Below are positions 1 to 42,734 of a stretch of 42,734 nucleotides of DNA, piece by piece. The position numbers were made by a program, and so were the translations under genes. Origin of the DNA: an uncultured Selenomonadaceae bacterium (GTDB lineage: Bacteria; Bacillota; Negativicutes; Selenomonadales; Selenomonadaceae); the NCBI GenBank assembly GCA_905236725.1, contig CAJOCT010000027.1, positions 3,833 through 46,566 of the forward strand, written 5' to 3'. Under the pieces are notes generated by a model, which was not told where the DNA came from, searched no databases, and saw only the letters and a program-made list of their open reading frames with translations. Position 1 is the first letter of the stretch. Each line of letters opens with the position of its first letter.

Positions 1-63
1 TTCGGCAGAAATTTTTTTATAAAGATTTTCCAGCCGCGAATTAAAATTAAAATTTTTTTCCAA
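1..63 (-). CDS. Start of a probable Xaa-Pro aminopeptidase (M24 family), partial
   Basis: Only the first 21 codons lie in the window; the gene continues past base 1. Reading the minus strand from a TTG at 63, an AGGAG ribosome site sits nine bases upstream, in the short gap after the aroQ stop. The peptide contains NSRLENLYKKIS, which resembles the N-terminus of creatinase/Xaa-Pro peptidases (typically NSRLEKLREKL). A proline peptidase directly downstream of aroQ is a common Firmicute arrangement. The catalytic domain is not visible, so the name rests on the short N-terminus and synteny only. Confidence 0.45.
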   Translation of the reverse strand, partial: MEKNFNFNSRLENLYKKISAE

Positions 64-68
64 CGAAA

Positions 69-539
69 TTAACTCCTAACCAATTTTCTTATCGCGATTT
101 CCAACGCCGCGATGTAACTGTCAAGACCGAAGCCGCAAATTTGCCCCATGACAACCGGCGCGATTACCGAATTATGTCTGAACTCTTCGCGCTTGTGAAT
201 GTTCGACAGGTGAATTTCGATGACGGGCACGGGAATTGCGGCGATTGCGTCGCGAAGTGCTACGCTGTAATGAGTGAGAGCCGCCGCGTTGAGCAAAATA
301 AAATCGTAACGCCCGCGAGCTTTTTGAATTGCCTCGACCAATTCGCCCTCAAAATTCGACTGCAAAAAATTTATTTCGTCCGCGCCGAGTTCTTTTGCCC
401 GCGTTTTCAAAGTTTCGTTAATTTCGTTCAAAGTCAAAGTTCCGTAAATTTCCGGTTCGCGCGTGCCGAGTAAATTTAAATTCGGTCCGTGCAAAACCAA
501 AATTCTCTTCGTGTTTACCTCGTCAGTAATTGATGACAA
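69..539 (-). CDS. aroQ: 3-dehydroquinate dehydratase, type II
   Basis: The enzyme catalyses the reversible dehydration of 3-dehydroquinate to 3-dehydroshikimate, step three of the cytosolic shikimate pathway. The 156-aa product is of normal length for the small dodecameric type II family. [16 protein letters not shown] carries the catalytic tyrosine (Tyr32), and the ALTHYS and [11 protein letters not shown] motifs supply the active-site histidines and the arginine of the family. The start is a TTG preceded by AAGGAG at good spacing, so the protein has about ten more N-terminal residues than many homologues. The start overlaps the end of the acylphosphatase gene by 17 bases, indicating translational coupling. 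A probable proline peptidase follows six bases after the stop. Confidence 0.95.
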
Positions 540-870
540 ATTTTCTCTCTCCTTTCTCTACCTCAAGAGATTTGCTCTCAAGTTTTAAAATTTTTGAAAA
601 ACCGTTGCCCTTTTTCAGCCTTTCGATAAGTGCGTCAAGAACTTGCGGTTCGGCTTGAATTTCCATGCTTACCGAGCCGTCCGACTCGTTTTTCACCCAG
701 CCCGTAACTTTCATTGCGAGCGCAGTCTGTCTTACAAACATTCTGAAGCCGACGCCCTGAACGCGCCCGACAACATTAACAAAAAGCCTCACAGCATTTT
801 CAACATTCACCGGCTCGACGTTTTCAAAATCGTTATCCCTGCTGAACAAATTTTTCAGCAAATTTTTCAT
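523..870 (-). CDS. acyP: Acylphosphatase
   Basis: Acylphosphatases hydrolyse carboxyl-phosphate bonds of small acyl phosphates and are small soluble proteins. The core [11 protein letters not shown] (residues 33-43) holds the phosphate-binding loop and catalytic Arg43, and [11 protein letters not shown] holds catalytic Asn61. The 115-aa product is longer than the usual ~90 aa because of a charged N-terminal extension of about 27 residues. It is the first gene of a minus-strand operon with aroQ and is transcribed from a promoter that abuts the divergent fhs promoter. The ATG start lies behind a GGATG-type ribosome site. Confidence 0.9.
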
Positions 871-904
871 GACAACTCATCCTTTCAAAAAATTTTTTAA
901 GTCA

Positions 905-950
905 ATTATAAATTAAACTTTTTGACAGTCAAATATTTTTTGCGTAAAAT
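905..950. promoter_or_regulatory. Back-to-back divergent promoters for acyP-aroQ (minus) and fhs (plus)
   Basis: On the plus strand TTGACA (922-927) and TAAAAT (945-950) are 17 bases apart and point to fhs. On the minus strand TTGACT (927-932) and TATAAT (905-910) are 16 bases apart and point to acyP. The two -35 boxes share base 927 and together form the palindrome TTGACAGTCAA. Both match the housekeeping sigma consensus closely. No start site was measured. Confidence 0.7.
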
Positions 951-981
951 GACGAGAAAAAATTTTTGGAGGGAAAAATTT

Positions 982-2649
982 ATGTTGACTGACGTGGAAA
1001 TTGCTCAACAGGCGAAAATTAAACCGATAACCGAAATTGCGGAAAAATTAAATTTGACGGCGGACGATTTGGAACTTTACGGAAAATTTAAAGCAAAAAT
1101 TTCTAAAGAAGTTTGGAAGCGCATCAAAAATAATTCTGACGGAAAATTGGTTTTGATGACGGCGATAACTCCGACACCTGCGGGCGAGGGAAAAACTACA
1201 ACTTCGATCGGACTTGCGGACGCTTTCAATAAACTTGGCAGAAAAGTTTGCGTGGCCTTGCGCGAGCCGAGTTTGGGACCTTGTTTCGGAATAAAAGGCG
1301 GTGCGGCGGGAGGCGGTTACGCGCAAGTTGTGCCGATGGAAGATATAAATTTGCATTTCACCGGAGATTTTCACGCACTGACGACCGCTCATAATTTACT
1401 TGCCGCCGTTTTGGACAATCACATTCATCACGGCAACGAATTAAAAATTGACGTGCGCCGCGTTGTTTGGAAAAGAGTTTTGGATTTGAACGACCGCGCC
1501 TTGAGAAATATTATTGTCGGGCTTGGCGGAAAAAGTAACGGCGTTCCTCGTGAAAGCGGTTTCGATATAACTGTTGCTTCCGAAATGATGGCGATTTTAT
1601 GCCTTGCAAAAAATCTTTCCGATTTGAAAACTCGACTTGGAAAAATTATTGTCGCTTATGACGTTGAAAATAAACCGATTACCGCGAACGATTTAAAAGT
1701 TACTGGCTCTTTGACTTTGCTTTTAAAAGACGCGATTAAACCGAATTTGGTTCAAACTCTCGAAGGGACTCCCGCGCTGATTCACGGCGGACCTTTCGCG
1801 AATATTGCGCACGGTTGCAATTCCGTTCAAGCGACGAAATACGCGCTGAAACTTGCCGATGTTGTTGTGACGGAGGCGGGATTCGGTGCAGACCTCGGCG
1901 CGGAAAAATTTTTGGACATTAAATGCAGAATGAATAATTTGCAGCCCGACGCGGTTGTTATCGTGGCGACCGTTCGCGCTTTGAAAATGCACGGCGGAGT
2001 TGCGAAAAATAATCTTGCGGAAAAGAATGTTGACGCTTTGAAAATCGGGCTGGAAAATCTCGAAAAGCACATTGAAAACATTCAAAATTTCGGACTGCCG
2101 CCGGTTGTTGCACTGAATTATTTTCCGACCGACGCTGAAGAAGAAATTTCCGAAGTCAAAAAACTTTGTGCGGAAAAAAATGTCAAATTTGCGCTGTCGA
2201 AAGTTTTTTCCGAAGGCGGCGCGGGCGGAATTGAACTTGCGAAGGCTGTCGAATCTGCTTTTAACGAAGAAAAAAATTTTACGCTGACTTATCCCGACGA
2301 ATTTTCCGTCAAAGAAAAAATTTCCGCCGTTGCTCAAAAAATTTACGGCGCGGACGGTGTGAATTATACGACGGCGGCAGAAAAACAAATTGCGGAAATT
2401 GAAAAACTCGGTTTCGGGAAACTGCCGATTTGCATTGCGAAAACTCAATATTCACTTTCAGACGATGCAACAAAACTCGGCAGACCGAAAAATTTTTCCG
2501 TGACTGTTCGCGAAGTAAAAATTTCCGCCGGCGCAGGTTTTATTGTCGTTCTTCTCGGAAATATTTTGACGATGCCGGGTTTGCCGAAAGTTCCCGCCGC
2601 AGAAAAAATCGACATCACCGACGACGGAATTATCAGCGGGCTTTTTTGA
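982..2649 (+). CDS. fhs: Formate--tetrahydrofolate ligase
   Basis: The enzyme makes 10-formyltetrahydrofolate from formate, THF and ATP, feeding one-carbon units to purine synthesis or to the methyl branch of acetogenic carbon flow. The 555-aa product matches the family's usual ~556 aa. [12 protein letters not shown] (residues 63-74) is the nucleotide-binding loop, and [22 protein letters not shown] is the strongly conserved block after it. An upstream in-frame start at 922 exists, but ATG 982 is chosen because GGAGGG lies just before it and the protein then begins as homologues do. Its promoter at 922-950 overlaps the longer reading, which also argues against that start. Confidence 0.96.
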
Positions 2650-2656
2650 GGTAATT

Positions 2657-3154
2657 ATGAAAGAATTTTCCATTCCGCTGAAAAAAGATTATCAGCGTCC
2701 TGTTATCGAGCTTTATAATTTACCGACTTTGATTGATACAGGCTCGGTCATTCCGGTTTTTTCGATGTATCAGCCAATATTTGAAAAATATTTTGAAACG
2801 AAATTGATTTTGGAAAATGAATCAATCGAGGGATTTGGCGGCAAAGAGAGAGGGTCTGTCTATTCGATAAAAAATTTTCAAGTCGGCGAGTTGATTTTTA
2901 ATGATTTTGAAGTTTTTGTTCCGAGAGAGCCGAGACTAAAATTTCCGTTTTTGTTGAGTGCGACGCTTTTTTACGGAATGAATTATGAAATTGACAATAT
3001 TAACGGAAATTTTATTGTGCGAATGAAAGACGAACAGAAATTTGAACGCGAATTTAAAATTAAAGAACTGCATGGAAAACTTTATCCGCAAATTGACGGC
3101 GTTTTAATTCAAGACGTTGACAGCTTTTTGATTGACCCGATGATTTTTTTCTAA
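2657..3154 (+). CDS. Retropepsin-like aspartic protease domain protein
   Basis: The product (165 aa) carries the retroviral-type aspartic protease signature: a hydrophobic run then Asp27-Thr28-Gly29-Ser in TLIDTGSVIPVF. A second block, PFLLSATLFYGMNYEID, lies where single-domain retropepsins have their C-terminal hydrophobic-Gly strand (usually ILGxxFL). Retropepsins act as homodimers, each chain giving one aspartate. There is no signal peptide or membrane segment, so it is probably cytosolic. It starts seven bases after the fhs stop behind GAGG, so it is likely co-transcribed with fhs, and a strong terminator follows. Substrate unknown. The fold call depends mainly on the DTG motif and would need structure prediction. 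Confidence 0.6.
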   Translation: MKEFSIPLKKDYQRPVIELYNLPTLIDTGSVIPVFSMYQPIFEKYFETKLILENESIEGFGGKERGSVYSIKNFQVGELIFNDFEVFVPREPRLKFPFLLSATLFYGMNYEIDNINGNFIVRMKDEQKFEREFKIKELHGKLYPQIDGVLIQDVDSFLIDPMIFF

Positions 3155-3172
3155 AAAAATTTTGCAAATAAA

Positions 3173-3211
3173 AAATCCTCCGACAAAAAAGTTGGAGGAT
3201 TTAATTTTTTC
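3173..3211 (+). terminator. Rho-independent terminator after the fhs operon
   Basis: A 12-bp stem, AAATCCTCCGAC (3173-3184) with GTTGGAGGATTT (3191-3202), closes a loop of six A and is followed by a T-rich run to 3210. One pair is a G-U wobble. Confidence 0.9.
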
Positions 3212-3225
3212 TTACCCCGCGGGTA

Positions 3226-3254
3226 AGGACAGTAAAAAATTTTTATGATACAAT
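3226..3254 (+). promoter_or_regulatory. Promoter of the coiled-coil operon
   Basis: AGGACA (3226-3231) and TACAAT (3249-3254) are 17 bases apart, matching the -35 and -10 consensus at four and five of six positions. The -35 overlaps the right arm of a small palindrome, CTTACCC/GGGTAAG (3211-3227), which could be an operator. The gene start at 3281 has a GGGGGTG ribosome site. Confidence 0.6.
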
Positions 3255-3280
3255 GAAAAAAATTTAGGGGGTGTGCGGCA

Positions 3281-4117
3281 ATGGGATTTTTTGATTTTCT
3301 CGATCCCGACGAAAGACGCTGGCGCAATGAAGCAAAGCAGGAGGCGCGGGAGTATCGTCAAGAGGCGAAAGAAATTTTATCCGACGCAAAAGATTTGTAC
3401 GACGATTACAAAGAATTAAAGTCTGACACTCAGCGCGTCGCGAACAAGCTCAGCGATTTTATCAGAAGTTACAACAGTTACAAAGCGGATTTGCTGAAAG
3501 ATTTGGGTGGGGACATCAACAACACGATAGAAAATTTTAAGCGTTTCAACATCAGCAGCCGCGTGATTTCTGTCCCGAAAATCGGCGACAGTTACGCGCC
3601 GACCGTTTCAGTTTTTTCCGCATCAAATTTTATGCCCGACGCGGGTTTAAATCCGATAAGTTTGATTTTTTCCTCGCTCAGCGACCCTTATAAAGACATA
3701 GACAAGGCGATTGACGAGCGCGACAAAGCACGAGATTATTTCTACAAAGTGCAAGACGCTTACAGCGAACTTAAAATTTTGTTTGAATCTCTCAACGGCA
3801 CGAAAAAATTTATTGAGAGCGACAGAGAAAATTTAACGCAACTTGCCGAAAAAATTCGCAGTCTTGTCGGTCAGCTTAAAAACGCGATGAACAGAAATTC
3901 TTTTACCGAAAATGAAGCGCGTTACATGACGGGGATTTCAAAAATTGCCGAATTGATAAAAAATTCTTTGGAGCAGAGAATCGCCGATAATTCCGGCAAC
4001 GTTGAGAAAAATTACAGGCAATACAGCGACAAACTCAAAAGCATAAATAATTTAATTCCCGCCGCTCCCAAAATTGAAAATTCCTCGACCTGGCTCGACC
4101 GTATCATAAATTACTGA
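3281..4117 (+). CDS. Hypothetical coiled-coil protein, first gene of a four-gene operon
   Basis: I do not recognise this 278-aa protein. Residues 10-60 are a highly charged helix rich in Glu, Lys, Arg and Asp that should form a coiled coil. Residues 80-125 are less charged (ISVPKIGDSYAPTVSVFSASNF) and may be a small beta or linker region. Residues 140-255 are again long helices. The first nine residues, MGFFDFLDP, are hydrophobic and amphipathic, but there is no signal peptide or transmembrane segment. It has its own promoter after a terminator and is followed 12 bases later by the next gene. The all-helical character is shared with the three genes after it, suggesting a complex. Confidence 0.8.
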   Translation: MGFFDFLDPDERRWRNEAKQEAREYRQEAKEILSDAKDLYDDYKELKSDTQRVANKLSDFIRSYNSYKADLLKDLGGDINNTIENFKRFNISSRVISVPKIGDSYAPTVSVFSASNFMPDAGLNPISLIFSSLSDPYKDIDKAIDERDKARDYFYKVQDAYSELKILFESLNGTKKFIESDRENLTQLAEKIRSLVGQLKNAMNRNSFTENEARYMTGISKIAELIKNSLEQRIADNSGNVEKNYRQYSDKLKSINNLIPAAPKIENSSTWLDRIINY

Positions 4118-4129
4118 AAGGCAAAAAAA

Positions 4130-4483
4130 ATGTATCCTGCAAATTATTCCGAAGTCGATGTTATCGATTTTCTTCAGCAAATCGGAAATCTTTTTGAACA
4201 TTATTTGGCGAATCGCGAGGCAACACTGACACGGCGCGAAAAAAATTTTGCGGCTTTGCAAATGCGTTGCGAAAAATTGAAACGTCGTGAAGAACTTTTA
4301 AAAACTTTTTCAAAAAATTTTTTTAAGGAGCGCGAAAAAGTTTCTCAACTTGCGACAAAGGCACTCGACAGCGCGATTTTGCTCGGAGACGAAAATATAG
4401 CGGCGATTGCTCTTGAAATTTTGGACAATGAATATTCAAAAGATTTTTGCGACACCGTTAATAAAATTGGAGGGATTTTATGA
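4130..4483 (+). CDS. Hypothetical helical protein, second gene of the coiled-coil operon
   Basis: A 117-aa unrecognised protein. Residues 25-75 form a Lys/Arg/Glu-rich coiled coil (REKNFAALQMRCEKLKRREELL). Residues 78-105 (ALDSAILLGDENIAAIALEIL) look like a compact two-helix segment. There is no signal peptide or membrane segment. The stop overlaps the next start by four bases (ATGA at 4480-4483), so the two are translationally coupled. AAAGG lies before the ATG. Confidence 0.75.
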   Translation: MYPANYSEVDVIDFLQQIGNLFEHYLANREATLTRREKNFAALQMRCEKLKRREELLKTFSKNFFKEREKVSQLATKALDSAILLGDENIAAIALEILDNEYSKDFCDTVNKIGGIL

Positions 4484-4854
4484 GCCCGGCAATTCCCGCC
4501 GAAATAGGTTTGTCGATTGTAAAAGATTTGATTACTGCGGCGGCAAATTATCAAATGTGCAAGGAACAGGAGCGGACGAAACGACTGCAAATTGAGGCGC
4601 AACTGGAAGCCTGTTTGACTGCCATAAATAAAAATCACGCGCAATATGATAAAATTTTCGCGGCGAATCACGAATACGCGATGAAGGCTTATGCAGCGGC
4701 AGAAAATTTATTAAACAGCCCCGCGGTCACGACCAACGCAAATTTCCTTCATCAAGTTTTGAATTTTTTGCAAAATGCACACAAAACGGCGAGCGGAGAT
4801 TTAGTTTCGCTGGCAAATGCCATTTCGTCCGTGCCGTTGCCGAAAATCGGGTGA
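4480..4854 (+). CDS. Hypothetical helical protein, third gene of the coiled-coil operon
   Basis: A 124-aa unrecognised protein. The N-terminus PAIPAEIGLSIVKDLITAAANY is an alanine/isoleucine-rich helix that could be amphipathic or weakly membrane-associating. A charged helix (residues 28-60) and a C-terminal helical region follow. GGAGGG lies before the ATG. Its stop overlaps the next start (GTGA at 4851-4854). Tight overlaps on both sides suggest fixed stoichiometry with its neighbours. Confidence 0.75.
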   Translation: MSPAIPAEIGLSIVKDLITAAANYQMCKEQERTKRLQIEAQLEACLTAINKNHAQYDKIFAANHEYAMKAYAAAENLLNSPAVTTNANFLHQVLNFLQNAHKTASGDLVSLANAISSVPLPKIG

Positions 4855-5114
4855 CTGCCATGACGAAAGACCAAGAAAACGCATTGCAAAAACATCTGCA
4901 GGAAAATTCGTTAAAAGTGGCGGCAGTCGTTCAAGCTGAAAATTTAAAGCGCGAATCAATCAAAAAAACTGTTCGCGACTTCAACAAGGTCGTTGCGGAG
5001 CGCGAAGAAAAAATTGATTCGGCTCTGCAAGAAAAAATCGACGCAAGAAATGCCGAACTGAATTCACAGATTGAAAATTTAACGGCTTTGATTAAAAATC
5101 AAAATGCGAAGTGA
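4851..5114 (+). CDS. Hypothetical short coiled-coil protein, last gene of the operon
   Basis: An 87-aa, almost wholly helical and highly charged protein; residues 15-85 have heptad-like spacing (REEKIDSALQEKIDARNAEL). It has no cysteine, signal peptide or membrane segment. GTG 4851 overlaps the upstream stop, while ATG 4860 is an alternative that would shorten it by three residues. No terminator is visible directly after it; the 6S-like RNA promoter begins 47 bases downstream. Confidence 0.7.
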   Translation: MTAMTKDQENALQKHLQENSLKVAAVVQAENLKRESIKKTVRDFNKVVAEREEKIDSALQEKIDARNAELNSQIENLTALIKNQNAK

Positions 5115-5160
5115 ATTATTTCCGCGAAAAAAATTTTTTTAATGGCGAAAATGTCAAGTC

Positions 5161-5189
5161 TTGTAATGAAAAAATTTTTATGTTATTAT
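5161..5189 (+). promoter_or_regulatory. Promoter of the 6S-like RNA
   Basis: TTGTAA (5161-5166) and TATTAT (5184-5189) are separated by 17 bases. Transcription would begin near 5196, at the base of the closing stem of the RNA. No coding gene follows on this strand before a terminator. Confidence 0.65.
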
Positions 5190-5195
5190 ACCCGA

Positions 5196-5425
5196 AGAGA
5201 AGGGACAGTCTGGAGTGTGCGAGGACTTTGGTAATGTCTAACCTACATTTATTAAAGGGAATCTGAATTGTGTCGGCGGATGGAGAATTGTATTATCTAT
5301 AAGTAACAGAAACCGCGCTGAGATGCCCACCTGCAATACGCAGGTTCTAGACATTTGGAGAATACGGCATTTTTGGACTCCTTTTTTAAAAGGGATTGCT
5401 GATTGTTAATCGGCAGTCTCTTTTT
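5196..5425 (+). ncRNA. ssrS: Probable 6S RNA
   Basis: This free-standing transcription unit has its own promoter, no credible ORF and a terminator. 6S RNA binds housekeeping RNA polymerase by imitating an open promoter. The 3' half contains GCCCACCTGC, a five-base loop and GCAGGTTC (about 5324-5346), the small hairpin on the 3' side of the central bubble that is conserved in 6S RNAs of several phyla. The ends can pair (AAGG, AGTC and AGTGTGC near 5200-5220 with GCATTTTT, GACT and CCTT near 5367-5385), giving the closing stem. The mature 3' end is probably near 5385-5390. The call comes from remembered 6S features, not from a covariance search. Confidence 0.65.
5392..5425 (+). terminator. Terminator of the 6S-like RNA
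   Basis: A 13-bp stem (5392-5404 with 5408-5420, three G-U pairs) with a three-base loop is followed by TTTTT. Confidence 0.85.
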
Positions 5426-5431
5426 CATTGC

Positions 5432-5467
5432 AAAAAAAATCTCCCGCAATTTTTTACGGGAGTTTTT
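5432..5467. terminator. Bidirectional terminator between the 6S-like RNA and the RHH gene
   Basis: CTCCCG (5441-5446) pairs with CGGGAG (5457-5462). There is an A-run on the left and a T-run on the right, so it can work in both directions: as a backstop for the RNA and as the terminator of the minus-strand gene ending at 5485. Confidence 0.75.
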
Positions 5468-5484
5468 TCGTTTGTAAAAATCAC

Positions 5485-5676
5485 TCAATTTTTTTCTGCG
5501 GAATGAGTGTATTTTTTGCTCGAAGCCATATTACTTAAAGCGTATTCGCAACACTGCGCGACCAGATTATTCATCGAAACATTCTGCTGTTGAGCAACCA
5601 CGCTGAGGCGTTTAACCAAGTCAATCGACATACGGAAAGTTTTGTTGACCATCTCGACTTTTTTTACTGCAAACAT
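5485..5676 (-). CDS. Small ribbon-helix-helix (Arc/MetJ-type) DNA-binding protein
   Basis: The 63-aa product contains VNKTFRMSIDLVKRLSVVAQ followed by a second helix, NVSMNNLVAQCCEYALSNM. This is the beta-strand, helix, helix pattern of ribbon-helix-helix dimers, such as CopG-type and antitoxin-type repressors. AAGGAGGG lies six bases before the ATG; Met9 is a possible internal start. No toxin gene adjoins it, since the upstream neighbour is an ABC ATPase 100 bases away. It may be a stand-alone regulator or an orphan antitoxin-like protein. The C-terminal tail is polar. Confidence 0.7.
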   Translation of the reverse strand: MFAVKKVEMVNKTFRMSIDLVKRLSVVAQQQNVSMNNLVAQCCEYALSNMASSKKYTHSAEKN

Positions 5677-5778
5677 AATTGTCCCTCCTTCCGATTTTAT
5701 TTCGATAATTTTTTGCCTCAGCCGTATACTATGATTTTTCCGAATTTTTTTCAGTGCAAATTTAACGTGTTCAATGTG

Positions 5779-6591
5779 CTAAGTTAAAATTTTGCAAATT
5801 TCTTTCTCCGCCTCGTCAAGAGTGATTATTTCCGTGTCGATTTTTAAGCCTGCGCGGTTTAATTCTTGAATGAGTTGCGTAATGGGCGGCGGCATTAAAC
5901 CCGCCTGCGCCAAAATTTTTTCTTGTGCGAAAAGTTTTTTCGGCGTGCTGTCGAATAAAATTTTTCCCTGCGCCAAAACTAAAACGCGATTGGCTAAATT
6001 TGCGATGTCTTCCATTGAGTGCGAAACGAAAATTATTGTCACGCCGGATTTATGAAGTTTTTTTATTTCGGCAAGCAAATTTTTTTTCGCCTTAGGGTCG
6101 AGGCCTGCAGTCGGTTCGTCGAGGATTAAATATTTCGGTTTGAGTGCCAAAATTCCCGCGATGGCAACGCGTCTTTTTTGTCCGCCGGAAAGTTCAAACG
6201 GCGAAACATTTTTTAAATTTTTATCCAAGTCAACTTGACGCATTGCCTCATCAACCCGCGCGGAAATTTCTTCTTCGCTCAAGCCGAAGTTTCTCGGACC
6301 GAACGAAATATCTTTTTCGACGGTTTCTTCAAAAAGTTGATGCTCGGGATATTGAAAAACCATTCCGATCTTTCCGCGAAAATTTTTTCCGCCGTCAACT
6401 TCAACCGTACCGCTTTGCAAGTCAATCAGTCCCGCGATAATTTGAATAAGCGTCGATTTTCCGCTGCCCGTGTGTCCCGCGATTGCAAAAAAATCTCCCT
6501 CGTTCACCGTGAAAGAAATATTTTCCAGCGCGGTTTTTTCGAAGGGAGTTTTTTTCATGTAAGTGTAACCGATATTTTTAACTTCAATCAT
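5779..6591 (-). CDS. ecfA2: Energy-coupling factor transporter ATPase EcfA2
   Basis: This is the ATPase of ECF-type vitamin or metal importers (with EcfA1, the transmembrane EcfT and a substrate-binding S protein), acting on the inner face of the membrane. Visible motifs are Walker A GHTGSGKST (residues 39-47), Q-loop MVFQYPEHQLFEETV, signature LSGGQKRR and Walker B YLILDEPTAGLDP. The TPFEKTALENISF segment is characteristic of the EcfA2 subfamily. The ORF extends to 6651, but ATG 6591 follows AAAGG and gives the normal N-terminus and length (270 aa). EcfA1 and EcfT are not beside it, so in this window it is an orphan subunit. Confidence 0.88.
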   Translation of the reverse strand: MIEVKNIGYTYMKKTPFEKTALENISFTVNEGDFFAIAGHTGSGKSTLIQIIAGLIDLQSGTVEVDGGKNFRGKIGMVFQYPEHQLFEETVEKDISFGPRNFGLSEEEISARVDEAMRQVDLDKNLKNVSPFELSGGQKRRVAIAGILALKPKYLILDEPTAGLDPKAKKNLLAEIKKLHKSGVTIIFVSHSMEDIANLANRVLVLAQGKILFDSTPKKLFAQEKILAQAGLMPPPITQLIQELNRAGLKIDTEIITLDEAEKEICKILT

Positions 6592-6675
6592 TTTTTTCTG
6601 CCTTTCAATCCGAAAAATTTTTTCTGTATTTTGCACAAAAAAACCGCTCAAGTAAATAACTTGGCGGAAAATTTT

Positions 6676-7491
6676 TTAATTCAGATGAAAATTTTCTCTG
6701 AAGTTGTCGATTACGTCGAGCATTTCTTTATCAAGTCTCCTTCTGCACTCTTCAATCAAATTTTGCGGAATTTTATAAAAAGCCTCCGCAATGCCGCCGG
6801 TTATGCAGGTCAAAGTATCCGCGTCGCCGCCGAGTGAAACGCCGTTTCTTATCGCGTCTTCAAAATTTTCAGACTCAAGAAAAGCAGTAATTGCCTCCGG
6901 CACAGTTTCCTGACAACTTTCGACGTGATAATAATTCGGGCGAATTTCGTCGAGCGTTCTATTAAAATTATACCCGAAATTTTCTGCAATATAATTTTTA
7001 ATTTCGTCTTTGGTCGCGCCGTTTCTTGCGAGAAAAATTGCGCTTGCAATTGATTCCGCGCCTTTAATTCCTTCGGGGTGATTGTGCGAAACTTGAGCAG
7101 TCTGGCGAGCAACTTCGCGAGTACGTTCAAGAGTTTCAAAAATTTGACCGACGGAAGAAACTCTCATCGCCGAGCCGTTGCCCCAACTGTTATAAGGTTG
7201 CGGATTTTTTTCTTTCAGCCAAATTCTGAATCTTGTGCCGTAACCCGCATAAGGATATTTTTTTCCCCACTTCTGCATAGATTGAATGACGGCGTTGCAA
7301 ATTGTTTCTTCATCGGCATTTTTTCCGGCGGCTGTCAAGGCTTCGGCAACGGCAATCGTCATAACCGTGTCATCGGTAAACCCGCAATTTTCGCTGAAGA
7401 GTTCAAAATTTTTCGTCTTGTTAACGCCGTTGACAGTCATATCAAATTCAAAAGGCGATCCGATAATATCTCCCAAAATTGCTCCGTACAT
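6676..7491 (-). CDS. ADP-ribosylglycohydrolase family protein
   Basis: DraG/ARH family enzymes remove ADP-ribose from modified proteins or nucleic acids, or cleave related ADP-ribosyl compounds, using a di-metal site. Motifs: GAILGDIIGSPFE at the N-terminus, FTDDT (residues 38-42) for metal binding, HNHPEGIKGAESIA in the middle and GGDADTLTCITGGIAEAFY near the C-terminus with the second metal-binding aspartates. The 271-aa length is typical of small bacterial members. ATG 7491 is chosen because GGAAGGGG precedes it and homologues begin at MxGAIxGDIIGS; the longer ORF starts at 7545. It lies between rtcB and the EcfA2-type gene. The substrate cannot be told from sequence, and no ADP-ribosyltransferase is nearby. 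Confidence 0.88.
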   Translation of the reverse strand: MYGAILGDIIGSPFEFDMTVNGVNKTKNFELFSENCGFTDDTVMTIAVAEALTAAGKNADEETICNAVIQSMQKWGKKYPYAGYGTRFRIWLKEKNPQPYNSWGNGSAMRVSSVGQIFETLERTREVARQTAQVSHNHPEGIKGAESIASAIFLARNGATKDEIKNYIAENFGYNFNRTLDEIRPNYYHVESCQETVPEAITAFLESENFEDAIRNGVSLGGDADTLTCITGGIAEAFYKIPQNLIEECRRRLDKEMLDVIDNFRENFHLN

Positions 7492-7580
7492 AAAATTTTC
7501 CCCTTCCTCCGAAAATATTTTCAACTTTCGATCGTATTTTAACATGAAGGATGTAATATTTTTTTACCACTGAAAATTTT

Positions 7581-8786
7581 TTATGAGGCTTTGAAATTGT
7601 AAACCGGTTTCATCATGTCCAAAATTTCCACCGTATCGCCGATAACGTCAATAATCTCGTCGGGGGATTTATAAGCCTGCGGAGCTTCGTCAAGAGTAAA
7701 TTCGTTGACCGACGTTGTATAAATTCCGCGCATTGAATTTTTGTAGTCTTCGAGGTTTAAATTTTCTTTTGCCTGACTGCGCGACATAATTCGCCCTGCG
7801 CCGTGCGGAGCGGAAAAATTCCAATCCGCATTGCCTTTGCCGACCGCCAAAACCGAGCCGTCTCGCATATTTATCGGAATCAAAACTTTTTCGCCTTCGC
7901 GTGCGGAAATTGCGCCCTTGCGAATAATTTTTTCTTCAACGTCAATATAATTGTGCGTCGTGTGAAAAGATTCTCCCGCAGAAATTCCCGCGCGTTCCAG
8001 CAAAATTTTCGCCATTGTCTCACGATTGAGCCGAGCAAATTCCTGACAGATTTTTATATCGTGCAGATAATTTTCAAGATATTTTCCGTAAACCCAGCAC
8101 AACTCCTGCGGGACAGTACTTTTTTTTATTTTAAATTGTCGGTGAAGTTCTTTAATCGCCTCTTGAATTTCACTGCGACGCCCCGCCGCCTTGTATTCGG
8201 CGATAATTTTTTCTTGAGTTTGAAACATTTCGTCTTTGCCGATTGCCAAGTCGACGGCGAGTTTTTGATAAATTTCCGCGACCTGTTTGCCGAGATTTCT
8301 GCTGCCCGAATGAATCACCAGATAAAAAGTGCCGTCCGCCGCTTTGTCGATTTCGATAAAATGATTTCCGCCGCCCAAAGTGCCGATGCTTTTTTCAATT
8401 CGTCGAGAATCTTTTAAACCTCTGAAACAGAAAAGTTCTTGAAGATCGAATTTAACTTTTCGTCCCTCCCAAACATTTTTGCCGGAAGGAATAAAATGAG
8501 CCGCCTCGTCAAATTTTTCAAAGTCAATCGAATCTGTTTCAAGTTTCACGGTGAACATTCCGCAACCGATGTCAACGCCGACGATGTTGGGGACAACTTT
8601 ATCAATCACAGTCATTGTTGTCCCGATTGTGCAACCCTTTCCCGCGTGAACGTCCGGCATTATCCGAATTTTTGAATCGCGAGTAAATTCATAATCGCAC
8701 ATCGTCCGAATTTGTTCACGCGCCTCATCTTCGATATCTTTTGCAAAAGATATCGCCGATCCGATTTTTCCCTGAATAATTTCCAT
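7581..8786 (-). CDS. rtcB: RtcB family RNA ligase
   Basis: RtcB joins 2',3'-cyclic phosphate or 3'-phosphate RNA ends to 5'-OH ends using GTP and Mn2+, and repairs RNA cut by ribonuclease toxins. Metal-binding and catalytic blocks are present: DVHAGKG (45-51), DIGCGM (72-77, catalytic-site Cys), GTLGGGNHFIEI, HSGSRNLGK and HGAGRIMSRSQAK, which holds the guanylylated-His region. At 401 aa it belongs to the shorter bacterial class (about 400 aa). ATG 8786 is preferred over GTG 8795 because AAGGAG sits eight bases before it. The ADP-ribosylglycohydrolase gene follows 89 bases downstream on the same strand, which would suit an end-processing or damage-reversal pair. Confidence 0.94.
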   Translation of the reverse strand: MEIIQGKIGSAISFAKDIEDEAREQIRTMCDYEFTRDSKIRIMPDVHAGKGCTIGTTMTVIDKVVPNIVGVDIGCGMFTVKLETDSIDFEKFDEAAHFIPSGKNVWEGRKVKFDLQELFCFRGLKDSRRIEKSIGTLGGGNHFIEIDKAADGTFYLVIHSGSRNLGKQVAEIYQKLAVDLAIGKDEMFQTQEKIIAEYKAAGRRSEIQEAIKELHRQFKIKKSTVPQELCWVYGKYLENYLHDIKICQEFARLNRETMAKILLERAGISAGESFHTTHNYIDVEEKIIRKGAISAREGEKVLIPINMRDGSVLAVGKGNADWNFSAPHGAGRIMSRSQAKENLNLEDYKNSMRGIYTTSVNEFTLDEAPQAYKSPDEIIDVIGDTVEILDMMKPVYNFKAS

Positions 8787-8844
8787 TAAATTCACTCCTT
8801 AAAAGCTGTATTCAAAATTTTTAATTCCCCAAAATTTTTTAAAT

Positions 8845-8951
8845 GATACTTTTCTTTTGACCGCAAAAGAAAAGTATCCAAAAGAAAACTCGCCGCGCAT
8901 TGGTCGCATCACGCGACCAGAGACGCGGCAAGGCGCACATCCCTGTGCGCC
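8845..8951. repeat. Compact triple-hairpin intergenic element
   Basis: Three inverted repeats sit in 107 bases. The first is a perfect 15-bp stem with a four-base loop (8845-8859 with 8864-8878). The second is TGGTCGC/GCGACCA (8901-8907 with 8913-8919) nested inside GCCGCG/CGCGGC (8892-8897 with 8924-8929). The third is GGCGCACA/TGTGCGCC (8932-8939 with 8944-8951). The element is much more GC-rich than the surrounding spacer and has no T-run, so it is not a simple terminator. It lies between two minus-strand genes and may be a REP- or MITE-like repeat. Only one copy is in the window. Confidence 0.65.
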
Positions 8952-9032
8952 GGGGTTTGATATGAAAATTTACGCTGTGAGATGTATCTTAAAAATCGTT
9001 TATTGAAAAAATTTTCCTTCTAACATACATTT

Positions 9033-9494
9033 TTAAGTTGATTCTGCCGAAAAATTTTTTAACTTGCCCATTGCGGCATAACATTTTCTTGCCAATTTCG
9101 GGTTGCTGTTCGGGTCGTTAATCGTCAAATTTGCGCAGGAGGCGGCAACCTGTTTTCCGCGATTTGCGACAAAATTCATATGCAGTTCGACTTGCGGCGC
9201 GTCTTCACCCGAAAAATAATATACGCCTAAATTTTTTTCCGCGTAAGGATTGAATTGGGCAAAAAAATTATCCATCAGCGCTGAAATATCAGTTTTTTTC
9301 GGATTAAATTCGACTTCAACGCCAAAAATTTTTTCTGCGTCCTGCGGTTCGGGGTTGACGTAACTGCGAACTTGTTGCGCGTCGATAAAACCCCCGACAA
9401 TTTTCAAAACGCCGGGAATTTGCTCAAAAAGTTTTTTCATCTCATCAAAATTTTTTCCGCCGAAATAAATTTTTTTCGTGTACAAAATTCTCAT
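9033..9494 (-). CDS. MsrA-like protein lacking the catalytic cysteine
   Basis: The 153-aa product aligns by eye with peptide-methionine (S)-S-oxide reductase. IYFGGKNFDEMKKLFEQIPGVLKIVGGF matches the MsrA opening, and FGVEVEFNPKKTDISALMDNFFAQFNPY matches the block around the conserved VxYDPxxIS. The active-site GCFWG has become GGKNF, so the catalytic cysteine is gone. Later cysteines (CANL and KCYAAMG) are not at the usual positions. It is therefore probably not a reductase, though it may bind a related ligand or be degenerating. The start is uncertain: ATG 9494 is almost touching GGGAG, whereas TTG 9485 has better spacing. A terminator separates it from pgi upstream. Confidence 0.6.
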   Translation of the reverse strand: MRILYTKKIYFGGKNFDEMKKLFEQIPGVLKIVGGFIDAQQVRSYVNPEPQDAEKIFGVEVEFNPKKTDISALMDNFFAQFNPYAEKNLGVYYFSGEDAPQVELHMNFVANRGKQVAASCANLTINDPNSNPKLARKCYAAMGKLKNFSAEST

Positions 9495-9531
9495 CTCCCA
9501 AAAAATATTTTATTGATTTTTTTCGCGAAAT

Positions 9532-9560
9532 AAAAAAAACTCGACAAAATTTTTGCCGAG
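9532..9560 (-). terminator. Terminator of the pgi transcript
   Basis: On the minus strand a six-pair stem (9555-9560 with 9540-9545, one G-U) is followed by eight T. It lies 25 bases beyond the pgi stop. Confidence 0.75.
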
Positions 9561-9584
9561 CGAAAAAATTATTTTTACAAAATT

Positions 9585-11150
9585 TTACAAGCCCATAGAT
9601 TTTTTGAGCTCTTGAAGTTTCGGTCCCATAATTCTCTTGTAAGCCTCAACGCCCGGCTGGTTGAAAGCGTCGACGTTGGAAAGTTCGCCTTCGTAAGCAA
9701 CAGACATCGCAAGCAAATACATCAATTCGCCGAGATGATATTCGTTGAGTTCGGGAAGGGTGAAGCAGGCGTTAAAGCGTTTGTTTGACTTCAGCGCGTC
9801 CGCATTCGACTGGCGGGCAACTTCCAAAGCTCCGCTCATCGTTACGCCGGAAATGTCCGCAAGTTTTTTGTATTCGGGGAAGACGTTGGGAATGGTCAAG
9901 TCATTCGCCCATTTATCGACTTTGATAAACTGAACGACTTTATCGAGTGTGCCTTCCTGATGCTGTTGAGTTTGAGAATGCATATCGGTTGTGCCGACTG
10001 CGACGAGAGGAGTGCGACCGTAACAAACTTCCTTGCCGTCTTTGTCGAACTGTTTGCCGAGAGATTCCGCGAGAAGTTGAATATACCATTCGGACAAAGA
10101 TTTAAGATAATCGCCGTAAGGCATCATAACTTCGATATGACGACCGTGTTTTTCCGAGGCGGCAAATTTTAATGCGGCGTTGAGCATTGCGGGATTCTGC
10201 CAAATATCGTCATTCTGACAAGCAATATCCATATCGCGTGCGCCTTCGAGGAATTTTTCAATATCCATTCCGATAACCGCCGCGGTGGAAAGTCCGACTT
10301 CACAAAAGACCGTGAAACGTCCGCCCACGCCGTCGGGAACTGCGAAAGTCGACCAACCTTTATCAACTGCAATTTGTTTGAGCAAAGTTTTCTTTTCCAT
10401 ATTCGGATCGGTCACGGCAACGACTTCAAGCTCAATATCTTCGCACTTCTGAAGAGCGTCATACATAACCATAAAATTACTCATCGTGTCGAGAGTGCCG
10501 CCGGATTTTGAAATACAGATCAAGCAGACTTTAAATTTATGATCAATTTTCAAATTCGGGTCGTGGCTGTGCGAAGTTTGAGGCGTGTCGTGTTTATATT
10601 CGTTTTCGTGCTGATGTTCATGCCCGAGTTCGTGATGCATTGCATGATGATGAGCCGCCGCCATCGCCTTAAGGTGATTGATGATGTCACCCGTGCGACG
10701 TGCGTCGATATTTTGCCCGCTGAAATAAACTTTCGGCAGACCCTTGCGCTGTTCTTTCGTCCAAGTGTTCCAAAATTCGCCGCAGAAAATATCGAACAAA
10801 ACTTTGTTGCCCAAGAAAGAGCCGCCGATACCGAGCGAAACAACCGCGTCAACATTGTTGCGGAGGTGTTCGGTGAAGTCGTGGAGTTTTTTGATACTTT
10901 CGGGCGAGTTGAGATTCAATTTGCCGTTCTCTTCGGTGATGTAAGGAAGTTTGGAAAAATAAACTTTTTCGGGGTTGCCGTCTTTGGAAAGATGCGCCTT
11001 GATAAAACCGTCTTTGCGCATAACCTTCATTGCCTCGTGAGCTTTTTTGAGGTCTTCCGCGTAAAAGTCGAGATCCGCCTGCGTAACTTTACCTTCGCCG
11101 AAAAGGTTGTCATAGTCGAAACTGAAACCCGATTTCAAAGTCAACGCCAT
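9585..11150 (-). CDS. pgi: Glucose-6-phosphate isomerase with a histidine-rich insert
   Basis: The enzyme interconverts glucose-6-phosphate and fructose-6-phosphate in the cytosol. SLGIGGSFLGNK (105-116), SKSGGTLDTMSNF (214-226), GGRFTVF and the later QQHQEGTLDK segment are the family's substrate and phosphate-binding blocks. The 521-aa length is within the PGI range. Residues about 164-205 form an unusual insert with some twelve histidines (AAHHHAMHH and GHEHQHE, then KHDTPQTSHSHD) placed between the two sugar-phosphate motifs. It probably loops out of the SIS fold and could bind metal. RBS and ATG are normal. The mutase gene lies upstream on the same strand, so the pair feeds hexose phosphates to glycogen or surface sugars. 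Confidence 0.95.
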   Translation of the reverse strand: MALTLKSGFSFDYDNLFGEGKVTQADLDFYAEDLKKAHEAMKVMRKDGFIKAHLSKDGNPEKVYFSKLPYITEENGKLNLNSPESIKKLHDFTEHLRNNVDAVVSLGIGGSFLGNKVLFDIFCGEFWNTWTKEQRKGLPKVYFSGQNIDARRTGDIINHLKAMAAAHHHAMHHELGHEHQHENEYKHDTPQTSHSHDPNLKIDHKFKVCLICISKSGGTLDTMSNFMVMYDALQKCEDIELEVVAVTDPNMEKKTLLKQIAVDKGWSTFAVPDGVGGRFTVFCEVGLSTAAVIGMDIEKFLEGARDMDIACQNDDIWQNPAMLNAALKFAASEKHGRHIEVMMPYGDYLKSLSEWYIQLLAESLGKQFDKDGKEVCYGRTPLVAVGTTDMHSQTQQHQEGTLDKVVQFIKVDKWANDLTIPNVFPEYKKLADISGVTMSGALEVARQSNADALKSNKRFNACFTLPELNEYHLGELMYLLAMSVAYEGELSNVDAFNQPGVEAYKRIMGPKLQELKKSMGL

Positions 11151-11190
11151 TTTTCATATCTCCTTTCACATGAGAAAAAAATATTTCTTA

Positions 11191-11258
11191 GATGGACAGA
11201 TGGTCAGATGGCTAGATCAATAGTACTGACGATCTAACTAACCGTCGATCTGTCGATC
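11191..11258. repeat. Inverted array of tandem octamers between the mutase and pgi genes
   Basis: The left arm is three octamers in tandem from 11191 (GATGGACA, GATGGTCA, then GATGGCTA) and a partial fourth. The right arm, read on the minus strand, gives GATCGACA, GATCGACG and related octamers back from 11258. The 28-base arms agree at 21 positions and can form a long imperfect hairpin with a 12-base loop. It occupies the gap between two minus-strand genes and is one of five such arrays here. Confidence 0.8.
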
Positions 11259-11269
11259 TTTTTTGCTTT

Positions 11270-12634
11270 TTAGCCACGAATAATTTTTAAAAGTTCGTCA
11301 GTTTTTTCTTTGAGCAGAGCCACATCGCCTTTAGTTTCAACATTGAGCCTGATATACGGTTCAGTTTGAGAGCCGCGCAGATTAAATCGCCAATTTTCAA
11401 AATCCACGCCGAAACCGTCAAAAGTCGATGCCTTGCCGAGTTCGCCATATTTATTTTTAATTTTTGTCATAATTTCTTTGACTTTTTCAGTGCCGGAAAC
11501 TTTTGTGTTAATTTCGCCGGACACGGGATATTTTTTTATACGCTCCGCCAAAAGTTCGGATAATTTTTTTCCGCTGTGACTCAAAAGTTCGAGAATCAAA
11601 AGCCATGGAATCATTCCGCTGTCACAATAATAAAAATCTCTGAAATAATGATGAGAAGACAATTCGCCGCCGTAAATCGCGTTTTCTTCGCGCATTTTAT
11701 TTTTAACGTAAGTGTGTCCCGACTTGCAGACAATCGGAATGCCGCCGAGACTTTCTGTAATTTCAATCGTGTTCCAGATTGCGCGGGGATCGTAAATAAT
11801 TTTTTCGCCGCGATTTTTTTGAAGAAATGCCGCCGCGAGAAATCCGACCATATAATAACCTTCGATAAATTCGCCTTTCTCGTCGAAGAGAAAACATCTG
11901 TCAAAGTCGCCGTCAAAGGCAACTCCGCAATCGGCATTATTTTTTATGACGGCTTCGGAAGTTTCTGCGCGCGCATCCTGCAAAAACGGGTTGGGTACGC
12001 CGTTCGGGAAAAATCCGTTAGTGTTGTTGTGAACTTTAATAATTTCAAACGGCAAAAATTTTTCAAGTTCGTTAATAATCGGACCTGCCGAGCCGTTGCC
12101 CGTGTTGATGACGACTTTGAACGGCTTGAGATTTTTTATATCGACGTAAGACAAAATCCGCTTGATGTAATCGTGAAGAATGTCCAAATGATAAACCGTA
12201 CCCGTCGCCTTCCTGTAAGACCAATCGCGGCTGTCGTCTTCGACTTTTTCTTTGACGAGGAGCAAGCCTGTTTGCGGAGAAATCGGACGGACTTCTCTGC
12301 CGACAAATTTCATGCCGTTATATTCTTTCGGATTGTGCGAGGCGGTTATCATAATTCCGCCGTCGAAATTTTTAAAGCCCGTCGTAAAATAAATCATTTC
12401 GGTTCCGCACTGCCCTATGTCGTAAACATCGCAACCGGCTTCGGTCAGACCGCGAATCAAAGCGTCGTTTAAAGTCGGTCCGGAAAGACGAATGTCATGA
12501 CCGACGGCAATTTTTTTTGCGCCGAAAAGTTCGGGAAAAACTCTTCCGACACGATACGCAAGGTCTTGATTTATGCTTGTGGGATAAATTCCGCGAATGT
12601 CATACGGTCCGAAACCCGAAGTATTTACCGACAT
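11270..12634 (-). CDS. Phosphoglucomutase/phosphomannomutase
   Basis: This alpha-D-phosphohexomutase (ManB/AlgC type) moves phosphate between C6 and C1 of glucose or mannose, giving sugar-1-phosphates for nucleotide-sugar synthesis. Conserved motifs: PYDIRGIYP at the N-terminus, the phosphoserine loop TASHNP (97-102), the metal-binding loop DGDFDR and the C-terminal phosphate-binding RGSQTEPYIRLNVE. Length 454 aa is standard. GGAGG precedes the ATG. The RLSG and GGELSSHH segments fit the dual-specific class. The next gene is pgi, separated by an octamer array. Together they can supply glucose-1-phosphate to the glgC product encoded further along. Confidence 0.93.
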   Translation of the reverse strand: MSVNTSGFGPYDIRGIYPTSINQDLAYRVGRVFPELFGAKKIAVGHDIRLSGPTLNDALIRGLTEAGCDVYDIGQCGTEMIYFTTGFKNFDGGIMITASHNPKEYNGMKFVGREVRPISPQTGLLLVKEKVEDDSRDWSYRKATGTVYHLDILHDYIKRILSYVDIKNLKPFKVVINTGNGSAGPIINELEKFLPFEIIKVHNNTNGFFPNGVPNPFLQDARAETSEAVIKNNADCGVAFDGDFDRCFLFDEKGEFIEGYYMVGFLAAAFLQKNRGEKIIYDPRAIWNTIEITESLGGIPIVCKSGHTYVKNKMREENAIYGGELSSHHYFRDFYYCDSGMIPWLLILELLSHSGKKLSELLAERIKKYPVSGEINTKVSGTEKVKEIMTKIKNKYGELGKASTFDGFGVDFENWRFNLRGSQTEPYIRLNVETKGDVALLKEKTDELLKIIRG

Positions 12635-12895
12635 TTTTCACACGCCTCCGCTTGAAATATTTTTTTCACCCAAAAATTTTGATTTTTTTTTATTCTACTT
12701 GCCGAAAAAATTTCCTCTTAAATTCACAGAAAATTTTTTTAAAACCATTCGATTTTTCTCAAAGAACGAAAAATTTATCCTGCGGCAGGAAAAGTTAAAA
12801 GTTTTGTTGAAATAGGCAAAAAATTTTGTGGCAGTTACCAAAAAAATTTAATTGCTTGCGAAAAAATTTATTAAGAATTGTCTTGGTGATAAAAA

Positions 12896-13366
12896 ATGGC
12901 AGTGACAAAACTTCAAAAGAACTCCGATGAAAAGTTTGTTTGTCCGACGTGCGGAAAGCCCTTGCGCACGGTCGAAGGCGGTACGATTCAAGTTAAGGAC
13001 GGAAAAGTTGACATGGATGCAATTTTGCCGCGACACATTTGCGACAGTTGCGGGGTTTTTTATCGAGAGCTTTTGAACTCGGGTTATTACGATGTTTATG
13101 ATCTGCCGGAAAACGAAAAGAAAAAACAGCACAGAGTGATTGCGACGGGAGATATTCCCCCGACGATTTTAAAGCGCGAGGCGGACGGAAAATGCGCTTG
13201 CCCGCGTTGCGGTGACAGAATGGATTTTGTTGAGGCGGGGCCGGTGCAAATTGTCAACGGTCGCCCGGATTTCAGCAACACGATGGATCATTTCAAATGT
13301 CCTTATTGCAAATCTGTTTTCAGAAAAATTGTCGGCACGAATTATTTTCAGTGGTCAGATAAATAG
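12896..13366 (+). CDS. Double zinc-ribbon protein of unknown function
   Basis: The 156-aa product has four CxxC knuckles: C16-C19 (CPTC), C49-C52 (CDSC), C102-C105 (CPRC) and C135-C138 (CPYC). They pair into two similar halves (VCPTCGKPLRTVEGG and ACPRCGDRMDFVEAG), so the protein looks like an internal duplication of a zinc-ribbon domain. There is no DNA-binding or catalytic motif that I recognise. Its ribosome site is weak (TTGGTGAT). It is the first gene of the plus-strand block leading to divIC and ftsH. The 260 bases upstream hold only a small palindrome, TCCTGCGGCAGGA (12778-12790), and no clear promoter. Confidence 0.8.
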   Translation: MAVTKLQKNSDEKFVCPTCGKPLRTVEGGTIQVKDGKVDMDAILPRHICDSCGVFYRELLNSGYYDVYDLPENEKKKQHRVIATGDIPPTILKREADGKCACPRCGDRMDFVEAGPVQIVNGRPDFSNTMDHFKCPYCKSVFRKIVGTNYFQWSDK

Positions 13367-13410
13367 TTTTTAGTCATCGTTCTCTAACGACTAAATCGGG
13401 AGGTTTGCAG

Positions 13411-13689
13411 ATGAGAAAGCGGAAAGGCGTTAATTGGTTCGCGATTTTTATGTTTTTGGTGTTGGCTTATTTCGGGACGGTCTTAGTTTCGCAACAAGTG
13501 CATTTGGCGCACGTCAGCGACAGTCAACATTTGGCGGACAAACGCTTGGAAAAAGCACAGGAAGAAAATAACAGGCTTCGTAAGGAATACGAATCACTGC
13601 AGGACTTGAGCAACATTGAAAAATTGGCGCGGGAAGATTTGGGGCTTGCCAAAAACGGCGAAATGCCCTATCAGATGTCTTCGCGCTGA
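13411..13689 (+). CDS. divIC: Septum formation initiator family protein (DivIC/FtsB-like)
   Basis: This small bitopic membrane protein of the divisome works with the FtsL and FtsQ/DivIB counterparts. The 92-aa product starts with a basic cytoplasmic tail (MRKRKG), one transmembrane helix (about 9-26), an extracytoplasmic leucine/glutamate coiled coil (about 32-62), and the family's short globular end IEKLAREDLGLAKNGEMPY. ATG 13411 is preferred over TTG 13405 because GGGAGG is seven bases upstream of it. Placement before a YabR-like gene, tilS-hpt and ftsH matches the Firmicute divIC-yabR-tilS-hpt-ftsH order. Confidence 0.9.
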   Translation: MRKRKGVNWFAIFMFLVLAYFGTVLVSQQVHLAHVSDSQHLADKRLEKAQEENNRLRKEYESLQDLSNIEKLAREDLGLAKNGEMPYQMSSR

Positions 13690-13695
13690 ATTTAA

Positions 13696-13787
13696 GAACT
13701 TGTTTAAACAAGTTCAGTGGACAGTGAGTAGGGAGCAGTTTTTTCTGTAACCTGTCCGCTAATCACTGAAGCTGTGAACACAGCTTC
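13696..13787. repeat. Heptamer inverted array flanked by two perfect palindromes
   Basis: A perfect 20-base palindrome (13696-13715, arms GAACTTGTTT/AAACAAGTTC) leads into tandem heptamers CAGTGGA, CAGTGAG and TAGGGAG (13715-13735). The inverted set, read on the minus strand from 13768, is CAGTGAT, TAGCGGA and CAGGTTA. A perfect 9-bp hairpin, GAAGCTGTG/CACAGCTTC (13768-13787), follows, then TAAAATTTTTT, which resembles a terminator or attenuator. The whole element fills the gap between divIC and the S1 gene. Confidence 0.75.
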
Positions 13788-13818
13788 TAAAATTTTTTCT
13801 TTTAGGGAGGATTTGATT

Positions 13819-14256
13819 TTGGTCATCGAATTGGGCAGCGTTGTTGAAGGAAAAGTTACGCGCATCACAAATTTTGGAGCTTTTGTTGAACTGGAGGGCG
13901 GTAAATCCGGCTTGGTTCATATTTCGGAAGTTGCTGACAAATATGTCGACGACATCAACGAATTTCTGGAAGAAGGACAAACCGTTCAAGCAAGAGTTGT
14001 GAATATCGACGCTAATGGAAAAATCGCGCTGTCGTTAAAAAAGATGAAAACGCAGGCGGCAGATTCAGAGAAACAGCCTCGCGCTCCAAAAGGAAAATTT
14101 TCAGGGCGCGGCGACTTCAAACAGAATCGCCACACTTCTGCTTCATTTGAAGACAAACTGTCAAAATTTCTCAAAGACAGCGACGAAAGACTCACCGATT
14201 TAAAAAGAAAAACCGATTCAAAACGCGGCGGGCGCGGCTCCAGACGCTCGGACTGA
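13819..14256 (+). CDS. yabR: S1-domain RNA-binding protein (YabR-like)
   Basis: The N-terminal 70 residues form one S1 domain: VGSVVEG-like start, KVTRITNFGAFVELEGGKSGLVHISEVAD, then VQARVVNIDANGKIALSLKK. This is the OB-fold RNA-binding module of ribosomal protein S1, and the match to Bacillus YabR is close. The C-terminal half is basic and low in complexity (GKFSGRGDFKQNRH, then KRGGRGSRRSD), an RGG-like tail likely to add non-specific RNA binding. TTG 13819 is chosen because GGGAGG is eight bases upstream; the longer reading from 13774 runs through the hairpin element and lacks a ribosome site. Confidence 0.85.
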   Translation: MVIELGSVVEGKVTRITNFGAFVELEGGKSGLVHISEVADKYVDDINEFLEEGQTVQARVVNIDANGKIALSLKKMKTQAADSEKQPRAPKGKFSGRGDFKQNRHTSASFEDKLSKFLKDSDERLTDLKRKTDSKRGGRGSRRSD

Positions 14257-14286
14257 CTGCCCCTTGCAGACGGCGGGGGGTGATTT

Positions 14287-15822
14287 TTGTTGCTGAAAAA
14301 ATTTATTGACCTTTGTCACACCGAAAAAATTCTTTACGGCAAAAAAATTATCGTTGCAGTTTCCGGCGGCGCGGACTCTTTGGCACTTGCCGACTTGCTC
14401 AACCGTTCACGACAGAAATTTAAAACTGAAATCTGTATCGCCCACTATGAACACGGTTTGCGGGGAAAAACTTCACTTGAGGACGCGGAATTTGTCGAAG
14501 AATTTGCGAAAAATTTGGGAATCGAATTTTTCTGCGAAAGTGGCAACGTCAAAAATTTTTCGGCGGAAAATAAAATTTCGATTGAAACGGCGGCAAGAAT
14601 TTTGCGTTATGAATTTTTATCAAAAGTCAAGCAAGAAAAAAATTTCGACGCAATCGCACTTGCTCACCACGCCGACGATCAGGCGGAGACAATTTTGATG
14701 AGACTTCTGCGCGGCTCAACTTCAACAGGTCTTTCGGCAATGAAATTTTCCGCACTGTCGAAAGATTACGGCTTGTTGCTTCGACCTCTGCTGAAGTTCA
14801 GAAAATCCGCGCTTGAAAAATATTGTGCTCTGCAAGGATTTATGGCGAGAGTTGACGAAACAAATTTTCAAGCCGACGCGACGAGAAATAAAATTCGCTT
14901 GGAACTTTTGCCGATGCTTGAAAAATTTAATCCCGCGATTGTCGAAACTCTTTGCAGATTCGCGGAAAATTCGGCGGAAGAATCGGACTTTATCAACTCG
15001 GAAGTCGAAAAAATTTTTCCCCAAGTCGTTGAAGGCGATAAACTTTTGCAAAAAGAATTTTTAAAACTCCATACCGTTTTGCAAAGAGAGGTCATAAAAA
15101 AATTTCTCGGCAACGTGAAAGATTTGGGCTTTGTGCATTTTGAGAGCGTGCGAAAAGTTTTGACGGAAAATTTATCCGGCGTTGAACTTCCGCACAAACT
15201 CCGAGCAAATTTAAAACACGGCAACCTAACCGTCACAAAAAATTTTTATGAGAAAGGACTGGTTACATTGAAAACCAAAGAAGATTACATCGAGCGCGTG
15301 CTTTACACGGAGGAGGAAATTGACAAGCGCGTCAAGGAACTCAGCGCGAAAATCAGCGAGGACTACAAGGACATCAAAAAACCGCTTTTGACGGTCGGAA
15401 TTTTGAACGGCGCAGTTATGTTTTACACGGACATCGTTCGCCGTTTGACTATCCCCGTTCACTTCGACTTTTTAATCGCTTCAAGTTACGACGCAAGTGC
15501 GCAGACCAGCGGCAAGGTCAATATCTTGAAAAATATCGACAACGATCCGAAAGGTCGCGATATTCTTTTGATTGAAGATATTATCGACTCCGGTACGACT
15601 ATGGATTATCTTTTGACGTACTTCAAGAGCCGCGGCGCGGCAAGCGTCAAACTTTGCACACTGTTAAACAAGCCTTCGCGCAGAAAAATTGAAGTTGAAA
15701 TCGATTATTGCGGCTTTGAAGTCCCCGACGATTTTATTGTAGGGTACGGGCTCGATTTTGCTCAACATTATCGCAACCTGCCTTATCTCGGAATTTTGAA
15801 ACGCAGTATATATTCAAAATGA
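14287..15822 (+). CDS. tilS: TilS-Hpt fusion: tRNA(Ile)-lysidine synthetase / hypoxanthine phosphoribosyltransferase
   Basis: One 511-aa ORF joins two enzymes that are separate neighbours in many Firmicutes. Residues 1-about 325 are TilS, which attaches lysine to C34 of tRNA-Ile2; the PP-loop SGGADS is at 26-31, with HYEHGLRG and LAHHADDQAETILMRL after it. Residues about 328-511 are hypoxanthine-guanine phosphoribosyltransferase for purine salvage, with the PRPP motif ILLIEDIIDSGTTMD and RRLTIPVHFDF. The TilS C-terminal domain seems shortened. AAAGGA followed by TTG at 15268 sits exactly at the junction, so free Hpt might also be made. The start is TTG (14287 or 14290) behind GGGGGTGAT. Confidence 0.92.
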   Translation: MLLKKFIDLCHTEKILYGKKIIVAVSGGADSLALADLLNRSRQKFKTEICIAHYEHGLRGKTSLEDAEFVEEFAKNLGIEFFCESGNVKNFSAENKISIETAARILRYEFLSKVKQEKNFDAIALAHHADDQAETILMRLLRGSTSTGLSAMKFSALSKDYGLLLRPLLKFRKSALEKYCALQGFMARVDETNFQADATRNKIRLELLPMLEKFNPAIVETLCRFAENSAEESDFINSEVEKIFPQVVEGDKLLQKEFLKLHTVLQREVIKKFLGNVKDLGFVHFESVRKVLTENLSGVELPHKLRANLKHGNLTVTKNFYEKGLVTLKTKEDYIERVLYTEEEIDKRVKELSAKISEDYKDIKKPLLTVGILNGAVMFYTDIVRRLTIPVHFDFLIASSYDASAQTSGKVNILKNIDNDPKGRDILLIEDIIDSGTTMDYLLTYFKSRGAASVKLCTLLNKPSRRKIEVEIDYCGFEVPDDFIVGYGLDFAQHYRNLPYLGILKRSIYSK

Positions 15823-15901
15823 GGTGAAGAGGTCATAAGGTGAAAAGGTTGTAAGAGAACTGAAAATCTTTCCACCTTTCCGCCTGCTCACCTTTCCACC
15901 T
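15822..15901. repeat. Inverted array of tandem AGGTGAAA-type octamers between tilS-hpt and ftsH
   Basis: From the last base of the tilS-hpt stop codon run four direct octamers beginning AGGT (AGGTGAAG and AGGTCATA are the first two; 15822-15853). After a 16-base spacer, four inverted octamers (15870-15901) read on the minus strand as AGGTGGAA, AGGTGAGC, then AGGCGGAA and AGGTGGAA. The arms can fold into a long imperfect hairpin. The ftsH ribosome site begins just after it. Confidence 0.85.
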
Positions 15902-15923
15902 TATAGAAAAGGAGCGTTATCTG

Positions 15924-17852
15924 TTGAATAGTTTTTTGCGAAACGTCGGCTTTTATTTGCTGGTGATATTCGTCGCGATAACTGCATATGATTATTTTTC
16001 GGTAAAACCGCAGACCGTTGAGGAGACAAGTTATTCGCAATTTTTACAGCGCGTGGACGCGGGCGAAGTGTCGAAAGTAACTTTGGTAAAAAATTCCATC
16101 AAGGCAGTTAAAAAAGACGGCGGGGAATTTACCACGATTGCCCCCGACGAACCTTTGGGCGACGAAACACTTGTAAGCAAATTGGAAGCGAAGGGCGTGG
16201 AAATAATTGCACAAAACCCGAAAGAGCCGCCTTGGTGGATGACGCTCCTTTCTTCTTTCCTGCCGATTTTAATTTTAATCGGTTTTTGGTTCTTCATAAT
16301 GAATCAAACGCAGGGCTCGGGCAGTAAAGTTATGTCGTTCGGAAAAAGCCGGGCGCGAATGTCGAACGGCAACAAAGTCAAGGTAACTTTCAACGACGTT
16401 GCCGGCGCGGACGAAGCTAAAGAAGAACTTCAAGAAGTCGTGGAATTTTTAAAACACCCGAAAAAATTTAACGACTTGGGCGCGAAAATTCCCAAAGGCG
16501 TTTTACTTTTCGGACCTCCCGGCACAGGTAAAACTTTATTGGCGAAGGCCGTTGCGGGTGAAGCGGGAGTCGCATTTTTCTCGATAAGCGGATCTGATTT
16601 TGTTGAAATGTTTGTCGGTGTCGGTGCGTCAAGAGTTCGCGATTTATTTGCGCAGGCGAAAAAAAATTCTCCTTGCATAATTTTTATTGACGAAATTGAC
16701 GCGGTAGGTCGTCAGCGCGGCGCGGGTTTCAGTGGCGGACATGATGAGCGTGAACAAACTTTAAATCAGCTTTTAGTCGAAATGGACGGCTTCGCGGCGA
16801 ATGAGGGAATCATAATCATCGCGGCAACGAACAGACCCGATATTTTGGACAACGCACTTTTAAGACCCGGCAGATTTGACAGGCAAATTGTCGTCGATAA
16901 ACCCGATGTCAAAGGTCGCGTCGCAATTTTAAAAGTTCACTCGAAAGGCAAGCCGATTGCTTCTGATGCGGATATGGACATTATCGCGCGAAGAACTCCA
17001 GGATTTACCGGCGCGGATTTGGCTAACCTTGTCAACGAAGCGGCACTTTTGGCGGCGCGAAGAGATAAGCACGAAATTAACATGACCGAGCTTGAAGAGT
17101 CTATCGAACGCGTTATGGCGGGCCCTGAAAGAAAATCTAAAGTAATGAGCGACGACGAGAAAAAATTGACCGCTTATCACGAGGGCGGACATGCTCTTGT
17201 CGGAATGATGTTAAAACACGCCGATCCCGTTCACAAAGTTACGATTATTCCGAGAGGTCGCGCAGGCGGTTATACTTTGATGTTGCCGAAAGAAGACAGA
17301 AATTATGCCACGCGCTCCGAACTTCTCGACAGGCTGAAAGTTTCGATGGGCGGACGAGTTGCCGAAGAAATTGTTTTGAATGAAATTTCAACCGGCGCAT
17401 CACAAGATATTCAGCAGGCCAGTAAAATTGTTCGTTCGATGATTATGCAGTACGGAATGAGCGAAGTTTTGGGACCCGTCGCTTATGGAAGTGACCAGGC
17501 TCAACAATTTTTGCTCGGCGGACAGAATCAGCGAAATTATTCCGAAGAAGTCGCCGGCGAAATCGACAAAGAAGTTCATAAATATATGGAAGAGGCTTAC
17601 GAGGCTTGCCGCACGATTATCAACGAACACCGCCACGAATTGGATTTGATTGCGCAGGCGTTGATGGAAAAAGAAACTTTGACGGCGCAGGAACTCAAAG
17701 AAATTGTCGAAGGCGTTGCGGAAGAAAAATCCGATCCGATGATTGACCTTGCGAAAAAAATTTCTGACGTGCGAGTGGAACTTTCAAAGGCTGTCGAAAA
17801 AATCCCCGAACCGATTTTCAACTCCGATAATTCGGATCCCACGCCCGTTTAA
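15924..17852 (+). CDS. ftsH: ATP-dependent zinc metalloprotease FtsH
   Basis: This membrane-anchored AAA+ protease degrades damaged membrane proteins and short-lived regulators. The 642-aa product has a first transmembrane helix (about 7-23), an extracytoplasmic domain, a second helix (about 107-126), the AAA domain with Walker A GPPGTGKT (197-204), Walker B IIFIDE (252-257), the arginine-finger region RPGRFDR (314-320), and the zinc-binding HEGGH (419-423). The start is TTG 15924 with AAGGAG upstream. It closes the divIC-tilS-hpt-ftsH block. The C-terminus is unremarkable. Confidence 0.97.
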
Positions 17853-17867
17853 TTTGAGGTGACTGCT

Positions 17868-18767
17868 TTGAAAAAATCTCCGCTTGTAAGTATAATTATT
17901 CCCACTTTCAACCGCCCAAAATATTTTAAAATTGCGCTGGAATCTGCGTTAAATCAAACTTACAAAAATTTTGAAATTTTCGTTTCAGACAACAGCACAA
18001 ATGGCGACACAGAAAATTTAATTCAACCTTACCTGAAAAAATTTTCCAACGTAAAATATTTTCGTCACAAAAATTTTTCTGCAAGTGATAACTGGAATTT
18101 TGCGCGAAATTACAACAATCCCGACGCGGAATTTGTCAACTGGCTTTTGGACGACGATTTATTTCATCCTCGAAAGTTAGAAATTATGGTCGATATTCTG
18201 CAAGAAAATTCCGACTGTTCGATGTGTTCTTCTGTGAGAAATGTTATCGACGCGGAAGGAAATATCACGAAACAAAAGCCGAATCTCGCGGATTTTCCCA
18301 TGTTGAAAGAATCCGGCAAAATTCTCGGCGAAAGTGCCGGAGAATTACTTTTAAAGATTGGAACAAATTATATCGGTGAGCCGACAACCGCTTTGATAAG
18401 AAAAAGTTGTCTTCGCAACAACGATCTTTGTTGGGCGGAAGATGAGCAGGGATTTTTCGCGCTGATTGATGTTTCCACTTGGTGCCAACTTTTGAGTCAA
18501 GGAAATTTATTTTGGATAAACGAGCCTTTGAGTGCTTTCAGAATGCATGCTGGGCAGGCAACAAATTGGCTTGGCAGCGACGCGGCTTTTGAAGTCAGTT
18601 GGGCGAAAATTTTTAAAACGGCTTGGGAGAAAAAAATTTTCATAAAGACTGAAAAAGAATTGCGACGACAAATTATCGGCTGGATTTACAGCGCGGACAG
18701 ACGTTTGGCGGATGCATTTCAAAATAACGGAAAAAACTATGGTCGCGATGCTCCAAGCTCTTTATAA
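17868..18767 (+). CDS. Family 2 glycosyltransferase, C-terminus frameshifted
   Basis: The GT-A fold N-terminus is clear: VSIIIPTFNRPKYFKIALESAL, then the DDD metal and nucleotide-sugar site in WLLDDDLFHP. It would transfer a sugar to a surface polysaccharide or protein. TTG 17868 follows GAGGTGAC; a GTG at 17859 is less well placed. Near the end, at an A6 run (18731-18736), the reading frame appears broken. The next frame continues with KTMVAMLQALYNGYEINLP and ends at 18834, which reads like the natural C-terminus and leaves normal spacing to the next gene. The annotated frame instead ends in an unlikely SSL tail. This is either a real indel, slippage, or a sequence error. Confidence 0.8.
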   Translation: MKKSPLVSIIIPTFNRPKYFKIALESALNQTYKNFEIFVSDNSTNGDTENLIQPYLKKFSNVKYFRHKNFSASDNWNFARNYNNPDAEFVNWLLDDDLFHPRKLEIMVDILQENSDCSMCSSVRNVIDAEGNITKQKPNLADFPMLKESGKILGESAGELLLKIGTNYIGEPTTALIRKSCLRNNDLCWAEDEQGFFALIDVSTWCQLLSQGNLFWINEPLSAFRMHAGQATNWLGSDAAFEVSWAKIFKTAWEKKIFIKTEKELRRQIIGWIYSADRRLADAFQNNGKNYGRDAPSSL

Positions 18768-18848
18768 CGGTTACGAAATAAATTTGCCGCAAAGAAATTA
18801 TGACAAGAAAGACAGAATCAGATATTTATCTTAGAAGAGGTGAAGACC

Positions 18849-20372
18849 GTGAAAAAAAATTTGGTGATGGGGGCGGGTAGTAATTACGGGTGGTATATTT
18901 TTGAGCCGTTTATTCGCTCTTTCGTAAAAAATGTTCCGAATGCGGATCTCGTCTTGTTTGTGGACAATAATTCGGATTTTACCCTCCACAAAATGAAAGC
19001 AGTAGTCGGAGACAGGCTGAATTTTGAACCTTTTCCCGAATCTCTTCGTTCCGGCAGACCCAACAACATTCGTTGGAAACTTTTTTTGGACTATGTTGAA
19101 AAGTACGGCGAAAATTATGAACAAATTTTAACCACAGATGTTCGTGATGTGATTTTTCAAGCAGACATTTTTGAAAATTTTTCGGATCAAAAAAGTTATT
19201 TGGGCTATACGCTTGAGGCAGATAATATTCGCGGAGAAAAAGGCGGCTCCGATTTAAATTACAAATGGATTACCGAGCTTTATGGAAAAGAAGAGGCAGA
19301 TTTTCTTGGTGACAAAAATATTTTGTGTGACGGGACTGTTATAGGAACTGTCCATGAAATGAAAATTTTTTTAAAAAAAATGTGGGAAAATATGCCCAGA
19401 GAAAAATTTCATGATCAAACAGTTCAACAATATCTCATTTATCATAACCTTTTGCCGATTGAAAATTTAATTCCGATTGATTGTTGGACCGGAGCAATTT
19501 TTACTTCCTATGTTTATCACGAATGGAATCCCATTGAGGTAAAAGACAATTTGATTTTGCGCGGAGACGGAAACGTTCCCGCCGTTGTTCATCAGTATGA
19601 CCGTCAAGATTTTTTGACTAAAATTATTGACAAGATTTATCGTTCTTCTGACGGGCAGCCGGATGAAAATTTTATCGATACAAAAAGTTTGATTGATCGA
19701 ATGCCGTATTTAATAAAAAATGAAAAATTTAGTACTGTAGCTGAATTTTTTTCAAAGTATTTGTCGAACGACGCAGAATTGACAAAATATTTCAAAGAAA
19801 TCATCGGCTGTTGGGAACTTCTTTCCGAAAAAAGACGTTCTGATCCTTCGGCGGACGCTTTGGGAGTGATTTTTCAACATAAAATAATTGCCATATCGAA
19901 TGACAATTTTTATTTGAATCATGGAAAGTCGATCTGTAACGCTTTGAAACAATGCAGAAAAAATCAGTACACCCTTATTGAAGGCTTTGAAGATTGGACA
20001 AAACAAAAAATTGTCAAAGCTGTTAAATGGCATCTTGAACATAACAACGCACCAAGATACGCTGCGTGTGTTTTTCTGATGAATGAAATGGAATTGACTG
20101 ACTGCGAATGTTTTTATTTTTTGAATGCTGAATGGTACAGAAGTTTGGGAGAAAAAGATATGTCCTTTATGTATTGTCAAAAGGCATTGCAATCTCAAAA
20201 AATGGATTTTGATGAGAAAAAACGACTTATTTGCGAGTATCACAAAAAATTAATTGATGAAATGAAATTTTTCAAAAACCCAAGAGCGCAGTTTATTATT
20301 CCGACAAGTGGCGAAAATGAAAAAAATTTAATTTTTGATGTAGGCACTAACAGTTTTATCAAAACGACTTAA
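18849..20372 (+). CDS. Glycosyltransferase-like protein, intact copy of a tandem pair
   Basis: The roughly 507-aa product begins KKNLVMGAGSNYGWYIFEPFIRSF and carries ILTTDVRDVIFQADIF near residue 100, a DxRDV motif found in GT-A-like sugar transferases. ILRGDGNVPAVVHQYDR is the other strong block. The C-terminal ~230 residues are helical and may be a separate repeat-like domain. I cannot assign a donor or acceptor. GTG 18849 is chosen because GAGGTG lies just upstream. It is clearly paralogous to the broken gene that follows, and it sits after a family 2 glycosyltransferase, so a surface-glycan role is likely. Confidence 0.7.
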   Translation: MKKNLVMGAGSNYGWYIFEPFIRSFVKNVPNADLVLFVDNNSDFTLHKMKAVVGDRLNFEPFPESLRSGRPNNIRWKLFLDYVEKYGENYEQILTTDVRDVIFQADIFENFSDQKSYLGYTLEADNIRGEKGGSDLNYKWITELYGKEEADFLGDKNILCDGTVIGTVHEMKIFLKKMWENMPREKFHDQTVQQYLIYHNLLPIENLIPIDCWTGAIFTSYVYHEWNPIEVKDNLILRGDGNVPAVVHQYDRQDFLTKIIDKIYRSSDGQPDENFIDTKSLIDRMPYLIKNEKFSTVAEFFSKYLSNDAELTKYFKEIIGCWELLSEKRRSDPSADALGVIFQHKIIAISNDNFYLNHGKSICNALKQCRKNQYTLIEGFEDWTKQKIVKAVKWHLEHNNAPRYAACVFLMNEMELTDCECFYFLNAEWYRSLGEKDMSFMYCQKALQSQKMDFDEKKRLICEYHKKLIDEMKFFKNPRAQFIIPTSGENEKNLIFDVGTNSFIKTT

Positions 20373-20388
20373 AGGAAGAGAATTTAAA

Positions 20389-21817
20389 ATGAATGAGAAA
20401 AAAAATTTGGTTCTCGGCTTTGCAAAAGGTTACAACTGGTATCTTTTGGAGCCGTTCGTAAGGTCGTTTATAAAAAATGTTCCCAACGCCGATATGGTTT
20501 TGTTCATGGAAAATTATTCTGATTTTAAATGCGCCTTCGGGCGGAAAAATTATTGTTGAACCCGTCCCCGACGAATTGCGCGATGTTTTTCCTGCAAATT
20601 CGCGTTGGAAATTTTCTGCGGATTATATTGACGCGCACGGCGAAAAATACGGGCAGATTTTTCTTTCCGACACTCGCGACGTAATTTTTCAAAAAGATCT
20701 CTTTGAATGTTACAAAAATTATCCGAAGTATTTGGCCTGCGCGGAGGAAGATTTTGCGGGATATATTCGCAGTGACAAAACTGTTTGCGAATGGATCAGA
20801 GATGCATACGGTGAAGACGAACTGAAAAAAATGGCGGATAAATTTATGTATTGCCCCAGCACTGTCGCCGGCACTTACGAAGAAGTTAAAATTTTCGCGC
20901 GCAAGATGTGGGATTATATGCCGCGAAATGTGGATTTTTACGGGCTGGATTTGGCGGCGGAGTGTTACATAATGTATAACAATCTCGTCCCCGTCGAAAA
21001 TATTATGGAAGTTCGTTGCCACGAAGGCGAAATTCTTTCGTCATTTTGGTTTCACGTGATGAACCCGATTAAAATTAACGGAGAAAAAATTTTGCGCGGT
21101 GACGGAGGAGTTCCCGCAGTCGTTCATCAGTACGACAGACATGAAAAACTTGTCAACCTCGTCAACAAAATTTATCGTGAGCCGCTTACCGAGCCGAATG
21201 AAAATTTTACCGACGTTCAAAGCAGTCTCGATCAATTTTTTCACCTCGCACAAAATGAAAATTCTGCAATCCCGCTGAAATTTTTCATGAATTATCTCGA
21301 AGGCAAAAAAGTTTTTTCAAGAAAAGTCAATGACCTTATCGACGTTTGGAAAATGCTTTTAAAAAGAAAAAATCCCGCCCTTTCAACCGAACTTTTTGAA
21401 ATTGCGATTCAGCGCGAAATAATTTCTGCTTCGGAAAATAATTTTTATTTGAGTCACGGGCAAAAACTTTGTACACTCATAAACTTCTGCAAAAAAAACA
21501 ATCGTACGGTTATTGCGGAAATGCCCGACTTCGTCAAAAAAAATTCTCTCAAGGCAGTAAAATTTCACCTGGACAAAAAAAATTTCGACAGATATGTCAG
21601 GTGTTTGGAACTTTTAATTTTGGCAGGTCTCACCGAGCACGAATATTTTTATTTTCTGTTGGCAGAACTCAGTTTGGTTTTCAACAAAAAAGAAGTTGCG
21701 CTGGAATATTACAAAGACGCGGTTAAAATTACGGACGGCGATAAAGACGAGGAGGACGCTTTGAGCGGATATAAAGCCGAGATGAGAAAAAATTTGCCCG
21801 ACGAAATTCGCAGATAA
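20389..21817 (+). pseudogene. Frameshifted paralogue of the preceding glycosyltransferase-like gene
   Basis: The true start is ATG 20389 (AAAGGAAGAG upstream), giving NLVLGFAKGYNWYLLEPFVRSF, which matches the start of the upstream paralogue. That frame stops at 20557-20559. From about 20530 a different frame continues without interruption to 21817 with LSDTRDVIFQKDLF, ILRGDGGVPAVVHQYDR and the shared C-terminal domain. Compared with the intact copy, a few residues are missing at the break (after YSDF), so this looks like a small deletion plus frameshift rather than a single-base error. The downstream part alone lacks the N-terminal strand of the fold and a normal start. Confidence 0.85.
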
Positions 21818-21822
21818 TATTT

Positions 21823-21852
21823 TTGACAACGTGACAGTTTTAATAGTAAAAT
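21823..21852 (+). promoter_or_regulatory. Promoter of the cupin-MBL operon
   Basis: TTGACA (21823-21828) and TAAAAT (21847-21852) are 18 bases apart. Initiation would fall near 21859, inside the terminator stem that follows. Confidence 0.65.
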
Positions 21853-21854
21853 TG

Positions 21855-21889
21855 CGGAGGAAAAATTTTTCTTCCGTTATTTTTTTTTT
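21855..21889 (+). terminator. Terminator of the glycosyltransferase group, overlapping the cupin start site
   Basis: CGGAGGAAAAA (21855-21865) pairs with TTTTTCTTCCG (21866-21876) through one G-U pair, followed by a run of T. Transcripts arriving from upstream would form it. Transcripts begun at the 21823 promoter would start within it and escape. Confidence 0.7.
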
Positions 21890-21909
21890 GCAAAGGAGAG
21901 ATTTTTAAA

Positions 21910-22329
21910 ATGACTTTGGACGAATTGAAAAAAATCAGCATTTTCCTTGTCGGCGCGGAAAATACCAAGTACGCGGAATTTTTCGACGGGACGAGTTATC
22001 TCAATATGATTTCGCTTGATCAGGTCGTTATCGGCAACGTGAGTTTTGAGCCCGGTTGCAGAAATCATTGGCACATTCACCACGCGAAAAACGGCGGCGG
22101 TCAAATTCTTTTGGTGACGGCGGGACGCGGTTATTATCAGGAGTGGGGAAAACCTGCGCGCGAACTCAAGGCGGGCGATGTCGTTCATATTCCCGCTAAC
22201 GTCAAACACTGGCACGGCGCGGCGAAAGATTCTGCTTTTCAACATCTTGCAGTTGAAGTTGCGGGCGAAGAAACTTCCAACGAATGGTGCGAACCCGTTG
22301 ACGAAAAAGAATATTTGAAACTGAAATGA
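21910..22329 (+). CDS. Cupin domain protein
   Basis: A 139-aa single-domain cupin. The first metal motif is in GCRNHWHIHHAKNGGGQILLV (His53, His55, His57, Gln65) and the second in GDVVHIPANVKHWHGA (His100). This layout matches the cupins often found with carboxymuconolactone decarboxylase-like proteins, but no such gene is nearby. Reaction unknown; metal binding is likely. AAAGGAG precedes the ATG. The stop overlaps the start of the metallo-beta-lactamase-fold gene by four bases (ATGA), so the two are co-translated. Confidence 0.85.
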   Translation: MTLDELKKISIFLVGAENTKYAEFFDGTSYLNMISLDQVVIGNVSFEPGCRNHWHIHHAKNGGGQILLVTAGRGYYQEWGKPARELKAGDVVHIPANVKHWHGAAKDSAFQHLAVEVAGEETSNEWCEPVDEKEYLKLK

Positions 22330-23450
22330 ACAGAAGAAGTTTTATAAAAAATTTTTTAATCGGCGCGGGAGCTTTGACGGCGGCGGCAGGCGGAGGAATT
22401 TTTTATTACGTCAACCGCCCCGAATTCGGCAGACTTCCTCAAGGCGAACGGTTGAAAAAAATTTTGAACTCGCCGAATTATTACGGTGACCATTTCGACT
22501 ACTTCACGCCGATTCAAGTTATGGCGGAGGATTTTGAAGAGCCCGAAAACAGATTTACCGCCACATTAAAATTTTTATTCGGAGATAAATCTCACTTACT
22601 GCCTCATAAAAAATTGCCGACCGTCAAAACAAATTTAAAAGACCTGCCCGAAAATTTAGACTGCGCGGTCTGGATGGGACATTCGACGATTTATTTGCAA
22701 CTCGCGGGGAAAAAAATTTTGCTCGACCCGGTTTTTTCACCGTACGCCTCGCCGATTTTTTTCGTGAACAAGGCTTTTGAAGGCAGCAATATTTTTTCCG
22801 CGGAAGATTTTCCCGAACTTGATATTTTGGCGATAACTCACGACCATTGGGATCATCTCGATTACCCGACGGTTATGGCGTTGAAGTCGAAAGTAAAAAA
22901 AATTATTTGTCCGCTCGGAGTCGGCGAACATTTTGAACTTTGGAATTTTGATTTAAAAAACGTCATCGAAGAAGATTGGGACAGCGGAATTGACTTCGGC
23001 GACTTGAAAGTTTTTATTTTGCCGAATCAACATTTTTCCGGCAGATTTTTGAAAAGAAATCCGACAGAATGGTGCAGTTTCGCTTTCGTCACGCCGCAGA
23101 GAAAAATTTTTTGCAGCGGTGACGGCGGTTACGGCGAACATTTTAAAATGATCGGCGAAAAGTTTGGAAATTTCGACTGCGCTTTTATGGAGAACGGGCA
23201 ATATAATATGGCGTGGCATTTGATACACTGTCTGCCGAATGAAACTGCGCAGGCGGCGGAAGATGTTCGCGCAAAAAAAATCGTCCCGATTCACGCGGGG
23301 AAATTTGCGCTTGCCCGTCATGCTTGGAACGATCCTTATAAAGATTTAACGGCGGCAAGTGTCGGGAAAAATTATCGACTCTTGACGCCGCGCATCGGTG
23401 AACTTATAGATTTTTCAAGTGAGCAAAATTTTTCCGACTGGTTCAGTTAA
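22326..23450 (+). CDS. Metallo-beta-lactamase-fold hydrolase with a Tat-like signal or anchor
   Basis: The 374-aa product has the metal motif THDHWDHLD (His172, His174, Asp176, His177), later histidines in NQHFSGRF and PIHAGKF, and the WMGHSTIYLQLAGKKILLDPVFS region. This is the pattern of the NAPE-PLD/UlaG-like branch of the MBL family, often annotated as a phospholipase-like hydrolase. The N-terminus NRRSFIKNFLIGAGALTAAAGG has twin arginines and a hydrophobic stretch, so it is probably exported or anchored at the outer face of the membrane. It overlaps the cupin gene by four bases, and its 3' end overlaps the convergent GH32 gene by eight. Confidence 0.85.
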   Translation: MNRRSFIKNFLIGAGALTAAAGGGIFYYVNRPEFGRLPQGERLKKILNSPNYYGDHFDYFTPIQVMAEDFEEPENRFTATLKFLFGDKSHLLPHKKLPTVKTNLKDLPENLDCAVWMGHSTIYLQLAGKKILLDPVFSPYASPIFFVNKAFEGSNIFSAEDFPELDILAITHDHWDHLDYPTVMALKSKVKKIICPLGVGEHFELWNFDLKNVIEEDWDSGIDFGDLKVFILPNQHFSGRFLKRNPTEWCSFAFVTPQRKIFCSGDGGYGEHFKMIGEKFGNFDCAFMENGQYNMAWHLIHCLPNETAQAAEDVRAKKIVPIHAGKFALARHAWNDPYKDLTAASVGKNYRLLTPRIGELIDFSSEQNFSDWFS

Positions 23451-24858
23451 TTTCATAAAAAGTTGCGGAATCAATGTTAAGAGAATTTTTTTGCGGGACG
23501 AAGAAAATTTTCTGCGAAGTTTCCTGTGGATAAATTCGAGAAGTGAAAACCGCCTCGCCGTCATTGACAAAAATTTCGACGGAAGATTTATCAAGAAAAA
23601 TTTGCAGTTTGAGCTTATCGGATTTTTCCAAAACGACTTCGCGAACATCTTTCGGACCTTCGCCGGACTGCATACGATCCAAAATCAATTTATTTTCAGC
23701 CGCGTTGTAAATCAGCGCGGTTTTTTCTTCTTCACCTGCGCGAAGATCAATTTCAAAGTCGGGATTATTTTTTAAATCGACTTCGACCAAAAGTTCTCCG
23801 CAATCGCCGTTGATTCCGTTAAGTTCGCTTTTTTCGGTGAGAGACAAATTTTTATAAGTGAAACTTTCGCCGCGAAGTTTTTCAAGCTCTTTGACGGGAA
23901 CAGAGCGGACTTTGTCGCCCTCAAAAATAATTTCGCGCGGAATCGTCATAAGCCCCGCCCAACCGTCGCGCTGTTCGGGCATTTCAACATTCCACATATT
24001 CAACCAGCCCATCGTAATTACACGACCGTCGGGCGCAGTCATAATTTGCGGCGCGTAAAAACTTGAGCCGTAATCAAGCATTTTTAATTCCCCGCCGTCA
24101 AATTTCCCCGTCCTGTAATTGATTTTTCCGGCGGAATATTGCGGCAGATATTCGTTAAAACCGTCTTGAAAAACTATCACGGAAAGAATCATGACCGCGC
24201 CGTCTTCAAATTCGGCAAGGTTCGGACATTCGTACATCGTTCTTCTTTCGGCAGTGTCGCGGAAAGCAATATTTTTGAGTTCCCAGCCCTTCAAGTCGGC
24301 AAATTCAAAAAGCAAAACCTGTCCGTGTTCGTCGGGAGTTTTCGAGCCGATAACGCAATAATATTTGTTGCCGTGTTTCCAAATTTTGGGATCTCTGAAA
24401 TCGTCGTAACAAATATCATCGGCTCTCGGCGCGTCAAGTACGGGATTGCCGGAAAATTTTTCAAAGTGAATACCGTCTTTGCTGAACGCCAAGCACTGTT
24501 TTTCGTGATGATAATCGCCGTTCGGAACGTGTCCCGTGTACATCAAACAAAGTTTGCCGTTCTTTTCAATCGCACTTCCCGAAAAACAGCCGCCGTTGTC
24601 GTAATCTTTGTCAGGCGCAATGGCAATCGGCTCGTGATCCCAGTGAACCAAATCTTTGCTGGAGGCGTGTCCCCAGTGCATCGGTCCCCACTCCGGAGAA
24701 TTCGGGTGATACTGATAAAACATATGGTACTTGCCTTTGAAGAAACAAAAGCCGTTCGGGTCGTTTATCCAGCCGATCGGCGCGGCAAGGTGATATTTCG
24801 GGTAAAAGCGCGAAGCCATCACGGCTTTTTCCTCATCTGAAAAAATTCTCTCTTCCAT
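23443..24858 (-). CDS. scrB: Glycoside hydrolase family 32: sucrose-6-phosphate hydrolase/beta-fructosidase
   Basis: The enzyme hydrolyses beta-fructosidic bonds of sucrose, sucrose-6-phosphate or fructo-oligosaccharides. The 471-aa product carries the nucleophile motif WINDPNG (30-36, Asp33), FRDPKIW (transition-state stabiliser) and MYECPNL, with the acid/base glutamate in the ECP motif. A five-bladed propeller and C-terminal beta-sandwich of normal length follow. There is no signal peptide, so it is intracellular, favouring the ScrB role. No PTS or sugar transporter adjoins it; it is the last gene of a minus-strand group with topB, so the substrate is open. Confidence 0.9.
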   Translation of the reverse strand: MEERIFSDEEKAVMASRFYPKYHLAAPIGWINDPNGFCFFKGKYHMFYQYHPNSPEWGPMHWGHASSKDLVHWDHEPIAIAPDKDYDNGGCFSGSAIEKNGKLCLMYTGHVPNGDYHHEKQCLAFSKDGIHFEKFSGNPVLDAPRADDICYDDFRDPKIWKHGNKYYCVIGSKTPDEHGQVLLFEFADLKGWELKNIAFRDTAERRTMYECPNLAEFEDGAVMILSVIVFQDGFNEYLPQYSAGKINYRTGKFDGGELKMLDYGSSFYAPQIMTAPDGRVITMGWLNMWNVEMPEQRDGWAGLMTIPREIIFEGDKVRSVPVKELEKLRGESFTYKNLSLTEKSELNGINGDCGELLVEVDLKNNPDFEIDLRAGEEEKTALIYNAAENKLILDRMQSGEGPKDVREVVLEKSDKLKLQIFLDKSSVEIFVNDGEAVFTSRIYPQETSQKIFFVPQKNSLNIDSATFYEIN

Positions 24859-24879
24859 ATAAAAAAACTTCCTTTCGTT

Positions 24880-25299
24880 TTAATCTTCTTTAAAACCGAT
24901 TTCTTCGGCGTAAAAATCTGCATAAAGCATCTTTTTTTTCGGCTGATTTTCTTCAGCGTTCAAAATTTCGACTTCGCTTTCAGTCGGCACGATTGAACTT
25001 TCTCCGCAATCGGAATCGGTCAAAAATTTTTGAAAATCGCCGCGAATAAACATTCCTGACAAGTCGTTAATTTGCCGCAAGTGTTCGCCGAAACTTTCAT
25101 TGATTTTACGAAGTTTTTCATTTTCGACAAGCAAACTGTTCAACTCGACAAGCAAATTATTTCTTTCTGACAAAATTTTTTCGTTTTCCGCGCGAAGTCT
25201 CAAAATTTCTTCAGTCAAAATTTTTTTCTTGGCTTGAAGTTTTTCGCCGATTTCTTTTGCGGCGGACAAAATTTCTTCCAAATCATTGAGTTCATCCAT
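24880..25299 (-). CDS. Hypothetical coiled-coil protein downstream of topB
   Basis: A 139-aa acidic protein. Residues 1-90 form a long leucine-heptad coiled coil (KKKILTEEILRLRAENEKIL, then LLVELNSLLVENEKL). The C-terminal 50 residues are acidic and end in KKKMLYADFYAEEIGFKED. There are no membrane segments. ATG 25299 follows GAAGGGAAA, while the longer reading from 25332 lacks such a site. It lies 43 bases after the topB stop. I do not recognise the family. Confidence 0.75.
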   Translation of the reverse strand: MDELNDLEEILSAAKEIGEKLQAKKKILTEEILRLRAENEKILSERNNLLVELNSLLVENEKLRKINESFGEHLRQINDLSGMFIRGDFQKFLTDSDCGESSIVPTESEVEILNAEENQPKKKMLYADFYAEEIGFKED

Positions 25300-25342
25300 A
25301 AAATTTCCCTTCTTCAATTCGGCAACTATCATTAAAAACCTT

Positions 25343-27409
25343 TTACTGAAAATCTGCAGAAGAAATTATTCCGCCAAAAAATTTTTTCTCGCCAAAATTT
25401 TCTCCGCTTGAAAAAGTTTTCTTTGATTCAAAATCCGGTTTGCCGTTTTTATCTTGAGCGGTCATTTTGCAGGCGGGATACTTACTGCACCCCCAAAATT
25501 CGCCGTGCTTGCCCTTGCGCTTGACCATAATGCCTTTTTGACAACGCGGACATATCTCAAAACCTTCGGCAATTTTAAATTCGGCCGTTTCGGCTTTATG
25601 ACAAAGCGCGGTGACAAATTTTTCTTGACCTTGCAAAAAATTTTCCAGTGTCCCTTCGCCCTCTGACATTGAGTGTAATTTATCCTCCCAAATTGCGGTT
25701 GAGTCGGGATAAGTCATTTCGTCCGGCAGTGCGTCGATCAACATATATGCTTTTTCCGTCGGCTGTAAAGATTTTTTCGTGAGGACTTTTAAAAATTTGC
25801 GCTGAATTAAATCGTCGATAATTTGCGCCCGCGTCGCTTCCGTGCCGATTCCGTAAACGTCTTTGAGTTGCTTTTGGACTTCGGGATTTTTAACGTACTT
25901 GTGAATATTTTTCATTCCCTGCACCAAAGTTGAGGCGGTAAATCTTACAGGCGGTTTTGTCGTGCTTTTTTTGAGTTCGGATTTTTTATAAGTGACAACG
26001 TCGCCTTTTTTCATCTTCGGCAAATTTTCGATTTCGTCTTCAGTTTTCGCACGCGTCGCAATATAAAATTCCCTCCAGCCGTTCTGCTTGACGGTTTTTC
26101 CGCGTACAGAAAAAATTTCTTCCTTGTAAGAAACGGCAACAACAGTTTCGTCGTAAATGTGCAGGGGATGAAATTGCACGGCGTAATTTTTCGCGATGAG
26201 CTTGTAAATATTTTTTTCAATTTCGGTGATGGTTCCGGTCAAGGGCTTTGTCGTGGGGATAATGGCGTGGTGCGCAGAAATTTTTGAGTTGTTCCATGCG
26301 CGACTTTTAATTTTTGTGTCGGCGCGGGTTATCAAATTTTTTAAATTTTCGTCACGAGTTCGCGAAAGATGAGCCAAAATTTTGCCCGCGTCTTTAAATT
26401 GAGTGGTCGGCAAAAATTGGCAATCGGAGCGCGGATAAGTCGTCAATTTTTTTTCGTAAAGCGATTGAGCCGCCGCCAAAACTTGCTTGGGCGTGTAACC
26501 GAAAGTTTTCCCCGCCGCAATTTGCAAGGCTGAAAGTGAGAAGGGCAACGGTTGCGACTCTTTTTTTTCGGAAGTTTCGCAGGAAGAAATTTCTCCTTCA
26601 AGCGGCGCGGCGGAAAATTTTTTCAAAAACTCTTCGGCGACGGATTTTTTTATCAAACGTCCTTCTTTGTCGAAGGCATCGGAATTTTTTATGAAATTTT
26701 CCGAAGGCTTCCACTGCGCGGGAAAAATTCCGTTCGCGTGTTGAAATTGAGAAAAAATTTGGTAAAAATCAATCGGCTTGAAATTTTCTATCTCTCGTTC
26801 GCGACGAACAACCAAAGCAAGCGTGGGAGTTTTTACCCTGCCGATCGGAAAAAGAAAGTTGTTGCCGGATTTTTTTGCGGCAAGAGTGTAAGCGCGCGAA
26901 AGATTCATTCCGATAAGCCAATCAGCGCGACTTCTGGCAAGTGCGGACTGTTTGAGGTTAAAAAAATCCGCGTTATCGCGAAGATCGGAATTTGCGCGGC
27001 GAATGCTTGTTTCGTCGAGGGCGTTGAGCAAAATTCTTTTGACGGGCTTTTTGTTGCCGAGAAAATCCAAAACTTCATCGACAAGAAGTTGACCTTCTCT
27101 GTCGGGGTCACCCGCGTGAATAATTTCGTCGGCTTTGTCAATGAGCTTTTTCACAATGTTAAATTGGTCGACGGTATTCGGATTGATTTCCATTTTCCAA
27201 ACAGTCGGGATAATCGGCAAATCTTCCGTCCGCCAAATTTTATATTTTTGATCGTAAAATTCCGGGTCAACTTGCTTAAGGACGTGACCGAACAGCCAAG
27301 TAACAATCCCGCCCGAAGTTTTTATAAAACCCCTGCTCGGTTGAGTTTTTCCAAGGCAGGCGGCAATTTCACGAGCCATGCTAGGTTTTTCTGCAATGTA
27401 AAGTTTCAA
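25343..27409 (-). CDS. topB: DNA topoisomerase III
   Basis: A type IA topoisomerase that decatenates and relaxes DNA through a 5'-phosphotyrosine link. The 688-aa product starts with the Toprim block KLYIAEKPSMAREIA, continues with the acidic triad in HAGDPDREGQLLVDEVL, and holds the catalytic tyrosine in LTTYPRSDCQ. A C-terminal zinc ribbon (CPRCQKGIMV, then GCSKYPACK) is present. TTG 27409 lies behind GAGGTGA. TopB here is in a transcription unit with two coiled-coil proteins and a GH32 gene, with no relaxase or conjugation genes, so it is likely the chromosomal enzyme and not a plasmid relic. Confidence 0.93.
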   Translation of the reverse strand: MKLYIAEKPSMAREIAACLGKTQPSRGFIKTSGGIVTWLFGHVLKQVDPEFYDQKYKIWRTEDLPIIPTVWKMEINPNTVDQFNIVKKLIDKADEIIHAGDPDREGQLLVDEVLDFLGNKKPVKRILLNALDETSIRRANSDLRDNADFFNLKQSALARSRADWLIGMNLSRAYTLAAKKSGNNFLFPIGRVKTPTLALVVRREREIENFKPIDFYQIFSQFQHANGIFPAQWKPSENFIKNSDAFDKEGRLIKKSVAEEFLKKFSAAPLEGEISSCETSEKKESQPLPFSLSALQIAAGKTFGYTPKQVLAAAQSLYEKKLTTYPRSDCQFLPTTQFKDAGKILAHLSRTRDENLKNLITRADTKIKSRAWNNSKISAHHAIIPTTKPLTGTITEIEKNIYKLIAKNYAVQFHPLHIYDETVVAVSYKEEIFSVRGKTVKQNGWREFYIATRAKTEDEIENLPKMKKGDVVTYKKSELKKSTTKPPVRFTASTLVQGMKNIHKYVKNPEVQKQLKDVYGIGTEATRAQIIDDLIQRKFLKVLTKKSLQPTEKAYMLIDALPDEMTYPDSTAIWEDKLHSMSEGEGTLENFLQGQEKFVTALCHKAETAEFKIAEGFEICPRCQKGIMVKRKGKHGEFWGCSKYPACKMTAQDKNGKPDFESKKTFSSGENFGEKKFFGGIISSADFQ

Positions 27410-27431
27410 AAAGATTTCACCTCAATTGAGA

Positions 27432-27743
27432 TTATTTTAAAAACACGGCAACCGCGATCGCGATAACTCCGATGATGACGAAAATATTTTGATTCTGCAT
27501 TGATGCCAAACTTCTGTTGATTGAATCAATTTTCGCGTCTGTAGTTTTGTAAATTTCTTTGATTTCGTTGCGAATTTCGACAATTTCATTTGCTCGCATT
27601 TCATTTTGTTGACGAATTTCGTTTTTAAAATCCTTTAATTCATCGGCAAGGCTGTCAACCTTCGCCGCCATTACATTAACTGCCGTATGAAGGTTGGAAT
27701 ATTTTTCTTCAAGACTGCTGATTCTTTCTTCTTGACTTGCCAT
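27432..27743 (-). CDS. Hypothetical coiled-coil protein with a C-terminal membrane anchor
   Basis: The 103-aa product has a coiled coil over residues 3-75 (SSLEEKYSNLHTAVNVMAAK and EIVEIRNEIKEIYKTT) and one C-terminal transmembrane helix, IFVIIGVIAIAVAVFLK. It is therefore tail-anchored, with the coiled coil in the cytoplasm. ATG 27743 has a near-perfect GGAGGTGAT site. Similar short coiled-coil and tail-anchor proteins occur in phages and in chromosomes; nothing else here is phage-like. It is the first gene of the topB transcription unit. Confidence 0.78.
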   Translation of the reverse strand: MASQEERISSLEEKYSNLHTAVNVMAAKVDSLADELKDFKNEIRQQNEMRANEIVEIRNEIKEIYKTTDAKIDSINRSLASMQNQNIFVIIGVIAIAVAVFLK

Positions 27744-27771
27744 TTTAATCACCTCCTCCGAGTTTTTTTGA

Positions 27772-27800
27772 ATTATACCGATAAAAATATTTCAATACAA
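27772..27800 (-). promoter_or_regulatory. Promoter of the topB transcription unit
   Basis: On the minus strand TTGTAT (27795-27800) and TATAAT (27772-27777) are 17 bases apart, about 30 bases before the ATG at 27743. Confidence 0.7.
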
Positions 27801-27801
27801 G

Positions 27802-27836
27802 CAAATAAAAAATCCCGCCGCATTCTCTGCAACGGG
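27802..27836 (-). terminator. Terminator after the GGDEF-EAL gene
   Basis: On the minus strand CCCG (27833-27836) pairs with CGGG (27814-27817), with an inner GC/GC pair, and is followed by ATTTTTTATTT. It lies just past the stop at 27855. Confidence 0.65.
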
Positions 27837-27854
27837 AATTTTTTTTCCGAAAAT

Positions 27855-29537
27855 TTATTTTTCAAAACGCTTTTCAAAAACTTCAATCGTTTCGGGTCTG
27901 CCGAAGTAAAAGCCTTGAATTTCATCGGCTTGACACTCGTCGCGCAGATAAACAAAAACGTCCTCGTCCTCAACGCCTTCAACACAAACGCGCATACCGA
28001 CCGAATGACAGAGCATAATCGTATACTTGACAAGATTTTTGTCAAAGTCGTTCGTCAAAATATCCTTGATGAACATTCTGTCAATTTTTATGATGTTGCA
28101 CGCGAAATTTTTCAAGAAACCGAGATTAGAATAGCCCGTGCCGAAATCGTCCATTGCAATTTGTATACCGAGATCGTGGAACTCCGAAAACTGCTTGTTA
28201 ACAAATTCCCAATCGTAAACGCTTTGACTTTCCGTCAACTCAAAAGTTATCGTGCGCGGGTCTATCTCGTGACGTTCCATACAATCTTTGACGAAGGGGA
28301 AAAGCATATGTTCTTCAAGCTGATAGAGAGAAATATTTATGCTCATTTGAAAATCCGGCTGAAATTTTTGCCACTTCTTCGCCGTGATGACAGCATTTTC
28401 GATAATCCAGTGACCGACGGGTATAATCATACGCGATTTTTCCAAAAGCGGAATAAATTGCATCGGTGCAACAACAGAGCCGTCTTTGTCGTACCAGCGC
28501 AGAAGAGCCTCCGCGCCCGTCAAACGTCCGGTCTTTGCGTCAACTTGCGGCTGATAGCAAAGGAAGAAATCTTCACAACCGCGAGCGATTGAGTTCTGCA
28601 TTAAATTTTGCATTCCGATGTCATAACGCCAACGATCGTACATTTCTTTGTCGAAGAAAGAAATTTGATCTCTGCCTTTGTGTCGCGCAAATTCAAGAGC
28701 AACTTCGGAGTAACGCATCAAAGTTATATAATCGTCCGCGTCATTCGGATAAAAAGTTGCGCCGCCTGAAGCCGTACAATAAATTGTGTCCTCGACGTTG
28801 CGAATTTCACGCATACAAAGCTGGACACTGGAAAAAATAATTTCAATTTCTTCGGGCATTGCATCCGGCATGAAAAAGCCGAATTTTGAGCTGGAAACCC
28901 TGTAAAGTCGGATATCGGGCGGCAAAACGTTTGTGATGTCCTGCGCAATTTGTCGGAGGGCGTTGTCGCCGAATTTGTGACCGTAAGTCTCGTTTATGAT
29001 ATTGAAATTATCCAGTCCGATAATCACAACCGCCCCGTGCGGCTCGCAGTCGGTGCGCTCAAGTTCTTCCTGCAATGCGCTGTAAAAAGCAGTTCGATTC
29101 AAAAGTCCGGTGAGATGATCGGCGCGAACATCTTTGTCCATTCGGCTGATAATTCCGCTGATTAAGCGCGGCTGTTCATAATCGTCCGTACACATCGCCA
29201 TTTGCATACTTACCCAGCCGAATTCGCCGTTTCGGTGCAAAAGTCTGAACTCGCAATGAATCGATTCAATGTTATCGCCCTCGTTGACAACGCGCATGGT
29301 ATCTTCGTAAATTTCGCGGTCGTCGTGGAAGATGAACGGCATAATCAAGGTATCGAAGTCATCAACCACATTTGAGGGAAAATTAAAATCCCTGATGAAA
29401 TTGTCCGACAACAAAATATTATTCGTTTCCATATCGATGACGAACAAATATTCATCAGTCGAGTTTTGCAACGCGCCGAAGTAATCCCGTATTCTTTCGA
29501 GCGGAGAATTTTCTCCAATTTGTGGAATCTCTTTCAT
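27855..29537 (-). CDS. PAS-GGDEF-EAL protein, probable c-di-GMP phosphodiesterase with a degenerate GGDEF
   Basis: The 560-aa protein has a PAS-like sensor (about 25-135), a GGDEF domain (about 138-295) and an EAL domain (about 305-560). There is no membrane segment, so it acts in the cytosol. The cyclase signature is lost: the GGDEF pentapeptide is SSSKF at 215-219. The EAL side looks complete, with EALLRW (343-348), ELTES, MDDFGTGYS, KIDRMFIKDI, CVEGVE and QGFYFGRP. The expected role is hydrolysis of c-di-GMP controlled by PAS and possibly by GTP binding to the inactive GGDEF domain. It stands alone, 129 bases from glyS. Confidence 0.92.
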   Translation of the reverse strand: MKEIPQIGENSPLERIRDYFGALQNSTDEYLFVIDMETNNILLSDNFIRDFNFPSNVVDDFDTLIMPFIFHDDREIYEDTMRVVNEGDNIESIHCEFRLLHRNGEFGWVSMQMAMCTDDYEQPRLISGIISRMDKDVRADHLTGLLNRTAFYSALQEELERTDCEPHGAVVIIGLDNFNIINETYGHKFGDNALRQIAQDITNVLPPDIRLYRVSSSKFGFFMPDAMPEEIEIIFSSVQLCMREIRNVEDTIYCTASGGATFYPNDADDYITLMRYSEVALEFARHKGRDQISFFDKEMYDRWRYDIGMQNLMQNSIARGCEDFFLCYQPQVDAKTGRLTGAEALLRWYDKDGSVVAPMQFIPLLEKSRMIIPVGHWIIENAVITAKKWQKFQPDFQMSINISLYQLEEHMLFPFVKDCMERHEIDPRTITFELTESQSVYDWEFVNKQFSEFHDLGIQIAMDDFGTGYSNLGFLKNFACNIIKIDRMFIKDILTNDFDKNLVKYTIMLCHSVGMRVCVEGVEDEDVFVYLRDECQADEIQGFYFGRPETIEVFEKRFEK

Positions 29538-29666
29538 AGTTCTTCACAATCTTCCTTTTAAAATCCCTCGCATAAACCTTTGTCAAAAATTATTCGCGAT
29601 TTCCATACGCATTTCCTTTTTCGACAAGGCTTAAAAACTTCCTGCAAGAAAATTTTAATATTTTTT

Positions 29667-31730
29667 TCAGATTACTACCAATTTACCAAAGTCCGCAATT
29701 TTTTTGAAAAGATTGTCCACAGATTTCAAAAGTGCAAGGCGATTTTTTCTGATTTCCAAATTTTCGTCCATAACCATAACCGAATCGAAGAAAGAGTCAA
29801 TCGGCGCGGAAAGTTTTTTCAGTGCGTCAAGTGCGCCGATAAAATCTTTTTTGTCGATAAGTTCACCCGCGACGACTTCAATCGCCTCAAACGCCTTGTA
29901 TAAAACTTGCTCCGCCTCAAGAGTTATCAATTTTTCGTCGATTTCATCAGACTCGGCTTTTTTCGCAAGATTTCCCACGCGAACGAATGACTGAACATTT
30001 TTCACCGCGTCGGGAGTTGCCAAAAATTGTTCGAGCGCATGAGCCTTCAAAGTCAAAGCAAAAATATCGTCAACGTCGTCAATAACTGAATCTATAACGT
30101 CGTAACGTGTCGAAGGCGACAAAACATTTTTGACGCGAAGTTTCATAAATTCCGCGAAGTCATTTTGAATTTTTTCCCGCCCGACTTTATCGGTAACTTT
30201 GAGCAAATCCATCGCAAGGCAGACGATTTCGGAAAGATGAATTGACCAATTCGCCGCAGTCAAAAGATTTACAATTCCAAGAGCTTGACGGCGCAAGGCG
30301 AAGGGGTCTTGCGAACCGGTGGGAACAAGTCCGCGGCTGAAGGTTGCGACGATGTTGTCAATTTTATCCGCAAAGCTCAAAATTTTTCCCGCAGTCGTTT
30401 TCGGTTGAGAATCTCCCGCGAATCTCGGCATATAGTGTTCGTCAATCGCGGCGGCAACTTCCGAATTTTCTCCGTCGAGTTTCGCATATTCGCGCCCCAT
30501 AACGCCTTGAAGTTCGGTAAATTCCGTGACCATTCCCGTGACCAAGTCGGCTTTGGAAATTTCGGCGGCACGAATCGCATTTTTTCTCTCGTCCGCGGAA
30601 ACTTTTTCGCCAAGCAAGTCGGCGATTTTTTCGGAAAGTTTTACCAGCCTCTGCGTCTTCTCATACACTGATCCAAGACCTTCCTGAAATACGACGGTTT
30701 TGAGTTTTTCTCTGTGTTCGTCGAGATTTTTTTTTCGATCCTCGTTGAAGAAAAATTGCGCGTCCTCAAGTCTTGCCTTTAAAACTCTTTCGTTGCCGTG
30801 CTGAACGATGTCGAGGTAATCCCTGCCGCCGTTGCGAACTGTGACGAAAATCGGCATCAATTTTCCGTCCAAATCTTTCACGGGGAAATATCTTTGATGA
30901 TCGCGCATGGGAGTTATGACGGCTTCGGGCGGCAAGTTCAAATATTTAATTTCAAAGTCGCCTGAAAGTGCGGTCGGATATTCAACCAAATATAAAACTT
31001 CCTCCAAAAGTTCTTCGGAAATTTCAGCTTTGCCGCCGCGTTCTTTCGCAACCGCTTCAATTTGCGCGGTAATCATTGCGCGGCGTTGATTTTGGTCGAC
31101 GATGACAAAATTTTTCTCGCAGTCCGAAACATAACTGTCCGCAGAATTGACCGTAAATTCGCCTTGACTTAAAACCCTGTGTCCGCGCGAAATTCTGCCG
31201 CTGCAAACGCTTGCCACCTCAAAAGGAATGACTTCATCTCCGAAAAGTGAAACAAGCCAACGAATCGGGCGAATAAATTTAAAATCCAAACTGCCCCAGT
31301 GCATATTGTTCGGGAAAGTCAAATCACAAATCATTTTCGGCAGGAGAGTTTGCAAAATTTCAGTAGTTTTTTTCCCGCTTTCATGAACAACCGCATAAAT
31401 ATAGCCGTCGCGAGTAATTAAATCTTCGGGAGAAATTTTTTGACCGCGTGCAAAACCTATTGCCGCCTTTGTATAATTTCCTTTAGCATCGACGGCGATT
31501 TTCACGGAAGGACCGCGCTTTTCTTCCTCAACGTCCGCCTGACTTTCCGCAACATTTTTCACGAGCAAAGAAATTCTGCGAGGAGTGCCGAGTGTTTGAA
31601 ATTCGCCCGCCGAAATTCGAGCGTCTTTAAAATATTTTTCCGCCAAGTCTTTCAGTTGAACCAAAATCAACGGCATAACATGCGCGGGGATTTCTTCAGT
31701 TCCGATTTCAAGCAAAAAATTTTTAGTCAT
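29667..31730 (-). CDS. glyS: Glycyl-tRNA synthetase beta subunit
   Basis: This is the large subunit of the bacterial (alpha-beta)2 glycyl-tRNA synthetase, responsible for tRNA recognition. The 687-aa product begins with the conserved NFLLEIGTEEIPAHVMP and contains HRVLSQGEF, KLDGENSEVAAAIDEHYMPRFAGDSQP (the HD-like core) and the FALRRQALGIVNLL block. The longer reading from 31808 is rejected because ATG 31730 shares one base with the glyQ stop (TAATG), has GGAGGTGA inside the end of glyQ, and gives the family N-terminus. Confidence 0.96.
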   Translation of the reverse strand: MTKNFLLEIGTEEIPAHVMPLILVQLKDLAEKYFKDARISAGEFQTLGTPRRISLLVKNVAESQADVEEEKRGPSVKIAVDAKGNYTKAAIGFARGQKISPEDLITRDGYIYAVVHESGKKTTEILQTLLPKMICDLTFPNNMHWGSLDFKFIRPIRWLVSLFGDEVIPFEVASVCSGRISRGHRVLSQGEFTVNSADSYVSDCEKNFVIVDQNQRRAMITAQIEAVAKERGGKAEISEELLEEVLYLVEYPTALSGDFEIKYLNLPPEAVITPMRDHQRYFPVKDLDGKLMPIFVTVRNGGRDYLDIVQHGNERVLKARLEDAQFFFNEDRKKNLDEHREKLKTVVFQEGLGSVYEKTQRLVKLSEKIADLLGEKVSADERKNAIRAAEISKADLVTGMVTEFTELQGVMGREYAKLDGENSEVAAAIDEHYMPRFAGDSQPKTTAGKILSFADKIDNIVATFSRGLVPTGSQDPFALRRQALGIVNLLTAANWSIHLSEIVCLAMDLLKVTDKVGREKIQNDFAEFMKLRVKNVLSPSTRYDVIDSVIDDVDDIFALTLKAHALEQFLATPDAVKNVQSFVRVGNLAKKAESDEIDEKLITLEAEQVLYKAFEAIEVVAGELIDKKDFIGALDALKKLSAPIDSFFDSVMVMDENLEIRKNRLALLKSVDNLFKKIADFGKLVVI

Positions 31731-32617
31731 TACGCAGTCACCTCCGCAGATTTTTTCAGTAAAGGATAACCTAATTTTTCGCGCTGTTTCAAATATTCTT
31801 CCGCGCACATTCTGGCAAGTTTTCTCACGCGTCCGATAAAGGCAGTCCTTTCGCTTACGGAAATTGCGCCGCGTGCGTCAAGCAAGTTAAAAGTATGCGA
31901 ACATTTCAAAACATAATCGTAGGCGGGATGAACATAGCCGAGTTTGATAACTCTGACCGCCTCCGCCTCATATTTTTCAAACAGGTCGAACAATAATTTT
32001 TCGTCGCTCAAATCGAAAGCGTAACTTGTCTGCTCAAATTCGTTTTGATGAAAAACATCGCCGTAAGTCACGCCTGCAGCCCATTCGACGTCAAAAACAT
32101 TTTCCACGCCTTGAATATACATCGCCAAGCGTTCGAGACCGTAAGTAATTTCGACGGCGGTGGGTTTTATATCCTGACTGCCGACTTGTTGAAAATATGT
32201 AAACTGCGTGATTTCCATTCCGTCCAGCCAAACTTCCCAACCGAGTCCCCAAGCTCCGAGCGTCGGCGATTCCCAGTTATCTTCAACAAAACGAATATCG
32301 TGTTTTTCTTTCTCGATACCGATTGCCGCCAAAGAGTCAAGATAAAGTTCCTGGATATTATCCGGCGAAGGTTTCATAATCATTTGAATTTGATGATGCT
32401 GATAAAGTCTGTTGGGATTGTCGCCGTAACGACCGTCTGCAGGTCTGCGCGAAGGCTCAATATAAACGACGTTCCAAGGCTCCGGTCCGAGAACTTTTAA
32501 AAAAGTTAAAGGGTTCATCGTTCCCGCGCCTTTTTCAATGTCATAAGGTTCACCCAAAACGCAACCCTTGTCCGTCCAAAATTTTTGTAAGGCTAAAATG
32601 AGTTCTTGATATTTCAT
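31730..32617 (-). CDS. glyQ: Glycyl-tRNA synthetase alpha subunit
   Basis: This is the catalytic subunit that forms glycyl-adenylate and charges tRNA-Gly. The 295-aa length is standard. Conserved class II segments include [31 protein letters not shown] at the N-terminus and [23 protein letters not shown]. The leader from the promoter at 32657-32685 is only about 33 bases, so there is no room for a T-box. The one-base overlap with glyS fits balanced expression of the two subunits. Confidence 0.97.
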
Positions 32618-32656
32618 TTAAATTATCAACTCCCGTCAAAGTAAAAAATCTTTTAA

Positions 32657-32685
32657 GTTATAGCAAATTGATTAAACCTTGTCAA
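32657..32685 (-). promoter_or_regulatory. Promoter of glyQS
   Basis: On the minus strand TTGACA (32680-32685) and TATAAC (32657-32662) are 17 bases apart, about 40 bases before the glyQ ATG. Confidence 0.8.
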
Positions 32686-32710
32686 TTTTTCAAGCTGAAC
32701 ATGTAAGTTT

Positions 32711-34504
32711 TTAAACGGACTGCCCGAAAAAATTTTTAACCTCGTCGCTGTCGCGCCCGGAAATTTTTTTTCCGATTTCATTTTCTACGGCGTCCAATAA
32801 ACTTTTGGCACGCTTAACGATGAAGTTATCAAAGTCGTCATTTTGACAATCTGCCATTTCTATCCAATGAGTAGCCAAATAATTTTGCAAATCCTGACGC
32901 GAAAGATTTTTATGTGAGTTAAGAATTTTTTCGAGGTATTTACTGGGAGCCGTGCCGCCTATTTCGCGATTGGTGGAATAACAAAGCGGCGTTTTATTTA
33001 TTACCGAGTTCCATTTTTGTTTATCGAGATTTTGAGTCGTGCAATATTTTTGCGGGAAAATGTGATGAATATCAATTCCAGAACCTTTGTAAAACTGCAC
33101 GAGGTCCATTCTTTGCCCGCTTATAAAATCAGTCGCTTGATTTTTCATGATCAAAGCCATAAAGCCTTTGTAAGCCGCGCTGTTTCTCGTTTGCAATGTC
33201 GTAAGTCGCATGGGAATAAAAGCGCAATCTTCAACCGTTTTCGGTTTATTGCCCGCATTAACAATCCAGTTCATGACATCGACTACATCGTTCACATATC
33301 GCGTTTCATTTGCACCGCCGTAAAGTTCGCCGAATACTCCGCACCAATACCACTGCCTCAATTTTTCTCTGTTGGCGTTTATCGTTATGAGATTATTTTC
33401 AGCAAGCAAAGTACAGATCACTGCCAGCGGAATCAGTTGCGAGGTGTAGGGTAAATCTCTGCTGTAAAAAATTTTTTCGTCTTCGATAAAATCTTCCGCA
33501 ATTTTAAATCCTTCAGTCAAAATGTCCGCGCATTTTTGGTACTCGGCAAATTTCAGATTGAGAACGTCCTTTTTTTTACAGCTGACCGTTTGCCCCAACA
33601 TGTAAGATTTTAAGAGCGTACACGCCGTAATAAAATCCGTTGCCGTGATAACTTTTAAAATATCGGTAGAAAAATTTGCCGCTCGGCGTTTTTCCCAATC
33701 TTCCCTCAAATCAAAATTGTTCATGGCAAAAACTGCGGTGAGCAATTCAAAAACCGTCAAAGACACACCGCCGGTATTTACATTTTCAAAAACTTGACAA
33801 ACCGCCTCTTTTGGTGTGTTTATGTCGAGGGTAATGACGGGAATTTGATATTTGACGACCTCAACAATTATTTCTGTATAAAATTTAGTAAACTCTGCTA
33901 TGATGTCCGTAAAATTCGGATGATTTTGATAATAATTGCGATAGTCAGTCTGCCATTGCATCTGCGCAGGTATGTCGAAAATTATGTTGAGCGGAAACAT
34001 TTTATTTTCAAATTCTTTTTGCGGGGAAGATAAATCCAAAACAATCGTCTTTCCGAAATTTGAAGTAATTTGTTTGGTGTGTGCAGGCACGGAAATAATC
34101 GCGTCGATTCTGTCACAAGAAGGATCGAGAGCTTTTTCAATGTCTATGTAATAAAAAAGCTCAATTTCTTTGCCTTTATCGTTTTTTGTTTTGACCGGAT
34201 TTTTGCAGTACATTGTCGAATAAATCGAAGTAAGTCTTTGCTGACCGTCCAAAATCAATTCGGCAGGTGGTTGAATGTTTTTGTTTTCGGCACCTTCAAT
34301 CATTCTGTACTTGAAAATAATATTCGGATTGCCGTACTCCAGGAACATAGCCGCCCCCACAGGAAAATTGCAGGTGATGCTGGCTAACAAGGCGCGAATG
34401 TGATTGTCGTCCCAAACCCAACCGCGTTGAAAATCGGGCAGTTGAATTTTTCCGTTGTCCACATCACTCATCAAATTCGTAATAAGAATATCGTTAGTTT
34501 TCAA
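32711..34504 (-). CDS. DUF262-HNH protein (GmrSD-like), possible defence nuclease
   Basis: The N-terminal DUF262 domain (ParB/sulfiredoxin-like fold) has LPDFQRGWVWDD (22-33) and the nucleotide-handling motif DGQQRLTS (86-93). The C-terminal part has an HNH-type core, DIHHIFPQKYC, followed by NKTPLCYSTN and APSKYL, as in DUF1524-like nucleases. Proteins with both parts in one chain include the type IV restriction enzyme GmrSD, which cuts glucosylated hydroxymethylcytosine DNA. The 597-aa size is similar. TTG 34504 is chosen because AAGGAGG is nine bases before it and it starts right after the upstream stop. No methylase or other defence gene is beside it, so a restriction role is inference. 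Confidence 0.82.
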   Translation of the reverse strand: MKTNDILITNLMSDVDNGKIQLPDFQRGWVWDDNHIRALLASITCNFPVGAAMFLEYGNPNIIFKYRMIEGAENKNIQPPAELILDGQQRLTSIYSTMYCKNPVKTKNDKGKEIELFYYIDIEKALDPSCDRIDAIISVPAHTKQITSNFGKTIVLDLSSPQKEFENKMFPLNIIFDIPAQMQWQTDYRNYYQNHPNFTDIIAEFTKFYTEIIVEVVKYQIPVITLDINTPKEAVCQVFENVNTGGVSLTVFELLTAVFAMNNFDLREDWEKRRAANFSTDILKVITATDFITACTLLKSYMLGQTVSCKKKDVLNLKFAEYQKCADILTEGFKIAEDFIEDEKIFYSRDLPYTSQLIPLAVICTLLAENNLITINANREKLRQWYWCGVFGELYGGANETRYVNDVVDVMNWIVNAGNKPKTVEDCAFIPMRLTTLQTRNSAAYKGFMALIMKNQATDFISGQRMDLVQFYKGSGIDIHHIFPQKYCTTQNLDKQKWNSVINKTPLCYSTNREIGGTAPSKYLEKILNSHKNLSRQDLQNYLATHWIEMADCQNDDFDNFIVKRAKSLLDAVENEIGKKISGRDSDEVKNFFGQSV

Positions 34505-34505
34505 A

Positions 34506-35420
34506 TCAGTGAGCCTCCTTGAGTCGCGCATTAAATTTTTCAATCATCTTGACGGGGTGATAAGATTCTTTCGCCTGCCGCAAACCTTCCAAGCCCATAT
34601 CTTCTTCGCGGTTTATGTAAGTCATCTCCGACCACTCCGCCGCAACAAAATCGTGATTTATCGCAGTAAATGCTCCGCGAACTTCAGGATCGGCTTTTTC
34701 AACGTGAATGACAGCGGTATCGGAATTTAATTTTTCTCCGAAAGTAAATGCAACGACTTTTCCGCCGAGTAAAATCGCGCCGCCTTTGAGTTTGAACTCG
34801 TCGAAGTTGTCAAAAATTTCATGAATCGCCGCCTGCTCGTAACAAATGAAAGGATCGTCCGGATTTTCTTTGCGGTGAATTTCGTACCAACTGTTTAACT
34901 CGTCGCGGCACTTGGGAATAATTTCGGAAGTTATCGGCAAATATTCCGCCGTCGGAAAATCTTTTCTGAAAGAATTCAAATGATTTTTTTTGCCGTGATA
35001 TTTTCTGCCCGAAAGATTTATTAAATCCTCCGCAAGATAAACATAATCAAAATTATCTCTGTCAGATTCAATTTTAAATTCGGCATCGGGATAATTCTCC
35101 AAGTCCTCGACAAAATTTTTTTCCAACCCGACAAAGTTAATTTTATCGTGCGAATTTTTGAAGTGATGAAGAATTTTTTCAATCGCCTCAAACATTTTTT
35201 CTTTCGCGCCGATCGGTTGCCAAATTGCAATTTTTCCATTCCATTCGGTAATCGTGAAAATTATTTCGTCCTCCGTCGCCCACTGAAGATTGAGCATTTC
35301 GCGCCACATAAACAAATTTGTGAAGGTGTACTGCGCATTTTCGTAATACCGCGCAAGATAAAATTTGTCGAAAATCGGCTTGTCTTTTTTTTCAAGTTTT
35401 TTAAAGTCTATGATGTCCAA
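34506..35420 (-). CDS. DUF2156 (phosphatidylglycerol lysyltransferase C-terminal-like) protein
   Basis: The 304-aa product matches the GNAT-like double domain of DUF2156: YTFTNLFMWRE near the start, GKKNHLNSFRK in the middle, and the near-invariant INREEDMGLEGLRQAKESYHPVKMIEKF at the end. Relatives use aminoacyl-tRNA to modify lipids, but this soluble stand-alone form lacks the membrane half of MprF and its substrate is unknown. The start is odd: TTG 35420 touches AAGGAG with no spacing. The following ATC or ATA would have good spacing and would give the usual M-I-D-F opening. It ends one base before the DUF262 start. Confidence 0.85.
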   Translation of the reverse strand: MDIIDFKKLEKKDKPIFDKFYLARYYENAQYTFTNLFMWREMLNLQWATEDEIIFTITEWNGKIAIWQPIGAKEKMFEAIEKILHHFKNSHDKINFVGLEKNFVEDLENYPDAEFKIESDRDNFDYVYLAEDLINLSGRKYHGKKNHLNSFRKDFPTAEYLPITSEIIPKCRDELNSWYEIHRKENPDDPFICYEQAAIHEIFDNFDEFKLKGGAILLGGKVVAFTFGEKLNSDTAVIHVEKADPEVRGAFTAINHDFVAAEWSEMTYINREEDMGLEGLRQAKESYHPVKMIEKFNARLKEAH

Positions 35421-35470
35421 CTCCTTAAAGATTTCTTTACGAAAAAAAATAATTCGGCAAGAAGAAAATT

Positions 35471-35689
35471 TTTCCCGCCGATGAAAATTATTTTTTCAGA
35501 AGAATTTTTCGCAGTTGTAATTATCAAAAATTTTTTAAAAAGAGGGGCGCACACGGACGCGTTTCTTTTTCTAAGAAAGAAATGAAGATCATCAAAAAAA
35601 CTAAGTGCTTAAAATTACGGATATAATTTCTTAAAATCCAAAGTCGGCACAATAATTTTTTCCCGTCGATGAAAATTATTTTTTTAGAA
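35471..35689. repeat. Two copies of a 31-base repeat at the 3' end of the FecE-like ATPase gene
   Basis: Bases 35471-35501 and 35659-35689 are identical except at two positions (core ATGAAAATTATTTTTT). The second copy spans the stop codon of the ATPase gene. A related half-unit (AAGTCGGCA, then an AATAATTTTT run) occurs at 35641 and again at 35693 inside the gene, so part of the coding end has been duplicated. Between and around the copies (35421-35675) I see no gene. Confidence 0.6.
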
Positions 35690-36458
35690 CGGAAGTCGGC
35701 ATAATAATTTTTTTTCCCTGCGAATTTATGAAAGTATCCGCCTTGACTTCAAAAATTTTTTCGACCGTTTCAGCCGTCAAAATTTTTTCAGGTTCGCCCG
35801 CCGCAAAAATTTCGTGATTCTTTATGACAACAACTTCGTCGCAATAAATTCTGACGTGATTTATATCGTGCAAAACCATAATTATTTCCATTCCGAAATT
35901 TTTATTCAGCCCGCTGACAATTTCCATAACTTCCAGCTGATGCGAAATATCAAGATAAGTTGTCGGCTCGTCCAGCAAAAGAATTTTCGGATTTTGCGCA
36001 AGAGTCATTGCAAGCCAAGCGCGTTGCCTTTCGCCGCCGGATAAAGTCGAAACCTGCCGATTTTCAAATTCTTTCATTCGCGTAATTTTTAAAGCTCGCT
36101 CGACCTCTTCAATATCTTCTTTTGTCTCGCCGCCGAAAATTTTTCTGTGAGGAAATCTGCCGAAAAAAGTTAATTGCCTGACGGTGAGATCGGCGGGATT
36201 TTCTTTTTCTTGCGGAAGAATCGCCATCACTTGAGAAATTTTTTTTCGTCCCAAAGTTTTTATATCTTCGCCGTCCAAAGTCACTTTGCCAAAAAATTTT
36301 TCATTAAGCAGACAAATAATTTTTAACAGCGTCGATTTCCCCGCGCCGTTCGGTCCGATAATAGCCGTGCGTTTGCCTTCAGCAAAAGAATAATTCACGT
36401 CGCTCAAAATTTTTTTTCCGCCGATTTCAAAGCCGACATTTTCTACAACAAGTTTCAT
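35676..36458 (-). CDS. ABC transporter ATPase, iron-siderophore/cobalamin (FecE/FepC/BtuD) type
   Basis: The 260-aa ATPase has Walker A GPNGAGKST, Q-loop ILPQEKENPADLTVRQLTFFGRFPH (the segment typical of FecCD-family ATPases), signature LSGGERQR, Walker B ILLLDEPTTYLD and switch histidine VLHDINH. It would power uptake of an iron chelate or cobalamin. No permease or binding protein gene is in the window, so it is an orphan unless the partners lie elsewhere. ATG 36458 has GGGGGA upstream and gives the usual N-terminus; the longer ORF to 36617 runs back through the structured RNA. The C-terminus adjoins a repeated sequence. Confidence 0.88.
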   Translation of the reverse strand: MKLVVENVGFEIGGKKILSDVNYSFAEGKRTAIIGPNGAGKSTLLKIICLLNEKFFGKVTLDGEDIKTLGRKKISQVMAILPQEKENPADLTVRQLTFFGRFPHRKIFGGETKEDIEEVERALKITRMKEFENRQVSTLSGGERQRAWLAMTLAQNPKILLLDEPTTYLDISHQLEVMEIVSGLNKNFGMEIIMVLHDINHVRIYCDEVVVIKNHEIFAAGEPEKILTAETVEKIFEVKADTFINSQGKKIIMPTSVLKK

Positions 36459-36497
36459 AAAAATTCCCCCATAAAAAAATTTCGCCGCGAATTTGAA

Positions 36498-36525
36498 TTG
36501 ACGACGAAAATTTTTTCTATATAAT
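36498..36525 (+). promoter_or_regulatory. Promoter of the structured RNA
   Basis: TTGACG (36498-36503) and a perfect TATAAT (36520-36525) are 16 bases apart. The expected start, about 36531, falls at the 5' strand of the closing stem of the RNA. Confidence 0.8.
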
Positions 36526-36530
36526 GCAGG

Positions 36531-36740
36531 CGGCTTGTTTAAGGTCGGCAATCTCCCAGTTTTACCTTGGGAGGTGATAGCATGGACATAATCGGCACAA
36601 TTTGTGACATTCTCCAAACCATCGCTATTATCTACGGAGTCTTTTTCAAGGATTAAGCAGATAAACCGCCCTGCCCGGCGGTCAATCTATCGCAGTTTAT
36701 TTACGGAAGGTTGCCGACGCGGACAAGCCTCCTTTTATTT
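36531..36740 (+). ncRNA. Structured small transcript with end-to-end pairing and an internal ORF (type I toxin mRNA-like)
   Basis: The two ends pair: GGCGGCTTGT (36529-36538) with ACAAGCCTCC (36723-36732), one mismatch, then GTCGGCAA (36544-36551) with TTGCCGAC (36711-36718), perfect. Inside, CTCCCA (36553-36558) pairs with TGGGAG (36568-36573), which buries the GGGAGGTGAT ribosome site of a 24-codon ORF. A hairpin, ACCGCC/GGCGGT (36665-36682), follows the ORF. CTATCGC (36687-36693) can also pair with GTGATAG next to the ribosome site. A short T-rich run follows the closing stem at 36733-36740. These are features of mRNAs whose translation is switched on by processing. It could instead be a regulatory RNA with a chance ORF. 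Confidence 0.7.
36582..36656 (+). CDS. 24-aa hydrophobic peptide, candidate membrane toxin
   Basis: The ORF begins at ATG 36582, three bases after GGGAGGTGAT, a near-perfect ribosome site. The peptide is MDIIGTICDILQ followed by TIAIIYGVFFKD: a hydrophobic helix of about 20 residues with an Asp and a Gln on one face and a charged Lys-Asp end. Size and make-up are like type I toxins of the TisB or Fst kinds, though I see no clear sequence match to a named family. The ribosome site is inside a hairpin and the host RNA has paired ends. It may also be a small membrane protein without toxicity. Confidence 0.6.
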   Translation: MDIIGTICDILQTIAIIYGVFFKD

Positions 36741-36743
36741 TCC
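36660..36743 (-). ncRNA. Possible antisense RNA to the 3' end of the structured transcript
   Basis: A consensus-like promoter at 36750-36778 would start a minus-strand RNA near 36743. It would be complementary to the whole 3' part of the facing transcript, including the 3' strand of its closing stem and the CTATCGC segment. The GC hairpin ACCGCC/GGCGGT (36665-36682), followed by TTTATCT on this strand, could end it, giving about 80 nt. The end point is a guess. The alternative is a long leader of the FecE-like ATPase gene. Confidence 0.4.
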
Positions 36744-36749
36744 GAAAAG

Positions 36750-36778
36750 ATTCTAAAATTTATGGTTAAAGTTGTCAA
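36750..36778 (-). promoter_or_regulatory. Minus-strand promoter facing the structured RNA
   Basis: TTGACA (36773-36778) and TAGAAT (36750-36755) are 17 bases apart on the minus strand. The nearest minus-strand coding start is 290 bases away at 36458. Confidence 0.55.
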
Positions 36779-36891
36779 GTAAATTTGCTGATGAAAAATT
36801 TTTACAGAGAAAATTCAGATTTAAAATAAATATTTTTCTGAAATTTTTGGCAGGAATTTTTCAAGGCGTGTAGAAATGTGCTGAAAAAGAA

Positions 36892-36921
36892 GTGACGGGC
36901 GTTGCTTCAAAATGTTATGAT
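36892..36921 (+). promoter_or_regulatory. Probable promoter of the glycogen operon
   Basis: GTGACG (36892-36897) and TATGAT (36916-36921) are 18 bases apart, about 37 bases before the glgC ATG. The match is moderate. Bases 36780-36890 hold no gene or clear element. Confidence 0.45.
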
Positions 36922-36957
36922 ACGTTTGAGATTTTTCAATCCAGGGGGGATATGTTT

Positions 36958-38088
36958 ATGAGAAAGACAGAGTGCTTGGGAATGATACTGGCCGGCGGTC
37001 AGGGAAGTCGTCTTAAAGCATTGACGAAAACCGTTGCAAAACCGGCGGTTCCTTTCGGCGGAAAATATCGCATCATCGATTTCCCGCTGTCGAACTGCGT
37101 AAACTCGGGAATTAACAAAGTCGGCGTTTTGACTCAATATAAACCGCTTGAACTTCACAATTATCTCGGCTCGGGCAGTGCGTGGGATCTCGATCGCAAC
37201 GGCGGCGGAGTTTTTATTTTGCCTCCTTACGCTCGCGAAAAAGGTGCGGATTGGTATCGCGGCACGGCTGATGCTATTTATCAGAACTTAAATTTTGTTG
37301 ACCTTGCAGATCCCGATTATGTTTTGATCCTCTCGGGAGATCATATTTACACTATGGATTACTCTTGGATGCTTGAATCTCACAAACAAAATAACGCTGA
37401 TGTCACAATCGGCGTTTTTGAAGTTCCTTGGGAAGAAGCTCCGCGTTTCGGAATCATGGTCACCGACAAAGAAACCGGACGTATCACAGAGTTCCAAGAA
37501 AAACCGAAAGAACCGAAATCAAACAACGCGTCGATGGGTATTTATATTTTCTCCAAACCGTTCCTCAAAAAATATCTCGAAGAAGACGGCGTTAACGAAA
37601 ATTCTACTCACGACTTCGGCAATGACTTAATCCCGAAAATGCTCAACGACGGCGCAAGACTTTTCTCCTACGCTTTCGACGGCTATTGGAAAGATGTCGG
37701 CACGATTGAAAGTCTTTGGCAGGCTAATATGGATTTGCTCCAAGACCAGCCGCCCTTTGAACTCAACGGCGATTGGAAAATTTACTCTTCCAACCCCGCA
37801 ATGCCGCCGCACTATATCGGCCCGGACGCATCAGTAAAAAAATCTATGATAACTGAAGGATCCAGCATTTTCGGCGAAGTCGATCACTCGGTTATTTTCG
37901 ACGGCGTAAAAGTCGGCAAGGGTGCGAAAGTCACAAACTCGGTTATTTTCCCGTTCGCAGTTATCGAAGACGGCGCAGTTGTCGATCATGCTATTTTGGC
38001 TCAGGACGTTGTAATTAAAGCCGGCGCAAAAGTTGAAGGCAACGAAAATGAAATTACCGTCATAGCTGAAGGCGAAGTCATCGGATAA
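36958..38088 (+). CDS. glgC: Glucose-1-phosphate adenylyltransferase
   Basis: GlgC makes ADP-glucose from ATP and glucose-1-phosphate, the committed step of bacterial glycogen synthesis. The 376-aa product opens with [19 protein letters not shown] (nucleotide loop), [19 protein letters not shown], the ATP-site GTADAIYQN and [10 protein letters not shown], and ends in a left-handed beta-helix ([20 protein letters not shown]). ATG 36958 is chosen over 36892 and 36952 because GGGGGG is eight bases upstream and the reading then starts as in Firmicute homologues; 36892 lies inside the probable promoter. The order glgC-glgD-glgP-glgB lacks glgA within the window. Confidence 0.95.
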
Positions 38089-38096
38089 TCGGTCGA

Positions 38097-38117
38097 CAGT
38101 TGTCAGTTATCAGCTGA
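38097..38117 (+). repeat. Short tandem heptamer tract between glgC and glgD
   Basis: Three heptamers in tandem: CAGTTGT, CAGTTAT, then CAGCTGA. No convincing inverted arm follows, so this may be a one-armed or decayed member of the array family. Confidence 0.5.
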
Positions 38118-38162
38118 AAATTAAATACCAAACACTAAAATCAGTACGGAGGTGTTCGTTTT

Positions 38163-39272
38163 ATGAAATCAGTAGTGGGTATCGTAAACCTGCAAGAAAG
38201 CCATGATTTAGTCAGAGAGTTGGCGGCAACCCGTGCGGTTGAGGCTCTGCCTTTTGCCGGACGTTATCGCGTTGTTGACTTCGCTCTTTCAAATATGATC
38301 AACTCGGGAATTAACAGCGTCGGACTTATGCTCCCCGATTATTCCCGCGCAATCCTCGACCACATTCGCAGCGGTAAAGATTGGGATCTTGCACGTCGTC
38401 GCGAAGGCTTAACGTATCTTCCCGCCGCTCTGCCCGGAAAAGATGCTCGCAAAGGCGATTTGAAGGACATTTATGCAAACCTCGATTTTGCCGAACTCAG
38501 CGATAAAAAATATGTTCTCTTCGTCAATGCAAGTTACGTTTACAACATCGACTTCAGGGAAGTTCTCGACTTCCACAAAAAGAGCGATGCGGATATTACC
38601 GTCATTTACAAAACTGCGAACGAAGACAAAGAGGGTCAAACAGTTTCAATCGCAACGAGTACGAATGGAATTGTCAACGATATTGCGCAGTCGAACGGCG
38701 TTAAAAAAGGCTCAAAAGTCGTTATGAGTGCTTACCTTATGCCCGTGCCGACTTTCGCTTATATCGTTCGCACAACTTACGATCGCGGCGGTCAAGATTT
38801 CTTGCTGGACGGAATTATTCGTCACGCGGGTGAACATAAAATTTCTGCTTTTGAGCATAAAGGCTATGTTGCAAGAATCAATTCGACTGCGGCTTATTAC
38901 AAGGCCAATCGCGACTGCCTCAACCCCGAAATTTGGCAAGAACTTTTCATGAACAAAGAGCGCCCGATCTTCACGAAAGTTAAAGACGAAGTTCCCGTTC
39001 AGTACAAAGACACTGCGGAAGTTAAAAACTCACTCATTGCCAACGGTTGCATAATTCGCGGCAGAGTTGAAAACAGTATTCTTTTCCGCGGCGTAAAGGT
39101 CGGCAAAGGTGCAGTCGTCAAGGATTGTATCTTGATGCAACGTTGCGATGTTGAGGACGGCGCAAGAGTCGAAAACGTAATCTGCGACAAAAATGTTATG
39201 ATTACCAAAAATCGTTGGCTCAAGGGCGTTGAAAGTTTCCCCTACATCGTCACCAAAAATGCAAGAATTTAA
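38163..39272 (+). CDS. glgD: Glycogen biosynthesis protein GlgD (GlgC-like subunit)
   Basis: The 369-aa product has the same fold as GlgC (ALPFAGRYRVVDFALSNMINSGI, then a C-terminal beta-helix with [19 protein letters not shown]). However, the N-terminal GGQGSRL nucleotide loop is replaced by NLQESHDLVREL. GlgD is known in Firmicutes as a non-catalytic partner that stimulates GlgC in a hetero-oligomer. AGGAGGTG precedes the ATG. It lies 74 bases after glgC in the same operon. Confidence 0.93.
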   Translation: MKSVVGIVNLQESHDLVRELAATRAVEALPFAGRYRVVDFALSNMINSGINSVGLMLPDYSRAILDHIRSGKDWDLARRREGLTYLPAALPGKDARKGDLKDIYANLDFAELSDKKYVLFVNASYVYNIDFREVLDFHKKSDADITVIYKTANEDKEGQTVSIATSTNGIVNDIAQSNGVKKGSKVVMSAYLMPVPTFAYIVRTTYDRGGQDFLLDGIIRHAGEHKISAFEHKGYVARINSTAAYYKANRDCLNPEIWQELFMNKERPIFTKVKDEVPVQYKDTAEVKNSLIANGCIIRGRVENSILFRGVKVGKGAVVKDCILMQRCDVEDGARVENVICDKNVMITKNRWLKGVESFPYIVTKNARI

Positions 39273-39281
39273 GATAATTTG

Positions 39282-39359
39282 AAATTAGAAATGCGTAATG
39301 CGTAATGTAAAAACCCGTAATCTTCTAATTACGAATTGCGCATTGCGCATTATTCATTA
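39282..39359. repeat. Inverted array of tandem TAATGCG-type heptamers between glgD and glgP
   Basis: The left arm has four heptamers from 39282 (AAATTAG, AAATGCG, then TAATGCG and TAATGTA). The right arm, read on the minus strand from 39359, has TAATGAA and TAATGCG, then CAATGCG, CAATTCG and TAATTAG. A 15-base spacer separates them. The glgP ribosome site AAGGAGGG begins three bases after the array. Confidence 0.85.
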
Positions 39360-39375
39360 TTAAGGAGGGATTTGC

Positions 39376-41841
39376 TTGGCGAGCAATACTGAAAGAAAAG
39401 TCGCTGTAAGCAAGGAATACGAAAAGCTGAAGGAGAATCTCAAGAATCGTTTTATCAGCTCCGCGCACATTTTGTTCGGACGCGATATTCACGAACTGCC
39501 GATGAACGAAATTTATAAAACTGTCGCGGCGGTCGCGAAACAAATTATCTCCGAAAACTGGATTAAAACCAATAAGGCTTACATGGACAGACAAGTCAAA
39601 CAGGTTTACTATTTTTCTATTGAATTTTTGATGGGTCGTCTTCTGAAATCCAATTTGATAAATCTCGGAATTGAGGACGCTATCAAAGAGGTTTTGGAAG
39701 ACCTCGACTTAAATCTTGCGGACATTATCGAAGAAGAACCGGACGCAGGTCTCGGCAACGGCGGCTTGGGTCGTCTTGCGGCGTGCTTTATCGATTCAAT
39801 GGCGGCGCATCGTCTGCCCGGTCACGGTTGCAGTATCCGTTATCAGTACGGACTTTTTGAACAAAAAATTATGCGCGGTCAGCAGGTCGAAATTCCCGAT
39901 AACTGGTTGCGTGACGGCTTCGCGTGGGAGTATCGTAAGCCCGATAAAGCCATCAACGTCAAGTTCAACGGCAACGCTTACATGAAAGAACAGCCCGACG
40001 GTTCGTTAAAACTCGTGCACGAAAACGCAATGGTCGTTATGGCGGTTCCTTACGACGTGCCGATTGTCGGTTATCACAACAAAACCGTCAACACTCTGCG
40101 CCTTTGGAATGCCGAAGTCAATCGCGATTTCTCCGATTACGGCATGCTCACTCATGAGCAAATGCGCGCCAAAAATGATTATCGCAACTTCGTCGATTCA
40201 ATCACCCAGTACCTCTACCCCGACGATTCCACCAACGACGGCAAACGTATGCGCCTCATTCAGGAATACTTCATGGTCAGCGCGGGCACCCAGTCAATCG
40301 TTCGTCACTTCGTCAGAGCCGGCGGCAACATTCACGAGTTCGACAAAAAAATCGCAATCCACATCAACGACACTCACCCCGCCCTGTGCGTCGCCGAGCT
40401 GATGAGACTTTTAGTCGATGAGTACGGTCTTGAGTGGGACGAGGCGTGGACGATAACCCGCGCGACGATCGCCTACACCAACCACACCATCATGCCCGAA
40501 GCCCTCGAGACGTGGCCCGTCGATATGTTCAAAACGCTTTTGCCGCGAATTTACATGATAATCGAAGAAATTAACCGCCGTCATTGCGAGTACGTCAAGG
40601 CGCGTTACCCCGACAACGTCGAAAAGCTCCGCGCGTTGAGCATAATCGAAAGCGGACTTGTGCATATGGCGCGGCTTTCGATAGTCGGCAGTCATTCGGT
40701 CAACGGCGTTGCGAGAATTCACAGCGAAATTTTGAAATCGACGACTTTGCACGACTTTTACGAATATTGGCCGCGAATGTTCAACAACAAGACGAACGGA
40801 ATCACACACCGACGCTGGCTGATGGGCGCGAATCCGGAGCTGGCGGAGTTGATAGACCGCACAATCGGCAGTCGAATTTGGCACCGACACCCGGAGCAGC
40901 TTGATTTGCTGAACGAAGCGGTTGACGACCGAAAACTTTTGACTGCGCTGGACGAAATCAAACTTTTGCGGAAAAAAGCACTTGCGGAATATGTCAAAAA
41001 GCATCAGAACATTGACGTTGACGCGAACACGATTTTTGACATTCAAGTCAAGCGAATTCACTCATACAAACGCCAACTTATGAACATTTTACACATTATG
41101 TGGCAATATGACAAGTTGAAAAATGATCCGTCATACAAACCGCCTGCGACGACATATTTTTTCGGCGGCAAGGCGGCACCCGGCTACTACATCGCAAAGG
41201 AAACAATCCGGCTTATCCTTGCGGTTGCGGACAAAATCAACAATGATTCTTCCGTCAATGGCAGGTTGAAGGTAGTTTTCATCGAAAATTTTGGAGTATC
41301 GGTGGGCGAGGTAGTCTATCCTGCGGCGGACGTTTCGGAGCAAATATCAACTGCTTCCAAAGAGGCATCGGGCACGGGCAATATGAAATTTATGATGAAC
41401 GGCGCGATAACCTTAGGGACACTTGACGGAGCGAACGTCGAAATTCGCGAGGCGGTCGGCGACGAAAACATCGTTATTTTTGGTCTCAAGGCGGGTGAGG
41501 TTTTGCGTTTTTATGAAACGGGCGAGTATTCTGCTTGGAACGAATTTAACACCAATCCGAACGTCAAACTTGTTTTGAATCGCCTTATCGACGGCACTTT
41601 CGGCAACTTCCAATCTCTTCGTGATTATTTCATTCAGGGCAACGACGAATTTTTCATCTTGAAGGACTTCAACGCTTATATCGACGCTCATAATGAAATT
41701 TACGCTCGTTATCAAGACCGTTTCGCTTGGTTGCGTTCTGCGGCGATTAACATTGCAAATTCGGCGCGTTTTTCTTCCGACCGCACCATTGACGAATACG
41801 CGGACGAAATCTGGCACATTGAGCCTTGTAAAGTTCAGTAA
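39376..41841 (+). CDS. glgP: Glycogen/starch phosphorylase
   Basis: GlgP releases glucose-1-phosphate from glycogen ends with pyridoxal phosphate. The 821-aa product has the standard length. Conserved blocks: YYFSIEFLMGRLL, DAGLGNGGLGRLAACF, and SGTGNMKFMMNGAITLGTLDGANVEI, whose lysine carries the cofactor. The start is TTG 39376 behind AAGGAGGG. The middle of the gene uses more GC-ending codons than its neighbours, which may reflect high expression. It lies in the synthetic operon, so the same transcript encodes both build-up and breakdown. Confidence 0.96.
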   Translation: MASNTERKVAVSKEYEKLKENLKNRFISSAHILFGRDIHELPMNEIYKTVAAVAKQIISENWIKTNKAYMDRQVKQVYYFSIEFLMGRLLKSNLINLGIEDAIKEVLEDLDLNLADIIEEEPDAGLGNGGLGRLAACFIDSMAAHRLPGHGCSIRYQYGLFEQKIMRGQQVEIPDNWLRDGFAWEYRKPDKAINVKFNGNAYMKEQPDGSLKLVHENAMVVMAVPYDVPIVGYHNKTVNTLRLWNAEVNRDFSDYGMLTHEQMRAKNDYRNFVDSITQYLYPDDSTNDGKRMRLIQEYFMVSAGTQSIVRHFVRAGGNIHEFDKKIAIHINDTHPALCVAELMRLLVDEYGLEWDEAWTITRATIAYTNHTIMPEALETWPVDMFKTLLPRIYMIIEEINRRHCEYVKARYPDNVEKLRALSIIESGLVHMARLSIVGSHSVNGVARIHSEILKSTTLHDFYEYWPRMFNNKTNGITHRRWLMGANPELAELIDRTIGSRIWHRHPEQLDLLNEAVDDRKLLTALDEIKLLRKKALAEYVKKHQNIDVDANTIFDIQVKRIHSYKRQLMNILHIMWQYDKLKNDPSYKPPATTYFFGGKAAPGYYIAKETIRLILAVADKINNDSSVNGRLKVVFIENFGVSVGEVVYPAADVSEQISTASKEASGTGNMKFMMNGAITLGTLDGANVEIREAVGDENIVIFGLKAGEVLRFYETGEYSAWNEFNTNPNVKLVLNRLIDGTFGNFQSLRDYFIQGNDEFFILKDFNAYIDAHNEIYARYQDRFAWLRSAAINIANSARFSSDRTIDEYADEIWHIEPCKVQ

Positions 41842-41871
41842 TATTTTACTGTTAATTGAAAGGAGATTTTT

Positions 41872-42734
41872 ATGAAAACTTCCAATCTTGGTGAATATGA
41901 TCTCTATTTGTTCCATCAGGGGACGAATTTTCACGCTTACGAAATGTTAGGGGCACATTTTATCGAACAGGAGGGCAAAAAAGGCGTACGATTTGCAGTG
42001 TGGGCGAAAAATGCAAAATCCGTGAGCGTGGTCGGCGACTTCAACAACTGGGATACGCGCGTCAATAAAATGATTCGTCTTGAGGACGGGGAAACTTGGT
42101 CAACATTTATCGAAGGACTTAAAGAGGGCGACACTTACAAATACGCCATTGAGCCGCAGTGGGGCGGACCGCACATTTTGAAGGCCGATCCGTACGGATT
42201 TTATGCGGAGAGAAAACCTCATACGGCTTCAAGACTTTTCGATATGACGAAATATGTATGGGGCGACGGCGAATATATGGAGAATAAGAAATCTTCATAC
42301 AGTCGGCCAATGCTAATTTACGAGGTACACGCGGGCAGTTGGAAGCGAAAGGCACGGGGAAATTCTGACGTAGACGACGTATATTTGAGTTATCGGGACT
42401 TGGCGGAGCAACTTGTCCCGTACGTCAAGAAAATGAATTACACGCATATAGAGTTTATGCCGCTGACGGAGCATCCGTTTGACGGCAGTTGGGGCTATCA
42501 ATGCACGGGATATTATGCAATAACATCGCGATACGGCACGCCGGACGACTTTCGGTATTTTGTCGAGACGGCGCATAAAAACGGAATCGGCATAATAATG
42601 GACTGGGTGCCCGGACATTTCTGCAAAGACAATCAAGGATTGCGGGAATTTGACGGGACGAATCTTTACGAGTCGGACAACCCGCAACTTGCGGAAAATA
42701 AAGGTTGGGGAACGATAAACTTTGATTACGGGCG
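41872..42734 (+). CDS. glgB: 1,4-alpha-glucan branching enzyme, 3' end cut by the window
   Basis: The ORF opens at ATG 41872 with AAAGGAG upstream and runs without a stop to the last base (287 codons). It starts with a short N-terminal region and a CBM48 domain (VRFAVWAKNAKSVSVVGDFNNWD). The GH13 catalytic barrel begins with IYEVHAGSWKR and continues through MPLTEHPFDGSWGYQ and IIMDWVPGHF. The catalytic residues lie beyond the window. It lacks the extra N-terminal domain of the longer branching enzymes. GlgB creates the alpha-1,6 branches of glycogen. Confidence 0.93.
   Translation, partial: MKTSNLGEYDLYLFHQGTNFHAYEMLGAHFIEQEGKKGVRFAVWAKNAKSVSVVGDFNNWDTRVNKMIRLEDGETWSTFIEGLKEGDTYKYAIEPQWGGPHILKADPYGFYAERKPHTASRLFDMTKYVWGDGEYMENKKSSYSRPMLIYEVHAGSWKRKARGNSDVDDVYLSYRDLAEQLVPYVKKMNYTHIEFMPLTEHPFDGSWGYQCTGYYAITSRYGTPDDFRYFVETAHKNGIGIIMDWVPGHFCKDNQGLREFDGTNLYESDNPQLAENKGWGTINFDYG

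Follow-up and report, generated by a model that had tools for sequence, protein, structure and literature searches.

A conserved four-gene operon of Selenomonadaceae encodes soluble helical proteins with sequence kinship to the candidate defence system PDC-M09

A four-gene operon of an uncultured rumen bacterium of the Selenomonadaceae, here called P1-P4, was found to be real, conserved and outside every family database searched, lying near the candidate system PDC-M09 without being a member of it by the PADLOC models. We read it, with little more belief than doubt, as a mobile accessory operon for a soluble, subunit-split relative of PDC-M09, probably an anti-phage helical heteromer. Homology to PDC-M09 is supported by the comparisons described below; the complex, its membrane contact and its anti-phage role are inferred. 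Four proteins without a family thereby gain a relative, and hence a testable idea, and an uncharacterised candidate defence module is extended. The PDC systems of PADLOC are described, in the part of the source available, as unvalidated candidates from a guilt-by-embedding approach (PMC12988326). The term PDC-M09 was not found in the literature searched, and the features used here to define it come from our reading of its members rather than from a paper.

The window, that is, the whole stretch of 42,734 nucleotides that was analysed, corresponds to positions 3833-46566 of contig C27 in a 2.65-Mb assembly that is 97% complete (G000, referred to as the own genome). The four open reading frames of 278, 117, 124 and 87 aa reported in the first-pass annotation, with their ATGA and GTGA overlaps, are present in the ORF list and in the sequence, all on the forward strand. 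P1 occupies 3281..4117 and is followed after 12 nt by P2 (4130..4483), P3 (4480..4854) starts inside the ATGA overlap at 4480-4483, and P4 (4851..5114), the least conserved of the four, begins with the GTG of the GTGA overlap at 4851-4854, an ATG at 4860 being a second possible start. An upstream terminator and a promoter of the operon's own had also been claimed, and both have a counterpart in the sequence: an intrinsic terminator of the gene upstream at 3173..3202 (forward strand), with a 12-bp stem and a T-rich tail, and a promoter-like site with an extended -10 at 3226..3254 (forward strand; AGGACA-17-TACAAT, TG preceding the -10), a consensus match only, just 5' of the P1 start. Promoter-like sites numbered 12 against 6.1 expected from shuffles and terminator-like sites 4 against 4.2, and such scan counts alone prove neither element. 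Internal stops were absent from all 20 P1-P4 genes of five genus genomes, and dN/dS ranged from 0.05 to 0.55 wherever dS was computable for these loci. Because they are intact in five genomes and have these dN/dS values, the P1-P4 frames are real genes and not chance ORFs.

The window copy lies between a region of folate-pathway and housekeeping genes and a 6S RNA; it has no Cro/C1-type regulator and is away from recA, a position that counts against the reading preferred here. The 6S RNA (RF00013, 49.3 bits) is found at 5204-5383, directly 3' of the operon, with its own promoter-like site at 5161-5189. Upstream of the operon, a 165-aa protein without a Pfam match is encoded at 2657-3154; its LIDTGS motif suggests, by eye, a retropepsin-like fold, and it matched PDC-M08B of PADLOC weakly (E 0.0024). 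In an empty-site test, 30 loci from 66 genomes were searched for the window flanks, namely the folate gene, the gene for the 165-aa protein and the downstream genes around the 6S RNA; one of the 29 non-window loci shared anything, a weak ATPase match, which is too little for a reconstruction of the insertion site.

The earlier statement that the proteins cannot be placed in a family held for direct searches and gave way in part under profile comparison, which brought P1 and P2 together with proteins of the PDC-M09 type and also joined P2 to P3. Searches of P1-P4 against Pfam, NCBIfam, PADLOC and PHROGs at E<=1 returned only sub-threshold coiled-coil matches, and no curated family claims any of the four; the matches to ATG17, Rad50, ZorA and LeoA-like proteins were of this kind and were not counted as evidence. 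Seven PADLOC families matched P1 at E<=1, PDC-M09A not among them, and no PDC-M09B match was obtained for P2, P3 or P4 at the same threshold. Searches of PDB sequences with the P1, P2 and P3 profiles found only designed helical repeats and similar entries.

In agreement with the initial description of the proteins as helical, the AlphaFold2 models of P1 and P3 were all-helical. The P1 model (mean pLDDT 77.7, pTM 0.62) has three long helices at residues 9-88, 136-203 and 210-256 and a low-confidence loop at 95-135, and the P3 model (mean pLDDT 79.5, pTM 0.44) has helices at 7-78 and 87-116. With these models Foldseek gave no match at E<=0.001, only common helical arrangements, and this lack of matches does not speak for a new fold. 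The top VIA-align hit, at Z 10.7, was a ciliary coiled coil (7n6g_3R, rmsd 24.0, 246 aligned), followed by values of at most 7.1. In the comparison with the PspA/Vipp1, ESCRT-III-like fold, Vipp1 and P3 gave a Foldseek E of 1.4 (prob 0.47). The BAR, iSH2, PspA and TelA/Lap-like rows of the fold list were given no weight as signs of homology, their Z level being common for helical bundles. The proteins had also been called soluble, and none of P1-P4 has a 19-residue window with a Kyte-Doolittle mean of at least 1.6, the best value for window P1 being 0.81. Most P1 relatives start with MG-[FIL]-[FL]-D; the proposal that the GFFDFL start of P1 or the helix of P3 brings the complex to the membrane found no backing, as nothing in the analysis shows either.

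The strongest link to a known candidate concerns P1. A 331-aa protein of G017 is identified as PDC-M09A by PADLOC (E 1.6e-30), with further family members at E 1.1e-28 and 9.7e-36. As a single sequence it gave an hhalign value of 50.7% and a P1-profile E of 4.2e-5 and at first looked like coiled-coil noise; the link became clear because this single sequence was replaced by a family profile of ten members (L092-L100 and L125; PADLOC does not recognise L125, a relative of 293 aa). In hhalign, the seven-sequence P1 profile then aligned with the PDC-M09A family at 95.7% over 120 columns, P1 124-250 to 210-336, and none of 60 heptad-block-shuffled decoys reached the score. The match leaves the N-terminal half of P1 uncovered, and the short relatives of about 274 aa compared with P1 at 11%. 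As a specificity control, the HMMs were run against 4961 distinct open frames; these came from 172 loci, among them the coiled-coil noise loci that the P1 profile had drawn in. The PDC-M09A-family HMM produced 42 matches at E<=0.05, all of which we read, by locus and by overlap with the other HMMs, as PDC-M09A family, relatives of about 274 aa, or P1, with none from a noise locus. It recovered P1 in six of the seven P1 loci (window 2.2e-5), missing that of G278. In the reverse direction, the best non-P1 match of the P1 HMM was a PDC-M09A-type protein at 3.4e-12; since noise begins at 1.3e-4, weaker reverse matches do not count. On these sequence-profile computations, P1 is shown to have in its C-terminal half a diverged version of the C-terminal helical domain of PDC-M09A. 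Similarity between helical proteins can also arise without shared ancestry, a concern that the decoys address only in part. The loop of P1 at 95-135 stands at the position of the PDC-M09A hydrophobic segment and is hydrophobic in relatives; P1 from the window and from G278 and G094 had 0 hydropathy windows of at least 1.6, and the own-genome PDC-M09A had 13. Besides PDC-M09A, the operon of the own genome (L126 3463-9347, G000:C3) has genes for a Gly-zipper partner, for a cysteine-rich protein of 91 aa and for a radical-SAM-like protein.

The small subunits are related to one another. The P2 and P3 profiles aligned at 95% over 104 columns, nearly end to end, with a score of 51.4 against a decoy maximum of 22.4, so that none of 100 decoys, made by block-shuffling the P3 profile seven columns at a time, came close to the score; the P3 profile also matched own-genome P2 at E 4.6e-4. 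These profile comparisons make P2 and P3 paralogues, and P4 probably belongs with them as a third: P3 and P4 gave 68% in one profile comparison and 50% in another (0 of 100 decoys), a weaker link that is helped by the match of the P3 HMM to G278 P4 at 1.4e-5. Profiles of P2 and P4 compared at decoy level, as did P1 with P2, P3 and P4, where no relation was seen. A 123-aa relative of P2/P3 (E 1.8e-12 with the P3 profile) occurs in G463, a distant genome of the phylum (L091 9446-9817), where it stands alone and in no operon with P1.

The PDC-M09A-type genes that we read adjoin a gene whose product is a Gly-zipper protein ending in a helical domain; in PADLOC one such partner is PDC-M09B (E 2.2e-10), and the own-genome partner is unrecognised. 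P2 compared with eleven partner C-terminal domains at 85.7%, and the combination of P2, P3 and the G463 protein at 86.8%, each with 0 of 60 decoys reaching the score. P3 alone scored 18.0, little above the highest decoy at 16.3, and P4 and P1 were at decoy level. A resemblance of P2 to the C-terminal helical domain of the PDC-M09B-type partner is thus supported by profile comparison, more weakly than the link between P1 and PDC-M09A.

The P3 profile found the operon in five of 66 genus genomes (G000, G016, G034, G062 and G075), and the P1 profile matched seven of 380 class genomes strongly, these five together with the distant Negativicutes G278 and G094; its other class matches were at coiled-coil noise level, except for that in G017 (E 4.2e-5). 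In plasmids, phages and viral contigs no match to P1 was obtained, nor any to P3 in plasmids and phages or to G094 P3 in plasmids. Each of the five genus loci has all four genes in full and in the sequence P1-P2-P3-P4. G278 has P1-P2-P3, an FtsZ-like gene and then P4, and G094 has P1-P2-P3 and no P4. The prediction that the genes travel as one operon is borne out, frequent separation, which had been named as its refutation, being absent: P1-P2-P3 are ordered in seven of seven loci and P4 is present in six of seven. The genus insertion sites differ, being recA/recX in G016 and G062 and the folate region-6S RNA interval in the window, while in G034 and G075 the operon stands 3' of a zinc-ribbon gene.

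In two genomes, G016 and G062, the operon is flanked by a gene for a Cro/C1-type HTH regulator on one side and by recA on the other. Relatives of this regulator occur in 35 of 66 genus genomes, and 16 close copies (at least 78% identity over most of the length) were examined. Ten of these stand shortly before recA (G062, G069, G033, G086, G031, G021, G076, G016, G010 and G022). The cargo of this slot (loci L158-L166, L119, L021 and L023) is P1-P4 in two of the ten (G016, G062) and an operon for a Gly-zipper, a ~274-aa and a ferredoxin protein in two others (G022, G086), which we label PDC-M09-like solely from the PDC-M09B match of its Gly-zipper protein, the ~274-aa and ferredoxin proteins having no PADLOC match. 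The remaining cargo consists of small MGFFS-type proteins, a 440-aa zinc-ribbon protein or HNH-like genes; the names HNH-like, zinc-ribbon and ferredoxin for slot genes are sequence readings with no above-cut-off database match behind them. By eye, the zinc-ribbon protein of the G076 slot resembles that preceding P1 in G034 and G075. Three regulator copies elsewhere (G017:C22, G036 and G065) precede the Gly-zipper/~274-aa/ferredoxin operon. Since the same regulator-recA slot elsewhere holds the PDC-M09-like operon, HNH-like genes or small proteins, P1-P4 behaves like the cargo of a variable locus of defence type, in exchange with that operon. The stress or defence role put forward in the first-pass annotation is supported as possible, and the slot is a place to seek more unknown defence-type modules in rumen Selenomonadaceae. 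In G066, two GTPase-like genes lie 3' of a relative of the HTH regulator (L171 1636-3343).

P1-P4 is like PDC-M09 in that P1 has the C-terminal helical domain of the A protein, P2 resembles that of B-type partners, and the operon and a PDC-M09-like operon can occupy the same regulator-recA slot. Unlike PDC-M09, it has neither the Gly-rich transmembrane hairpin nor the Gly zipper, consists of four small genes instead of two large ones and is undetected by the PADLOC models. The three-gene operon of the genus (Gly-zipper protein, ~274-aa short A relative and ~331-aa ferredoxin-helical protein; G017:C22, G036, G065, G022 and G086) has the same Cro/C1-type regulator upstream and in two genomes the same slot before recA, but it has Gly-zipper and ferredoxin-like proteins absent from P1-P4, and its 274-aa protein matches P1 only weakly. 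The bacterial dynamin operon LeoABC, as covered by the part of the source available (PMC4159319), gave weak PADLOC matches to P1 (LeoA 8.3e-5, LeoBC 0.0011), and own-genome PDC-M09A matched LeoBC at 1e-6; however, no GTPase is encoded in the P1-P4 operon, and the P1 matches are at coiled-coil noise level.

We suggest that P1 would form a long three-helix scaffold and that P2, P3 and P4 would be small helical subunits, together making one cytosolic heteromeric complex derived from, or sister to, the PDC-M09-type complex. In PDC-M09 the matching helical parts may be held at the membrane by the Gly-rich hairpin of A and the Gly zipper of B; in P1-P4 such anchoring would have been lost, leaving only the P1 loop at 95-135 and the MG-[FIL]-[FL]-D start as parts that could touch the membrane. 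Infection or stress might then cause the complex to rearrange so that phage is blocked or the cell is arrested, a step at which we can only guess. A soluble version would be easier to purify and solve than a membrane-bound one and could be a practical route to the mechanism of PDC-M09. More tentatively, and with rather more doubt than belief, P1-P4 may represent an undescribed membrane-free, subunit-split branch of a PDC-M09 superfamily, in which the Gly-zipper partner was broken into two or three helical paralogues, the operon became cargo of the regulator-recA slot, and one lineage took in an FtsZ homologue that has no obvious GTP-binding loop. If true, that lineage would have a defence complex built on a tubulin-like pseudo-GTPase.

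The alternative that we take most seriously, while thinking it unlikely, would make P1-P4 an ordinary accessory operon that has a general part in stress or at the envelope and nothing to do with phage, while its relatives would carry a mistaken PDC label. PDC systems are untested candidates and the window copy adjoins folate metabolism and 6S RNA genes, which would fit such a role, whereas the patchy distribution, the several insertion sites and the exchange slot common with HNH-like cargo argue against it. Improbable in our judgement is a regulator, decoy or immunity module whose soluble helical-domain copies titrate or restrain a PDC-M09-type complex of the same cell. The soluble parts do resemble that complex's own domains, and a separate PDC-M09A/Gly-zipper operon is found in the own genome (contig C3) and in G034 (L127), two of the four genus carriers considered, G075 being left out; but G016 and G062 have P1-P4 and no PDC-M09A match at E<=0.001 in assemblies of 86% and 83% completeness, and dependence is therefore no general feature; identity is also very low for a direct decoy.

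An FtsZ-linked cytoskeletal module was our first idea, from G278, and was demoted when no P1-P4 genes were seen beside the FtsZ-like copies of G280 and G286. It would make P1-P4 a cytoskeletal or membrane-remodelling coiled-coil scaffold with a tubulin/FtsZ-like partner, the window copy using an FtsZ relative encoded elsewhere, and we regard it as no better a prospect than the decoy. In G278 the gene between P3 and P4 specifies a protein with an FtsZ_C domain (E 1.6e-12), the own genome has a short FtsZ-like gene right after ftsZ (contig C57), and P1 showed BAR/iSH2-like long helices in the fold list. Yet an FtsZ-like gene occurs in one of seven P1-P4 loci, the close relative of the G278 gene in G280 adjoins an ATPase gene and not P1-P4, and the fold matches of P1 are of a common helical kind with none at Foldseek E<=0.001. 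As described in the part of the source available (PMC2875224), FtsZl1/vWA membrane-remodelling operons are like the G278 locus in combining coiled-coil proteins with an FtsZ-like gene, but the FtsZ-like, vWA and GTPase genes are absent from the window operon, and the G278 FtsZ-like protein is of a different, short type from FtsZl1. Least credible, and very unlikely in our view, is a secreted or pore-forming helical system, either a multi-part alpha-pore-forming toxin or a type VII secretion cargo of LXG/Lap type. It would be suited by the long helices of P1, by the hydrophobic character of the P1 loop in relatives, by weak matches to MakB (E 0.032) and WXG100 (0.048), and by a VIA-align Z of 6.2 to the Lap protein 8gmh_C (rmsd 3.6, 128 aligned). 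Against these, no EssC-type ATPase scored above the TIGR03928 cut-off in any of eight genomes, several of them incomplete assemblies, P1 has no toxin domain and in the window reaches only the hydropathy maximum given above, and a Z of about 6 is ordinary for helical bundles. We retain the soluble PDC-M09 relative as the preferred reading.

Further observations were made around the G278 locus and its FtsZ-like gene. A CRISPR-like array of 13 repeats (L019 6982-7908) lies immediately before the P1 homologue of G278, with no cas gene seen within 13.7 kb, and upstream of the array and the P1-P4 genes an AAA ATPase (L019 4434-6302) matching PDC-M37B (5.6e-32) and DolB (1.7e-20) is accompanied by a radical-SAM-type protein. 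Short FtsZ-like proteins are encoded at L019 9984-10778 (G278), L081 8591-9427, L082 7294-8040 and L084 109-1173, three of them with FtsZ_C; they appear to have no GTP-binding loop, and some adjoin ATPase genes, pointing to a possible family of FtsZ-like pseudo-GTPases in Selenomonadaceae. In the 224-aa FtsZ-like protein of the own genome (L168 2358-3032, G000:C57), GIDAAGISAVN replaces, by eye, the usual Gly-rich loop.
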